Part shown: piece by piece, positions 1 to 61,499 of the stretch
How positions within the stretch are numbered: position 1 is the first letter of the stretch
Layout: every line of letters starts with the position of its first letter
Assembly: GCA_905480225.1 (NCBI GenBank)
Contig: CAJQPO010000061.1
Coordinates: 1 to 61,499, forward strand
Direction of reading: 5' to 3'
Length of the DNA: 61,499 bases
Source: an uncultured Flavobacteriales bacterium
Lineage (GTDB): Bacteria; Bacteroidota; Bacteroidia; Flavobacteriales_D; Parvicellaceae
Program-made: the position numbers and the translations under genes
Notes under the pieces: generated by a model
Told to the model about the DNA's origin: nothing
The model's input: the letters and a program-made list of their open reading frames with translations, nothing else
Database searches by the model: none

Positions 1-2
1 CA

Positions 3-632
3 AAATCGAAAAAAATTAGAACTCCAAATGAAGAATACTTGCAAAAAGCGCATCATTTCTGTGAAGTTTCGTGGATTAAAGATGAACTGAAAGAAATGAA
101 CATTGATGCTGGCATTTTGAATTTTTTCAATTTTAAAACCCAATTAAACGCGGAATACCCAGCGGGTACTAAGCTCAAAGTATTGAGCTATATGGCCCAA
201 AATCGAGAAGACTATTATGGATATGAAAAACTGATGTCAGCTGCCAAGTCTTTTCCAAATGTAGATTTCACAATTATTGGCACTAACGGTAAGAATGAAA
301 AGTTGTCAAATGTGAAATTTCTAGGTTGGGTTGATAATGTGTCAGATCTAATGGAACAACATCATGTTTGTTTGCGTTTGGTTGAACACGATGGGCTCTC
401 TGGATTCATCTTGGAGGCATTGTATAAAAAGCGTCACGTGATTTATAGCGAAAAATTAAACCACACAGTGCATGTAAAATCTGAAACAGACCTGCACAAC
501 GCATTAGACAACTTCAAAAAGAAACTTGACCAACAGAAGTTAGAGGCTAATTTACCAGGCAAAAAATTTGTCGAGAAGTCATTTAACACGGATAAAATTT
601 TATCCGAATTAATAGAAGAATTTAAATCTTGA
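3..632 (+). CDS. Glycosyltransferase (GT-B, GT4-like), 5' end outside window
   Basis: The reading frame is open to the left edge, so this is the C-terminal part of a longer gene; the TTG at 39 is not a credible start. The visible part has the features of the nucleotide-sugar-binding half of a GT-B glycosyltransferase: an IIGTNG strand-loop, then a WVDNVSDLMEQHHV stretch, then EHDGLSGFILEAL, the usual acceptor/donor EX7E-like region of GT4 enzymes. It probably adds a sugar to a lipid-linked glycan on the cytoplasmic face. The stop overlaps the start of the next glycosyltransferase by 3 bases, so the two are probably translationally coupled. Confidence 0.75.
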   Translation, partial: KSKKIRTPNEEYLQKAHHFCEVSWIKDELKEMNIDAGILNFFNFKTQLNAEYPAGTKLKVLSYMAQNREDYYGYEKLMSAAKSFPNVDFTIIGTNGKNEKLSNVKFLGWVDNVSDLMEQHHVCLRLVEHDGLSGFILEALYKKRHVIYSEKLNHTVHVKSETDLHNALDNFKKKLDQQKLEANLPGKKFVEKSFNTDKILSELIEEFKS

Positions 633-1693
633 AGGGACTTATTTTAGCATACTCATTCCCTCCTAATCCTGGTGTAGGAGCGCTAAGGCCCGCATACTGG
701 GCTAGGCACTTCAAAGATCAGCACAATGTTGATATAGAAGTGATCTCTGCATATCGCAATGAAGAAAAACAAGAATACACCTTTCATCACGTACCTCTTA
801 AATCTAAGAGTTCATTTTCGGCTATCATAAAAGACGAAGGCTTAAGGTGGCGACATGATGTAATGCGATACCTGAGCCGAAATCCAATTACCGATTTGAA
901 TTTTGTTATAATCACCGGCGGGCCATTTTTTCATTTTTCTTTATCAAAATATTTTAAAAATCAAGGTGTCAAAGTGTACCTAGATTTTAGAGATCCGTTT
1001 AGTTATAATCCGAGATTAAAGGAAAAAAGATTGAAAAAATGGATTAAGCAGCGATTTGAATATTCTGCTACCAAACACGCAAATGCTTTAATCGCTGTGA
1101 ATGCTGAATGTCATAATTACATTGCGCCCAAGAACCAATCTATTAAGCGCTGGATCATCCCCAATGGATTTAATGATGAGATTGATTCAAATAAAAAGGA
1201 AGTGTCTCAGGGTTTATTTTATGCAGGAAAATTCTATTGGGAACCGATTTCATTTTTTGATGTTTTGCAAAACCTTGGCTTAACCTTTAAACATGCTGGT
1301 GAAAAAATCGATTCAAACCACGAGTACATTCGTCAAAACAAATATGAATATTTCGGTTATTTAAACCAAGCTGATCTCTATGATAAAATAGCAGAATCTG
1401 ATATTGGTGTTGTTTTTACCATGGATATTCCATTTGAATCAACCACAAAAATCTACGATTACATTGCCCTGAATAAAAAAATATTAATTATTACAAAAGG
1501 CAAACCTGGGGAAGGAGCATTAAAGCGCGAATTAGATAAATACCCTTATCACAAATGGGTATCGAATAATAAAGCAGATATCACAAATGCCATCATTGAG
1601 TTACAAAAGCTGAAAGTCAAAGAATTCAACCCTTATCCCTATTCAAGAAAGCACGCATTGCATCTTCTTAACGAACTCATTTGTAATGATTAA
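629..1693 (+). CDS. Glycosyltransferase (GT4-like)
   Basis: The protein has 354 residues. The N-terminus runs as a beta-strand followed by SFPPNPGVGALRPAYWA, the pattern of GT4-type enzymes acting on surface polysaccharide or O-antigen precursors. Mid-protein PNGF followed by a short linker is the usual hinge before the second Rossmann domain, and STTKIYDYIALNKKIL near the C-terminus fits the conserved 'K-x-Y-E/D-Y' donor-site region. The start is TTG, overlapping the preceding stop, and no ATG exists nearby in frame. It sits in an apparent operon between another glycosyltransferase and a polymerase, which supports a role in polysaccharide assembly. The donor and acceptor cannot be told from sequence. 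Confidence 0.75.
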   Translation: MKGLILAYSFPPNPGVGALRPAYWARHFKDQHNVDIEVISAYRNEEKQEYTFHHVPLKSKSSFSAIIKDEGLRWRHDVMRYLSRNPITDLNFVIITGGPFFHFSLSKYFKNQGVKVYLDFRDPFSYNPRLKEKRLKKWIKQRFEYSATKHANALIAVNAECHNYIAPKNQSIKRWIIPNGFNDEIDSNKKEVSQGLFYAGKFYWEPISFFDVLQNLGLTFKHAGEKIDSNHEYIRQNKYEYFGYLNQADLYDKIAESDIGVVFTMDIPFESTTKIYDYIALNKKILIITKGKPGEGALKRELDKYPYHKWVSNNKADITNAIIELQKLKVKEFNPYPYSRKHALHLLNELICND

Positions 1694-2843
1694 CTGGAAT
1701 TACATACTTCCAATTTTTGCCTTTTCAGAACTTTTCCTGAATATTTTACTACCGGTTAATAGCAATTATATTTTAGGTAATTATTTATTTCCAGTTTGTT
1801 TTCTAGCACTTTTCTATTTGTACAGAAAGGAAAGAAGGTTTCAAATTAGCCTCTTATTAATTACGTTGTTTTGCGCCGTCCAAATTTTAAGTAATTACCT
1901 CAACAAGGGAATAAACTTTTCTGAATTTTTATGGTCAATTCAATGGTTTAAAATTTTTACGTTGTTTTGGTGTGGACTTTATTCCTTCAAAAATTGGCAT
2001 GGACTGAGCTGCCGAATTATAGAGTTTTGCTTTCTAACTTTGGCGGTAATTAACGCATTACAGCTCATGGAAATACCGTTGATTATTGAACTCTACGCAC
2101 CATCAGTATCTTATTTAGATTTGATAAACTTTTCAGTACTCGACACTCGGATTTTTGGTTCATTTTCGAATCCAAACACGAATGCAGCGGCTCTATTACT
2201 ATTTGCTTGTTTCTTTTTATTCTACAAGATCAAAAACCGCTGGAGTTACATTGCCATTTCGGGCATGCTAATCTTTATGACACAAAGTAGAACTGCATTG
2301 TTGGCCTTCTTAGTAATTCTGCTTATTTACGTCCTAAAAAACAACCGTATACATTGGAAAAAAACAGTACTATACGGCTTCCTGGCCGCGTGCATATTCG
2401 CCACAATCTTATTGGTTTTTAAATTTGATTATATACTGATGTTATTTGACGGTAGAATTTTCGAATCAAATAGCTTTTTATTCAGAATAGCATCCATTAA
2501 AGAAAGTATAATTGCCAATACAGATTGTTTCATCTTAGGCCAAGGGAAAGTCAAAAATATTCCAGAACTAATCGGATATTCTATTGACAACCAGTATGCA
2601 TATATTTATCTCGAATACGGCCTTGTAGGATTGATGGTATTTTCAGCTCTAATCATTAGCATCCTGAAGCACACCATAACAAATCGATATTATGGTGCAA
2701 TGCTGATGCTTTTCGTCCTTTTATTTATTGGAGTCAGCAATCTCAGCTTTTCCAACAGTAACCTAATTTCACTTTATGCCATTTTACTAGGCGCAGGTGT
2801 AGTAGGCCTAAGTACAAGTCCAACTAATGTAAAGAGCACATAA
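1686..2843 (+). CDS. O-antigen polymerase/ligase-like membrane protein
   Basis: This is a 385-residue protein with about ten hydrophobic segments. It carries the signature of the Wzy/WaaL O-antigen ligase superfamily: a long periplasmic loop preceded by SFSNPNTNAAALLL and followed by MTQSRTALLAFL. Such proteins polymerise lipid-linked repeat units or ligate them to an acceptor at the periplasmic side of the inner membrane. The start ATG overlaps the end of the upstream glycosyltransferase by 8 bases, so the three genes form one unit. The 3' end is overlapped by about 70 bases by a gene on the opposite strand. Confidence 0.75.
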   Translation: MINWNYILPIFAFSELFLNILLPVNSNYILGNYLFPVCFLALFYLYRKERRFQISLLLITLFCAVQILSNYLNKGINFSEFLWSIQWFKIFTLFWCGLYSFKNWHGLSCRIIEFCFLTLAVINALQLMEIPLIIELYAPSVSYLDLINFSVLDTRIFGSFSNPNTNAAALLLFACFFLFYKIKNRWSYIAISGMLIFMTQSRTALLAFLVILLIYVLKNNRIHWKKTVLYGFLAACIFATILLVFKFDYILMLFDGRIFESNSFLFRIASIKESIIANTDCFILGQGKVKNIPELIGYSIDNQYAYIYLEYGLVGLMVFSALIISILKHTITNRYYGAMLMLFVLLFIGVSNLSFSNSNLISLYAILLGAGVVGLSTSPTNVKST

Positions 2844-3259
2844 ATCAGAAGCGACAAGCCCAAACTATACCCCATTGACTTACTCTGCCCAAAGTCCTTC
2901 AGAGATACACATTTTACATTTTCTAAATCAAAATGTGTAAAATATGATTGAGCAAAAAATGGCTCATAAGCACTTTTATTAGTCATAACCTTCAATTCGA
3001 AACGCCTCACCCCTCGACTCATCAAACTGTCACCTATGGATTCAAAATTTGGACTGAAGGTTATTTTGGAATCCTCCAAACTAACGGAATAATTTTCCAT
3101 TTCTTGGTTGTATTCCATGTAAACCTCAGCGCTGCATTCAAAAGTCTGTCGATATTCAAAAATAGTTTGTTCAAAAAATCCAATTGAAATAAAGAATACA
3201 ACCAGGGCTATAACTAATCCCACATATTTCACACTTCGGATATTTAAAAACAATTTCAT
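2774..3259 (-). CDS. Small membrane protein of unknown function
   Basis: The protein has 161 residues, a membrane segment at about 13-33, a polar domain of about 100 residues with two cysteines, and a second membrane segment near 135-153, so both ends should be cytoplasmic. The topology resembles a very short polysaccharide co-polymerase (Wzz-like), but the family motifs are absent and the loop is too short, so I do not assign it. Its last 23 codons lie antisense to the end of the polymerase gene. It interrupts an otherwise plus-strand glycosyltransferase run. I do not recognise the family. Confidence 0.6.
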   Translation of the reverse strand: MKLFLNIRSVKYVGLVIALVVFFISIGFFEQTIFEYRQTFECSAEVYMEYNQEMENYSVSLEDSKITFSPNFESIGDSLMSRGVRRFELKVMTNKSAYEPFFAQSYFTHFDLENVKCVSLKDFGQSKSMGYSLGLSLLIYVLFTLVGLVLRPTTPAPSKMA

Positions 3260-3293
3260 TAAGGAGAGTGATTTATGTTAATTTTACAACGAC

Positions 3294-4379
3294 TTGGGAG
3301 ACTACAAAAGTATATTAATATTAGCAGATGTCAATTCTAGCCACACAAAAAAGTGGGTATCTTCTTTAGCAAGGCATTACCGAATCAGCTTGTTTTCGCT
3401 GAGTGAATCACGGGATAACTGGCCTGACGAAATGTGCACCCATTTTGCTTCTGTTCAAATTGCAGATGAAAAAGCTCGGTCAAAAAACACAGCAGCCAAA
3501 TATATTTATTTAAAGGCGGCCAGGCAGCTGAAAAAATTTGCGTTTAAAGTTCAGCCAGACATTGTTCATGCGCATTACGCAACTTCCTATGGAATGCTCG
3601 CGCGAAAGCTATCTCATAACCCGACTGTAATTTCTGTTTGGGGGAGCGACATCATGGATTTTCCTAAAAGGAGTATTGTACATAAGTATTTTTTAAAAAG
3701 AATTCTAAACCGAGCATCAATAATTTGTTCAACTTCGAAAAGCATGACCCAAGAACTTGCAAAATATGGCTATAAAAACACCAAGACTATACCTTTTGGA
3801 GTAGATTTAACTGTATTTCAAAGCACCTTAAAAGCAAATCCTGTGTTTACGATTGGAACCGTTAAGAGCTTAGAAAAGACTTACGGCATTGATTTATTAA
3901 TCAAAGTCTATCATGAATACCTAAAAACATCAACGATTACAAGTCAGCTGGTGATTTACGGTAAAGGCAGTCAGGAAGACGATTTAAAAAACCTAGTTAA
4001 CGAGCTGAACCTAACCAATAATGTCAAATTTATGGGATTCATTCCTTATGCAGAAGTTGTAAAAGCGTACGAATCACTAGATGTATATTGCGCCTTCTCA
4101 CGTAGAGAAAGCTTTGGGGTATCTGTACTTGAGGCGCAGGCTTGTGGTTTACCTGTTGTGTGTTCAGATGTCGGAGGCTTACCAGAAGTAGTTGATCCCG
4201 AATCAGGAAGGTTGTATTCGATTGATTCAATTGCTAACGCCTCTCAGAGATTACTCGAACTGGAAGATGGCGAGTTGAGAGAAAAATCAAGAGTTGATGC
4301 GAGAGCCTTTGTTAAGAAGCAATATGCTTGGCAAAATTCGATAATTGCAATGAGAAAAATTTACGATTCCATTGCATAA
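3294..4379 (+). CDS. Glycosyltransferase family 4
   Basis: This is a complete 361-residue GT4 enzyme. N-terminal DVNSSHTKKWV and DIVHAHYATSYGMLA are acceptor-domain landmarks, VWGSDI follows, FGVDLTVF is the linker, and the C-terminal domain carries ESFGVSVLEAQACGLPVVCSDVGG, which includes the EX7E motif that binds the donor nucleotide-sugar. It probably transfers a hexose to a surface glycan precursor in the cytoplasm. The start is TTG; an ATG at 3275 is out of frame and a stop lies four codons further up, so TTG is the only reasonable start. Thirty-four bases separate it from the divergent membrane-protein gene. Confidence 0.85.
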   Translation: MGDYKSILILADVNSSHTKKWVSSLARHYRISLFSLSESRDNWPDEMCTHFASVQIADEKARSKNTAAKYIYLKAARQLKKFAFKVQPDIVHAHYATSYGMLARKLSHNPTVISVWGSDIMDFPKRSIVHKYFLKRILNRASIICSTSKSMTQELAKYGYKNTKTIPFGVDLTVFQSTLKANPVFTIGTVKSLEKTYGIDLLIKVYHEYLKTSTITSQLVIYGKGSQEDDLKNLVNELNLTNNVKFMGFIPYAEVVKAYESLDVYCAFSRRESFGVSVLEAQACGLPVVCSDVGGLPEVVDPESGRLYSIDSIANASQRLLELEDGELREKSRVDARAFVKKQYAWQNSIIAMRKIYDSIA

Positions 4380-4419
4380 CGACTTTTAACATTTAATCTC
4401 AACTACTTATTTATGCTAA

Positions 4420-5373
4420 CTAGTCCTTTTTGGGTATTGAATTAATATCTATTGTAATCGCTTGTAAAATCAATTGAGTTCCCAATATTAATGGCAACAC
4501 AGACAGCATTACTGTTCCGGTTGGCGTAATCGTACCAGCAGTTGCATGAATCCACCATTGATAAGCACCAAAAAACAAGCCCCAGATTAGCATTGGAAAC
4601 CCAAAGAGAATATAAATTGAAGCCATATTGAAATCATAAATGAAATACTTCAGGACTATCCGTTTAACAAAACCTCTGAGCAAATAAAATGGAAATTGAA
4701 AAAGCACCTTTCTAACAGATAATGAGCTTTCCTCATCTCCATAAAAAGCAGACATTGGCACATCTCTAACAACACACTTGTGAATATTTAAATTGATAAG
4801 CATGTCTGATTCGAAAAAATATCGTTTTGATATTTCATCCAAATTAATTCTTTTCAGCGCAAGGGCATTAATTGCGGTATACCCATTAGTTGGATCCATA
4901 ATGTGCCAATTTCCTGAAACAACTTTTAAAACAAAAGACAGAACGCTGTTACCAATCAATCTCAATTTTGGCATTGATCTCAAAGCTTTAAAATCTACGA
5001 ACCGATTACCTTTAACGTAATCTGCTTTATTCAATAACAGAGGTCTCACCAAGGCTGGTATCTGACCCAAGTCCATTTGGCCATCTCCGTCAATTTTAAC
5101 AACAACATCACATCCCAATTCTATTGCTTTCTTATATCCCGTAATTACAGCTCCCCCCACTCCCTTGTTCTTTTGATGAAACAGTACGGATAAACTATCG
5201 ATCTGTTCAAAAGAATTTTGTTCTACAAGCTTTCCGGATTCTTCAGGACAAGCATCATCCACTACAATTACATGATCAATACCAGATGGAACAGCATTTA
5301 AAACATCGCATATCTGTCTACCTACTTTATAAGCTGGAATTACAATAGCAATTTTTTGATTGGTCTCACTCAT
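4420..5373 (-). CDS. Polyprenyl-phosphate-type glycosyltransferase, family GT2
   Basis: The protein has a GT2 GT-A domain: AIVIPAYKVG, then VVDDACPEESG, then the metal-binding region IDGDGQMD, followed by a C-terminal hydrophobic pair (about residues 245-310). The layout matches dolichol/undecaprenyl-phosphate mannose- or glucose-transferases (DPM1/GtrB-like), which load a sugar onto a polyprenyl phosphate at the inner membrane. I start it at the ATG giving MSETNQK rather than an upstream codon eight residues earlier, because the Rossmann strand begins right after it. It converges on the GT4 gene and probably serves the same glycan locus. Confidence 0.75.
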   Translation of the reverse strand: MSETNQKIAIVIPAYKVGRQICDVLNAVPSGIDHVIVVDDACPEESGKLVEQNSFEQIDSLSVLFHQKNKGVGGAVITGYKKAIELGCDVVVKIDGDGQMDLGQIPALVRPLLLNKADYVKGNRFVDFKALRSMPKLRLIGNSVLSFVLKVVSGNWHIMDPTNGYTAINALALKRINLDEISKRYFFESDMLINLNIHKCVVRDVPMSAFYGDEESSLSVRKVLFQFPFYLLRGFVKRIVLKYFIYDFNMASIYILFGFPMLIWGLFFGAYQWWIHATAGTITPTGTVMLSVLPLILGTQLILQAITIDINSIPKKD

Positions 5374-5482
5374 CCTCAAGATCTTTTGTCTAATCACAAA
5401 GATAGAAATCTGAAGTTGTGATTATTTAATTTCCAATTCGAAACATATCCAAGTTGTCTAACAGGATTGCTTTGCATGCTGG

Positions 5483-7024
5483 TTACTTCGCAAAATTGAC
5501 GGCCCGCTTCTCCCGGATTACTGTCACCTTAACTTGACCGGGATAAGTCATTTCCGTTTGAATTTTTTGAGAAATTTCAAAAGATAATTCTTCGGCCCTC
5601 TTATCAGACACCTTCTCACTTTCAACCAATACTCTTAGCTCTCTACCCGCTTGAATAGCAAAAGACTTTTGCACACCGGGATAAGCAAGAGCAAGGCCTT
5701 CTAAGTCTTTGATCCTTTGAATATAAGATTCTACTATTTCTCTCCTAGCCCCAGGCCTCGCACCAGATATCGCATCACACACCTGTACGATTGGCGAAAT
5801 CATGGTTGTCATTTCAATTTCATCATGGTGCGCACCGATGGCATTGCACACATCTTTTTTCTCACCAAATTTTTCGGCCATTTTCATCCCCAGAATAGCA
5901 TGCGGAATTTCAGGCTCATCCTCTGGCACTTTTCCTATATCATGCAGTAACCCTGCTCGTTTAGCAACTTTTGGATTGAATCCCAATTCTGAGGCCATCG
6001 TAGCACACAAGTTCGCTACCTCTCTAGAGTGTTGTAACAAGTTTTGCCCGTAAGATGACCTGTACTTCATTCTTCCAACCATTTTAGTTAATTGAGGGTG
6101 AAGCCCGTGTATTCCTAAATCGATGCAAGTTCTCTTGCCAATTTCAATAATTTCTTCATCAATTGACTTTCGGGTCTTGGCAACGACTTCTTCAATTCTA
6201 GCCGGATGAATTCGGCCATCTGAAACCAATTGATGCAAAGCCAATCTAGCGATCTCCCTCCTGACAGGATCAAAACACGACAGTATAATGGCTTCTGGCG
6301 TATCATCAACAATAATTTCAACTCCCGTTGCACTTTCTATTGCTCGAATATTTCGTCCTTCTCTTCCAATTATTCTACCCTTAATTTCATCCGAAGCTAT
6401 ATTAAAAACAGAAACAGAATTTTCTATGGCTTGCTCAGTAGCAACGCGCTGGATGGTTTGGACTACAATTTTTTTCGCTTCTTTCGAAGCATTCATTTTA
6501 GCCTCATCCATAACCTCCTTTACGTGCGTCATTGCATCTGTTTTGGCTTCATCTTTAAGCGCATTAACCATTTGGGCTTTGGCATCTTCTCTAGTTAATC
6601 CAGCAATAGACTCTAACTCATTTACGTATTGATCATTGAGCTTATTAAGCTCTTCCTCACGTTTTCTAACCAAATCCTGTTGACTGTCCAGCATGGACAC
6701 CTGACTTTCAACTAATTTTTCTTTTCGCGCCTGTTCATCAATCTGTCTGGCTAAATTTTTCTCCTTTGCACGGAAACTATCCTCACGACTTTGTAATTTT
6801 CTATTCTCATCGTTGACCTTCCTTTCATGATCTTGTTTGAGTTGGTGAAATTTCTCTTTGGCCTGAATAATTTTATTTTTCTTGATTGCCTGACCTTCTT
6901 TCACAGCATCCTCTATCATGCCTTTCTTACGTGATTTCATAATCTTATCAAGAAAAAGAAACATGAGGACTGACCCTATGACAAGGCCAACTACGACACC
7001 TATAAGCACACTAGTTATATCCAT
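5483..7024 (-). CDS. rny: Ribonuclease Y
   Basis: The 513-residue protein has the full RNase Y order: an N-terminal membrane anchor (about 5-25), a long charged coiled coil (about 30-200), a KH RNA-binding domain with [10 protein letters not shown] at 216-225, and an HD domain with the metal-binding HD pair at 361-362. RNase Y is a membrane-bound endoribonuclease that starts decay of many mRNAs. It is the last gene of a minus-strand group with zapA and a coiled-coil protein, the usual order in Bacteroidota as I recall it. The 33-base gap to zapA leaves no room for the 6S RNA that often follows zapA in proteobacteria. Confidence 0.95.
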
Positions 7025-7057
7025 CTTTTACGTTTTGAAAAGATGACAAGAACAGTA

Positions 7058-7342
7058 TTACTGATTCAAATAAGTCTTGAGCATTGTATTTACTTCTACC
7101 ATCGCATTTTCTAGCTTATCTGCTTCTACAGCAGAGTCTAACAAGTCATTCTGCGTCGAGAACTGAAGTGCTGTCATGGCCAATAAATCTTGGGTATCTT
7201 TCACAGCATAATTATCTTGCAAATGCTTTATATTTTCATTGATTCGGGAAACCGCTTTACGAATTTTTTCCTCTTCAGCCCTTTCTATGGTAAGTGGATA
7301 AGTCCTTCCTGCAATGGTCACCTTTATGGATAGTTCACTCAT
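7058..7342 (-). CDS. zapA: Cell division protein ZapA
   Basis: This is a 94-residue ZapA-like protein. The N-terminal VTIAGRTYPLTIERAEEEKI is the family's beta-hairpin domain, and the rest is a helix for coiled-coil tetramer formation. ZapA bundles FtsZ filaments at the division site. I use the ATG giving MSELSIKV; nine more codons are open upstream but they overlap the preceding gene and have no family similarity. It lies 3 bases after the coiled-coil gene and 33 bases before rny, so the three are very probably co-transcribed. Confidence 0.85.
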   Translation of the reverse strand: MSELSIKVTIAGRTYPLTIERAEEEKIRKAVSRINENIKHLQDNYAVKDTQDLLAMTALQFSTQNDLLDSAVEADKLENAMVEVNTMLKTYLNQ

Positions 7343-7344
7343 GT

Positions 7345-7641
7345 CTATTTGTTCAGTAGGGAGATACATTTATCAATCTCTCTAACCAATTCATTAATCT
7401 TTAGCTTAGCATTGGTACTATTTCCGTCTGCCACAGCTATAGATTTTGCCATCTTTAACATTTCAATTGTCCCATGTAATTCCTTAATCTCTGATTGCTG
7501 TTCCTCTACCGTCTTTTCTAGCAGTCTGTTTGCTTCTAGCAACGCGATTTTTTCGCGTTTTAGACCTTCTCTTAATCCAATCAGTTTTTCAATATTGGAT
7601 TTTACTTCATTTACAACATTCGGTGAACTCATAGAAGTCAT
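7345..7641 (-). CDS. Coiled-coil protein upstream of zapA
   Basis: This protein has about 98 residues and is nearly all helical with a heptad-like pattern (EKLIGLREGLKREKIALLEA and onward). No enzymatic motif is visible. Its place directly before zapA, with only two bases between stop and start, suggests a division-linked partner, perhaps a ZapB-like spacer, but that is inference from context and coiled-coil character. Three starts are possible: TTG at 7650, ATG at 7641 and ATG at 7632. I chose the first ATG. Confidence 0.7.
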   Translation of the reverse strand: MTSMSSPNVVNEVKSNIEKLIGLREGLKREKIALLEANRLLEKTVEEQQSEIKELHGTIEMLKMAKSIAVADGNSTNAKLKINELVREIDKCISLLNK

Positions 7642-7800
7642 AGGTTTCAACTAATACAAAAATAGGATTGAATTGTCACCAACCAAATTTTTAGCGAACT
7701 GATTGTTAAAATCTTTAACAATAAAATTATAAAAGAGAACACCTCAACTATTATTTTCGCCAAGGCTCAACTTGAAGCGGTTGTTCATTTGCGAAATACA

Positions 7801-9534
7801 ATGACGAATATGACACTTAAAATATGGCTAACAATAACCGTTTTGGTAATCCTGGTTTCTTCTCAAACATTTTCGCAGAATCGTTACAAAGACATAAATT
7901 TTGCTGCTCCAATGAAAATTCCGCTAGTGTTAGCAGGAAATTTCGCAGAACTTCGATCGAATCATTTCCATACCGGATTAGACATTAAGACCAACAACAG
8001 AGAAGGCTACAAATTGTACGCCATTGAAGATGGTTATATTGCAAGAATTAATGTCTCCCATTGGGGTTATGGATTATGTATTTATGTGCAACATCCCAAT
8101 GGATTCACATCCGTTTATGCACACTGTAAAAAGTTCACACCAGAAGTAGAAGCGTTCGTTAGAAAAGCACAACGAAAAAAAGAAAAAGAAACCATCACAT
8201 TATACCCAGGTGCGGAACAATTCCCTGTTAAAAGAGGTGAAGTTATTGGATTTTCAGGGAATTCTGGCAGCTCAGTTGCGCCTCATTTGCACTTTGAAAT
8301 AAGGGATACAAAAACTGAGGAACCAATTAACCCATTACTCTTCGGGTTTGATGTTAAGGATGACATCCCTCCTATTATAAAAGGAATAAAAATCTACTCC
8401 TTAAATGGGGCCAATGTGAATGGGAAAAATGCAGACCTGTTGTGTGCCGCAATCAAAAATTCCCAAGGGTATCACATAAAAACAAAATCACCCATTGTGA
8501 TTCATGGAGAAGTCGGAATCGCCATAAATACAATTGACAAATTAAATGAAGCACCAAATAAATGCGGTATTTATTCAATTGAATTGTACGATGGCGACAC
8601 CTTAATTTTTCAACAAAAATTCGAGAAATTAAACTTTTACACCAATCGTTACATTAATACGTACATGGATTACTTGCAATATAGATATCGCAAAGAGAGC
8701 TATCACAAATCCTTTCTAGCTGTAAATAACAAGCTCGAAATTTATGGGGAAATCAGAAATAAAGGAATTTTGAAATTTGAAAAAAATGAAGTCAAAAAAA
8801 TGAAATACATCGTTTCTGACGTATATGGAAATAAATCTGAATTGTATTTTGACTTAAAAGGTGAGACAAGCCTAAAAAAGCGAAGCCCAATAAACCCCAA
8901 TCCTATTCAATTCAATGCTTCAAAAAAAAATGAATTAGTACGCAAAGAGTTCAAAGCGTACTTGCCTCAAGGCGCTTTATATGATGATGCATCCATTCAA
9001 TTTCAAGAATATCCTGCACGGCACAATACGATTTCAGCGGTATTCAATTTTAACACAGACTCTGTACCCATTCATAAATACTATATTTTGAAATTAAAAT
9101 TATCTGGTGTCAAGCCTGCTCATCAAAATAAGTTAGTCATTGCTGAATTGAGTAAGAACATGAACAGGCTTTCATCAAAAGGCGGGACAATGAAGGATGG
9201 TTGGGTGACCAGTAAAGTGCGCTCTTTTGGAAATTACGCCATTGCCATAGACACCGTCAAACCCAAAATTACCCCACTGAATTTAGAAAACAAGAAATAT
9301 AAAATCGCTCGAGAAATTAGATTTAAAATCTCAGACAATTTATCAGGTATAGATACGTATAACGTTAAAATTGATGGAAATTGGTTTCATGCTTTCTATA
9401 ACCCAAAGACGAACTTGCTGCGGGTTCCTTTCAATCAATACAATAAAATTGACAGTGGCAAACACAAATTGGTGACAACAATTACCGACGAACGAAAGAA
9501 CACTGCCGTATTTAAAGCTAATATTGAATTATGA
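7801..9534 (+). CDS. Secreted M23 (LytM) family metallopeptidase
   Basis: The protein has about 577 residues. A signal peptide ends near SQTFSQ, followed at once by an M23 domain with zinc ligands in HFHTGLD (H57, D61) and HLHFE (H162, H164; numbering from the ATG at 7801), so a catalytically competent peptidoglycan endopeptidase is likely. The C-terminal 380 residues contain beta-rich segments and no repeat or sorting tail that I can name. The upstream TTG at 7789 gives four extra residues and is less likely. Such genes commonly process or remodel cell-wall cross-links in the periplasm. Confidence 0.85.
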   Translation: MTNMTLKIWLTITVLVILVSSQTFSQNRYKDINFAAPMKIPLVLAGNFAELRSNHFHTGLDIKTNNREGYKLYAIEDGYIARINVSHWGYGLCIYVQHPNGFTSVYAHCKKFTPEVEAFVRKAQRKKEKETITLYPGAEQFPVKRGEVIGFSGNSGSSVAPHLHFEIRDTKTEEPINPLLFGFDVKDDIPPIIKGIKIYSLNGANVNGKNADLLCAAIKNSQGYHIKTKSPIVIHGEVGIAINTIDKLNEAPNKCGIYSIELYDGDTLIFQQKFEKLNFYTNRYINTYMDYLQYRYRKESYHKSFLAVNNKLEIYGEIRNKGILKFEKNEVKKMKYIVSDVYGNKSELYFDLKGETSLKKRSPINPNPIQFNASKKNELVRKEFKAYLPQGALYDDASIQFQEYPARHNTISAVFNFNTDSVPIHKYYILKLKLSGVKPAHQNKLVIAELSKNMNRLSSKGGTMKDGWVTSKVRSFGNYAIAIDTVKPKITPLNLENKKYKIAREIRFKISDNLSGIDTYNVKIDGNWFHAFYNPKTNLLRVPFNQYNKIDSGKHKLVTTITDERKNTAVFKANIEL

Positions 9535-9612
9535 AATGCAAAGTATTGTTAAAAAGCACGTTTGAAACACTAAGTACAACACTACTGAGTTATTAATTTG
9601 TACTTTTAAGCA

Positions 9613-10275
9613 TTGGCTAAAACCATTACATATTCCATTCTAATTATTGCATTCCTAGCATTTGGCAATCAAGCATTTAGTCAAAAGTTAGATCAGATGT
9701 CCAAAAATGATTCAACGCACTATATTCAGTTTTCAGGTTTTGTTATTGACTCTGACAGTTTAATTCCGGTTCCGTACGCAGGTATCTACAATAAAAGTCG
9801 CAAATCAGGACGATTAGCTGATTTGTATGGCTATTTCTCTATTGTAGCGGCACCAGGAGATCTCATTCGATTTACGAGCGTTAGTTATAAAGATTCGTAT
9901 CTGACGATACCTGACACGATTACAAATGATAATTACACCATGTATTTCATGATGGAAACGGATACTTTTCTCATCCAGCCCGTGTACATCTATCCCTGGC
10001 CCAGTAAAGAAGAATTCGCTCAAGCTTTTCTGGAATTCGACATCCCAGACGACAATCTGGAAAGAGCTAGGAAAAATCTAGAACATGCTGATATGAGAGA
10101 CAGAATGCTAGGAACACCAGGAGATGGAGATGTCAATTTTAAATGGGCCATGGCGCATCATCAAAGGCAATTGTACCACTCTGGCCAAGCACCGCCAATC
10201 AGTCTAATGAATCCATTTGCGTGGTCAAAATTTATTCAGGCCTGGAAAAATGGTGATTTTAAGCGCAAAAAATAA
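9613..10275 (+). CDS. Secreted carboxypeptidase-regulatory-like domain protein
   Basis: The 220-residue protein has a signal peptide ending near GNQAFSQ. It continues with FSGFVIDSDSLIPVPYAGI and GYFSIVAAPGDLIRFTSVSYK, the pattern of a carboxypeptidase-D-regulatory-like beta-sandwich, as found at the N-terminus of TonB receptors and in stand-alone Bacteroidota proteins. The C-terminal 90 residues are charged and helical. The start is TTG. It lies between the M23 peptidase and a TonB receptor, all on one strand with short gaps. Its role is unknown; an envelope location is likely. Confidence 0.7.
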   Translation: MAKTITYSILIIAFLAFGNQAFSQKLDQMSKNDSTHYIQFSGFVIDSDSLIPVPYAGIYNKSRKSGRLADLYGYFSIVAAPGDLIRFTSVSYKDSYLTIPDTITNDNYTMYFMMETDTFLIQPVYIYPWPSKEEFAQAFLEFDIPDDNLERARKNLEHADMRDRMLGTPGDGDVNFKWAMAHHQRQLYHSGQAPPISLMNPFAWSKFIQAWKNGDFKRKK

Positions 10276-10330
10276 GATCGACCAACGCAATATTTCCGCT
10301 GTCTTACTGTTCTATTGGTGCTAAATCAGT

Positions 10331-10338
10331 TACTTTTG
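10331..10338 (+). promoter_or_regulatory. -7 box TACTTTTG
   Basis: This exact TAnnTTTG match lies 12 bases before the TonB-receptor ATG. It would place transcription initiation only about 6 bases ahead of the start codon. The -33 TTTG element is not evident, so this rests on the -7 box alone. Confidence 0.45.
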
Positions 10339-10349
10339 GCAGGTATTAG

Positions 10350-13001
10350 ATGAAAGTACTGCACTATATCGTTTTTCTAATTTTGTTGCTACCATTTCAA
10401 GTTTTTAGCCAAAACGCTACGCTTAAAGGTAAAGTAGTTCATGGGAATGAACCGGTTCTAGATGCTGAAATAAGTATTCCCAGCATGAACTATAGTGCTT
10501 ACGTAGACATTGACGGCAGTTTTAATATAGAAGTACCTTCTAATCAAGTATTCAACATTATTGTAGAGGCAGAAGGCTATCAAAAATATAAAGCTTCGTA
10601 TCAATTGAAAGACGATGAAGTTATTCGTCTTCGCATTAAATTAAAACAAGAGCTTGGAACCGTTTACATCGATACTGTATTGAAAGAACCAGGTTTGGAT
10701 ACCTTGCCAATACTCAAACCCGGATCACTAACTTCTCCGATGGGTAACTTCGAAGATCTATTGAAAACAGGCGGAATTGGCGTAAGCTCTTCCAATGAAC
10801 TAAGCGCTGGATACAACGTACGCGGAGGTAATTTCGATGAAAACCTAGTATACGTTAATGATGTGGAAATCTACCGACCATTTCTTGCAAGATCAGGACA
10901 ACAAGAAGGCCTCAGTTTCATTAATCCTAGTATGATTAGCAGTATTCGATTTTCTGCAGGTGGATTCGAAGCTCGTTATGGAGATAAAATGTCATCGGTT
11001 CTTGATATTACCTACAAAAGACCAACAAGATTTGAAGGAGTTGTGAGCACTAGTATTCTTGGCGCTGACATTCAATTCGGTAATGAATCAAAAAATCATT
11101 TATGGTCCTACAATACTGGTGTACGTTACCGATCTAATGGATATCTTTTCAATGCCCTACCTACCAAAGGTCAGTACAGACCTGTTTTTGCAGATTTTCA
11201 AAGCAGAATAACCTATTCTAGAGGCAGTTGGGAACATTCATTCATGGGATATGGCGCTCTAAATAAATACAGAATTGTACCAGAAAATGCGGAATCCGAA
11301 TTTGGAACTGTCAATGAAGCTCTTCGATTAAGTATATTTTTTGAAGGTCAAGAAATTAGTCAATTCAACACCTATCTTGCTGCATTTCGAAGCCGCTTTA
11401 TCTCTTCGAATAAGAAAACAAAATTACGCTTTATTGGTTCCGTTTTTCAGACGGTAGAATCGGAAAATTTTGACATTTTAGGTCAATATTTCTTAGACGA
11501 GCTAGAAAGAGACATTAGCTCTGAAGAATTTGGAGAAAGTGCCTACAATCGGGGAGTTGGTTCCTACATTGAGCATGCAAGAAACGAGCTTAATGGTACC
11601 GTTTACGCCGTTGCTCACAAAGGAGCGCATAGATTTAGTAATTGGGAATTGCTTTGGGGTGGCACCTATAAACACGAGCGCATCGATGACGTTTTAAGCG
11701 AATGGAACATGTTGGATTCGGCTGGTTATTCTATACCGCATGTAATTGATTCGGTTGGCTACACACAACCAGCACTGCAACCGTATCAATACCTCGATCT
11801 TTTTGAAGTAGTTAAAGCAAACAACACGGTAAGCAGTCACCGAGCTCAAGGATATGCGCAAAGTAATTTCTATACCTTTAAAAGAAAAGAAATTACTTTT
11901 TTGGGAAGAAGTGAAACCGAAGATTCTACACATACCAAAGACACCACTTTCGAAAGCAATGCATATTTAAAATTAAACATTGGTGTAAGGTCCCATTATT
12001 GGAGCTATAATGGACAAAATGTAATTAGCCCAAGAGTCGTTACAGAATACAAACCAAGATGGTATTATTGGAACAAAAATAAATTATACCGTCGATCAGT
12101 TGCATTTCGACTCACATTAGGCAAGTATTCACAACCCGCATTCTACCGAGAATACCGAAGCTTTAATGGTATTTTGAATCCAACGATTCGTGCCCAAAAC
12201 TCCTATCACATTGTTATTGGTGGTGATTATGTTTTTCGATTATGGGACCGTCCGTTCAAGCTCACCACAGAGGCGTATTACAAGCATCTAACAGATATTG
12301 TTCCGTATGAAGTTGACAACGTCAAACTGCGATATTTTGCCGAAAATATGGCTACCGGTTATGCGTATGGTGCTGACCTCAAAATCAACGGTGAATTTGT
12401 AAAAGGAATTGAATCGTGGTTAACAATTGGTTACTTAAAGACAGAAGAAGACATCATTAACGATAGCTATTATACCTACTTCAATGACGAAGGGGAGGAA
12501 ATAATTTCAGGATATACCGCAAATAGCGTTGTATCAGACAGTACCCTAACAGAACCCGGATTTATTCCCAGACCAACGGATCAACGTGTGTCGATTGGTT
12601 TATTTTTTCAAGATCACATGCCTAAAGACCTAATTCCAGGAAGTAAAATTAAATGGGAAACATTCAGTATTAATCTTAACCTGATTTTTGGCGCAGCACT
12701 CCCCTATGGACCACCGAATCACGACAGATGGAGAGACGTGCTAAGAACTCCTCCATACAGACGGGTTGACATAGGGTTTGCTAAAGAAATACTCTCACAA
12801 GAGCAGAAAGACAGAAAAAAAGAAGGATCCGTATTAAGAAAGATTAATAAATTGAAAGTTAGTTTTGAAGTATTTAACTTACTTGATATCAACAATGTGA
12901 TTTCTTACAACTGGATAAAAGATGTAAATAGCAGGTCATATGCTGTTCCCAGCTATCTGACTTCGAGAAGATTGAACGTTCGTCTTACGGCAATTTTTTA
13001 A
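10350..13001 (+). CDS. TonB-dependent receptor with carboxypeptidase-like N-domain
   Basis: The 883-residue protein has a signal peptide (ending VFSQ), a carboxypeptidase-regulatory-like domain (about 22-100), a plug domain (about 125-240) with the typical GYNVRGGNFDENLVYVNDVEIYRP, and a C-terminal 22-strand-type barrel. It ends with an aromatic-rich strand and a terminal phenylalanine, the usual Bam recognition signal. It imports a ligand across the outer membrane using TonB energy; the ligand cannot be deduced. No SusD partner lies beside it, which argues against a classical polysaccharide-utilisation pair. Confidence 0.85.
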   Translation: MKVLHYIVFLILLLPFQVFSQNATLKGKVVHGNEPVLDAEISIPSMNYSAYVDIDGSFNIEVPSNQVFNIIVEAEGYQKYKASYQLKDDEVIRLRIKLKQELGTVYIDTVLKEPGLDTLPILKPGSLTSPMGNFEDLLKTGGIGVSSSNELSAGYNVRGGNFDENLVYVNDVEIYRPFLARSGQQEGLSFINPSMISSIRFSAGGFEARYGDKMSSVLDITYKRPTRFEGVVSTSILGADIQFGNESKNHLWSYNTGVRYRSNGYLFNALPTKGQYRPVFADFQSRITYSRGSWEHSFMGYGALNKYRIVPENAESEFGTVNEALRLSIFFEGQEISQFNTYLAAFRSRFISSNKKTKLRFIGSVFQTVESENFDILGQYFLDELERDISSEEFGESAYNRGVGSYIEHARNELNGTVYAVAHKGAHRFSNWELLWGGTYKHERIDDVLSEWNMLDSAGYSIPHVIDSVGYTQPALQPYQYLDLFEVVKANNTVSSHRAQGYAQSNFYTFKRKEITFLGRSETEDSTHTKDTTFESNAYLKLNIGVRSHYWSYNGQNVISPRVVTEYKPRWYYWNKNKLYRRSVAFRLTLGKYSQPAFYREYRSFNGILNPTIRAQNSYHIVIGGDYVFRLWDRPFKLTTEAYYKHLTDIVPYEVDNVKLRYFAENMATGYAYGADLKINGEFVKGIESWLTIGYLKTEEDIINDSYYTYFNDEGEEIISGYTANSVVSDSTLTEPGFIPRPTDQRVSIGLFFQDHMPKDLIPGSKIKWETFSINLNLIFGAALPYGPPNHDRWRDVLRTPPYRRVDIGFAKEILSQEQKDRKKEGSVLRKINKLKVSFEVFNLLDINNVISYNWIKDVNSRSYAVPSYLTSRRLNVRLTAIF

Positions 13002-13004
13002 GCG

Positions 13005-13637
13005 CTAGGCCATATCCATCAAAGTTGATTCGTCTATAACGTGTCCTCCACCGAAAGATATGAGTTCTACTCTTATTCCTTCTTTTGTTATCCAATTTTG
13101 ATGTTCAACTACTTTTTCCATCGAATAAAATTCGTCTTGTTCCCCAATTACGAGTTTAACATTCAATGCATTTAATTCATGTTTTTTCTCCTTGTAATCT
13201 ATGTCAGCAGGGAAAGCACCAGACCATAAAATCAATTCATCAAATTTTGAATCACCCAGAGCGGCCCATCTACAGGCTGTTGCGGTACCCTGCGAGAAGC
13301 CCAATAATTTCGTGCGAACTTTTGACTTAATTTTTAAATTTGAATAGACATTATCTAAAAACTGAACATAATCTTTCACATCCGAAAGTCGATCTTCTTT
13401 AGTCATCCAAGAGGCGACAACTTTGCCCGAATATCCTTCCCAATAAAAACGATGTAATCCTTCGGGAGCAATAATTACTCTTTGTCCATTATCTAGCATA
13501 TTAAATTTCTTTAAAAAATAATTAGCCAATTGTCCATACCCATGAAGAACAAACCACACTTCTTCTGTACGATCTGTTATTTCCCCAAGCTGAAAATACC
13601 TTGCTGTTTTTTTAATCTCAACATTAATTTGCTTCAT
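13005..13637 (-). CDS. Alpha/beta-hydrolase, carboxylesterase/phospholipase-like
   Basis: The protein has about 210 residues in the phospholipase/carboxylesterase fold: an oxyanion region LHGYGQ, the nucleophile elbow GFSQGTA (Ser about 115), an acid in VIGEQDEFY, and the catalytic His in GGGHVID. It is cytoplasmic, with no signal peptide. The preferred ATG start overlaps the 3' end of glpD by 14 bases; TTG and GTG codons lie further upstream in frame. Coupling to glpK-glpD suggests it may release glycerol or fatty acid from a glycerol ester, but this is inferred from position only. Confidence 0.75.
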   Translation of the reverse strand: MKQINVEIKKTARYFQLGEITDRTEEVWFVLHGYGQLANYFLKKFNMLDNGQRVIIAPEGLHRFYWEGYSGKVVASWMTKEDRLSDVKDYVQFLDNVYSNLKIKSKVRTKLLGFSQGTATACRWAALGDSKFDELILWSGAFPADIDYKEKKHELNALNVKLVIGEQDEFYSMEKVVEHQNWITKEGIRVELISFGGGHVIDESTLMDMA

Positions 13638-15269
13638 CACTGAATTGATTGATGGATTCAAGAAAAGAAATTATCTCTAACCGTTCCTTATCGACTCTTT
13701 CCCCATCCCATTTTAAATATGCAGCAAAAGTCGGCACAATAACTTCCAGACTTTCTGAAATCTTTTCTGGCTGAAAATAAAGAAACCCTGTTCTTCGAAT
13801 GTAAAAATCTGCCAATGTGTTTACTTGCTCATTTCTTAAACAGAACCATGCTAGTGCTTGTACCAATTTATACTCTTTAAAATCACGAGACTTATTTAGG
13901 ATAATATCTGTTTGTTTACCAAATGAACGCACCAACATTTCGGCATCTTTCACATTCAATTGATAACTTTTCATTCTTGTTTTTAAATTCGTAATATAGG
14001 CTGAAACCAATCCAGTAGATTTGAATTCTCCACCAATTAATCGTATGGATTCAGTTCTACAATCCTGAGAAATTCCTAACTGTTTACAAATCAAGTCAAT
14101 GACATTTTTCGCCATTAATCGGTAGCCCGTTAGCTTACCTCCAGCAATCGATATCAGTCCAGTAGCCGAAACAAATATTTCATCTTTTCTGGACATTTCT
14201 GATGGCTTCTTACCTTCTTCATGAATCAATGGGCGTAAACCACTCCACGAGGACACAATGTCCTCTGTATTTAAATGCACCGTTGGAAACATCTTATTAA
14301 CAGCTGTCAGCAAATAATCGACATCTTCAACAGAGACTGAAGGGTTTTCAAAGTTTCCTTCATAGGTCGTATCTGTAGTGCCGATATAAGTAGTGCTAAA
14401 TCGAGGTATTACGAAAATCATCCTACCATCACCGACATCGAAATAAACAGCATTTTCTACATTGAGTTTTTCCCATGGAACAACTAGATGCACTCCTTTC
14501 GTATGATAAAGTTGTTTCTCATTTCCATCAGCGCCATCAATGTCCCTTATTTCGTCTACCCAGGGTCCTGTTGCATTAACAATTTTTTTTCCAGTTATAA
14601 CAAAATCCTGAGAACCAAAATAATCTGTACATAAGACTTGGCTATAGTCATCACTACTGATGTTAACTCCAGAACAACGAATATAATTAAGGCACAAAGC
14701 TCCTTGAGAAGAAGCCGTTTTCATTACTTCCAAAGTCAAACGAGCATCGTCAGTTCTGTATTCCGAATAAAATCCAGCGCCAAGAATTCCTTGTTCTTTG
14801 AGCAGTGGCTCCTTGGCCAGCGCTTCTTTGCGATTAAGCATAATCCGACGCTCTTTTTTATGTACCGAAGCCAATCGATCATATAACCATAGACCCAAAT
14901 TGGTTTTAAACTTACTATATGAGCCTTCTTCAAAAAGCGGCAAAAGCATTTTTTCAGGAACTACAAGGTGCGGAGCATTTTGAAAAACAATAGAGCGCTC
15001 TCTTCCAACAGACTTAACCAATTTAAACTCATAATTTTTTAAATAACGTAAGCCACCATGAATTAGCTTTGTAGAGCGTCCTGATGTTCCAGACGCAAAA
15101 TCCATTTTTTCAATTAAGGCAACCGACAACCCTCTCGTTGCAGCGTCTAAGGCAATTCCAGCTCCCGTAATTCCCCCTCCAATGACTACAATATCGAATT
15201 TTCTTTTGACCAATTCGGTCATTAATTGCGATCTACGATCCGCTGAAAATATATGTTTTGAAGAATCCA

Positions 15270-15270
<1 letters not shown>
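13624..15270 (-). CDS. glpD: FAD-dependent glycerol-3-phosphate dehydrogenase
   Basis: This 548-residue protein is the membrane-associated dehydrogenase that oxidises sn-glycerol-3-phosphate to dihydroxyacetone phosphate and passes electrons to quinone. FDIVVIGGGITGAGIALDAA near the N-terminus is the FAD-binding dinucleotide fold; SGRSTKLIHGGLRYL and TDTTYEG are family hallmarks. The start ATG is within TAATG, sharing one base with the glpK stop, so I prefer it to the slightly upstream frame. It forms a unit with glpK and the esterase. Confidence 0.92.
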
Positions 15271-16751
<1,481 letters not shown>

Positions 16752-16813
16752 TTAGGGTTCTTGTACTGCAAGATATCAACATTCCCTGTTTTTACAATAA
16801 GAGAAATTGTCGA

Positions 16814-19231
16814 TTAAAAATTGCATACAAGTTGTATTGCAGTAGTTCTTGGGCGTTCTATTTTCATAGGCCTTAACGCATATTCCTTATTAAACAAGTT
16901 ATTAATAATCAAACTGATTTTCACATGATCATTAAATTTAAACCCGAATCTTGCATCAAAAATTGTAATCCCGAATTTATGACTATTCCAGTAATCAACA
17001 TACTGAATGTTTTGCGTATTAGGATCAAAGGCTGTCAATAATTCAAGAACAGCAAAGGCAGTATCTATATTTGAAATATGGCTGTAATATCGTGTGCTGA
17101 AACCAACGGTAAAACGTTCAATCCGTAGATCAGCATTAAACTTTGCAGAATGTTTAAATCGATATTTTAAAAGGTAGTCCGTAGTATCCATGGAAGTCGA
17201 CATATAGCTGAAAGTTTGCACACCTCCAGGTGTTTCTTCTTCCGCATAGACTAAACTCGGATCCAATGCAACCGGTAAAACATAAGTATACCCTCCTAAA
17301 AAAGTGATGTCAACATGATCATTCCATTCCACCTTCCCCATCAAAGAGATATCGATACCACGCACTCGCGTGCTCCCAGTATTTAAAAACTTAAATCCGT
17401 ATAGTGGCCATTGGTCTCCCCATAGTCCAAAAAGATATTCGATTGTATTTTCATATTCTTGATGAAAACCTGCTATATCTAGATAGCCCACTAATTTTCC
17501 AAATTTAAAACCTTGTTTAACACCAATTTCGGTATTTGTTGATGTTTCAGGCTGCAAATTAGGATTTGGGAAAACACCAAAAGAACCCAAATCCGTGCGG
17601 ATAAATCGCTCAGTTATTGTTGGAAAACGAAATCCTTGACCATAACTATATCGAAATGTGCTTCCTTTTGTCAATTTCAATCCAATCCCCATCCTGAAAA
17701 CTGGTTCTACGACACTCTCAACATCGTTCATTTTGAAATACTCCATGCGAAATCCACCAGAGACATTTAAAATTTTACCAAACTTTTTATCAATTTGAGA
17801 GTATCCGGCTATGTTGGCTATTTCATTTTCTGAGCTACCACTTCCTTGGTAAATGGCTGAATTTGATTTGGCGATATTGGCTACAACTCCCCCCGTAAAA
17901 TTTAACGCTTGTATGCCTGTAAATTTTCGTTGAAGTTGGTACTCACTATACCACAACTTACTGGAGTTTGATTGATTATTAGTAATCGAATTATCAGTTA
18001 CAAAAATTCGAGTTTTCAAACTGTGTTTAACACCATTGGAAGAAACGTAGTTGATGTATGGATCAATGTTAAATATCAATTGGTTTTGTAACGCAACTGC
18101 TCCTGGATAAGCATTAAATTTACTAATCGAGTCATCAAACCAAGCCAATACAAAATTGGAAGACGCAGCCATAAAATTACCGTTAACACCTACATTTAAA
18201 TTTTCAATTTTTTTGGATCGGTATCGTACATTGAAATTAATTCTGCCTCGTGTCTTAACCATATCTCTGTTGTTGAAATTAGTCAACGTATCGATAATAC
18301 TTGAGTCCACTACAGGTGGACCAATATATCCATGGTCTTTAAAGAAGTTGCCACCCACTACAATGTCCAAGTTATTATTTACAATTCTTGAATGAACAAA
18401 GCTTGCACCTGCATAAAAGGGAACATCATCGTACCATTTGTTTGAAATAGCTGGTGAGCTGTACAATCCAGAATTAATAATCACTTTTGTTTTTGGTTCA
18501 AGTCTAGGAAACTTCGTTCTAATATTTATAACACCACTCAGTGCCGAAGATCCGTACAACACGGAAGATGCCCCTTTTATTACTTCAATCTGTTCAATGT
18601 TTTCAACTGGAATAAACCCCCATTCAGGCCGACCAGCATCTCCAGTTAATAATGGCATGCCATCAACTACAATTTGAACTCTTGAACCAACGCCAAAGGT
18701 AAATCCACTGCCGCCTCGGATTTGTGGTTCGTTGTCTAAGATTGTTAATCCTGGAGTTTGTTCAAGAGCGGTTTCTATTGAGTTGGTATTTCTATTTTCC
18801 AAAAGCTCTGGCTTGAGCACTTCCATGGAAACAGTCAAATCTTCTAGCCGCTGCTCAAACTTGCCGGCAGATACGACAACCAAACCCAATTCATCAACGT
18901 GTTCCATCAAAGAAAAATTTTGACGCACTATTTCATTGGCCTTAATAATCAATTCTACAGTATCATTCTGCAAAAGAGAATAACTGGCTACAATGAGGTA
19001 CTTGCCAGGAAGAAGCTCTAAAAAGTATTTGCCTTCCACAGAAGTTGTTGCTACTAATTGCTTATCTGCAATTACTTGCACTTGGGCCCCTGGTAATCCG
19101 GACTTAAATTCATCCACTACAATTCCTTTTACAATACCGGATTGTCCTTGAGCACAAAATGACGCAGAGAAAAAGGCAATTAACAAAATTGCCCTCTTAC
19201 ATTTTCGAATATTAAAATTCACAATCACCAA
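16814..19231 (-). CDS. TonB-dependent receptor upstream of the glycerol genes
   Basis: The roughly 800-residue receptor has a signal peptide (ending CAQGQ), a carboxypeptidase-regulatory-like domain (about 33-115), a plug with the clear sequence LEQTPGLTILDNEPQIRGGS and EVIKGASSVLYGSSALSGVI, then a long barrel ending in a terminal phenylalanine. The start is ambiguous (TTG at 19231, or GTG 3 or 9 bases later), since it overlaps the stop of the preceding cargo gene. Its ligand is unknown; the tight linkage to glpK-glpD raises the possibility of a glycerol-containing substrate. Confidence 0.85.
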   Translation of the reverse strand: MVIVNFNIRKCKRAILLIAFFSASFCAQGQSGIVKGIVVDEFKSGLPGAQVQVIADKQLVATTSVEGKYFLELLPGKYLIVASYSLLQNDTVELIIKANEIVRQNFSLMEHVDELGLVVVSAGKFEQRLEDLTVSMEVLKPELLENRNTNSIETALEQTPGLTILDNEPQIRGGSGFTFGVGSRVQIVVDGMPLLTGDAGRPEWGFIPVENIEQIEVIKGASSVLYGSSALSGVINIRTKFPRLEPKTKVIINSGLYSSPAISNKWYDDVPFYAGASFVHSRIVNNNLDIVVGGNFFKDHGYIGPPVVDSSIIDTLTNFNNRDMVKTRGRINFNVRYRSKKIENLNVGVNGNFMAASSNFVLAWFDDSISKFNAYPGAVALQNQLIFNIDPYINYVSSNGVKHSLKTRIFVTDNSITNNQSNSSKLWYSEYQLQRKFTGIQALNFTGGVVANIAKSNSAIYQGSGSSENEIANIAGYSQIDKKFGKILNVSGGFRMEYFKMNDVESVVEPVFRMGIGLKLTKGSTFRYSYGQGFRFPTITERFIRTDLGSFGVFPNPNLQPETSTNTEIGVKQGFKFGKLVGYLDIAGFHQEYENTIEYLFGLWGDQWPLYGFKFLNTGSTRVRGIDISLMGKVEWNDHVDITFLGGYTYVLPVALDPSLVYAEEETPGGVQTFSYMSTSMDTTDYLLKYRFKHSAKFNADLRIERFTVGFSTRYYSHISNIDTAFAVLELLTAFDPNTQNIQYVDYWNSHKFGITIFDARFGFKFNDHVKISLIINNLFNKEYALRPMKIERPRTTAIQLVCNF

Positions 19232-20097
19232 ACAGATAACTTATTGGAAATTTCGCCGTTAAGGGTAGTAAGTTTTACAATGTAAACACCTTCTTGAAGT
19301 GTTAATTCAGTTGTGTTTTCTGTTAAATCATCAAAAGAACACATTAACTGCCCGCTTAAATTGAAAACGGAAACTTCTTTCACGTGTGCATTTTTATTCC
19401 AAGTTAATTGCTGATTTGAATAATAAAGATTCAATTCTTCCTCAATCTCATTTATTCCAATAACATTAAAGATCAATTCCAAATCATCCACCCATAATTC
19501 GCTTCCTGCAACGGCGTTAAAGCCATCGGAAGCAGACAATAAGCATATAGCCAAAACAGGAATGTCACTTGACCAATATTCAATCGGCACTGAAAACCTT
19601 GTCCAAACGGAAACTGGTGTTGTCGGGGATTCAAATCTACCCCAACCTATCGTATCATTTAGAGAACCTTTCAATACGAATTCAATTGTCGACAAATCGC
19701 CCGTTTGGGGACTTGACTTATACCAACCTATCAAACTATCTGGTCTGAGCACATATGAGACCCCTCCTTCTACTTCATAGGTAGATGTATTAATCGACCC
19801 TGATGTTGCAATACCATTGACAACAGGAAAAGAAGGAATAGGTGGACTTACCGATTTCAAATTAATGCTATACGCTCCTGAATGCATATCTGAAGATCGA
19901 TAACAAGTTGGACTTAGGGTACCTGCGGTAAATGGATCTAAACTGGAATTTACCGTATTCCAACTCGTTGCCATATCATCGTGAGGACTCGAATCGGTTA
20001 TTATGTCCCAGTTTTCAAAACTAGCATTTGGCAACTGTTGAGCGTTAAAAACAACACAACTAAGGATTAAATTTGTTAAAAAAATAACATTCTTCAT
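19225..20097 (-). CDS. Secreted PCMD-like protein with T9SS type A sorting tail
   Basis: The 290-residue protein has a short signal peptide, then a beta-sandwich beginning LPNASFENWD with several conserved glycines and tryptophans, resembling the putative carbohydrate metabolism (PCMD) domain of Bacteroidota. Residues from about 215 form a type A T9SS sorting domain: VSVFNLSGQLMCSF, LTLQEGVYIVKL and a C-terminal NKLSVW. It should be exported by type IX secretion and attached to the cell surface. It is the first gene of the five-gene minus-strand run that ends with the esterase and overlaps the start of the TonB receptor. Confidence 0.75.
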   Translation of the reverse strand: MKNVIFLTNLILSCVVFNAQQLPNASFENWDIITDSSPHDDMATSWNTVNSSLDPFTAGTLSPTCYRSSDMHSGAYSINLKSVSPPIPSFPVVNGIATSGSINTSTYEVEGGVSYVLRPDSLIGWYKSSPQTGDLSTIEFVLKGSLNDTIGWGRFESPTTPVSVWTRFSVPIEYWSSDIPVLAICLLSASDGFNAVAGSELWVDDLELIFNVIGINEIEEELNLYYSNQQLTWNKNAHVKEVSVFNLSGQLMCSFDDLTENTTELTLQEGVYIVKLTTLNGEISNKLSVW

Positions 20098-20118
20098 TAT
20101 TTATACTTCTTTTGCTCT

Positions 20119-20126
20119 CAAAGTTA
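20119..20126 (-). promoter_or_regulatory. -7 box TAACTTTG
   Basis: Read on the minus strand this is a perfect TAnnTTTG box. It stands 21 bases ahead of the ATG at 20097, at a suitable distance for the cargo-receptor-glp run. No clear -33 partner is seen. Confidence 0.5.
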
Positions 20127-20290
20127 CGCATTTACCTAAATGTAAATGTACCTTTAAACAACTTTAATAAAAAAGCAACCTTAATACAATACTCTCGTCA
20201 ATTAGCTAACTGGTCAAAGAATAAAATTTGACCGAGAATTAATTGGATTAAATGCCTATTTATTAAAAGTTAGCACTAACTACACTTACA

Positions 20291-23200
20291 ATGAAACACT
20301 TAGCATTAAACTGCTTTTTACTACTTTTTAGTACCATATCATTTGCGTCTCATGTTCCTGGCGGGAATATCACTTACGAATGCGTTGGACCAAACCAATA
20401 TCTCATCACACTGACCTTATTTGAAGACTGTGGTACAGCATTTACATCAAATGTGAATCAAACTGTGGTTATTGACAACGATTGTGGCTACACGGGATTA
20501 ATAAATGTAAGTCTCCCAAACACCATGTTTCAAGAGGAAGTTTCGCAGCTCTGCGATATTGAAATGCCCAACTCTGAGTGTAATGGCGGCACCCTTCCAG
20601 GAATATATATGCATCAATGGCAAGCAATCGTTACACTCCCTGGTCCTTGTGACTCCTGGACATTTTCATACGGTTCTTGCTGCAGAAACGGCGCTACTAA
20701 CGTACCAAGTACAGGCGAAAGTTATTACTGGGAGTCTATTTTAAATAATCAAACAGAACCTTGTAATACTTCTCCAATAATAACCGCACCTCCAATACCT
20801 TATGTATGCGCAGGCTCTTTAGTTTCCTATAACCTTGGAGCCTACGAGCCAGATGGTCATACTTTGGCATACTCTTTTATTCCAGCCATGACTAATGGAA
20901 CAGGTGGTGCCGTAGTGTATGCCGGAGGATATACAGGGGCAGTTCCCATAACGGGAACCGTAAACATCACTATTGACCCTGCGACTGGACAAATAACATT
21001 CAATACAAATACCATCGGAAACTATGTTGTTGCCATATTAATCGAAGAGTACAATGCTGCAGGAGATTTAGTAGGTAGCATTGTTCACGACATACAATTT
21101 GAAGTTATTTCTTGTCCGGGAAACAACAATCCAGATCCACCGATTGCAGGGATTACGAATTTTAGTGGTACAGGGACTCAAACAGGACCGAATCAAATTC
21201 AAATTTGCGAAGGAGATAATTTTTGTTTTGACATTGTCTTTTCTGATCCAGATGGCGATTCACTATACATGTCATCTAATATCGATTCCGTACTTGCGGG
21301 CTCCACATTCACTACTTCATGGAATGCAACAGGCGATGTATGTACTGCAAATGTCTGTTGGACAGCACTACCTGGATCTCCACTATTTACGTCTTTTACG
21401 ATTATTGCCGAAGACAATGCTTGCCCGATCAAAGGATTTTTCACCTATCCTATTGAAATTTCAATCGTTAGCAGTACTTGGGCTGGTTTTGATGAAATAA
21501 TGTGCTTGGGTCAAGGAGTTCAACTAAATGCCAATGGTGGATCTAATTTTAATTGGTCTGTCATTTCGGGAGATCCGCTAAGCGTGCCTGCTAATTTCAG
21601 TTGCAACCCTTGTCAAAATCCAATTGCCAACCCGGCTATCACAACGGTTTACGAAGTAATTAGCAACCTATCTGGTGGATGCGTTAATGTTGATACGGTT
21701 ACCGTTAATGTTGTCCCAGATTTCGCACATACTCTGACACAATCAGCTGCTAGTACTTGTCTTTTTGATCCTGTTCAAATCAATTTAACGACATCGCCGA
21801 CGGGATTATACGGATACGAATGGTCACCAGCTACCTTCCTAGATGACGCTTTTATATCCAGTCCTTTGGCTAATATTACAACACCTGGCACATATACCTA
21901 CTACGTAGATATCACAAGTCCTGATGGTTGTGTGAAAACAGATTCTGTGACTATAACTATTGCCAATTCCGTTTCGCCCGTTTTTATTTTAACAGCGTTA
22001 GACTCCTCTATTTGCGGAACAACAACGCAACTATTTGCCACATTAGACTCAACGCTAGTTTCTGCTGGCATTGAGGATGATTTTGAATCTGGAACAATAA
22101 ACCCATTAATATGGGGGTCCGTTGATAATGGAACACCGGGTGTTGGGTGCGGGGCTAACGGCGGATCAGCTGCAGCATTGCATTTTGACAGCAGTACAGG
22201 CGATCGAGCCGCAACAACCGTCGGAATAAATACAGCTCCATGTACAACAGTTGATTTTTGCCTTTTCATTGGAAATTCTGGATCAGGCGGTGCACCATGC
22301 GAAAATGCAGACGTTAACGAAGATGTTGTGTTAGAATACTCCGTGGACGGTGGAATTACATGGGTACTCATGCAAACATTTCTGCAATCCGATTGGGATG
22401 CATTAAATGCCTGGCAGTGTTTTTCAATTCCTATCCCAGGTGCGGCGTTAACTGGAAATACCATGTTCAGATGGATTCAACCGAATTATTCTGCCTGTGT
22501 AGGTTGTGATAATTGGTCTTTAGATGATGTACAGGTTACTTGCGCGTTCACAAGCACTTTTGATTTTGCATGGACAGGCCAAGCCTTGAGCAATGCAACC
22601 GATCAGAATCCTTTTATCACTCCAATTACCACTAACAATTATGTTGTTACAGTTACTGATGCATCATCGGGTTGTACTTTTGTGGACTCCATTTTAATCG
22701 ATGTGTTTTGTCCTCCGTGCTCACCCCCATTTCCTACTTATCAGGATGTTACTTGTGTCGGGTCATGTGATGGCTATATCATTGCTGATGCTGTTGGCTC
22801 AGATGGACCACCTTGGAACTTCACTTGGACCGATGCAGTAAGTGGAGCCGTATTAGGCACACTGACCACGACCAATGCTTCAGACACGTTGTTAAATTTA
22901 TGTGCAGGAACATATACGATTACCGTGACGGACACGTTAGGTTGTGCGAGAGACACTACCGTAACACTTAGTGAGCCGCCTGCAATGTCCTTAACCCCAT
23001 CAAATGACACTACAATATGCATAGGTGGAACTGCCTCTATTTCAGCAATACCTTCAGGAGGTAATGGCGCTCCATACACCTTAAACTGGAATGGATTAAT
23101 AGGAAATGGCCCGCACATTGTAGCACCAACAACAGACTCCTGTTTCGTTTTAATTGCAACAGATGTACTTGGTTGTTCTTCAACCTTTGATTCTATTTGT

Positions 23201-24274
23201 ATTGCGATGAATCCCCCACTTAGTATTCAGACGACACCTGATGATACTGTTTGTCCTGGAGATCAAACATCCATTTCCGCCACTGGTTTTGGAGGTATTG
23301 GCTCTCCTTACACGTACTCATGGACTGACATTGCTGGCGGCTCTTTAGGAAGCAGCTCCCCTTTAACAGTTATTCCAAATGTAAACGCCACGCAGTACAT
23401 TGCAACGATATCAGATGGCTGTGAAACCCCGCCCGCTTCTGATACCGTCACTATTTATTTCTACCCTACACCCATTCCACTAATTACAAGTGACATCATC
23501 GAAGGATGCTATCCAATCGATGTATTATTCACTAATTCAACGTCAGCCGGAATGAGCGCCAGTTGTTTTTGGAATTTCGGAAATGGAATTACAAACAACA
23601 CATGCAATCCACCGGTCATAACTTATGATATACCCGGTGCATATGACGTTGGATTAACCATAACGTCAACCGATGGCTGCGTTGGGGATACTACAATATC
23701 AGCGTATATTAACGTATACGATTATCCTAGCGCAAATTTCGCATTTGGACCACAACCAACCAATGTTTTGGAACCTGAAATTTCATTTGTCAATCAGTCC
23801 TCTTCAGATGCAAATTCATTTTCTTGGGAATTTGGTTCAAGTGGTGCAGTAGGAAGTTCAAATGAGGAACAACCCGTAATTCTTTTCCCAGACTCAGAAC
23901 CTGGATCCTACCCAGTAGAGTTAGTCGTTACTAATGCTGACGGATGCCAAGATTCCATTTCTTGGATGGTTCAAATCGACGGCGTGTTTACTTGTTATGC
24001 ACCAAGTGCATTTACTCCTAATGGTGATGGTAATAATGACTTCTTCTTTTTGCAAGGGGAATCCCTCGACGATGAAAATTTTGAGCTTCGAATTTTCGAT
24101 AGATGGGGTGGAATTGTCTTTTCGTCCAACACCTACACTGCAACGTGGGATGGTCTTCTAAATGGCGGTACGAAACCTGCCAAATCTGATGTATACATTT
24201 GGCGAGTAGAAACTAGAAATGGGATTACTGGTGAAAGGGTTGAATTAAAAGGACACGTTACCCTTTTAAGGTAG
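20291..24274 (+). CDS. Large cell-surface protein, T9SS type B cargo with reelin-like and PKD domains
   Basis: The 1327-residue protein has a signal peptide (ending SFAS) and many cysteine-bearing beta-sandwich repeats. Around residues 595-755 is a block (EDDFESG, then WGSVDNG, VLEYSVDGGITW, RWIQPN, WSLDDVQV) that resembles the reelin sub-repeat. Two PKD-like domains follow near 1065-1235 (FWNFGNGIT, FSWEFGSSG). The C-terminus carries the type B (gliding-motility-associated) sorting domain: FTPNGDGNNDFF, FDRWGG, WDGLLNGG and a terminal LKGHVTLLR. It is probably exported by T9SS as an adhesin-like or surface-layer protein. A 14-base inverted repeat lies just upstream at 20269-20282. Confidence 0.8.
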   Translation: MKHLALNCFLLLFSTISFASHVPGGNITYECVGPNQYLITLTLFEDCGTAFTSNVNQTVVIDNDCGYTGLINVSLPNTMFQEEVSQLCDIEMPNSECNGGTLPGIYMHQWQAIVTLPGPCDSWTFSYGSCCRNGATNVPSTGESYYWESILNNQTEPCNTSPIITAPPIPYVCAGSLVSYNLGAYEPDGHTLAYSFIPAMTNGTGGAVVYAGGYTGAVPITGTVNITIDPATGQITFNTNTIGNYVVAILIEEYNAAGDLVGSIVHDIQFEVISCPGNNNPDPPIAGITNFSGTGTQTGPNQIQICEGDNFCFDIVFSDPDGDSLYMSSNIDSVLAGSTFTTSWNATGDVCTANVCWTALPGSPLFTSFTIIAEDNACPIKGFFTYPIEISIVSSTWAGFDEIMCLGQGVQLNANGGSNFNWSVISGDPLSVPANFSCNPCQNPIANPAITTVYEVISNLSGGCVNVDTVTVNVVPDFAHTLTQSAASTCLFDPVQINLTTSPTGLYGYEWSPATFLDDAFISSPLANITTPGTYTYYVDITSPDGCVKTDSVTITIANSVSPVFILTALDSSICGTTTQLFATLDSTLVSAGIEDDFESGTINPLIWGSVDNGTPGVGCGANGGSAAALHFDSSTGDRAATTVGINTAPCTTVDFCLFIGNSGSGGAPCENADVNEDVVLEYSVDGGITWVLMQTFLQSDWDALNAWQCFSIPIPGAALTGNTMFRWIQPNYSACVGCDNWSLDDVQVTCAFTSTFDFAWTGQALSNATDQNPFITPITTNNYVVTVTDASSGCTFVDSILIDVFCPPCSPPFPTYQDVTCVGSCDGYIIADAVGSDGPPWNFTWTDAVSGAVLGTLTTTNASDTLLNLCAGTYTITVTDTLGCARDTTVTLSEPPAMSLTPSNDTTICIGGTASISAIPSGGNGAPYTLNWNGLIGNGPHIVAPTTDSCFVLIATDVLGCSSTFDSICIAMNPPLSIQTTPDDTVCPGDQTSISATGFGGIGSPYTYSWTDIAGGSLGSSSPLTVIPNVNATQYIATISDGCETPPASDTVTIYFYPTPIPLITSDIIEGCYPIDVLFTNSTSAGMSASCFWNFGNGITNNTCNPPVITYDIPGAYDVGLTITSTDGCVGDTTISAYINVYDYPSANFAFGPQPTNVLEPEISFVNQSSSDANSFSWEFGSSGAVGSSNEEQPVILFPDSEPGSYPVELVVTNADGCQDSISWMVQIDGVFTCYAPSAFTPNGDGNNDFFFLQGESLDDENFELRIFDRWGGIVFSSNTYTATWDGLLNGGTKPAKSDVYIWRVETRNGITGERVELKGHVTLLR

Positions 24275-25787
24275 AATCATTTACAGTTTGAACCAATACT
24301 TGATAATAAGGTTGTTTTTGCATTTTAGCTTTCAGCCAACAATAAAAAGCCATTGCCAGTAAATCTTCTTGATCAGTTGGTAATCGTTCAATGGTATTAT
24401 CCACTTTTTGAAAAAATGACTGTGTCGCGACCTCTTCAGGGTAATTAATCAAATACTTTATTAACCCAACAAACGTTTTGACCCTTGAATACATGGGCGT
24501 GGCCAATAGCTTAGAAAAAGACCTTTCAATCCCATTTAATCGAGATAAGGCAATTTCGTAATTTTCACGCTCATACTGGTTTATCACATCGACCAGGTTC
24601 TTCCTTAACATCCACTCCTTCCCCATTTTCTTTTCACACCATTTATCAGAATGATGTATAGTCAAAAGCACTTGATTTGCTTTGTAATATTCTTGGTTCT
24701 GAAAATGAAAAACTGTTAAATTTAATTTTAAGTCTAAAACATACCTCATGGATAATCGATTCTCAAAATTCAACAGATAGTCTTCGATTAATTGAACAGA
24801 TTCTTGATTAAAGCCCAGGTAACTTTTGGCAGAAGCATATAACATGACATATTTCGGGTAAAATTTACCAATCAATGATTTATTCTGAGAACTAATGGCC
24901 TCTTTTAATTCCTGTAGATACTTCAAACATCTTTCAAAATTTCTATTTCGATACAGAACATGAGCAATCATATACAATAGCTCAATACGAATTTGAACAT
25001 TCCTTTTAGTAAACCCTCCATCATTTTCAACTTTTTCAAACTCCTCTATAATCATGGGTTCAAAACGAGAAAAATCTTTTTCTACCAAAACACCAATTCG
25101 AATTATCGATAATATTTTAAGCAGGTGATTGGGCTTTTTTGAAAAAGTATGACTAATTCCCGTATCATAAAATAGCTTTCGAATCGAAACACTCAAATCT
25201 TCTTCCAAAGTTCCCGTTTTGTGCTTATACAACAAGTAACGAATACGTGCCGCTAAAACATTAACCTTTTCATCCTGCTTCGCTTCTTTCCCGTTCTCTT
25301 CCAATTTATACACTATTGTCTCTATATCTGGCGCATACTCTGGGTGCCATTGTTCAATTTGCAAATTGAAAATATTATCCATTAAATCGTGTAGATTAGA
25401 TTTATATGCCAAGTCTTCTGACTTCTTTAAATACGACCACCCTATTTGTGGCAGATCCCGACTAAAAAGGTGCTGAGACAGAGAAAGCATTCCCATTACT
25501 TTTGATGCGGTTGTTTCATCTTCATCCATCCTTTTCAAAGCAATGAAATCAATGAGCTGCTTAATTAATCGTTTTCGAAGCATATTATAAGCTTCTCTAT
25601 TTTCAGTATTGTACAACTCATGAATAATGACTTTTGGTTTTTTTTCTGGATGTTCAACAATTATTTCAAAAAGCTCAAGATCTCTCCTTTGGTCTTTACT
25701 CCTTTGACGCTGAGTAAAAACTCTGAATTCCTTTTTTTCATCATCTGTTAAAGAAATAATAACAGATTTTAATTGATCTACAGCCAT
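24258..25787 (-). CDS. Conserved helical protein of unknown function
   Basis: This 509-residue cytoplasmic protein is almost entirely alpha-helical, with regularly spaced helical pairs in the middle and C-terminal parts (for example FERCLKYLQELKEAI and YYKANQVLLTIHHSD), suggesting a TPR-like solenoid. The N-terminal segment (LTDDEKKEFRVFTQR, then MLRKRLIKQLIDFIAL) looks like a separate helical domain. I recognise the general type as common in Flavobacteriales but cannot name the function. It converges with the large T9SS cargo gene and overlaps its 3' end by 17 bases. Confidence 0.7.
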   Translation of the reverse strand: MAVDQLKSVIISLTDDEKKEFRVFTQRQRSKDQRRDLELFEIIVEHPEKKPKVIIHELYNTENREAYNMLRKRLIKQLIDFIALKRMDEDETTASKVMGMLSLSQHLFSRDLPQIGWSYLKKSEDLAYKSNLHDLMDNIFNLQIEQWHPEYAPDIETIVYKLEENGKEAKQDEKVNVLAARIRYLLYKHKTGTLEEDLSVSIRKLFYDTGISHTFSKKPNHLLKILSIIRIGVLVEKDFSRFEPMIIEEFEKVENDGGFTKRNVQIRIELLYMIAHVLYRNRNFERCLKYLQELKEAISSQNKSLIGKFYPKYVMLYASAKSYLGFNQESVQLIEDYLLNFENRLSMRYVLDLKLNLTVFHFQNQEYYKANQVLLTIHHSDKWCEKKMGKEWMLRKNLVDVINQYERENYEIALSRLNGIERSFSKLLATPMYSRVKTFVGLIKYLINYPEEVATQSFFQKVDNTIERLPTDQEDLLAMAFYCWLKAKMQKQPYYQVLVQTVNDSTLKG

Positions 25788-25929
25788 TACAGTACGTATT
25801 TACAATATAATTTAATCACAATTAATATTACAAATTATGAATTTAACATTTTAAATGTACGTATAAATAAGTTAATTAATTTATTATTTGAACAACTCAG
25901 CCTACTATTGTATCCATAAATAAAACAAA

Positions 25930-28893
25930 ATGAAAAATTGGACGCCATTATTTCTTACTCAGTTTCTCGGAATTTTAAATGACAACTTACTTAAACATTT
26001 AATTATTTTTATCAGCATTCTTTGGATCTCCAGCGAATTGCAAGATGTCATTATTCCAATAGCAACGGCATTACTAGTTCTACCCTATATTTTATTTAGC
26101 CCATTTGCTGGTTTTCTATCTCAAATCAAGACGAAAAAAACGATTATCCGAGTTGCCAAATTGTTAGAAATACCTATTATGGCAATTGCTGCATTTGCTT
26201 TTAGTATTGAAAACATTTTTCTTTTATTGCTTTGTCTTTTTCTAATGGGGCTTCAGAGTGCCATTTATTCGCCAGCTAAAATTGGCCTCATCAAAGACAT
26301 CTCTCATGAATCAAATCTTTCTAAAGGAACTGGAATTATGGAATTTTTTGGCTTTATAGCCCTCTTATTCAGTACCATTCTAGCTGGATACATTGCAAAT
26401 TTATCTTCCAATCAAAATTCCACTATTGCATACATGCTTATCACCATTGCATTTATTGGCTGGCTAGCCAGTTTGTTGATTCAATCAAACAGTCATAACG
26501 TGAGCAAGAATAATTCTAACCTATCCATTTTACCGCTTAAATTCTTAAAAAGGTCCTATAAGAAATCGCAGAAAAACAAAGGTCTCAACGCTGTTATTTT
26601 AGGTCTAGGAATGTTTTGGATGATTGCATCGTTACTACAAATGAACTTACTGGTTTACTGCAACGAAAACCTGCACTTGAATGCACTTGAAACAAGCATG
26701 GTTTGGGCAATTGTAATAATCGGCATTGCATTAGGGTGTATCGTAGCAGGCATAATTAACAAACAACGTGTAGAATTAGGGATCTCTGTTTTAGGTTCCA
26801 TTGGCCTAGCTATTTTCACATCAATAATTGCATTCTCAGAACCGAACATCCTCACTTTCTATATCTCTTTATTTTTTGGAGCGATGAGCGCTGGATTATT
26901 TAAAGTTCCTCTGAACAGTTGGATGCAAGAACGGTGCTCAACAAGAGATTTACCCAATCGATTGGCCTACCTTAATATGATTGTCTTTATTATCGTATTG
27001 CTTTCTTCTGTAATTTTCGCACTACTTACCTTCACTACAACCAGTCTTGGAATATTTAAATTCTTAGCATATACTTCCATTATACTTTCTTTTATAATGA
27101 CCGTGAAAAACCCTTCAGAGTTCATTCGTATAATTGTATTTTTTGTAGCGAGAGCCTGTTACAAAATGAATGTCAAAGGGATTCAGAACGTACCCAAAAA
27201 AAGCGGTGCACTTATCGTTGCTAATCATCTTTCCTTTATGGACTTTGTACTAATTGTAGGTGCTATACCCAGACAAGTACGTTATGTAATGTTTAAAGAA
27301 ATTTATGATATAAAATGGCTTAAATGGTTATTCAAAAGTTTAAATATGATACCCATTTCTCCACGATCGAAAAACAATTTAAAAGCGTTCAACCAATTGT
27401 GCCAAAATCAAATTAACAAAGGCCATATAGTGGTCATATTTGCGGAAGGGATGGTTACCAGAAATGGACATATACATGAATTTAAAAAAGGGCTAGAACA
27501 CATTGCAAAAGGAATAACAGCACCTATAATACCGATTCATATGGACGGAGTTCTTGGAACGCCATTTACCTATCTCTCTGGAAAAACCAGAGCTGAAAAG
27601 TTCACTTTTAAAAATTTAAGAAAAAAAGTATTTATTAATGTTGGTCTTCCCATGCATCCAAACAGCCCAGCTTTTAGCGTTAGACAATCCGTAACTAGAC
27701 TGCAAGCAGAAAGTGTAGCTGACCGAATAGATGACCAGGAACTCGCCCATCATGGGTTCATCAAATACAGCTTAAATAACTTGAAAAATATTGCATTTGA
27801 GAATGCACAAATGTCGGTTACTCATAAATCACTTCTTAAACACGTTTTTAGAAGAGCAAATGGAATTAAAACTGCTTTAGAAGGCAAAGAATCGGGAATT
27901 TTATTTATTTCCGATGCGCTCGAGCATGCCATTACGACATTAGCTATGAGCGTTGCTGGCAAAACAAGCATACTTGCAGAAAAATCTGGCAAAAACCTCA
28001 ACACCTTACGAAAGATCTATCATTGCAACACAGTACTTACAGACCAACCGATTGGCAATGTAGATTTCGAGCCGGTTTGGTTATCTCATTTAGACCAAAA
28101 AAAAATTAGCTTGATGAAAATTCGATGTTTAAAATTTACTAAACGCATAGACTACTTTTTTAAAAATATGCACGACAAATACGACCAAGTAATAGTAGGT
28201 TCAACTTCCAATTTACACACGGCATTGACCCACCAGAACATTATTTCAACAATTTATGGAATACAACAAGTAAACAACCTAGAGAAATACGGTAACACGA
28301 AAGCCTTTTTTGAAAGAAATTCTACAATTCATAATATTTTAAACGTATGGTTACCAGCAACAAAAGCAATTATCGGAATGCATAACACCAGTTTAAAAGG
28401 CTTAAACACAATTATTGGAAAAGAAGAGAATCTGCATCAAGTAATTGGAAAAATAGACCTGAATGATTTGAAGCATATCATAACTGATTACCAACACAAC
28501 AGCATTCTTACTGATGTAATCGACAAAGAAACAATCAACATACAAAGAGGATTTGGACTATTAGAAAGCATCCCGATACTCAGCTTAAACACCCATGATT
28601 TTAAGGGTAAAGACATCGCAGGAAAACCCTTGTTTCAATCTGGAACTGATCCAAAAACTGCTGGCCGCCCGATACCAGGGCTAGCCGTACAGATTGTTGA
28701 CCCTGCTAACTGGGCTAAGCTTTTAAACGCAAACGAAGTAGGTTCGATATTGGTAAGAGGCGCCCAAATAGCGCAGCACTTAACAATTAAAAGCGCCGAA
28801 TGGATTAACGGATGGCTCAACACGAACATGAAAGGATACTTAGACGAAAACGGCTTTATGCACATTGTAGAAACAGCTGAAAAAGAAAAATAA
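25930..28893 (+). CDS. MFS transporter / PlsC-type acyltransferase / degenerate AMP-ligase fusion (LplT-Aas-like)
   Basis: The 987-residue protein has three parts. Residues 1-400 form a 12-helix MFS domain resembling the lysophospholipid transporter LplT. Residues about 410-595 form an acyltransferase with the catalytic HX4D motif (NHLSFMD, H433 and D438) and a substrate motif FAEG at 504-507. Residues about 600-987 align in outline with the acyl-ACP-synthetase half of Aas, but the phosphate-binding loop expected as TSGSEGKPKG is VGSTSNLHTA near 757, the E/TE motif is RGFGLLES near 873, and the last catalytic-lysine subdomain is missing. It probably re-acylates lysophospholipids taken up or flipped inward; the ligase step may be lost. 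Confidence 0.75.
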   Translation: MKNWTPLFLTQFLGILNDNLLKHLIIFISILWISSELQDVIIPIATALLVLPYILFSPFAGFLSQIKTKKTIIRVAKLLEIPIMAIAAFAFSIENIFLLLLCLFLMGLQSAIYSPAKIGLIKDISHESNLSKGTGIMEFFGFIALLFSTILAGYIANLSSNQNSTIAYMLITIAFIGWLASLLIQSNSHNVSKNNSNLSILPLKFLKRSYKKSQKNKGLNAVILGLGMFWMIASLLQMNLLVYCNENLHLNALETSMVWAIVIIGIALGCIVAGIINKQRVELGISVLGSIGLAIFTSIIAFSEPNILTFYISLFFGAMSAGLFKVPLNSWMQERCSTRDLPNRLAYLNMIVFIIVLLSSVIFALLTFTTTSLGIFKFLAYTSIILSFIMTVKNPSEFIRIIVFFVARACYKMNVKGIQNVPKKSGALIVANHLSFMDFVLIVGAIPRQVRYVMFKEIYDIKWLKWLFKSLNMIPISPRSKNNLKAFNQLCQNQINKGHIVVIFAEGMVTRNGHIHEFKKGLEHIAKGITAPIIPIHMDGVLGTPFTYLSGKTRAEKFTFKNLRKKVFINVGLPMHPNSPAFSVRQSVTRLQAESVADRIDDQELAHHGFIKYSLNNLKNIAFENAQMSVTHKSLLKHVFRRANGIKTALEGKESGILFISDALEHAITTLAMSVAGKTSILAEKSGKNLNTLRKIYHCNTVLTDQPIGNVDFEPVWLSHLDQKKISLMKIRCLKFTKRIDYFFKNMHDKYDQVIVGSTSNLHTALTHQNIISTIYGIQQVNNLEKYGNTKAFFERNSTIHNILNVWLPATKAIIGMHNTSLKGLNTIIGKEENLHQVIGKIDLNDLKHIITDYQHNSILTDVIDKETINIQRGFGLLESIPILSLNTHDFKGKDIAGKPLFQSGTDPKTAGRPIPGLAVQIVDPANWAKLLNANEVGSILVRGAQIAQHLTIKSAEWINGWLNTNMKGYLDENGFMHIVETAEKEK

Positions 28894-28918
28894 CTTAGCT
28901 GAAGCCAACCTTTTGGCA

Positions 28919-29332
28919 TTACAATCTAATCTTTTTAAGATCACTGACATACTTTGGATTAGTTGCATAGCCCACATCTTCTAAGAACTTGTAATAATCA
29001 CCTCCTTTAAAATGGCGATCTTGCCAACGCTTGTAATAACGAACGCAATCGACCCAATCGGAAAAAACCAAATACTTTTTCTTGTAATAAAAACCAAATA
29101 TATTGTTCCTGGAAAGAGAGCAATGTGTGCATTTAAACCAGCCGGTTTCAACTATTGCTTGTTGTAAAACAACATCCGCATGTTTTACCTTTTCTTGCTG
29201 TAATACAATTTTCAAATTCTCAATAGTTAATTCCGGAGTCTTAACTGAATTTGCAGATACTGTTGAATCCCCAGCATTTGCATTGAAAGCGCAAATAAAA
29301 ATCAAACCAAATAACCAAATCCTCATAAACAC
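28919..29332 (-). CDS. Small secreted glucosaminidase-like protein
   Basis: The 137-residue protein has a signal peptide (ending NANAG). The rest resembles the core of the mannosyl-glycoprotein endo-beta-N-acetylglucosaminidase/flagellar-muramidase family: QAIVETGWF with the candidate catalytic Glu, RNNIFGFYYKKKYLVF, and WVDCVRYYKRWQ. Such domains cut the glycan strands of peptidoglycan. It is shorter than most family members and has no cell-wall-binding repeats. The start may be the ATG at 29332 or the one two codons later. Confidence 0.65.
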   Translation of the reverse strand: MFMRIWLFGLIFICAFNANAGDSTVSANSVKTPELTIENLKIVLQQEKVKHADVVLQQAIVETGWFKCTHCSLSRNNIFGFYYKKKYLVFSDWVDCVRYYKRWQDRHFKGGDYYKFLEDVGYATNPKYVSDLKKIRL

Positions 29333-29646
29333 ATTTTTATACGAGGTGCAAATCTATAAGTATTCCCCCTTTGTTCCACCTTTAATTTAGACCAACGAGC
29401 AGAATCTGCTGCTTAACGGGTAAATGAAATCCTCAAACTCGTAATCTGATCAAATAACTAGGTGGGATCAGAATTTTGCAAATAAAAAAGTGAATCGTAC
29501 CATTCAAAGATGAGAAATAGACAAATCAAGCGTCCATTTTCTTTTTTTTCGGCACTTGTATTTGATTGATTATGTATATTTACAACGAAGTGAACACCCT
29601 ATTGAGCGCGTCTCAAAACCGCTTCTGTTGATTAACACCTGGATAA
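29333..29646. other. Intergenic region between divergent genes
   Basis: This 314-base stretch separates the glucosaminidase-like gene (minus) and a T9SS cargo gene (plus). On the minus side it holds a clear -7 box (29349-29356). On the plus side the best promoter-like string is TATATTTA at 29575-29582. I see no RNA gene, repeat or coding remnant in the rest. Confidence 0.5.
29349..29356 (-). promoter_or_regulatory. -7 box TAGATTTG
   Basis: This perfect TAnnTTTG match on the minus strand lies 16 bases ahead of the glucosaminidase-like ATG at 29332. The same TAGATTTn string appears upstream of two of the small-RNA repeats. Confidence 0.5.
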
Positions 29647-31659
29647 ATGAAAAGGTTTTTTGTCGCGCTACTTTCTTTCTTTCTTCACCTCAATGTAATA
29701 TTTGGGCAAATTCTGATTATCAATGAAGTTTCTCAAGGCGTTTCTGGAAATAAAGAATACGTAGAATTCGTGGTTGCAGACACTGCGGCTTTTTATGATT
29801 GTGGCTTATCTTCTCCGCCCTGCGCAGACATAAGAGGTTGGATTTTTGATGACAATAGTGGCTATCATGGTTCAAGCGGAGTTGCTCCAGGCGCCATACG
29901 TTTTTCGAATGATCCTCTTTGGTCCTGTGTCGACCTCGGCACAATCATTGTAATTTACAATGACGCTGATCCAAATCCTCAAATTTTAGGGGATGATTTA
30001 TCCACTTCTGATGGGAACTGCGTTTTAATTGCACCTATCAGCAATACATCGCTATTCGAAACCAACTCAACCACCCCTGGAGCCATAGCCTGCTCCTATC
30101 CACCAGCCGGATGGACACCCGGCGGAAACTGGTCTAGTGTAACTCTTGCTAATGGAGGTGACTGTGCTCGAGTTGTGGATTTATCAGGTTGTGAAGTTTT
30201 TTCTGTGTGCTGGGCAAGTAACAATCTGAATACTCAAATTTATTTTTCTGGTGGATCAACGTCTGGATCTTCGGCAACAAATACCGTTTATTATTTTAAT
30301 GGGATTGACCCTACAGATCAAACAAATTGGACAATAGGCTGCGCTGATGTTCCTGCTTGTGGTGCGGAAGACCAGACACCTGGCTTTCCTAATAATTCTG
30401 CAAATGCTAGCTTTATTGCACAATTTAATAATGGCTGTATGCCAATTAGTCCAATTACTGCGAACGTTATTGTTACAAATGGCTGCGGTTGTAACGGATC
30501 AGCTACCGCCAACTGCTCGGGTTCTATTCCTGGCTACACCTACAATTGGACCGACAATAGCTTTGTAGCTACCGGTCAAATCAATGCAACTGCAACTAAC
30601 TTATGTAGTGGCGACTACTATCTAATTGCTACTTCACTGATCGGATGTAAAGACACGATTCAATTTACCATTGCCAATATTCCACCACCTTTTGCCGGAA
30701 CAGATAATACGATTATTGCCTGCACTGATGATGCTCCGTTCAATCTTTTAGATTCACTTGTAGGCACTCCAGACATTACCGGTAATTGGATAGGGCCCTC
30801 AGCATTAACTGGTGGATACCTCGGCACTTTTAACCCCACCAGCACAAATGTGGGCACATACAGCTATATCGTTGGAACTGGAACGCCATGTCCAGACACA
30901 GCTTTTATCTCAATAACATTAAATGACCCACCGCTGTTCTCACCAATTTTAGACTCCGTTTGCCCAGGTGATGTCGCCGTTTTTGCGATAGAAAGTAATA
31001 ACGCCAGCTTGTGGTCTAACGGGTATACAGGCGACACACTTTTTATACCTGTATTTACTGACACTACATTTACTGCCAGTACTTCCAATGGCTGTGGAAG
31101 TTTTCAATTTTCAGACACAGCATATGCGTATTCGGAAGACCCTTTTGACTTAACCCTTAGCCAAACAGGTGAAATAAGTTTATGTTCCGGAGACTCCATT
31201 CAAGTTATAGCCAACAACGTCGACAGCATTAATTTTAACTGGAATACAGGATTAATAAACGACACCATATTCATTTCAAATCCAGGCTTATTTTATACCA
31301 CTGGCGATGGACTGTGCTTCACCATTTATTCAGACACTTTAGTCGTAATAATCGACGATTGCGAAGAACCCATTACCACTTTTGTTATTCCTAATGTTTT
31401 CACACCGAATTCTGACCAGACCAATGATGTTTTCAGGATAATCGAATACACCAATCTTGCCAATGCAACAGGTCAAATTATGAATCGATGGGGGCAAGTA
31501 ATTAAAATCTGGAATGGTCTAGATGATTCATGGAACGGAAGAACCCTTTCTGGTGAATTGGCTCCTGATGGAACCTACTACTACTTCCTTGAACTAATTG
31601 ACCTGCAAACCAAGACCACTTCCAAAACAGGCAGTATTTTCTTAACAAGATCTGAATAG
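29647..31659 (+). CDS. Surface protein, T9SS type B cargo with lamin-tail-like N-domain
   Basis: The 670-residue protein has a signal peptide (ending IFGQ). The N-terminal domain begins ILIINEVSQGVSGNKEYVEF and includes WIFDDNSGYHG, matching the outline of the lamin-tail-like domain common at the start of Bacteroidota surface proteins. Cysteine-rich Ig-like repeats follow from about 255. The C-terminus has a type B sorting domain: NVFTPNSDQTNDVF, IMNRWGQVI, SWNGRTLSGEL and a terminal SIFLTR. It is expected at the cell surface or in the medium after T9SS export. Its stop is four bases from the convergent bshC stop. Confidence 0.8.
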   Translation: MKRFFVALLSFFLHLNVIFGQILIINEVSQGVSGNKEYVEFVVADTAAFYDCGLSSPPCADIRGWIFDDNSGYHGSSGVAPGAIRFSNDPLWSCVDLGTIIVIYNDADPNPQILGDDLSTSDGNCVLIAPISNTSLFETNSTTPGAIACSYPPAGWTPGGNWSSVTLANGGDCARVVDLSGCEVFSVCWASNNLNTQIYFSGGSTSGSSATNTVYYFNGIDPTDQTNWTIGCADVPACGAEDQTPGFPNNSANASFIAQFNNGCMPISPITANVIVTNGCGCNGSATANCSGSIPGYTYNWTDNSFVATGQINATATNLCSGDYYLIATSLIGCKDTIQFTIANIPPPFAGTDNTIIACTDDAPFNLLDSLVGTPDITGNWIGPSALTGGYLGTFNPTSTNVGTYSYIVGTGTPCPDTAFISITLNDPPLFSPILDSVCPGDVAVFAIESNNASLWSNGYTGDTLFIPVFTDTTFTASTSNGCGSFQFSDTAYAYSEDPFDLTLSQTGEISLCSGDSIQVIANNVDSINFNWNTGLINDTIFISNPGLFYTTGDGLCFTIYSDTLVVIIDDCEEPITTFVIPNVFTPNSDQTNDVFRIIEYTNLANATGQIMNRWGQVIKIWNGLDDSWNGRTLSGELAPDGTYYYFLELIDLQTKTTSKTGSIFLTRSE

Positions 31660-31663
31660 CTTC

Positions 31664-33226
31664 TTAGCTGTTTCCAATTATGATTTGCATTGTATTATCT
31701 GTGGGGTCATTGCCACTTACGAAATCCTTGACATCCTCTATGCTGCATAAAAAATCGAAAATGGAGTTGTATCTTTCTTGCAATACTCCTTCTGGCCAGA
31801 CCATTTGAACTACTCTATCGATTCGATTCATGTCGTCTTCATTCTTGATTTTTAAAAGCTTCAAAAGTCGCTTATTTAAACCATCCAACTGCTTTTCCAC
31901 CTTTCTTTTCTCAGCACCAACCATGGCTTCAAGACTTTTCTCAAATTGCACTACCTTCACGCTGATATCATTGAATGCATTTTCAATTTTTTGGATTTCA
32001 GAATCAATATCAATGCTGTTTTCTCTTGCGACAAATTGATTTTTCAAAAGTTCGGAAGGCAAAAACAATGAGGATAAATCAAACCCCATATTTAACCATT
32101 TTTTCGCCCATTTTTCATTCAGCATGGTATGGCTCGACCGCATTTGCAACATCGGATAATAAACATCAAACTCCTGAAAAACCCGATTGAGCTGCATCCA
32201 GTAAGCGAGCTCTCCCCCGCCTCCAACTGTAACAATGTTGGGCAATATCTGCTGCTGATAAACTGGACGCAAAACTACATTAGGACTAATTTTTTCGGGA
32301 AAATCCAAAACGAGTTGTTCAAATTCTTTTTTAGTATATTTTTTTTCTGTTCCAACAATCACAAAATATTCGCCTTCTCGCATTATTCTGTTCCTACTAT
32401 TCGATTCTAGCCAAAACAAATTTATTTCCCGCCCTTTTACTTGAATGTGGTAACCAAGATTGTTCAGCTCTGCATTGGTTATATCCAGGGCACTTTTAGA
32501 TCTACCATTTAATTCAAGAAGAGCAACTTCTGTAAATGCACATTTTAAGCTTCGATCATCTGGGTCAATGATTACGAGTTCATCTGTACCGAAAATACCG
32601 TGTAGAAAAACGCGATAAAAATCTGACACGTTTTCTTGAATCAGCGCCTTTTCAATAATTTCATTGAATTCTCCAATGCGACTGCCTAAAACATTTTTCA
32701 GAACCGAAAATGCCTCTACTAAACCATCAACGGACATTCTTCCGACACCACCCAACTGACCACTGACCCATTTAATTTTTTCACCAGCCACATTCAACGT
32801 GCTTACTTCTTCAAAATCATGATCTTCAGTTGCCATCCAAAATATGGGAACAAATTGAAACAATGGATTTTCTTTAGTCAATTTACGAGCTAAACTAATT
32901 GTCGATGCAATCTTATAGAAGACGAATAATGGTCCACCAAAGAGGCACAATTGATGCCCCGTTGTAATTGAAAATGCATTTTCAGACCTCAATTTAGATA
33001 CACCACTTGCGGGTTCCATGCCACAACTGGCATATTGCTGCACCAAAGATTCACTGAGAGACAAGCGTTGTTCTAGACTAAACTTACATTGTTTAATATT
33101 GGATGAAATTTCCTTTTTATCAAATTGCTTTCCAAATGAAAAATCATCTTCTCCCATCAAAAAATCTTTTGTGATTTTTGACAAGACATCCAGTTCAACA
33201 AGCGGTATTTTCTCCTTTGAATTCAT
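31664..33226 (-). CDS. bshC: Bacillithiol biosynthesis cysteine-adding enzyme BshC
   Basis: This full-length 520-residue protein matches BshC in order: an N-terminal helical region, then FSITTGHQLCLFGGPLFVFYK, then FWMATEDHDFEEV, the central LRPVYQQQILPNIVTVGGGGE and a long C-terminal coiled coil. BshC ligates cysteine to glucosaminyl-malate in the last step of bacillithiol synthesis, the low-molecular-weight thiol used in place of glutathione. No bshA or bshB gene lies nearby. Confidence 0.92.
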   Translation of the reverse strand: MNSKEKIPLVELDVLSKITKDFLMGEDDFSFGKQFDKKEISSNIKQCKFSLEQRLSLSESLVQQYASCGMEPASGVSKLRSENAFSITTGHQLCLFGGPLFVFYKIASTISLARKLTKENPLFQFVPIFWMATEDHDFEEVSTLNVAGEKIKWVSGQLGGVGRMSVDGLVEAFSVLKNVLGSRIGEFNEIIEKALIQENVSDFYRVFLHGIFGTDELVIIDPDDRSLKCAFTEVALLELNGRSKSALDITNAELNNLGYHIQVKGREINLFWLESNSRNRIMREGEYFVIVGTEKKYTKKEFEQLVLDFPEKISPNVVLRPVYQQQILPNIVTVGGGGELAYWMQLNRVFQEFDVYYPMLQMRSSHTMLNEKWAKKWLNMGFDLSSLFLPSELLKNQFVARENSIDIDSEIQKIENAFNDISVKVVQFEKSLEAMVGAEKRKVEKQLDGLNKRLLKLLKIKNEDDMNRIDRVVQMVWPEGVLQERYNSIFDFLCSIEDVKDFVSGNDPTDNTMQIIIGNS

Positions 33227-33292
33227 GTGCTTTTATAAGCAAATAGTTCGGGACAAAGATGGGAATAAATCATTATATTTAGCTTGTTCACA

Positions 33293-35707
33293 ATGCAAGA
33301 AAAAAAAGATACAGAACACATACGTAAAACACTGGCTTATTACCAAGAATTAATGGATAATTCAGGTGATTACATTTTCTCAGTGACTGAAAATGGGAAA
33401 ATGTTATTTACCAATAACCATTTTCAAAGCAAATTGCATTATACTAAAGAACAATTTGAGAATCTTAATTTCATTTCAGTTTTACACTATGTTTCTTCCA
33501 AAGTTTTTAGAAAGTTATTCTCAGTAATTTCCAGTCATGAAAATGTGACGCTTCGTCTTACGTCAAGAATTGGAACAGAAGTTATTATAAATGGGAATTG
33601 CACGATTTACAAAGTAGATGATGAGTTTATTTTAAAAGGATTGTTTCATGATGTAACTGTCGCATTCAATAAAAACAAAGGGCTCGAACTTTCTGAGGTC
33701 AAGTTTAAATTGCTTTTTGAAAAAACACTTAATCCCATTGTTTACTATGACCCCAAAGGAATAATTGATTGTAATGAAGCATTTTTAAAAATCCTTGGAT
33801 ACTCCAATAAAAATGAAATTCAGGGAATGGTTCCATCAGATTTTTCAGCGACGATTCAGCCTGGAACAGACGACCCTGTTCGTGCAGCATGGAAAATTAG
33901 CAACCTGGCTCTTCAAAATGGTGGCCACCGATTTGAGTGGATGTATAAGAAAAAATCGGGCGAAGAATTCTTAGTTGCGGTTTCTCTATCTTTAATAGAG
34001 CTTGATGCACGCAGAGTTTATTTTGCAGTCTGGAATGATATTACGGAAAGGTACAGAGAGGAAAATGCAATCAGATCAAGAGAAACTAAAATGAAGTCAA
34101 AAAATGAAAGGCTAAGACTTCTCAATGACATCAATCAATTACTTATTCAAGACATTGACTTTTTGCACAAAACAAAAAACATTTTAAAATCAATAACACA
34201 GAACCTAGCTATTCATACCACAAATATTTCAATTATTAATGCTGAAATGTCTGAATTAACTTCCTATGCCTATTCAAGCTTTGGGACTGGTAAGTTTTAT
34301 GATGGTAAAAAGTACCGCTTAAACATTGTGCCAGGCATAAAACAATTGCTACAAGGAGACATCTATCACAACCCGAATATAGAGCCAGACCAATCAAAAG
34401 GTATAGAAGACAGACTGCATAAATACGGCTTAAAATCTGTAATTAGCATTCCCATCAGTCTAAACGATCACACTTTAGGACTTTTAAGCATTGCGGACCA
34501 ATCCGTTCACGCGTTTGACGAAGGACTCGTTAGCTTGCTTATTGACGTATCAAAATCAATGGCATTATTTATTGACCAATACAATTTAACCGAACTCAAT
34601 AGGAAATATGGTCAGCTCGAAGAGTCTTTGCATCAGCTCGGCACCAAAATTTTATCATTTCTTAATATCCAAGAAATAGGAGAAAGTCTTTATTCCGAAG
34701 TAAACGAAATCATGGATGCACCAATTTTCGGCTTCGGATTATTTAATGAAAATGAGAACGTATTAGAGTTCAAAAGTATGATTGAATACGATGAAGCTCT
34801 TCCTTCTTTTAACTTTGACCTAGTCGATTTAAGCAATCTGGGATCCATTTGCTTTAATAATGGAATGGACATCGTAATTAATAATTTTGAAAGAGACATA
34901 TCAAAGTATACCAGCGAATACGACGGCTCTAAAATCCCAGGTAAACAACCAGAATCTCTCGTTTACCTGCCGTTAATATTTAAAGGTGAAAAGATTGGAG
35001 TAATTACAGCACAGTCGTACCGGAAAAACAAATATGGCGATAAGAACGTGTTCATCTTAAAAATTCTAGCCAATTACATAGCCATTGCAACGCACAATGC
35101 CCATAAGTTCGAATCAGCAGAAGAACAAGTCGATATCAAAACGCGGGAAATCATCATGCAAAAAATACAGCTGCAAAAAACCAATTATCACCAACGTATT
35201 ATCAATTTAATTGGCCAGAAAATTTCTACGGAATCAAACTTTGATGACATTTTCATTGACATGTATGATAAAATTAGTCAGCTCATGGATACTACCATCT
35301 TTGGAGTGCGGATTTATCACCACGATAAGCAAGTAATTGAATACAATTATGAAATAGAAAGTGGACTGCGAACTAAATATGGATTCATATCTATCAAGGA
35401 TGGAAATAATTATTCTAATTGGTGCCTTAACAATTCAAATGCAATATTCATTAATGACAATTCCATTGAATACAAAAAATATGTTGCTGAAATTCAAGTC
35501 AGTTATGGCGAAATCTCTGAATCTTTATTATTTCAGCCATTGATATTAAATGACGAAAAATTAGGCGTCATGACTGTCCAGAGCTACAACAAGAATGCGT
35601 ACAACAGAGCCCACTTAGACATGTTAGGTAACTTGGCGAATTACACTTGTTTGGCAATTAAAAACCAATTTAAAAAACAACATACATTAGGTGATGTGAT
35701 TGATTAA
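33293..35707 (+). CDS. PAS-PAS-GAF-GAF-GAF sensory protein without output domain
   Basis: The protein has about 804 residues. Two PAS domains (about 15-130 and 135-260; NPIVYYDPKGIIDCNEAFLKILG) are followed by a short coiled coil and three GAF domains (about 285-430, 440-610 and 645-795; each ends with a 'lGvmtvqSy.kn.y' strand such as LGVMTVQSYNKNAY). The chain stops after the third GAF, with no kinase, GGDEF, HTH or phosphatase part. No membrane segment is seen. I use the ATG at 33293, because a TATATTTA box at 33274-33281 puts initiation downstream of the alternative TTG at 33284. It converges on another PAS/GAF gene and the two stop codons share a TTAA. Confidence 0.75.
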   Translation: MQEKKDTEHIRKTLAYYQELMDNSGDYIFSVTENGKMLFTNNHFQSKLHYTKEQFENLNFISVLHYVSSKVFRKLFSVISSHENVTLRLTSRIGTEVIINGNCTIYKVDDEFILKGLFHDVTVAFNKNKGLELSEVKFKLLFEKTLNPIVYYDPKGIIDCNEAFLKILGYSNKNEIQGMVPSDFSATIQPGTDDPVRAAWKISNLALQNGGHRFEWMYKKKSGEEFLVAVSLSLIELDARRVYFAVWNDITERYREENAIRSRETKMKSKNERLRLLNDINQLLIQDIDFLHKTKNILKSITQNLAIHTTNISIINAEMSELTSYAYSSFGTGKFYDGKKYRLNIVPGIKQLLQGDIYHNPNIEPDQSKGIEDRLHKYGLKSVISIPISLNDHTLGLLSIADQSVHAFDEGLVSLLIDVSKSMALFIDQYNLTELNRKYGQLEESLHQLGTKILSFLNIQEIGESLYSEVNEIMDAPIFGFGLFNENENVLEFKSMIEYDEALPSFNFDLVDLSNLGSICFNNGMDIVINNFERDISKYTSEYDGSKIPGKQPESLVYLPLIFKGEKIGVITAQSYRKNKYGDKNVFILKILANYIAIATHNAHKFESAEEQVDIKTREIIMQKIQLQKTNYHQRIINLIGQKISTESNFDDIFIDMYDKISQLMDTTIFGVRIYHHDKQVIEYNYEIESGLRTKYGFISIKDGNNYSNWCLNNSNAIFINDNSIEYKKYVAEIQVSYGEISESLLFQPLILNDEKLGVMTVQSYNKNAYNRAHLDMLGNLANYTCLAIKNQFKKQHTLGDVID

Positions 35708-38700
35708 TATTCCAGAGCGAGCAAAGTAATGTCATCCGTCAACTCCCGGTCTCCCTTCCACTCTTCTATACTATTGACAATAATGTCGTATTGCTTTTGT
35801 AAAGGTATTTTAAGATTTTCTTCTTCACAAATAAGCCCCTGGAGCTGTTTCTTTGAAAATTTTCTGCGTCGACCAGGGCCACCAAATTGATCTTGAGCAC
35901 CATCGGAAAAAAGAAATAATCTATCTCCCTTGTTCAGCTGAATTTTGGATGTATTAAATGGAACATCTACTAATTCAGCTTCGCCAATGGATTTCAATGC
36001 ACCTTTAGTTTCCATTAATTCCCCATTGCTAACATAATGGATCGAAGTTCGAGCACCAGCATAAAGCAACTCCCCAGAATCTATATCAACTGTGCAGATT
36101 CCGACATCCATACCATCGCCTAAAGTCTCTTCAGACTTATTGATAGCAAACTGAATTTCCTCATCTAATTGGGTAAGTAGAAGCCCTGGATCTGACGTTT
36201 TTTTACTATTGACGATATTGGCAATAGTTTGAGAGCCAAGTACGGTCATGAATCCTCCCGGCACCCCATGACCTGTGCAATCAGCAACAACAATTATTAA
36301 TTTATTCCCTAACAACGACCACCAATAAAAATCACCAGAAACAATGTCTTTCGCTTTGTAGTATAAATGAGCATCTAAGAAAAACTCACGGATAAAAGAA
36401 ACATCAGGCAAATAGGCATTTTGAATCCGTTTCGCATAATTAATACTGGCCGTAATGTCTCTGTTTTTTGCTACCAGTTCTTCCTTATCTGATTCAATAA
36501 TTGACTTCAATTGCATTTGATGTATAGAAAGGGAGATCCCCTTTGCAATATCACTTAAACTGCTTTTAAAATCATCGTCGTATTCGTTATGTTCCACGAA
36601 TCCAAGGTTCAACGAACCAATTAGTTCACGGTCAAAAATCAGAGGAACCTGTAAGTAACTATTAACTCCAATGTCAAGGAGTCTTTTATCCGATTCAGAC
36701 TTTTCTGAAACATCTTTTATGGAACTTACAACAACGATTTCTCCCCTTCGAAGCATATTAACATTCCGGAATTGCCCAAGTGGCAACTTCTCAGAATCCT
36801 CGGTTACATTAATTAACTCATCATCTATTCTATAGTAGGAATACGCATCATTTTCAAAATCAAATAAACTTAGCGTTAAGCGAGCAATGTCAATTTGTCC
36901 GAGTACTAAATTTTTAAGCGATGCAATTAGAACATTACCAAAGGGCTCATTGGTCAAAATACTTTCATTAATATTATTGATAGACTCCAACTTAGAATTC
37001 AATAAACTTAATTCCTCCTCTTTCTTTTTAAGTTCTGTAATGTCTTCAGTAAATCCAGAGATTTTGACCACTTCTCCATCATTATTTTTGATTGGGACAG
37101 CCGTACAATGCACCCATTTCAGTCCCTTTTCAGGATGGAAAATTTGAAATTGCTCATCAAAACCAGCTTCAAAAACATTAGCCAGGTAAGTTCGCTGAAT
37201 TCGAACTCTATCATCAGGAACAACCGTTTCCATCCAAGCCATAGGGTTTTCCATCAGCACAGATGGTTTAGAACCGAAAATGGTTTCATACGCCTTACTG
37301 ACATATATCATTTCTCTATTTTCCTGATCAAAAAACCAGAATACTTCCTTCAAAGATTCATTCAGCTGTCTGAAATTTTCCTCACTTTGCATTATTTTTC
37401 GAGCTTGCTCTTTCTGTTTATAAGCAACTGAGATAGAATTTGCGATGTCCTGAATTACTTTCACTTCTTCATCAATAAACATAAAAGGATACCTTCCCCC
37501 CACATTAAATGAACCCATTATCTTATCTCCAACTACAAGAGGAACCATGATGTAACTTTTCAATCCTTCTTTAAGCAAGCGCTGATCAGTAACGGATTTT
37601 GCACTCCTAACAAGGTCTTGAACCACATAGGTTTGTTTGAACTTTATATCGGTCAAAGAGCCCATCTCAGATAAGTCCAAGCCATTTTCAAAAGACAGTG
37701 TTTCGCTCCGGTCGTCAATAAAATAATAATCACTGTATTCTATGGCTTCATCGAAAATCATTAGAGACACTTTCATGTACATGCTATTGCTTTTCTTAAC
37801 AACAGACAACAATTCATTAAACAGCTGGTGCTCCGTCCTTTCTTTCATTAATACATTGTCAATGTCATGCATTAATTCGAGCGTTTTGGAATACTCATTC
37901 AGCCTAAATTCATCCAGTTTTTTATCCGTAATGTCTGATCCCAAGCTAATTATTTGCTCAATATCGCCATCCTCGCCTACAATCGGGGTAACGGTTACGG
38001 CCAACCATATGTGGTCACCATTTGCATCTACATCAGTAAGCTCTGCACGAAATGGAATTTTATTCTCATATACATGCTGTCTTAATTTCTTAATTATTTT
38101 AGGGTTAAACTCTTCCACTCTAAAGAATTTAGATGTTTTCTTCCCTATAATGTCCTTTGCGTTGTACTTAAAAATAGTTTCAAAAGCACTATTTACCCAA
38201 AGTACCTGATTTTCTTTGTCCGTGATTAAAACATAATTATCTGTATTGGTTGCAACCATAGACAGTCGCTTCAATTCCTCTTGATAATCATGCAAAGAAG
38301 TAACATCTTGACCTACACCAATCACCAGTCCACCTTCTATTTCCGTGTCTGTCCAATTAAAATATTTCTTCTCACCCCCGACGTCCGTAATCGCATTCGT
38401 ATATAATCTCTTACCATCAAGGTATTGTCTATTTTTTGTCAATTCCTCCCGAGTAATTCCATCCATTTTTTCACGCATTCTCCACCACCCATCGCCATAT
38501 ACATCTTCCAAATTATAGCCTAATTTTTCAACGATACTATTACTAGCAAAGATGATTTCGTTTTTAGCATTGCTGACCAAAATAATTGAATCACCTTTTT
38601 GTAGGATTGTATCAGAAAGACGCAGGCGCTTGGATAAATTTAGCTTGACAATAATAAGCACGGACACAATCATTAGTGTCCAGAACGAAATCATTACGAA

Positions 38701-39504
38701 TTGTAATCGAATAAAATAGCTAGCATCACTAATGTACGAAACACCAGTAGCTAGAAGGAAAACGATCAGCGCAAAGAAAACATAGCTTCGCAAGGAGTTA
38801 AAAATGATACTTGCAAATGACGTAATCATTACAAAACCAACAATCATCGTAGGCGCTAAATTATTAGCCAGCAGCAATGTGATTATATGCCCTTCAACGA
38901 CGACGAAAGTAGCGCTAACAATCCAATTGATATTACGACGAATCAATTTTGAATAATAGCTAGTAGCTAATAAGGACAGGGTTGCTGCTCCAATACTAAT
39001 GGTAGCCACCAATTGAGTTGATAATATTTGGTCATCAAGAAAACTATTGATGATCGATGCAATGGGATAAGCAAGCCCAACAAAAAGAAGAATTAACCGG
39101 TTTGTTCCTAATGATTGCTGTAAAATAGAAGCATTTACAATCTGTAATTGAATGTTTTTGTAAGCCCTTGAAAACGAATAAACCACAATTAAAATAAAGA
39201 CTATAATTAATAAGTAAAACCACCAGGTTTGATAGTAAGGAATCGTAAGCAAGAGAATACCGTTTTTCATTAAATAACTGGATTTCTGCCGCGACGAAAT
39301 AGAGGACAAAAAACATGTATCATTTAAACACTCTACAGAAAAATCATTTTTTTGCACCGTGTTAATTGGCAACTCCGCGTCTGCAATAGCCTCAGCGCTA
39401 AACCAATAATCTTGATTAGAAATATTCTCAACATTGTGCTCCCAAGACCATAAATAAAATGGAATTAAAAGTACAATCATTAAACTTAAACGTCGAAATA
39501 TCAT
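35704..39504 (-). CDS. Membrane PAS/GAF sensor with C-terminal SpoIIE-type phosphatase
   Basis: This protein of about 1266 residues has a signal peptide/anchor, a short extracytoplasmic segment, a membrane helix near 95 (TIPYYQTWWFYLL) and about six more helices to 300. PAS domains follow at about 310-430, 430-550 and 710-840, with GAF domains at about 560-700 and 850-1010. A PP2C-like SpoIIE/RsbU serine phosphatase follows (about 1050 to the end) with GDFYWW, VVADCTGHGVPGGFMT and LFLFSDGAQDQ holding the metal-binding aspartates. Such proteins dephosphorylate STAS-type anti-anti-sigma proteins or relatives. The ATG at 39504 is preferred over an upstream TTG. Confidence 0.85.
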   Translation of the reverse strand: MIFRRLSLMIVLLIPFYLWSWEHNVENISNQDYWFSAEAIADAELPINTVQKNDFSVECLNDTCFLSSISSRQKSSYLMKNGILLLTIPYYQTWWFYLLIIVFILIVVYSFSRAYKNIQLQIVNASILQQSLGTNRLILLFVGLAYPIASIINSFLDDQILSTQLVATISIGAATLSLLATSYYSKLIRRNINWIVSATFVVVEGHIITLLLANNLAPTMIVGFVMITSFASIIFNSLRSYVFFALIVFLLATGVSYISDASYFIRLQFVMISFWTLMIVSVLIIVKLNLSKRLRLSDTILQKGDSIILVSNAKNEIIFASNSIVEKLGYNLEDVYGDGWWRMREKMDGITREELTKNRQYLDGKRLYTNAITDVGGEKKYFNWTDTEIEGGLVIGVGQDVTSLHDYQEELKRLSMVATNTDNYVLITDKENQVLWVNSAFETIFKYNAKDIIGKKTSKFFRVEEFNPKIIKKLRQHVYENKIPFRAELTDVDANGDHIWLAVTVTPIVGEDGDIEQIISLGSDITDKKLDEFRLNEYSKTLELMHDIDNVLMKERTEHQLFNELLSVVKKSNSMYMKVSLMIFDEAIEYSDYYFIDDRSETLSFENGLDLSEMGSLTDIKFKQTYVVQDLVRSAKSVTDQRLLKEGLKSYIMVPLVVGDKIMGSFNVGGRYPFMFIDEEVKVIQDIANSISVAYKQKEQARKIMQSEENFRQLNESLKEVFWFFDQENREMIYVSKAYETIFGSKPSVLMENPMAWMETVVPDDRVRIQRTYLANVFEAGFDEQFQIFHPEKGLKWVHCTAVPIKNNDGEVVKISGFTEDITELKKKEEELSLLNSKLESINNINESILTNEPFGNVLIASLKNLVLGQIDIARLTLSLFDFENDAYSYYRIDDELINVTEDSEKLPLGQFRNVNMLRRGEIVVVSSIKDVSEKSESDKRLLDIGVNSYLQVPLIFDRELIGSLNLGFVEHNEYDDDFKSSLSDIAKGISLSIHQMQLKSIIESDKEELVAKNRDITASINYAKRIQNAYLPDVSFIREFFLDAHLYYKAKDIVSGDFYWWSLLGNKLIIVVADCTGHGVPGGFMTVLGSQTIANIVNSKKTSDPGLLLTQLDEEIQFAINKSEETLGDGMDVGICTVDIDSGELLYAGARTSIHYVSNGELMETKGALKSIGEAELVDVPFNTSKIQLNKGDRLFLFSDGAQDQFGGPGRRRKFSKKQLQGLICEEENLKIPLQKQYDIIVNSIEEWKGDRELTDDITLLALEY

Positions 39505-39576
39505 GAATTGAAGTAAAGTAAATAAAAACAAGGCGATTTGTAACTATTTAGCGGATATTCTTCATAAACTTGACTA

Positions 39577-40245
39577 ATGATAGCAGAAAATATCCAAACC
39601 ATAAATAGTACAATACCCAATACTGTTAAGCTCATTGCAGTAAGCAAAACAAAACCCTTTACCGATATTCAAGTTGCTTATGACGCCGGACAACGTGATT
39701 TCGGTGAAAACAAAGTGCAAGAACTAGTCAATAAAACACTTGTTTTACCAAAAGATATTCGATGGCATTTAATAGGTCATTTGCAAACAAATAAAGTAAA
39801 ATACATTGCCCCTTTCGTACACCTCATTCATGCGGTAGATAGTATTAAATTATTAAAAGAAATTAACAAGCAAGCAAAAAAGTATGGACGTAATATCAAT
39901 TGCTTACTGCAATTTCACATTGCTCAAGAGAGCACCAAATTTGGATTATCTCTGGTTGAAGCACAAGAAATTGTTGTTAGCACCGAATTTCTTCAATTAG
40001 AAAACGTAACGATTTGTGGTGTTATGGGCATGGCCTCTTTTGTTTCCGATCAAGCAGTAATAACGACTGAATTTAAAAAGCTAAAAGAAATTTTCTCCGA
40101 ATTAAAATCAACCGCTTTTAGCGAAAATGGGAATTTCACTGAAATCTCAATGGGAATGAGTGGTGATTACGACGCAGCCATCCAAGCTGGAAGCACAATG
40201 ATAAGAGTAGGAAGTAAAATATTTGGACATAGAAATACTAATTAA
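39577..40245 (+). CDS. YggS/PLPBP-family pyridoxal-phosphate homeostasis protein
   Basis: This 222-residue protein is complete for the family. VKLIAVSKTKP places the PLP-binding lysine at about K24, followed by FGENKVQEL, WHLIGHLQTNK, and the phosphate-binding GMSGDYDAAIQAGSTMIRVGS near the C-terminus. Members bind PLP without known catalysis and maintain vitamin B6 and amino-acid balance. Directly after the stop begins the gene-free region with the repeated 70-nt elements. A weak hairpin (AAAAGTTG at 40255-40262 with CAACTTTT at 40280-40287) could end its transcript. Confidence 0.9.
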   Translation: MIAENIQTINSTIPNTVKLIAVSKTKPFTDIQVAYDAGQRDFGENKVQELVNKTLVLPKDIRWHLIGHLQTNKVKYIAPFVHLIHAVDSIKLLKEINKQAKKYGRNINCLLQFHIAQESTKFGLSLVEAQEIVVSTEFLQLENVTICGVMGMASFVSDQAVITTEFKKLKEIFSELKSTAFSENGNFTEISMGMSGDYDAAIQAGSTMIRVGSKIFGHRNTN

Positions 40246-40306
40246 TCCAAAAGAAAAAGTTGATTTCTAATTGAAGCGACAACTTTTACATTGTTTTTAT
40301 GTCATC

Positions 40307-40370
40307 CATCGAAAAATTTGCGCCACTCAACGAAGGTCCAATTGCCCAAAAACAAATTTCCATAGTTTTT
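40307..40370 (+). promoter_or_regulatory. Promoter/operator of small-RNA copy 1
   Basis: Direct repeats CATCGAA (40307) and CAACGAA (40328) are 21 bases apart. The -7-like box TAGTTTTT starts at 40363, and the repeat RNA begins 12 bases after the T of that box. The same parts at nearly the same distances occur before all four copies, although the rest of this upstream region differs from copies 2 and 3. Confidence 0.6.
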
Positions 40371-40374
40371 TGTC

Positions 40375-40444
40375 AGGCAAAATTAAGTAGTAAGAAAGTA
40401 GTTTTATGGTTAGATAAGGGAAGCAATAGCTTCCCTTTCTTTTT
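40375..40444 (+). ncRNA. Candidate small RNA, copy 1
   Basis: This is a 70-base element beginning AGGCAAAATTAAG and ending in a T-run after a strong hairpin. Its first 40 bases are A/G/T-rich and appear unstructured. A conserved ATGGTTAGATAA could encode only three residues, so coding is unlikely. It is identical to copy 2 over all 70 bases. The start is set at the position where sequence shared with copy 4 resumes, a fixed 12 bases after the TAGnTTT box. Not a family I recognise. Confidence 0.6.
40416..40444 (+). terminator. Rho-independent terminator of copy 1
   Basis: AAGGGAAGC and GCTTCCCTT form a 9-bp stem with an AATA loop, followed by TCTTTTT. Confidence 0.8.
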
Positions 40445-40501
40445 GCCCAAAATTTAAAAAATGAATCGGTAATAACATGATATTTGCTGGCCAGTACCTT
40501 T

Positions 40502-40566
40502 CATCGAAAGTTATCTGCTACTCACCGAATTTTATAGCCAGAACTCAGGTGATCTACCTAGATTTA
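40502..40566 (+). promoter_or_regulatory. Promoter/operator of small-RNA copy 2
   Basis: CATCGAA (40502) and CACCGAA (40523) are direct repeats 21 bases apart. TAGATTTA at 40559-40566 is one base off TAnnTTTG. Relative to the inferred RNA start at 40571 the repeats begin at -69 and -48. Confidence 0.6.
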
Positions 40567-40570
40567 ACTC

Positions 40571-40640
40571 AGGCAAAATTAAGTAGTAAGAAAGTAGTTT
40601 TATGGTTAGATAAGGGAAGCAATAGCTTCCCTTTCTTTTT
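40571..40640 (+). ncRNA. Candidate small RNA, copy 2
   Basis: This 70-base element is identical to copy 1 from the first base to the end of the T-run. It has its own promoter-like box and its own terminator, so it would be an independent transcript and not a tandem domain of a single RNA. Confidence 0.6.
40612..40640 (+). terminator. Rho-independent terminator of copy 2
   Basis: It has the same 9-bp stem, AATA loop and TCTTTTT tail as copy 1. Confidence 0.8.
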
Positions 40641-40697
40641 GCCCAAAATTTAAAAAATAATTCGGCAATATCATGATATGTACTGACCAGTACCTTT

Positions 40698-40762
40698 CAT
40701 CGAAAGTTATCTGCTACTCACCGAATTTTATAGCCAGAGATCAAGTAATCTACCTAGATTTA
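40698..40762 (+). promoter_or_regulatory. Promoter/operator of small-RNA copy 3
   Basis: CATCGAA (40698) and CACCGAA (40719) are 21 bases apart; TAGATTTA is at 40755-40762. Spacing to the inferred RNA start at 40767 is the same as in copy 2 (-69 and -48). Confidence 0.6.
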
Positions 40763-40766
40763 TCTC

Positions 40767-40836
40767 AGGCAAAATTAAGTAGTAAGAAAGTAGTTTTATG
40801 GTTAGATAAGGGAAGCATAAGCTTCCCTTTCTTTTT
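40767..40836 (+). ncRNA. Candidate small RNA, copy 3
   Basis: This 70-base element differs from copies 1 and 2 only in the terminator loop (ATAA in place of AATA); the stem and the entire 5' part are unchanged. Confidence 0.6.
40808..40836 (+). terminator. Rho-independent terminator of copy 3
   Basis: AAGGGAAGC and GCTTCCCTT pair around an ATAA loop and are followed by TCTTTTT. Confidence 0.8.
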
Positions 40837-40937
40837 CCACTAATTAAATTAATTTTTACACGTTATTCTTGATTCAAGTTACTAATCCAGGGTAATCCTC
40901 CTTGCAAATCTCACTGTAGAAAACAAACAAAGCAACT

Positions 40938-41022
40938 CATCGATAAAATATGCGCTTTATCGATAAAAAACAGCACTTCACCGAAACATAAAGATGCTTA
41001 GTCTATATAAAGCGTAGTTTCA
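40938..41022 (+). promoter_or_regulatory. Promoter/operator of small-RNA copy 4
   Basis: TATCGAT (40958) and CACCGAA (40979) lie 21 bases apart at -69 and -48 from the inferred start at 41027, as in the other copies. An extra CATCGATAAA at 40938 sits 20 bases further upstream. The -7-like box is TAGTTTCA at 41015-41022. The surrounding sequence is unrelated to copies 1-3, so the spacing is conserved despite divergence. Confidence 0.55.
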
Positions 41023-41026
41023 TAGT

Positions 41027-41096
41027 AGGCAAAAATAAGTAGGAATAAAAGTGGTTATGGTTAGATAAGGGAAGCGCAAAACTTCCCTTTTCTTTT
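41027..41096 (+). ncRNA. Candidate small RNA, copy 4 (diverged)
   Basis: This is again exactly 70 bases from AGGCAAAA to the end of the T-run. It differs from the other copies at many positions in the 5' half and in the hairpin loop, but keeps AGGCAAAA, TAAGTAG, the block TTATGGTTAGATAAGGGAAG and the complementary CTTCCCTT. This pattern points to selection on the stem and on the single-stranded block before it. Confidence 0.55.
41067..41096 (+). terminator. Rho-independent terminator of copy 4
   Basis: AAGGGAAG and CTTCCCTT form an 8-bp stem around a CGCAAAA loop, followed by TTCTTTT. Confidence 0.75.
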
Positions 41097-41322
41097 GCAA
41101 TAAACTTTCATTTATAGCCAAATATTTAAAACAATAGTTACTATTGAAAATCAATTCTGTTCAACCCCTCTTAAACTGGTTCTAAGTCTTTGTATTGTAA
41201 AATTTCAGTAGAAGACCTTTTAATTCAAGTTTAACCGTTACGATCTAGTGCGATAGCAAAAGCAAACACATCGATATCCAATTTCTTTTCCAATACACCA
41301 ATCTATTTTATGTATAATCGTA

Positions 41323-41330
41323 TACATTTG
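41323..41330 (+). promoter_or_regulatory. -7 box TACATTTG
   Basis: This perfect TAnnTTTG box sits 9 bases before the ATG at 41340. A single CATCGATA at 41269 lies at about the distance of the distal operator repeat of the small-RNA promoters, but the second repeat is absent. Confidence 0.5.
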
Positions 41331-41339
41331 CAAAAATTT

Positions 41340-41885
41340 ATGGCAATGAACCAAACCAAGAATCCTGGACAAGTACTGGCACAAATTATGATTGATTTGG
41401 GTTCAGAAAAAGAGAATGTTGTTCTTAAAGCAATTAAAAAAGCAAGAACAAAAGGGAATGAACAAATCATTCCTGCGCTTTTCAACACCTATCGTAACAC
41501 TAAAACAAATCGCATAAAAGACGAAATCACAAGTATTCTAAGTGAGCTAAAATCAACAGAGACCATCGAACCATTAATTGAAGAATTAAATATCGGTAAT
41601 GAAGCAAGTAGGTGTTTAGCCTTGACCTCTATTTGGAGCTCCGGACTAAATGCCAACGAATACATTGATGAAATCATTCAAGCCGCTGTTAATGGTAGTT
41701 TCCTTGAAGCTTTTGAAGCACTCACTATAATTGAAAATCTAGATCCTCCTTTTGAAGAAGAAGTCATTTTGAACTCTCAAATAATCTTAAAAACATATTT
41801 CAGTAATCAAGAAAAATCTGAAAAAAGTGAAATTCTCAGAAACATCACTACCGTAATTAACGGTATCAATTCCAATTTACAATAA
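41340..41885 (+). CDS. HEAT-repeat-like protein of unknown function
   Basis: The protein has about 181 residues with helical repeats in the middle (ENVVLKAIKKARTKG, NRIKDEITSILSELKSTETI, EASRCLALTSIWSSG), the pattern of HEAT/PBS-lyase repeats used for protein binding. There is no signal peptide or membrane segment. The frame is open back to 41310, but the -7 box at 41323-41330 lies inside that extension, so the start should be the ATG at 41340 or 41346. It is the first gene after the small-RNA array, on the same strand. Confidence 0.7.
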   Translation: MAMNQTKNPGQVLAQIMIDLGSEKENVVLKAIKKARTKGNEQIIPALFNTYRNTKTNRIKDEITSILSELKSTETIEPLIEELNIGNEASRCLALTSIWSSGLNANEYIDEIIQAAVNGSFLEAFEALTIIENLDPPFEEEVILNSQIILKTYFSNQEKSEKSEILRNITTVINGINSNLQ

Positions 41886-41900
41886 GTAAATAGCTTAAAA

Positions 41901-42848
41901 TCAGACTAATGTCGACAAAAAATTATTGACATTTCTTTCAATTCTATCTACAATTTGATCGGCATTGCCCTTTTCAAAATTTTCGCCTGAAATCCGCTCG
42001 TACAATTCAATATACCGATTGGTTATTGAATCTATCAATTCCTTATTCATTTCAGGAATTGTTTGTCCATCTTTTCCTTGAAAATTATTTTCAATAAGCC
42101 ATTGGCGAACAAACTCTTTACTCAACTGCTTTTGCGGTTGTCCTGAATTTTGTCTCTCCATATAGCCATCTGCATAAAAATAACGGGAAGAATCTGGTGT
42201 ATGAATTTCATCTATCAAATAAATTTCCCCATCCTTTTTACCAAATTCATACTTGGTATCAACTAAAATCAAACCTTTAGAAGCCGCATACTCAGTACCA
42301 CGATTAAACAAGGCCCTCGTGTACTCTTCGAGTTTCAGGTAATCTTCAGCTGATACTAAACCACTAGATAATATCTCTTCACGTGTAATGTCCTCGTCAT
42401 GTCCATGGTCCGCTTTTGTAGTAGGTGTAATTATTGGCGTATCAAATTGCTGATTCTCAATCATTCCATCTGGCATAGCCACTCCACAAATCGTTCGTTT
42501 TCCGGATCGATATTCCCTCCAAGCATGTCCAGTTAAATAACCTCTTATGACCATTTCCACTTTGAAAGGATCACACATGTATCCAACAGTAACACTTGGA
42601 TCAGGTGTGGCAATTTTCCAGTTAGGCACAATATCAGCAGTGTCATCTAGAAATTTTGCAGCTAATTGATTTAACACTTGCCCTTTAAAGGGTATTGCTT
42701 CGGGCAAAACCACATCAAAAGCTGAAATCCGATCACTTACCACCATTACTAATAAATCATTATTAATGGTGTAAACGTCTCGTACCTTACCTTTGTAATG
42801 GTTTGTCTGTCCTTCAAAATTAAAATTTGCTTCTTTAATTGCGTTCAT
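41901..42848 (-). CDS. purC: Phosphoribosylaminoimidazole-succinocarboxamide synthase
   Basis: This protein of about 315 residues joins CAIR and aspartate with ATP to make SAICAR in de novo purine synthesis. [32 protein letters not shown] at the N-terminus is the family's ATP-site region, and [17 protein letters not shown] and [13 protein letters not shown] are further landmarks. It is of the longer type, at about 315 residues. The start follows the phoH stop within a few bases, so the two are probably co-transcribed. Confidence 0.93.
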
Positions 42849-42849
42849 C

Positions 42850-43797
42850 TTATTTGTCTTTATCTGATTCAAATGCTTGTATTATATTCTTCACTAATTT
42901 ATGTCTTATAATGTCATTTCCATCAAGATAAATCATGGAAATTCCTTCTACTTTATTAAGTAGACCTAATGCCTTAACCAATCCTGACTTTTGATGCTTT
43001 GGCAAATCTATTTGACTTACATCTCCAGTAATAATAAACTTAGCACTCTCTCCCATTCTAGTCAAGAACATTTTCATTTGGCTAATTGTGGCATTTTGAG
43101 CTTCGTCCAAAATTACGAAGGCATTGTCTAACGTGCGGCCCCGCATGAAAGCAAGCGGTGCAATTTGAATTACTCCCGAATCAAGGTAATATTCCAGCTT
43201 TTCAGGAGGAATCATATCCATCAAGGCATCATACAGTGGCTGCATATACGGATCCAATTTTTCTTTCAGATCGCCTGGTAAAAAACCTAAATTCTCACCA
43301 GCCTCAACGGCAGGTCTAGTAAGGATTATTCGTTTAATTTCTTTGTTTTTTAAAGCTCGCACAGCGAGTGCTACTGCTGTATACGTTTTCCCAGTACCAG
43401 CCGGACCAATAGCAAAAGTCAAATCGTGTTTATCTGATGCTGCAACAAGTTTCCTTTGATTGGCCGTTCTTGCCTTTACTTTTATACCGCTATTCCCATA
43501 GACCAAAACAGCATCTGCTCCTTCAGAATTTAAATAATCCGCGCCATTTTCTCTCAGCAAATTGTCAACATTACTTTCCGATAACCTATTGTATTTATGA
43601 TAATGGGCAATTAATAAATTCAGTTTTTTCTCAAAACTCTCAATTTCAGATTGACTTCCGATCACTTTAATCATCTCGCCTCTTGCTATTAATTTTAGCT
43701 TACGAAATTTTTTCTTCAATAATTTGAGGTTTCCTTCTTTTGGCCCGAAAATCTCAATTGGATTAACGCCTGTTATCTGAATTTCCTTTTCTTGCAA
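42850..43797 (-). CDS. PhoH-family ATPase
   Basis: This 315-residue protein has the PhoH core: a Walker A GPAGTGKT (131-138), then [18 protein letters not shown], a Walker B in [22 protein letters not shown], and a sensor-like [13 protein letters not shown]. The N-terminal 120 residues include a KH-like region. PhoH/PhoL proteins are RNA-related ATPases often linked to rRNA maturation (YbeZ-YbeY); ybeY is not beside it here. It is immediately upstream of purC. Confidence 0.9.
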
Positions 43798-43829
43798 AAT
43801 ACTGTTCGTTCAATTCTAATTTATTGTGC

Positions 43830-43837
43830 TAATTTTG
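43830..43837 (+). promoter_or_regulatory. -7 box TAATTTTG
   Basis: This perfect TAnnTTTG box lies 49 bases upstream of the DUF62 gene, between it and the divergent phoH gene. Confidence 0.45.
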
Positions 43838-43886
43838 CCCCAAAATAACCACTTTTTACTCGAATTAAAAAGAATAAATTTTCAAC

Positions 43887-44684
43887 ATGGCTATTATTAC
43901 TTTAACAACAGACATGGGAACAAGGGATCACTATGTTTCTGCTGTAAAAGGAGCCATTTATTCACAATTAGAAAATGCGCAAATTGTTGATATCTCTCAC
44001 GATTTAACACGTTTTGACATTGCTCAATGCGCCTATATTATTAAGAATTCGTTTCAAGAGTTCCCGAAAGGATCAGTACATATCATTGGAGTTGACCCGG
44101 AGGCCTCTGTGAATCGTGCACATTTAATTGTTGAATGTATGGGCCATTTTTTTATTGGCGCGGACAATGGCATATTCTCTATTCTTTTCGATAAAGTACC
44201 TGAAAACATTTTCGAATTAAATATTTCACAAGATAGTGATGATCTTACTTTCCCCGTGAAAGATGTATTTGCAAAAGCGGCCTGTCATTTAGCACGTGGA
44301 GGCACTCCCGAAATTATTGGAGTCCGCATTACTTCTATCCAACAAAAACAAATGTACCGGCCCATTGTAGAAGAGAATTTAATTCGTGGGACAGTAATTT
44401 ACATTGACGCCTATGGAAATGTAATTACAAACATTACTAAATCACTGTTTCAGCAGGTCAGTAAAGGCCGATCATTTAAAATTCTCTTCAGAAGCTCTGC
44501 CTATGCAATCGATAAAATAAGTCGTAAATATTCACAGGTTCCTGAAGGAGAAAAAATTGCTTTATTCAGCTCTTCTGATTATCTGGAAATCGCCATAAAT
44601 AAAGGCGTTGAAGGCTCTGGAGGTGGAGCGAACAAGCTTTTTGGACTCAAGATTTATGATACCGTAACCGTTCAATTTGAATAA
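43887..44684 (+). CDS. SAM hydroxide adenosyltransferase (DUF62 family)
   Basis: This 265-residue protein matches the DUF62/duf-62 family that splits S-adenosylmethionine into adenosine and methionine using water; relatives include chlorinase and fluorinase. The N-terminal TLTTDMGTRDHYVSAVKGAI carries the conserved Asp and the SAM-binding loop, and IDAYGNVITNI and the C-terminal EIAINKGVEG are typical. No chlorinase-specific loop is apparent by eye, so the hydroxide-type activity is assumed. The next gene starts 2 bases after its stop. Confidence 0.88.
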   Translation: MAIITLTTDMGTRDHYVSAVKGAIYSQLENAQIVDISHDLTRFDIAQCAYIIKNSFQEFPKGSVHIIGVDPEASVNRAHLIVECMGHFFIGADNGIFSILFDKVPENIFELNISQDSDDLTFPVKDVFAKAACHLARGGTPEIIGVRITSIQQKQMYRPIVEENLIRGTVIYIDAYGNVITNITKSLFQQVSKGRSFKILFRSSAYAIDKISRKYSQVPEGEKIALFSSSDYLEIAINKGVEGSGGGANKLFGLKIYDTVTVQFE

Positions 44685-44686
44685 CC

Positions 44687-44983
44687 ATGATTACACGAAT
44701 TGTAGAACTCAATTTCCACAGTGAACATGTTGACAATTTCTTAACTAATTTTCAGAAGTACAAAACCCAAATTCGAAATTTTGATGGATGCACTCATCTG
44801 AAGTTGTTGCGTGATAAAAAGCAAAAATCTAAATTTTTCACCTACAGTATTTGGGTATCCGAATTGCATTTAGAAAATTATAGAGAATCTGATTTATTTA
44901 AATCCATTTGGTCTGAGACCAAACCTTTATTTTCTTCCAAAGCAAACGCGTGGAGTGTGGATTTAATAGAGCAACTCAATTGA
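44687..44983 (+). CDS. Small ABM-like (dimeric alpha-beta barrel) protein
   Basis: This 98-residue protein has the outline of the antibiotic biosynthesis monooxygenase-like fold: ITRIVELNFHSEHVDNFLTN, then FDGCTHLKLLRD, FTYSIWVSELHLENYRES and a C-terminal short helix. Many members have no known substrate. It is tightly linked to the DUF62 gene, with only 2 bases between them. The stop is 6 bases from the convergent lysA stop. Confidence 0.7.
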   Translation: MITRIVELNFHSEHVDNFLTNFQKYKTQIRNFDGCTHLKLLRDKKQKSKFFTYSIWVSELHLENYRESDLFKSIWSETKPLFSSKANAWSVDLIEQLN

Positions 44984-44989
44984 ATACTT

Positions 44990-46177
44990 TTAATTGACGC
45001 TGAAATTCTGAATGGCTGAACGTACAGATTGGTGCGAATAAATGGATTCAACTTTCCTACGAAGATTATAACCACTTGCCATCACCTCGCCATAAGCTCC
45101 TGCAGACCGAATAGCAACAATGTCACCCCGTTTTGTCAATGGTAATTTCACACCCCTTCCAAAACAATCCGAAGACTCGCAAATGGGACCAACTACATCA
45201 TACCGCTCTGTTTTAGAATTACAAGAACTATAATTGTCTATCTGGTGCTGTGCTTGGTATAAAGCTGGCCGAATAAGCTCTGTCATTCCAGCGTCACAAA
45301 TAACAAAATTGGTAGATATACCTTCCTTTAAGTATAGCACTTTAGACAATAGGCTTCCGCATTGTCCTACAATGCTCCTACCCAACTCAAAATGAAGTCG
45401 CTGCTTTTCGTCTCGAACAATGAATTGATCAAACAAATTAAAATAATGTTGGAAGTCTGCAATAGGATTAACATCTGGAAAATCATAATCTATGCCCAAT
45501 CCACCACCAACATTAATGTGATTTAATTGAATTCCTTGCTTTACAAACCAAGCGTTAATCTGGTTAATTTTAGCACACAATTCCCGGAAAACATACATTT
45601 TGGTGATTTGTGAACCAATATGAAAGTGAATGCCTTCTATTACTATGTTTTCAGATACTCTTATCAATTCTAAGACAGCCTCTAATTGATGCACCCCAAT
45701 TCCAAATTTATTTTCGTTAACACCTGTGGTAATAAATGCATGTGTATGGGCATCAACATTTGGATTAATGCGAATAGCGACGTGCGCTTTTTTGTTCAAC
45801 CGGTTCGCGTGCCCATTGATTACTTCGATTTCCTGAATAGATTCACAATTGAAACAAAATATTTCATTTTCTAGTGCATAACATATTTCATCATCCGTTT
45901 TCCCTACACCAGCAAACACAATAGAAGACGGAGGAAACCCACTATCAAGTGCCAGCTTAATTTCGTTACCACTCACGCAGTCCGCTCCTAATCCATATTT
46001 AAGGATAAGATTTAGTATTGGCTTATTCGAGTTTGCTTTAAACGCATAATGCACGAATTGCTGTTTAGATTGACTTGCAGTAACAATTGCACTCAACGTG
46101 TCTTCTAACAAATTTAAATCGTAAAAATATACTGGAGTTGAACTTATTAATTGATCATTTTCACTGGATATCATCAT
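44990..46177 (-). CDS. lysA: Diaminopimelate decarboxylase
   Basis: This 395-residue fold-type III PLP enzyme converts meso-diaminopimelate to L-lysine. The PLP lysine is K47 in HYAFKANSN. FHIGSQI, HINVGGGLGIDY and GPICESSDCFGRG are the conserved phosphate-binding and active-site segments. It is of normal length. It is divergently transcribed from an ACT-like gene with 106 bases between the two starts. Confidence 0.93.
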   Translation of the reverse strand: MMISSENDQLISSTPVYFYDLNLLEDTLSAIVTASQSKQQFVHYAFKANSNKPILNLILKYGLGADCVSGNEIKLALDSGFPPSSIVFAGVGKTDDEICYALENEIFCFNCESIQEIEVINGHANRLNKKAHVAIRINPNVDAHTHAFITTGVNENKFGIGVHQLEAVLELIRVSENIVIEGIHFHIGSQITKMYVFRELCAKINQINAWFVKQGIQLNHINVGGGLGIDYDFPDVNPIADFQHYFNLFDQFIVRDEKQRLHFELGRSIVGQCGSLLSKVLYLKEGISTNFVICDAGMTELIRPALYQAQHQIDNYSSCNSKTERYDVVGPICESSDCFGRGVKLPLTKRGDIVAIRSAGAYGEVMASGYNLRRKVESIYSHQSVRSAIQNFSVN

Positions 46178-46237
46178 TTCTTTTTTAAAATGAAATGCGA
46201 AATAAGCATTACTTACTGCATAATTGTAAAATTTTAA

Positions 46238-46245
46238 TATTTTTG
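46238..46245 (+). promoter_or_regulatory. -7 box TATTTTTG
   Basis: This perfect TAnnTTTG box lies in the lysA/ACT-like intergenic region, 38 bases ahead of the plus-strand ATG. No -33 TTTG is clear. Confidence 0.45.
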
Positions 46246-46283
46246 TTCTTTATTTTAACAATCTGTTTATATATTAACACAAA

Positions 46284-46940
46284 ATGGCAGGAATTTCAAA
46301 AACTGTAACTCAACTAATACAACAATCACCTTTTCTAGAAGAAGCACTTGCTGATAAACTCATCAATGTTTCAGCCTTGGCTAGACACTTACACAAGGAC
46401 GTTTGCCATAAATTGGGTAAAGACATCAATGAAGGTGCAATCGTAATGGCAATTAATCGAATGGAACCGGGGTATTATCACAAAATTAATTTTGGAATAA
46501 AAAAATTCTTCAATAAACTCGGTGATTTTACCGTCAAAAGTGGTATTAACGATTATACTTTTAAAAATTCGGAGACACTTTTTTTGACGCAGGCAAACTT
46601 TTTTCAAAAGGTTTCTTCAGAGACCAGCAGTTTCATTTCATTTTCTAATGGAATTAAAGAATCAACAATTATTGCCAGCAATAATCTTCATGCACCATTG
46701 GTGCAATTTTTCCAAGGTGAACAACTTCTAGGTCACAAAACAAACCTGGCCACAGTAACGATTAATCTGCCTAAAGAAAATTCGGAAATATCGGGAGTAT
46801 ATTACTACTTATTAAAAAAATTAGCTTGGCTTGGAATCAACGTTGTTGAAGTAATTTCTACAACAAACGAAGTTACCTTTCTAGTTACCGATACAGATAT
46901 AGACAAAACTTTCTCTGCCCTGATGGACCTAAAAAGATGA
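46284..46940 (+). CDS. ACT-domain-like protein next to lysA
   Basis: The protein has 218 residues. The first 90 residues are helical and charged (SALARHLHKDVCHKLGKDI). The last 70 (SGVYYYLLKKLAWLGINVVEVISTTNEVTFLVTDTDIDKTFSALMDL) closely follow the beta-alpha-beta pattern of the regulatory ACT domain of aspartate kinases, which binds lysine or threonine. The catalytic kinase domain is absent. It may therefore be a stand-alone amino-acid sensor related to lysine synthesis; this is inference from the domain and from the divergent lysA. Confidence 0.65.
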   Translation: MAGISKTVTQLIQQSPFLEEALADKLINVSALARHLHKDVCHKLGKDINEGAIVMAINRMEPGYYHKINFGIKKFFNKLGDFTVKSGINDYTFKNSETLFLTQANFFQKVSSETSSFISFSNGIKESTIIASNNLHAPLVQFFQGEQLLGHKTNLATVTINLPKENSEISGVYYYLLKKLAWLGINVVEVISTTNEVTFLVTDTDIDKTFSALMDLKR

Positions 46941-47064
46941 TTTAGCAATGGGATTTTATAATAAAGATGGGCTTTCATTTCAAGAAGCCAGCGCCATCAA
47001 GAATAATTAACAACATGCACGTGAAAACTATTCCTTTTAAATCAATAGTACAGACTGTTTTAGT

Positions 47065-47072
47065 TACTTTTG
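47065..47072 (+). promoter_or_regulatory. -7 box TACTTTTG
   Basis: This perfect TAnnTTTG box lies 19 bases ahead of the gldF ATG at 47092. Confidence 0.5.
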
Positions 47073-47091
47073 ATTTGATTTATTAGAGTTC

Positions 47092-47823
47092 ATGTACGCA
47101 TTATTCTTAAAAGAAGTTCGATCATTTCTAAACTCCTTAATTGGTTACATAACAATTGTCATTTTCTTATTGGCAATAGGCCTGTTCATGTGGGTTTTTA
47201 GTGGGTCAGAAAATGTTTTTGAAATGCGAATTTCAACACTCAATTCGCTTTTTTTTAATGCTCCTTTAATTTTCATGTTCATCATACCTGCGATAACCAT
47301 GAGGTCTTTTGCAGAAGAAAAGCGAACCGGAACAATCGAACTACTATTAACTAAACCCCTCACAGATATACAAATTGTATTGGCTAAGTACTTAGCAGGG
47401 TTTTCATTAATCTTCATTGCTTTGCTTCCTACTTGGGTATACTATATATCTATCTACTTCATGGGAGATCCTGTTGGCAATATTGACAATGGAGGAACTT
47501 TAGGCGGTTATATTGGCCTGTATCTAATAGGAGCTGTTTTTGTTGCAATTGGAACGTTTTGCTCTGCTTGCACTAAAAACCAGGTGATTGCGTTTCTTTT
47601 TGCTTTAGTCCTTTCCTTCCTTTTCTATCACGGCTTTGAATACCTCGGGAGTTATTCTTGGTGGGGAACTTGGGACGGAGCGATTCAGAGCATTGGCATT
47701 CAACAACATTATACTGCCTTGCAGAAAGGTTTATTGGACACCAGAGACCTGGGCTATTTTATAAGTCTAATTTTAATCTTTTTAGTAGTCACAAGATTAG
47801 TTTTAAAAAGTAGAAAATGGTAA
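47092..47823 (+). CDS. gldF: Gliding-associated ABC transporter permease GldF
   Basis: This 243-residue protein with six membrane helices begins YALFLKEVRSFLNSLIGYIT and contains MRSFAEEKRTGTIELLLTKPLTD, the conserved coupling segment of ABC-2 permeases of the GldF type. GldF works with GldG and the ATPase GldA and is needed for gliding in Flavobacterium johnsoniae; its transported substrate is not known. The ATPase gene is not adjacent here. Its TAA stop overlaps the gldG start in TAATG. Confidence 0.9.
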   Translation: MYALFLKEVRSFLNSLIGYITIVIFLLAIGLFMWVFSGSENVFEMRISTLNSLFFNAPLIFMFIIPAITMRSFAEEKRTGTIELLLTKPLTDIQIVLAKYLAGFSLIFIALLPTWVYYISIYFMGDPVGNIDNGGTLGGYIGLYLIGAVFVAIGTFCSACTKNQVIAFLFALVLSFLFYHGFEYLGSYSWWGTWDGAIQSIGIQQHYTALQKGLLDTRDLGYFISLILIFLVVTRLVLKSRKW

Positions 47824-49550
47824 TGGCGTGGAAAGACATCATACAAACGATTATCATTATTTCGATAATTGCTGTCTTAAACCTAATCGGGTTTCTACAA
47901 TATGCACGAATTGATCTTACCGACGAAGGTAAGCACTCTCTCACACCAGGTTTTACGGAACTGCTTCAAAACGACATTGACCATAACATTTATGTAACGG
48001 TTTACCTGTCTGGTGACGATTTTCCCGCACATATTGAGAATTTACGTCGAAACGTTCAAGACAAGCTGGCTGCGTTCAATAGAATTTCTGAAGGTATGGT
48101 TAAATTCGAATTCATCGATCCTGATGAAGACGAAGAGCTCGCACCAGAATTATTTAAGCAATTAGAAGCTGCTGGTTTGTCTGCAAAAAAAGTCAGGGAG
48201 CAAAACGAAGGTTCCGTCAGTGAGATCTATTTCTGGCCAGGTGCAACTATCGAATATGGAACAGACAAATCTACAGCTGTGCAATTTATTTCTGGAGGAA
48301 TTCAGCTCGTCGACAAATTCACACTGAATATGGCCAGTGATCAGCTCGAATACAAGTTTTTGCAAGCCTTTCGAAAGTTAACTCGAAAAAGTTATCCTCA
48401 CGTTGGGTTTCTAGAAGGACACGGCGAACTACCTCCTGAGAATACCATTTCTATTCGAGGACACCTAAAAGAATCATACAACGTTGATCAAGTAAACCTG
48501 CGGGATTCGAATAACAACGAAATGGTGAACGCCTTATCGGATTACCAAAGTGTCATCATCGCTCAACCCAAATCAGCATTCTCAGATAAAGAAAAATTCA
48601 TTCTAGACCAATTCGTAATGAACGGGGGGAAAGTTGCTTGGCTCATTGATCCTCTCAACATGAATGAAGACAGTCTATTCCGAACCGGACAAACCATAGC
48701 ACTGCCCTACAAATTAAATATCAGTGACCTTCTTTTCAGCTATGGAGCTCGAATAAATAATGAAATGATTATTTCTGAAAAATGTGCGCCAATCTATGAT
48801 TTTCGAAACAATCAACCAGCAGACTGGAATTTTTATGTTCTAGCGCGAAATAGCAATCGAGATCCCGTAGCATCCAATTTAAATCCTGTTAAATTGAAAT
48901 ACGCAAGCCCAGTTGATCCTGTAGGTGACACAGCTATCATCAAACGTATTTTACTGGAATCTGCACCTAATTCAAAAGTTTTTAAAAACCCTGCTCGTGT
49001 TTCTTTAGCTTATCTAGACCCTGCTTATAAACCCAACTATGTGGGAGAGTCTGTATCTGAACGGCCGACTGCAATATTGTTAGAGGGATCTTTTAAAAGT
49101 TTTTACCGCAATTCGCTTGACTCGACATACAAAAATAATCCAGACGTCAATTTTAATGAATCAAGCGATTTTAACAAAATGCTAGTGATAGGAGATGGAG
49201 ACATTATAAAAAATGTTGTCCGAAGAAATGCTGGAGTGAATTCAGAATTAAATCCAGATACAGATGTGTTAAGCCCTGATATCGAATTTGTAACTATGGG
49301 ACAGCCTTATCCCGCTTATGGTAATACTGATTTTTTCAAAAATGCTTTTGATGACCTCATGGAACAAGACAACTTAATCGCTTTACGAGGAAGAGAATTC
49401 AAACAACGTCCGTTAAACGATCAATTCATTTTCGATAAAGGGACAAAATCTACCATTAAATTCTTAAACGTAGCCCTTCCTATAATACTCCTTTTACTAT
49501 TCGGAGGATTACAATACCTTATACGCAGAAGAAAATTTGCCAAAAAATGA
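47823..49550 (+). CDS. gldG: Gliding-associated protein GldG
   Basis: The protein has about 575 residues, an N-terminal membrane helix, a large periplasmic part (DLTDEGKHSLTPGFTELL, then VTVYLSGDDFPAHIENLRRNVQDKLAAF, and VIIAQPKSAFSDKEKFILDQFVMNGGKV), and a C-terminal membrane helix followed by RRRKF. This is the GldG architecture of ABC-type auxiliary transport proteins. The ATG in TAATG at the gldF stop is preferred over an ATG two codons earlier. It overlaps the following DUF4340 gene by 4 bases. Confidence 0.88.
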   Translation: MAWKDIIQTIIIISIIAVLNLIGFLQYARIDLTDEGKHSLTPGFTELLQNDIDHNIYVTVYLSGDDFPAHIENLRRNVQDKLAAFNRISEGMVKFEFIDPDEDEELAPELFKQLEAAGLSAKKVREQNEGSVSEIYFWPGATIEYGTDKSTAVQFISGGIQLVDKFTLNMASDQLEYKFLQAFRKLTRKSYPHVGFLEGHGELPPENTISIRGHLKESYNVDQVNLRDSNNNEMVNALSDYQSVIIAQPKSAFSDKEKFILDQFVMNGGKVAWLIDPLNMNEDSLFRTGQTIALPYKLNISDLLFSYGARINNEMIISEKCAPIYDFRNNQPADWNFYVLARNSNRDPVASNLNPVKLKYASPVDPVGDTAIIKRILLESAPNSKVFKNPARVSLAYLDPAYKPNYVGESVSERPTAILLEGSFKSFYRNSLDSTYKNNPDVNFNESSDFNKMLVIGDGDIIKNVVRRNAGVNSELNPDTDVLSPDIEFVTMGQPYPAYGNTDFFKNAFDDLMEQDNLIALRGREFKQRPLNDQFIFDKGTKSTIKFLNVALPIILLLLFGGLQYLIRRRKFAKK

Positions 49551-50584
49551 AAAAGCCATCATTTCTACTACTCACTTTAATCGCGGTGATTGCTGTACTT
49601 TATTTTATTTTTCCAGATAATTCAAATCCTAAAACTACCAGTGAACACACAGATTTTGCGATTAAAGACACAAGCAATATCGATCAAATTAGAATAACGG
49701 AAGCAAATGGCGGAACCATGCTGGTTCAACGCAGAAACCAAAGCAAAAAATGGAAACTTAACGGTGGGCAATTTGATGCAAGAGGAGACGCTATTTCTTT
49801 AATTTTAGAGACCGTTTACCGCATTAAAGTAAAACAAGAAGTTGACCAGAAAGCCCAAAAAAACATCATAACACAAATTGCGGGTAGCCACAAAAAAGTA
49901 GAATTTTTTAAAGACGATGAAATCGATCCCTTCAAAACCTATTATATCGGAAATTCAACACCCGACAAACTCGGCACATTTATGGTGTTGGTTAAAAACG
50001 AAAATGGAAAAGTAAGTAGATCTATTCCATGCATCATGTATAAACCTGGAATGTACGGTCACTTAGAAAGTCGTTTTTTTTCAGACCTAAACGAGTGGAG
50101 AAGTACTGCCGTGTTTCGATATGAAAGAGGTGATATTTCAAAAATTCATCTTCAATTTTATGAAGACCCCCAAAGCTCTCACATCATTGAAATTAGCCAA
50201 TCCGGAGATCTTCAACTTTTCAATAACCAAGGAAAAGCCATCAATAATTTCAATAAAACGGCAGCACAGCGCTATGTCACATTGTTAATGAACCTTAATT
50301 ACGAAGGATTCAATAAAGAATTGGACATGCAAGCTTCTGATTCAGTTTTGACCTCTACCCCATTATACAGTCTAACCGTAACCAATTCAGATGGTGTCGA
50401 TAAGAAGGTAATCATACATAAAAAATTGGCGCCAACTGGCTTAACGGATTACAAGGGAGATGAAATAAAATGGGATAAGGATCGATGCTGGGGAAATATA
50501 GAAGGCTCTTCAGAACTAATGAAAATTCAGTTTTTCAGCTGGGGACCTGTTTTTAAGCCATTATCCTTTTTCACAGAAAATTAG
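49547..50584 (+). CDS. DUF4340-family protein
   Basis: This 345-residue protein has an N-terminal signal anchor and a beta-rich extracytoplasmic domain (FAIKDTSNIDQIRITEANGGTM, then QRRNQSKKWKLNGGQFDARGDAISLILETV), matching DUF4340, which commonly follows gldG-like genes. The 4-base ATGA overlap with gldG indicates translational coupling, so it is probably a third envelope component of the GldFG machinery. Its biochemical role is unknown. Confidence 0.75.
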   Translation: MKKPSFLLLTLIAVIAVLYFIFPDNSNPKTTSEHTDFAIKDTSNIDQIRITEANGGTMLVQRRNQSKKWKLNGGQFDARGDAISLILETVYRIKVKQEVDQKAQKNIITQIAGSHKKVEFFKDDEIDPFKTYYIGNSTPDKLGTFMVLVKNENGKVSRSIPCIMYKPGMYGHLESRFFSDLNEWRSTAVFRYERGDISKIHLQFYEDPQSSHIIEISQSGDLQLFNNQGKAINNFNKTAAQRYVTLLMNLNYEGFNKELDMQASDSVLTSTPLYSLTVTNSDGVDKKVIIHKKLAPTGLTDYKGDEIKWDKDRCWGNIEGSSELMKIQFFSWGPVFKPLSFFTEN

Positions 50585-50644
50585 TTGTTAATAAGAAGGT
50601 TAATTCTGTTGATAATTACCGAAGGTTAGGCACTTAAATACGGT

Positions 50645-50652
50645 TATATTTG
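50645..50652 (+). promoter_or_regulatory. -7 box TATATTTG
   Basis: This perfect TAnnTTTG box lies 28 bases ahead of the dnaN ATG, giving dnaN its own start of transcription after the gldFG unit. Confidence 0.55.
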
Positions 50653-50680
50653 TTGACTACTCAAGATAAATTAATAGTCA

Positions 50681-51799
50681 ATGAAATTCGTTACCAATAG
50701 CTATAAGCTACTCAAGCAATTACAAGGAATAGGAGGAGTGCTAAACTCTAGTAATACACTGCCTATTTTAGATAATTTTTTATTCGAGATAAAAGACAAT
50801 GCATTAACCGTTTCAGCATCAGATTTAGAGACTACCATGACTACTACACTTGAGGTTCAAGCAAAAGAAACCGGTAGTATTTGTGTCCCTGCAAGAATGT
50901 TAATGGATATCCTGAAGGCATTTCCTGATCAGCCATTGACATTTGATATAGATTCAAAAACATATGGCATTGAGATATCTTCGGACAATGGAAAATATAG
51001 ACTAAGCGGACAAAATGGAGAAGAATTCCCAAAAGTGCCGCCACTGGAGTCACCGTCGAAAGTAGAAATGCCAGCAAGCGTGCTCGCAAAAGCCATTAAT
51101 AAGACGATTTTTGCTGCTGGAAATGATGACCTAAGACCTGTTATGAGTGGCGTGTTCTTTAGTCTTGAAAGCGATGGAATTACTTTTGTTGCTACGGATG
51201 CGCATAAATTAGTTAGATACAAAAGAAATGATGTAGTAGCTGATAAGGGAGCTGAATTCATCGTTCCTAAGAAACCATTGAATCTGCTTAAAGGCTTAAT
51301 GTCTTCTTCTGACGGATCGGTATCCTTAGAATACAATGAAAATAACGCATATTTCGCCTTTGACAGTGTAACCTTAATCTGTAGACTTATTGATGGTAAG
51401 TATCCAAATTACGAAGCAGTTATCCCGAATGAAAACCCTAATAAATTAACCATTGACAGAAATGAATTGGAGAGCTCTATTAAGCGAGTTTCCATTTTCG
51501 CGAATAAAACAACAAACCAAGTCAGACTAAAAATGACTGGAAGCGACTTGTTAATATCAGCAGAAGATTTAGATTTTTCGAATGCGGCAAACGAAAGATT
51601 AACTTGTAATTACCAAGGTGAAGACATGGAAATCGGATTTAATTCAAGATTTCTAGTCGAAATGGTTTCTAACATGGATTCCGATGAAACCATCATTCAG
51701 ATGAGTGCCCCAAATCGGGCTGGAATCATTGTGCCGGGGGGAGACCAAGATGAAAATGAAGACATATTGATGCTAGTAATGCCCGTTATGCTGAATTAG
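50681..51799 (+). CDS. dnaN: DNA polymerase III beta subunit (sliding clamp)
   Basis: This full-length 372-residue protein forms the three-domain beta clamp. ALTVSASDLETTMTT, VEMPASVLAKAINKTIFAAGNDDLRPVMSGV, IDGKYPNYEAVIP and the C-terminal VMPVMLN, which forms part of the peptide-binding groove, are all in place. The clamp ring encircles DNA and tethers polymerase and other partners. It is not next to dnaA here, which is common in Bacteroidota. The 239 bases after it hold a 7-bp inverted repeat (ATACATG/CATGTAT, 51911-51931) without a T-run. Confidence 0.95.
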   Translation: MKFVTNSYKLLKQLQGIGGVLNSSNTLPILDNFLFEIKDNALTVSASDLETTMTTTLEVQAKETGSICVPARMLMDILKAFPDQPLTFDIDSKTYGIEISSDNGKYRLSGQNGEEFPKVPPLESPSKVEMPASVLAKAINKTIFAAGNDDLRPVMSGVFFSLESDGITFVATDAHKLVRYKRNDVVADKGAEFIVPKKPLNLLKGLMSSSDGSVSLEYNENNAYFAFDSVTLICRLIDGKYPNYEAVIPNENPNKLTIDRNELESSIKRVSIFANKTTNQVRLKMTGSDLLISAEDLDFSNAANERLTCNYQGEDMEIGFNSRFLVEMVSNMDSDETIIQMSAPNRAGIIVPGGDQDENEDILMLVMPVMLN

Positions 51800-52038
51800 A
51801 AGACGCATTTGTCTTGCCACCCTGCTAACGCCAAATTACTACCTAACACCTTGCTAAACAGTGAATTATACTGTTCGCGACACGTAGCATCTTCTTATTA
51901 TTAATAGTAGATACATGCAAAAAACATGTATTTAGGGCAGTTATCGGAGTAATTTGTTCACTCATCGAACAATGCCTTTTCTGACAAACTATAGGAACTA
52001 GGCATCCGTATATACCTGTCAACCACGACCGCATTCCT

Positions 52039-53607
52039 ATGTGCGCAAAAAAACATATCAAAAATAAGTTCATTGCTTCTGTAAGGAAAGATGGCATAGT
52101 ATCCATTAGTATAAAGGATGCCAATACAACCATTGACCTGACAGACTTTAGCGAACTGTATGTGTTTTTATCCAATTTGGAAAAGAACATAGGCCTTTTA
52201 ATACTATTGGACATATCTAATAATCCAGAACTCAACAAACAATCTAGGAGGTTTATCTACTCGAGTGAAATGGTTAAAGCAACAAAAGCACTAGCGGTGT
52301 TTTCAGCTAACCCCATGACTAATTTACTTGGAAATTTTCTCACCTCACAATCCAATGGGCTATACCCCATGAGAAACTTCTCCAATGAAAATCAAGCATC
52401 ACAATGGTTATTAGAATATAAAAAGCTTCCCGATGACAGGCTCAATGCAATCGTTGAAATGCTGAACGACTTGTCGGAGCTAAAATTTCGACACAAAATT
52501 AATTTGTCGGAAAATAATGACATCATAGATGTAGTAAGCTTTGGATTAAACATGCTTAGCGAGGAATTTGAATTTGTTCTTAATGAAAAATCAAAACTTC
52601 AACTTGAAAATCTAAGCTTAAAGGAGTCCGTAGGTTCTAACAATATTCACAGCCATCACTTAAACCAATTCGCTAGAATTTTAATCGCAAATTCTGAGGA
52701 GATTATTGAAAGTGTAAATACAGATAAATGTGCACTTTCTAATTACAACAAAGAAGAACTAATTGGAAAAGGTCTATTTGATAATGCAGCAGAAAATGCA
52801 CAAAAATTAGATCTAATTAGAAAAACCCTGAAGAAAGGTGAACCGTGGAGAGGAGATCAACAACAAAAGGCGAAAGACGGAACATACTTCTGGGTTGACA
52901 ACAACATAATTCCAATTAACGATGATAAATTTCTAATTATTCAATTAGACATTACCACTCGAAAAGAGGCAGAAAAAAAATTATTATTTCAGATTGCCAC
53001 TGCTCAAAGTTACCAAAAAGAAAGATTAGGAAGTGCGATCACCAAAGAAATCACTACCACCCTATCCGGACTTCAATACCTACTTAAATCATTAGACGAT
53101 AAGATTAAAATTCTCAGCGACAAGGAAATGCAAATGTTAATTACATCTGTACGCAAAAATTTTGAACACATTATCGGAAATTCCAAAAAATTATCTTCAG
53201 AACTTAATACACCGCAATTATGTGACAAAGGCATTATCTCTTCAGTTGAAGGATACGTTCAGGAGATATTAGTAGACTTACCCCACAAAATTAGCTTCAA
53301 ACACCATGTGATTGCTAACCACCAGCTATCTCATGAATTTGAAACGCTCCTTTATATGCTTACTGTGACCATCTGTAATTATGTCATAAAGAATAGTGAC
53401 GAGAACACAATAAAAATTCAACTTGATATTGCTAATCATGTAGAGATTAAAATATCTACAACAGCTGGAACAACAAATGTAATGGAAGCATTAAATAGCG
53501 CTGAAACTGAAATACTCAACCAACTTATTTCCTATTACAATGGGAACATCATTCAAGAAAAAGCTAAAACTGGCATTACCTTCCTGTTCCCTTCATCCAA
53601 AGTCTAA
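52039..53607 (+). CDS. STAS-like/PAS protein with degenerate histidine-kinase module
   Basis: The protein has 522 residues. Residues 1-125 form a STAS-like alpha/beta domain (DFSELYVFLSNLEKN, LLILLDISNN). A PAS domain follows at about 210-315 (SNYNKEELIGKGLFD, GTYFWVDNNIIPI). The last 200 residues have the shape of a HisKA_3 dimerisation helix plus HATPase, but the segment near 327 reads ERLGSAITKEITTTL where kinases have ER..IA.ELHD.L, so a Thr stands in place of the phospho-His. The ATPase part lacks the N-box asparagine and the DxGxG loop. It is probably a sensor or scaffold and not an active kinase. Confidence 0.7.
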   Translation: MCAKKHIKNKFIASVRKDGIVSISIKDANTTIDLTDFSELYVFLSNLEKNIGLLILLDISNNPELNKQSRRFIYSSEMVKATKALAVFSANPMTNLLGNFLTSQSNGLYPMRNFSNENQASQWLLEYKKLPDDRLNAIVEMLNDLSELKFRHKINLSENNDIIDVVSFGLNMLSEEFEFVLNEKSKLQLENLSLKESVGSNNIHSHHLNQFARILIANSEEIIESVNTDKCALSNYNKEELIGKGLFDNAAENAQKLDLIRKTLKKGEPWRGDQQQKAKDGTYFWVDNNIIPINDDKFLIIQLDITTRKEAEKKLLFQIATAQSYQKERLGSAITKEITTTLSGLQYLLKSLDDKIKILSDKEMQMLITSVRKNFEHIIGNSKKLSSELNTPQLCDKGIISSVEGYVQEILVDLPHKISFKHHVIANHQLSHEFETLLYMLTVTICNYVIKNSDENTIKIQLDIANHVEIKISTTAGTTNVMEALNSAETEILNQLISYYNGNIIQEKAKTGITFLFPSSKV

Positions 53608-54024
53608 AAATATCATTGCAACGAAGTAAATATGGCATCTGTACCTATCTAACTTGGCGAACGTTAATTTTATTTGGGACTTGTGCCATTTAATTTTTTA
53701 TATTACCATGGATAAATTAGAAGTGTTGCATTTGTTCAGATTAAATCTCTGTTTAACGCACCATTCGAAACAAAAATAGTTTTAACAACATGCTCTTAGC
53801 GTCACGCAAACTTGTACTAGGTCAGGCTGAAATTGTGCTACCTAATTATGTTTTTTGTTTAAGACCTTCTAGCATTAAGAATTGCGCTTTTATTACTCGG
53901 ATTCGGTTAATCAATTTAGAAAGATATCAAGAGTCAAATATACACGGTCACACTACCCGTATCCTTTCAATTTTGTTCATTAAACTAAATCCGGTAATCA
54001 TTAGACATAATAACTCCAATTGTT
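53608..54024. other. Gene-free region, no feature recognised
   Basis: This 417-base AT-rich stretch holds only short frames without homology-like character, including an 81-codon frame starting at 53790 and a 23-codon frame from the ATG near 53709. I see no terminator hairpin, repeat or RNA gene. Confidence 0.4.
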
Positions 54025-54552
54025 GTGAATTTTGACATTGATAAATCAATAGAAATTCTTGAAAGAACTCCTTTAGCAATAGAATCTCTTTTAGAGGGCC
54101 TTAATAAAGACTGGATATATTCAATTGAAGAAGACGAAAAATGGAGTGTTCACAAAGTCGTTAGCCATCTAATTTATGGTGAGCGCACCACCTGGACACC
54201 TCGATTAGAAATGATAATGTCTAACTTTCCTACCAAAGAATTTGAGCCCACAGATGATGTAGAAGAACATTTTGATAAAATGAGTGAAAAATCAATGCGT
54301 GAATTAATCTTTCAGCTCAAATATCTTAGAGAGATAAACGTAGATATTGTTCAGGCATACAACATAAAAGAAAAAGATCTCGATTCATCAGCAACTCACC
54401 CCGAATTAGGCACTGTCACATTGAAAGAACTTCTATCCACTTGGGTGGTTCACGACCTTGCGCATCTCGCTCAAATTTCTCGAATTATGGCCAAAAAGTA
54501 TGCGAAAGAAGTTGGCCCTTGGGAGAACCAATTAGGCATCCTCAAATTATAA
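54025..54552 (+). CDS. DinB-like four-helix protein
   Basis: This 175-residue protein of the DinB/YfiT superfamily has KWSVHKVVSHLIYGERTTW with the first metal-ligand His, and WVVHDLAHLAQISRIMAKKY with the HxxxH pair near the C-terminus, so the three-histidine metal site seems complete. Members are thiol-dependent metal enzymes or of unknown role; in bacteria that make bacillithiol some act as bacillithiol S-transferases, which is notable with bshC in the same window, though that link is inference. The start is GTG; no ATG lies near. Confidence 0.8.
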   Translation: MNFDIDKSIEILERTPLAIESLLEGLNKDWIYSIEEDEKWSVHKVVSHLIYGERTTWTPRLEMIMSNFPTKEFEPTDDVEEHFDKMSEKSMRELIFQLKYLREINVDIVQAYNIKEKDLDSSATHPELGTVTLKELLSTWVVHDLAHLAQISRIMAKKYAKEVGPWENQLGILKL

Positions 54553-54799
54553 TTCTACCGTTTCTACTTGTACTTAACCATTCATTTACTACGTATATAT
54601 CTTATATGTAAAAACAAATTACACAGTAAACTATTGTCGCGATTTATTTATTGACAAGTATCTATATTTCAATTTGTTAAACATCCATGATGTGCAATAA
54701 AATTAAATTTAGAAATGTAATTTTTAAGCCAAAATAACGTATTAAAAATTGAGTTAGAAATGAAATTTTACAAAATTTGAAGTCGTAAAAATTCATGTC

Positions 54800-55285
54800 G
54801 TGATTCTAAAGAAAAGTAAAAAAACAAAACACCTAATATATGCCATTGCACTACTATATTTTTGTAATCCAATTCTGGCCCAAGTCCAAATGTATCCAGC
54901 AATCAAAAGGTCAGCTTCCAATAATATTATCACTACCAAATTCAACTACCCATTAGACTTCGATAAACAAATTAATAATATCCTTGTCTCTAATAATTTT
55001 GAACGATGTAACGTAAAAAAGCACCGGGCGAAAATTCCCCGTTTTCAGCAATTTAGTTGTTACCTCTATCCTAATCCATGCCAAGGAAGTTTATGCATTG
55101 AATTTGAAAGGCTAAGTCCTTCTTTAATTATAAAAGTAACCAATACTGCAGGCAGTACGATTTGCACAATTAAAAAACCGGATTACATCAACATGGTACA
55201 CTTAACTCGGGAACTGAGCAGCAAATACATCGTATCTATCGCTGACGAAAATCATGAAATAATAAAAAAAATCACAATGAACTAA
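54800..55285 (+). CDS. Very small T9SS type A cargo protein
   Basis: The 161-residue protein has a signal peptide (ending NPILAQ), about 57 residues of basic, unrecognised sequence, and a type A sorting domain starting SCYLYPNPCQGSLCIEF and continuing IKVTNTAGSTICTI, then LSSKYIVSIADENHEIIKKI. The export tail therefore makes up about half of the protein. The start is GTG. Whether the short middle part has a function is unclear; it could be a shrunken cargo. An AT-rich 247-base gap precedes it. Confidence 0.6.
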   Translation: MILKKSKKTKHLIYAIALLYFCNPILAQVQMYPAIKRSASNNIITTKFNYPLDFDKQINNILVSNNFERCNVKKHRAKIPRFQQFSCYLYPNPCQGSLCIEFERLSPSLIIKVTNTAGSTICTIKKPDYINMVHLTRELSSKYIVSIADENHEIIKKITMN

Positions 55286-55700
55286 AAGCAATAGTCATGA
55301 AATGATCTTACTCAAGTACAAGTTGAGAAAAGGAACATGCATCACAATTAAAAAATTTAACAACGTAGACTCCTTTTTTACATGAAGTAAGGTCAACAAC
55401 AAATGAGCTTTCATTAAGTACAGTTTTTGTATACACTAATCGACACGCATTTTTTAAAAGGTCGTTGCTTCTTAAAATTCACAGTTTTGAAAAGATATTA
55501 CAAATCAGAGCCAGCTAGAAAACTGAAAAAAACACGCATACATCACACAAAATCAATTACTTTTACAGGTAGTAAATGACAACAAAAGATGTTCATTCTT
55601 AGATTAATTAAACCTAACAAAGCACATTACTACCGCTCAGCACATTGATAACACATCTCTGCTGTATTTAATGTATTTTCTTAATAGAAATTCGTAGAAT
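55286..55700. other. Gene-free region with decayed coding remnant
   Basis: This 415-base region separates the small T9SS cargo and the SPFH unit. Its left half contains, on the minus strand, a broken T9SS sorting tail (separate entry). The right half shows no recognisable feature. Confidence 0.5.
55295..55478 (-). pseudogene. Remnant of a T9SS type A sorting tail
   Basis: Read on the minus strand this open stretch of about 60 codons has no start codon and follows a stop. Its translation includes CRLVYTKTVLNESSFVVDL followed by TSCKKGVYVVKF, the typical last two strands of a type A sorting domain ('G-x-L-V-y ... dLs.l.kGvYivk'). The rest of the parent gene is gone. The resemblance is by eye and the fragment is short. 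Confidence 0.4.
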
Positions 55701-55889
55701 ATGGAACAAAAAAATGTAAAGCAATTATTCAAAACTATAATGGGCGGTTTAATTATTGCCTTTGTTTTACTCCTCACAATTAAATTCATTAAAGTACTTC
55801 CACCTCTAATTAAAATTTTAGCTTTGGCGGTTAATGCTGGAATCATTTATTTAACGTATTCCTACTTGTTTAAAAACACAAAAAAATAA
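55701..55889 (+). CDS. Small two-helix membrane protein
   Basis: The protein has 62 residues with two hydrophobic helices (about 13-28 and 33-56) joined by a tight KVLPPLIK turn, and a basic C-terminus. It ends 4 bases before the SPFH gene, so the two are probably co-transcribed and may act in one membrane complex. No family is recognised. Confidence 0.6.
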   Translation: MEQKNVKQLFKTIMGGLIIAFVLLLTIKFIKVLPPLIKILALAVNAGIIYLTYSYLFKNTKK

Positions 55890-55893
55890 AAAA

Positions 55894-56730
55894 ATGGAAA
55901 ATAAAAAGACAATCCAATTAGGGATTATCGCAGTCATAGGACTGATCGGTGTAGTTATGTTTTTTATGTCCTGGCAAGATGTAGAACCAGGAGAAGAGGG
56001 CTTTATCTACCGACCTTTCGGAGGCGGTATCGATAAAGAAGAGATGCCTTATCCAGAGGGTACCATATTCATTGCGCCTTGGAACGAATTGATTACCTAC
56101 AACATTCTTCAGGAATCGAAAAATTATAAATCAACTGTAATGGACAAGAATGGAACGGACATTACCGTTAATATTGCAGTCAATTATGCAGTAAAACAAT
56201 TCAAAAGTGCTTCTTTGCATTTGAAGTTCGGTAAAGGGTATATCTCTTTTATAGACGATAAAGCACAAGGTGCTATCAAGGATGTAATTGGACGTTATAC
56301 GTATGAAGAAGTGTATAGTACAAAAAGAGAGTCTTTGGAAGGAGAAATTGAATCAATACTAATGGAAGACTTTGATGTTAATTTTCTAAAGCTTCATTAT
56401 GTTGAAATAGCTGATGTTGACTTACCTGCTAATATTGCTCAAGAAATTGTAAACAAAGAGACGCAGAAACAAAAAAACTTAACGGCAAAGGAAAAACAAA
56501 AAGAAGAAGAATATTTAGCGAATGCTAGAATTGAAAAATCTAGAGGTGACTCTTCTTTGGTCATTTCTGCCCGGTACAAGGCCGAAGCCATTCAACTTGA
56601 AGCAGAACAAATCAGCAAAAATCCCCAATACATTGAATTAAAGAAGTGGGAAAGCTGGGATGGACAAGGTTCTCCATATGGAGCTGGCAATGTGTTTGGA
56701 AATAATGCAGTTAGCATATTGAAACAGTAA
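55894..56730 (+). CDS. SPFH/prohibitin-domain membrane protein
   Basis: This 278-residue protein has an N-terminal membrane anchor, then an SPFH domain starting VEPGEEGFIYRPFGGGID with the prohibitin-like QESKNYKSTVMDKNGTDITV and DVIGRYTYEEVYSTKRE, and a charged coiled coil (about 185-235) for ring assembly. Prohibitin-like proteins form large membrane rings that guard proteases or lipid domains. It pairs with the 62-residue membrane protein upstream and is followed by a strong bidirectional terminator. Confidence 0.85.
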   Translation: MENKKTIQLGIIAVIGLIGVVMFFMSWQDVEPGEEGFIYRPFGGGIDKEEMPYPEGTIFIAPWNELITYNILQESKNYKSTVMDKNGTDITVNIAVNYAVKQFKSASLHLKFGKGYISFIDDKAQGAIKDVIGRYTYEEVYSTKRESLEGEIESILMEDFDVNFLKLHYVEIADVDLPANIAQEIVNKETQKQKNLTAKEKQKEEEYLANARIEKSRGDSSLVISARYKAEAIQLEAEQISKNPQYIELKKWESWDGQGSPYGAGNVFGNNAVSILKQ

Positions 56731-56750
56731 GCACAATCATTACCAAATTT

Positions 56751-56786
56751 AAAGGCCACAATTCATGAATTGTGGCCTTTTTTATT
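56751..56786 (+). terminator. Perfect 30-base palindrome, bidirectional terminator
   Basis: AAAGGCCACAATTCA and its exact reverse complement form a 15-bp arm palindrome at 56751-56780 followed by TTTATT. It has T- and A-runs on both sides and lies between the convergent SPFH and rhomboid genes, so it can end transcripts from either direction. Confidence 0.85.
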
Positions 56787-57554
56787 CTACTCTTTGCGTT
56801 CATTACTTTTTTTAGTAATGATGTATTTTATCTTAGTTTGTGCCGAGTGGCCTTTGGCGCTCTCCATCTCTTGTTGTCGCAATTGACCTTCAAAATCAGG
56901 CGGATCGATCCCCATCTCTTCCTCTATTTGCCACATGTATTTTTTTCTTTGTGGTCCTTGTTCGCGATACCAAAATGCTAATAAAATTCCTGCAGCAGCC
57001 CCCCAAAAGTGCCCTTCAAACGATATAGAAAGATCTACATAATGACTACCTAACAAATAATCAAAAGGCAAAATTCCCCAAATCATGCTACCATATAGAA
57101 ATACTACAATCATAGATAATCCCATTAGACTTATATTCTTTCTAATCAAACCACTAATAAAAATATAGCTGGCTAAACCGTAGATGATACCACTGGCACC
57201 AATATGAAACACATCTCTGCTAAGACACCAAAGCCAAAGTCCTCCGATAAGCCAGATACCAAAAAATACCCTCCATGCAATTTTTTTATAGAAATAAAAC
57301 AGTGCCCACAACAACACAAACATGGCCGAAGAATTATTTACGATATGCTCATAGCTATAACTATCATGAATATAGGGCGAGAACAAAACCCCCAAAAGTC
57401 CCATTCCTGTTCTTGGTTTCACACCGTAATGATATAAATTGAGCGTGTAATTCCAATCTATCAACCATACAACCCAGCAAATCGACAAGAAAAGTAACGG
57501 TACCCTAGTTGCCCGAAACATCTCCCCAATATCTGATTTTAAATTTTCGGACAT
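56787..57554 (-). CDS. Rhomboid-family intramembrane serine protease
   Basis: This 255-residue protein has six or seven membrane helices. The catalytic serine is S121 in HIGASGIIYG (GxSG), and the partner histidine is H182 in FEGHFWGAAAG, so the active dyad is complete. Rhomboids cut membrane-anchored proteins within the bilayer. The C-terminal 55 residues are a charged cytoplasmic tail. It lies 26 bases after the DjlA-like gene on the minus strand, probably in one transcript. Confidence 0.88.
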   Translation of the reverse strand: MSENLKSDIGEMFRATRVPLLFLSICWVVWLIDWNYTLNLYHYGVKPRTGMGLLGVLFSPYIHDSYSYEHIVNNSSAMFVLLWALFYFYKKIAWRVFFGIWLIGGLWLWCLSRDVFHIGASGIIYGLASYIFISGLIRKNISLMGLSMIVVFLYGSMIWGILPFDYLLGSHYVDLSISFEGHFWGAAAGILLAFWYREQGPQRKKYMWQIEEEMGIDPPDFEGQLRQQEMESAKGHSAQTKIKYIITKKSNERKE

Positions 57555-57580
57555 TACTTTTACAATATCAAGAATGAAAA

Positions 57581-58300
57581 TTACTTGATTCCCCGTTCTT
57601 TTTTTATGGTTTCATAAGCATCTTGAATCTTTTGGAATTTTTCCTTTGCACCCGTTTGAAATTCTTCACCCAAATGCTGCACTTTGTCCGGATGGTATTT
57701 TACTGCAAGTTTTCTATACGCTTTTTTGATGTCTTCCTCTGACGCATTTTCAGACAATCCTAGAATTTTATAGGCCGTATTAGGATCTTTGTAAAACATG
57801 GCCTTTATTGACTCAAAATCTTGCTTAGCAATGCCTAAATAATCTGCAATAAGTTGAACCATTTTAACCTCGGCCACCGACACGTGTCCATCGGCTTGAG
57901 AAATACCAAATAAATAATGCAATAGCTGCAGCCGCACTTCAGGGTTCAAAGATTGCCGAATATCTGCACAAGCCTGCTGTAAAGGCACCTCTCTCTTTAA
58001 AATATCCTTTAATTCAAGTAAATACCTACTACTAGTTGCTTCACCAAATTGTTGTACAAAAAATCGCTTTACGTAGTCAAGTTCTGACTTCAATACTTTA
58101 CCGTCTGCCCGCATCATTGCTGCAGACAATAGCATCAGGCTGGTTGGAAAATTACTGCGCATAACCCGTTGACGGTAAAAGTCCTCATAACTTCCGCCAG
58201 AGAAATTACTTCGAGACCTGTTTGCTCCTGAACTTCCTGAAGAAAAAACTTGTCTAATAATTCCAATAACAATTAACAATAATAGCAGCTTTGTAAACAT
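57581..58300 (-). CDS. DjlA-like co-chaperone (TerB + DnaJ domain)
   Basis: This 239-residue protein has an N-terminal membrane helix (about 3-18), a TerB-like helical domain (about 50-165, with acidic turns [13 protein letters not shown] and [13 protein letters not shown]), and a C-terminal J domain with the HPD motif at 203-205. This is the DjlA architecture: a membrane-bound partner that stimulates DnaK. It is the first gene of the pair with the rhomboid protease. Confidence 0.85.
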
Positions 58301-58337
58301 AATTGCCTCAATCTATTTATTTGTTTATACTTGCACT

Positions 58338-58766
58338 ATGCCTGTTTTGGCCCCTGCATATCCCATTATTCCACCAGCAATCGTATCTGGAAGTGTATAC
58401 CTATTCACAACTGAATCCGGCCTTGAATATGAAGTGCGGTTTGCACGAAAAAAAAACAATTTATTGCATTGTTCTATTGCCTTTGGCGTTCTGAATGAAG
58501 AGTATGAAGGCGAAGAATACATTGTCGTGAACAAAGGCGAAGTTTTTAGAGTAATGGCTACAATTGTAAAAGTAGTACAAAAGTACATCACTGAACACCC
58601 TAATTTAAGATCATTTGAGTATTCCGGCGAACCAACCGATAAAGAATTAGATGATGGGCCAAGTAAACGAATGAATTTATATGATCGGTACTTACAACAG
58701 ATTTTTGGCGAAAAATGGGAATGTAAGCGTAAAGGCAATAAAATGATTATCACAAAATTAATTTAA
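58338..58766 (+). CDS. Conserved hypothetical protein
   Basis: This 142-residue cytoplasmic protein has alternating short strands (SGLEYEVRFARKKNN, IAFGVLNEEYEGEEY), a helix VFRVMATIVKVVQKYI, and a conserved-looking C-terminal block LRSFEYSGEP followed by SKRMNLYDRYLQQIFG. I have seen similar 'F.Y.G ... KR..LY.RYL' patterns in small Bacteroidota proteins of unknown role but cannot name a family. It is divergent from the DjlA-like gene, 37 bases away. Confidence 0.6.
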   Translation: MPVLAPAYPIIPPAIVSGSVYLFTTESGLEYEVRFARKKNNLLHCSIAFGVLNEEYEGEEYIVVNKGEVFRVMATIVKVVQKYITEHPNLRSFEYSGEPTDKELDDGPSKRMNLYDRYLQQIFGEKWECKRKGNKMIITKLI

Positions 58767-58861
58767 CTGAATTAAACCGGCTTCAAATTAAGACCAATTC
58801 TGTAAGATTTACAATGTTTGTTCTGATAAGAAGTGTTAAAAAGAACAATTTAATGATTGTT

Positions 58862-60055
58862 TTACGGTCTTTTACCGATTCCTGCAACGAGCTGTAAATA
58901 CACTCCCTTGTGCACTCGGTTGTTCCAATGATCTTCACGGTCGTAAAATCCATTTATTCGCAGCTTTACATCCGGTTTAATAATGTAACCGAAACTCGCT
59001 ACAGCAGAATAGTCAACAATGGTCTGTTTGCTTTCGTAATCATGAAACAAACCCGTGTATTGACAAAAGCTAAACACCCATCTCTTTGCGAAATTATAAT
59101 CTATACTATTATTCATGTGACTAGTCACCATATTTCTACCATCCTGGTAGTGATTCGTTCCCAAGGTAACCTGATTGCCAATCTTCAGTTGAGTTCCTAT
59201 TTTATAAATGTGTTCTACCCCAATTCTATCTATAAATACCGTACTGTCCAGATTAAACTGATCTCTGATATTTCCTGCAACTAAAATAACACCAAATTCA
59301 GACGTTTTATAGGTCGGTCTTCCTATTTGAGCAATTGTAAGAAAAGTATTGTTGTATTTCAAATTTCCAAATACCGGGTTTAAATAAGTTTCTTGATTGC
59401 TTCGGTCTTGCACACCCATAAACATAATTGTACCCTGAGAGCCCGAGCCATTGAAAAGCCATCCTCCACTGGAAACTTGCAAGGTTATGTCCAAACGTGC
59501 GTTAGGATCTTTTCTTAATGGAGCTTTAAAAAACCATCCTAAATCCCACCAGAAGCCTAAATCTCTCACCTGAAGAGAATTTCTATTCATAAAATTACTT
59601 TCCGCATCAATTCTGGGACTATGTCCGTATTCGACTCGTTTATTACCAAGAAAAAAATTCACTCTCCTTTTCTTAGTGCCAAACCCAATCCAATTGTCCA
59701 TTAACCGCAATTGAAAGGCCCCAGTACGATTAACGCCGTAATAAAAAGGATCGTAATCTACCGAGGCAGCCACGCAAGCATTTCGAATACTGAATTTTCT
59801 AATGTATCCTTTTTGCAAGGTTTTTCCTGACCTGAAAAATCCTTGAACAGTTAACCTATTTCGAATTCCCTTGGAGCCAGGCTTCCAATCATATCCATCT
59901 CCCTGATTAATAAGACCGCCAGAAAGATTCAATTGCGAATACAAAAAACTTGTGGGTTGTTTTTTAAATTTTATTGATGTCTGAGAATTCCCTGTTACTG
60001 AGAACAAAATCAACAAATTCAATAATACAATAGTGCTATATAGTAACTGCCTCAT
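58862..60055 (-). CDS. Outer-membrane beta-barrel protein (possibly Wzi-like)
   Basis: The 397-residue protein has a signal peptide (ending GNSQ) and alternating amphipathic strands throughout, with an abundance of Trp/Tyr at strand ends (DLGFWWDLGWFF, KRWVFSFCQYTGLF). It reads as a single-domain beta-barrel of about 16-18 strands, somewhat like capsule-assembly Wzi proteins, but I see no decisive motif. It follows the large unrecognised gene at 10 bases, so the two are probably one transcript. Confidence 0.6.
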   Translation of the reverse strand: MRQLLYSTIVLLNLLILFSVTGNSQTSIKFKKQPTSFLYSQLNLSGGLINQGDGYDWKPGSKGIRNRLTVQGFFRSGKTLQKGYIRKFSIRNACVAASVDYDPFYYGVNRTGAFQLRLMDNWIGFGTKKRRVNFFLGNKRVEYGHSPRIDAESNFMNRNSLQVRDLGFWWDLGWFFKAPLRKDPNARLDITLQVSSGGWLFNGSGSQGTIMFMGVQDRSNQETYLNPVFGNLKYNNTFLTIAQIGRPTYKTSEFGVILVAGNIRDQFNLDSTVFIDRIGVEHIYKIGTQLKIGNQVTLGTNHYQDGRNMVTSHMNNSIDYNFAKRWVFSFCQYTGLFHDYESKQTIVDYSAVASFGYIIKPDVKLRINGFYDREDHWNNRVHKGVYLQLVAGIGKRP

Positions 60056-60065
60056 GTTTCCGTTT

Positions 60066-61499
60066 TTAGTAGTTAAATAATCTTCTTCGCACTCTTAATT
60101 GCTCTACAAAATCTGAAGGTAATTTAACTCTTGCCATCCAGACGGGAATGATCCGTTCGTAAGAAAGAACGTGAATCGTAACAATATCTCTTTCGATATC
60201 GTCATAAGAAACATATACCTTTTCTACCCCTTTGAATTGATTATTCACCCAGTTACCTGTTTTCTTGTCCACTAAGTACAAATAGGGTTTCTTGTCATCC
60301 GGATATTGAGATGGATCATAACCCATGGAATGAGGAGTAGATTTATTTCTAATATTTGTAATGTAGGTATTGACTCCAAACAAAAAACCACAAAGAATTT
60401 GTTCATTCATTAAAGCTAAGTCAACATTTCCGAGAACAATTTCATAAGGAGCATATTCACCACCAATTCGAATTTCAGAATAGAGCTCAGAATCACTTGT
60501 TTTAACGGTGGTGATTTTCACATCATCAACATGCTTAAGCCATTGCACATAAAACGGTTCATTATCCGCAGTGTAAAAGCCCCTATCCTTAAACCTGGTT
60601 AAAGGCAATTCTGTATCTAAAACGTTTTTATAGTCGTACTCTTTTCCCGACAAAATCAAGCCAAATTGCTTTTTATAGTATTCCTCTGGATCTAATGGAA
60701 CTATTTTTCGCTCACTCTTATGGCCAACTTCGACTATTTCCGTTTCCAAAACACTCAAAAGAGGCCCACGTAAAGATGAAAAATCTACTTTAACACTCTC
60801 CGCTTTTTGGCTAAGTTCTTCGTAGCTAAGATCAACAAGGCTAAGATCAAAATTTGGATTTTTCAGACTCAAAAGATTTTTATAAAATTTCATTGGCACG
60901 TTAAACCAACTGTGCGCAATTATTCGTCTTTGATTCAAATGATTATCGCTTTTTCGTCGCTTCTTATAATCTGTATAATCTTCTGCATCAATCACAACTT
61001 CCCACTTAGTTGGATCCAGACAATTGTTGACCAATTGTATCCTGTATATTCGGCTAAGAGCATCCGCGTACTCTTGCGGTAAATCTGCAGATTCTTCTAT
61101 CGAAAACTCATTTCTCCATCCACGGAACTGAACACCAAATCGATTGTATTCTTCAGATAAAACCTCTGCAAATAACATGTCTCCAGAACAATCGTACCCC
61201 GGGGTAAGTTTGAATATATCCGTATTGTCCACAACAATTTTGTTGCCTGATCTATCGAGAAAAGAAAATTTGAGTCCCAGTTTATTTCTAAACATTTTTT
61301 GAGCAGGCTCAATAATTATCTTATCAAACACTAAGAAGGACTCACTTTTGTGATAAAACTCGTCCTTTTCACCAATGTCGTACTGATAATCTAATCCAGG
61401 AGAAAAAGCATCAATGACAATTTTATTGTCTGGATAGTCGGCGAAAAGGCGCCCTAACTTATCATTGCCAGTATCGTGGGCAAAGAAACTTGAATAGAG
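60066..61499 (-). CDS. Large protein of unknown function, N-terminus outside window
   Basis: The frame stays open to the right window edge (reading LYSSFFAHDTGNDKL at the edge), so the GTG at 61331 is not the true start. The visible 477 residues are soluble, rich in strands and charged residues, with motifs such as DIFKLTPGYDCSGDM, RRIIAHSWFNVPMKFYKN and SYERIIPVWMARVKLP. I recognise no family. Its linkage to an outer-membrane barrel suggests an envelope-related role. Confidence 0.6.
   Translation of the reverse strand, partial: LYSSFFAHDTGNDKLGRLFADYPDNKIVIDAFSPGLDYQYDIGEKDEFYHKSESFLVFDKIIIEPAQKMFRNKLGLKFSFLDRSGNKIVVDNTDIFKLTPGYDCSGDMLFAEVLSEEYNRFGVQFRGWRNEFSIEESADLPQEYADALSRIYRIQLVNNCLDPTKWEVVIDAEDYTDYKKRRKSDNHLNQRRIIAHSWFNVPMKFYKNLLSLKNPNFDLSLVDLSYEELSQKAESVKVDFSSLRGPLLSVLETEIVEVGHKSERKIVPLDPEEYYKKQFGLILSGKEYDYKNVLDTELPLTRFKDRGFYTADNEPFYVQWLKHVDDVKITTVKTSDSELYSEIRIGGEYAPYEIVLGNVDLALMNEQILCGFLFGVNTYITNIRNKSTPHSMGYDPSQYPDDKKPYLYLVDKKTGNWVNNQFKGVEKVYVSYDDIERDIVTIHVLSYERIIPVWMARVKLPSDFVEQLRVRRRLFNY

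Follow-up and report, generated by a model that had tools for sequence, protein, structure and literature searches.

A cluster of 70-nucleotide units beside yggS

The window, a 61,499-nucleotide stretch from an uncultured marine Flavobacteriales bacterium related to Flavobacterium, contains an intergenic gap of 1,064 bases between yggS, which encodes a PLP-binding protein, and an uncharacterised gene, after which purC lies on the opposite strand. Four units of 70 nucleotides, each a candidate small RNA (sRNA) gene, are arrayed head to tail in this gap (Table 1). The protein encoded downstream of the array is conserved, with homologues throughout the family (30 of the 39 family genomes), and its gene frequently adjoins yggS. 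Two large signalling proteins, a PAS/GAF protein and a PAS-GAF-SpoIIE phosphatase, are encoded nearby at 33284-39531, and a protein resembling the N-terminal part of the phosphatase follows yggS in both of the closest relatives (G001 and G002). At 47092-49547, a gene for an ABC-2 membrane protein is followed by one for an ABC_transp_aux protein, an arrangement that resembles the gliding-type GldF/GldG pair.

Table 1. Positions in the window of the array, its predicted control elements and the flanking genes
Feature	Position	Strand	Details
yggS (PLP-binding protein), upstream neighbour	39577..40245	+	TIGR00044, 200.8 bits; likewise the neighbour in G001 and G002
Putative activator site, copy 1	40306..40334	+	CCATCGAA (40306-40313) and TCAACGAA (40327-40334), 21 bp apart; CGA at -65/-44
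Two head-to-tail 196-nt duplication units	40356..40747	+	91% identical; contain copies 1 and 2 and the spacer that follows each
-7 box, copy 1	40363..40369	+	TAGTTTT; 12 nt before RNA start
Candidate sRNA copy 1, type A	40375..40444	+	Terminator stem-loop 40416-40437
Putative activator site, copy 2	40501..40529	+	TCATCGAA-N13-TCACCGAA; CGA at -66/-45
-7 box, copy 2	40559..40565	+	TAGATTT
Candidate sRNA copy 2, type A	40571..40640	+	Identical to copy 1; terminator 40612-40633
Putative activator site, copy 3	40697..40725	+	As in copy 2
-7 box, copy 3	40755..40761	+	TAGATTT
Candidate sRNA copy 3, type A	40767..40836	+	Two loop differences; terminator 40808-40829
Putative activator site, copy 4	40937..40985	+	Half-sites TCATCGAT, TTATCGAT, TCACCGAA; CGA at -86/-66/-45
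-7 box, copy 4	41015..41021	+	TAGTTTC
Candidate sRNA copy 4, type B	41027..41096	+	Terminator 41067-41089
Uncharacterised conserved protein, 191 aa, downstream of array	41310..41885	+	No Pfam or NCBIfam match; family-wide homologues

The original prediction had described four such units, and their starts and common length of 70 nucleotides were correct. Direct comparison confirmed that copy 2 repeats copy 1 without change and that copy 3 departs from them only in the terminator loop, where both of its differences lie. The spacing of copies 1-3 is explained by the 196-nucleotide tandem duplication. Copy 4, which had been called an older, diverged copy, has indeed diverged: it has AGGCAAAA, TAAGTAG and TTATGGTTAGATAAGGGAAGC in common with copies 1-3 and retains the start (nucleotides 1-8) and the paired stem, and the intervening sequence differs. 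It is, however, no mere decayed copy, since the same variant, which we call type B (copies 1-3 being type A), is conserved between species.

All four units end in a hairpin and a T-run, as had been proposed; shuffled sequences gave an expectation of 0.7 intrinsic terminators for the region, which contains these four and no others. In the predicted fold, the 5′ half of the RNA is mostly unpaired, and the terminator is the sole stable helix.

Promoter boxes and a shared direct repeat

In every copy in the window, a Bacteroidota -7 box of the form TAG[AT]TT[TC] precedes the AGG at the RNA start by exactly 12 nucleotides, in agreement with the TAGnTTT box originally described; the version in copy 4 is TAGTTTC. 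By sequence, these boxes fit the flavobacterial sigma-A box TAnnTTTG, whose mapped position in Flavobacterium is -12 to -5 relative to the start site (PMC9723704). A clear -33 element is absent from most copies, which would fit dependence on an activator.

The original prediction had overlooked a direct repeat further upstream. Two CGAA half-sites of the form YYA(T/C/A)CGA(A/T) precede every copy, 21 bp apart, with the CGA at about -65 and -44, and the copy 4 promoter carries an additional third half-site with its CGA at -86. Types A and B therefore probably differ in promoter control, with two and three half-sites, respectively. The window contains four half-site pairs, all at promoters of the array, compared with 0.16 expected. 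When all three congeneric genomes were scanned, the pair was matched exactly at sRNA promoters only (4, 2 and 1 matches), and pairs with one mismatch elsewhere in these genomes were at the level of the control. The locus combines multiple, closely similar RNA units within a single genome, a predicted promoter and terminator for each unit, and a candidate transcription factor site shared by the four promoters and those of relatives, as is characteristic of tandem sibling sRNAs.

Conservation in the genus and at the same site in other genera

The element lies at the same locus in G001 and G002, which are congeneric with this genome. G001 has at least four copies, in the order type A, type B and type A on contig C22, with a further type A on C55; the last two type A units are separate copies, because they differ at overlapping RNA positions. 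The assemblies of both relatives break exactly inside the array (C22/C55 in G001, C275 in G002), so copy numbers in short-read metagenome-assembled genomes are lower bounds.

Comparison of these genomes revealed that nucleotides 1-39 of type A are identical in three species and that nucleotides 1-40 of type B are identical in the two species showing this type (copy 4 and G001). By comparison, yggS protein identity between this genome and its relatives is 61% for G001 and 84% for G002, and the spacers outside the boxes have diverged between species. For type B, 20 of 20 positions matched in every 20-nucleotide segment across nucleotides 1-40, and about 8-12 of 20 matched across most of the flank beyond the boxes. 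Gene conversion by itself would not suffice to produce this identity, since type B is the same in different species yet unlike type A. The simplest cause of the cross-species identity of both types is selection on the sequence, and at the level of sequence comparison the 5′ 39 nucleotides of the predicted RNA and the promoter boxes are shown to be under strong purifying selection. The -7 box and its 12-nucleotide spacing, whose loss in relatives would have refuted the array idea under the terms of the original prediction, were kept in nearly all G001 and G002 copies with an assembled promoter, the exception being one G001 copy that reads TACATTC. The idea also survived the second such check, because the element was not scattered: strong matches in this genome were the four copies at the array locus and nothing else.

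Beyond the genus, the RNA itself was hard to follow. Rfam 15 returned no match, consistent with the earlier statement that no family was recognised; none reached the gathering threshold, and matches at permissive thresholds fell far below the cut-off and belonged to other families. When about 85,000 species were scanned for the exact pattern, true members turned up in only two Flavobacteriales metagenome-assembled genomes, one of them labelled Crocinitomicaceae, and these correspond to G001 and G002. Other bacteria with the exact pattern (Plectonema, Macrococcus and others) scored at most 19.5 bits and were rejected as chance matches. Covariance-model searches of 100 relatives and 39 family members gave strong matches within the genus only and nothing convincing outside it, the remainder being generic terminators with scattered 5′ matches. 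The best-looking outsider, AAGTAGTA...TGGTTAGA... in G076 (38 bits), fell to background under a model that included the -7 box, and it lacks the half-sites. This intergenic sequence (L048:4927-5001; AAGTAGTAGTAGTAAG...TGGTTAGA...GGGAAGC hairpin), in a genome from another family of the order, possibly resembles the sRNA by chance. No element was found in the viral contigs and phages searched.

The original prediction had also missed a related site in other genera. In four species of one genus (g2) and three of another (g7), the gap adjacent to yggS holds a single conserved 70-nucleotide unit, laid out as TAnnTTT, five bases, AGGGGTAGT..., an inner hairpin and a terminator; the -7 box likewise lies 12 nucleotides upstream of AGG. 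These units are themselves candidate sRNAs (L138:1377-1450, L141, L142 and L136 in g2; L148:1344-1415, L146 and L147 in g7), with AGGGGUAGU, a GUUGC..GCAA hairpin, a terminator and a folding z of about -4, and they had no match in Rfam. The g2 promoters carry two CGA half-sites at -85 and -65, with a 20-bp period, in the places and with the period of the upper pair of type B, and within the 250 kb examined every occurrence of TYATCGA-N13-TYATCGA was either at the type B promoter or at one of the four g2 promoters. No CGA half-sites were found in the g7 promoters. Similarity of the RNA bodies between this genus and g2/g7 was not significant: in local alignment 111 of 2000 shuffles did as well, and the models gave E 0.28-0.37. 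Position and promoter thus suggest that the locus shares an ancestor with those of g2 and g7, but the RNA sequence does not prove it. One tentative reading, which we think has a minority chance of being right, is that the promoter rather than the RNA is the conserved part beside yggS in Crocinitomicaceae-related genera. The 12-nucleotide -7 spacing and, in part, the TYATCGA repeats would have persisted while the 70-nucleotide body was replaced or became too divergent to recognise (structured AGGGGUAGU in g2/g7, unstructured AGGCAAAA here), and one lineage, which has neither Hfq nor an RRM_1 protein, would have amplified the unit to at least four copies.

A model for the array and its place among known sRNAs

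The discrete units, promoter-like boxes, terminators, shared upstream site and conservation best support sibling sRNA genes that are switched on together. We consider it likely that the array consists of tandem trans-acting sRNA genes, co-activated through the shared half-sites, whose 5′ ends base-pair with mRNAs; transcription, the class of the activator and base pairing are steps that we infer. The original idea of an sRNA array with separate promoters is supported and, as far as sequence can tell, strengthened by the upstream direct repeat.

In this model, a single activator would bind both half-sites, which lie two helical turns from each other and just 5′ of a weak promoter, and all copies would be switched on together, giving a steep rise in RNA dose. 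A LytTR-type response regulator is our first guess for the activator, because the repeats described for LytTR recur every 21 bp (9 bp plus 12 bp; PMC6193735), Bacteroides examples have ACCG-type half-sites and the genome contains 13 LytTR matches. LytTR promoters have direct repeats with a period of about 21-22 bp upstream of the -35/-33 element, and the period here is 21 bp. However, the type A pair lies about one helical turn nearer the promoter than the published repeats, which are about 8-11 bp upstream of -35/-33 (PMC6193735), while the g2 pair lies further upstream. None of the LytTR genes examined has the half-site pair upstream, so the regulator is a guess. An AraC-type activator is the second candidate; such half-site spacing is also possible for regulators of this type.

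The unstructured, AU-rich 5′ end (AGGCAAAAWTAAGTAGKAAKAAA...TTATGGTTAG) would pair with target mRNAs near their start codons. We favour base pairing by the 5′ end because of the analogy with Bacteroides, where GibS and the FopS RNAs, about 65-70 nucleotides long, repress through 5′ seeds (PMC7366714, PMC11697453); by the same analogy, pairing here may repress targets without Hfq, which was not found in the three genomes of the genus. RRM_1 (PF00076) proteins were also absent from these genomes, and a Bacteroides control genome was positive. Since the seed is mostly common to types A and B and the middle differs, the two types would probably have overlapping targets. Complements of the 5′ seed and of TTATGGTTAG were no commoner than a reversed control, and no seed-complement match was clearly conserved at a start codon. 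Two weak leads are a lipoprotein start (contig C39 of G002, C118 of this genome) and the leader of a thymidylate-synthase-like gene (C111 and C93, respectively).

Other readings of the array fared less well. A short multicopy RNA could instead titrate an RNA-binding protein, as CsrB and RsmY do with CsrA, or bind polymerase, with no mRNA pairing. The 5′ part has single-stranded motifs in which UAG recurs; these, the multiple copies and the failure to find a complementary target would all suit such a sponge, but no repeated motif is displayed on stem-loops, the sole stable stem being the terminator, the three genomes have no RRM_1 protein and Rfam gave no match, and we regard this as unlikely. 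Less probable still is a cis-acting function, in which successive promoter-terminator leaders meter transcription into the gene at 41310. Although the array lies directly upstream of that gene on the same strand, attenuation does not require four complete promoter-terminator units, no antiterminator helix is predicted, conservation peaks at the RNA 5′ end rather than near the gene, and in many other family members yggS and the gene are separated by only a short gap in which no unit was detectable.

Two further readings seem to us very improbable. The placement of copies 1 and 2 within a recent 196-nucleotide tandem duplication could point to a REP-like or other structural or mobile repeat, or a recombination product, with no RNA function, yet there is one locus per genome, the viral contigs and phages searched lacked the element, and each type, A and B, has been conserved in its own right from species to species, promoter boxes included. 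The equally remote idea of a small-protein family ending in ...QAKLSSKKVVLWLDKGSNSFPFFL, read through copies 1-3, arises because the claim that no reading frame of useful size is present was not strictly right: ATG-initiated frames of 52, 58 and 56 amino acids overlap these copies, and G002 has this frame open as well. These frames failed the coding test, with substitutions spread evenly over the codon positions (6/5/6 and 7/7/5); moreover, copy 4 and one G001 copy each have a stop immediately before the RNA, type B carries a frameshift and the common CGAA boxes fall in differing frames. The small-protein reading is already contradicted. A type I toxin-antitoxin system was rejected, as neither strand has a conserved small hydrophobic ORF.

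As a probable set of tandem sibling sRNA genes, the array has parallels in several known systems. OmrA/OmrB, PrrF1/2 and AbcR1/2 are also tandem duplicated RNAs, and OmrA/B have common ends and a differing middle, but these proteobacterial systems have two copies each (PMC4211561). The five LhrC RNAs of Listeria (LhrC1-5) are near-identical multicopy RNAs with their own promoters, all dependent on LisR (PMC4132741); they belong to an unrelated phylum and pair through CU-rich UCCC motifs. The array has no such exposed C-rich (UCCC) motif in single-stranded regions, its UUCCC lying only inside the terminator stem. The csRNAs of streptococci, controlled by CiaR, and the Qrr RNAs of Vibrio, controlled by LuxO, resemble the model proposed for the array as sibling RNAs co-activated by a response regulator. 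The CiaR and LuxO boxes differ from the direct repeat of the array, and no Rfam covariance model, Qrr being assumed to be in the library, reached its gathering score. Unlike the units of the tandem array, the Qrr genes lie apart from one another, as do some of the csRNA genes (PMC4211561).

Nearer relatives by taxonomy offer a different contrast. Rfp18 of Flavobacterium is an sRNA from the same order, but it is strongly structured, is predicted to pair through its third stem-loop and has no array described (PMC9723704). In our limited literature search, the FopS work was all that we found on multicopy or tandem sRNAs in Bacteroidota, and there was nothing for Crocinitomicaceae. Because tandem arrays break short-read assemblies, as in both relatives, they are likely under-counted. 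The array is also like FopS and GibS of Bacteroides (PMC11697453, PMC7366714), which are paralogous RNAs of about 65-70 nucleotides with a conserved 5′ seed and a terminator, from a phylum often missing classical chaperones such as Hfq. By description, FopS differs in having 14 paralogues of mixed class (intergenic, antisense and 3′ UTR) rather than one head-to-tail cluster, and FopS binds the RRM protein RbpB, whereas no RRM_1 protein was found in the three genomes with the array.

At the level of sequence, the kind of object originally proposed was correct, with the putative activator box, the two conserved types and the related site in other genera as additions. A four-copy array with one shared candidate activator site would be a ready dosage-type RNA switch. 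Its setting is a phylum with little Shine-Dalgarno use and genomes in which Hfq and RRM_1 were undetected, raising the testable question of how sRNAs act in marine Flavobacteriales that lack a known chaperone. The interest of the array lies in this shared switch, in the chaperone-poor setting and in the possibility that one RNA body has given way to another while the promoter was conserved. Judged from its sequence, the array RNA seems to be a new family within an established kind, the multicopy RNA switch.
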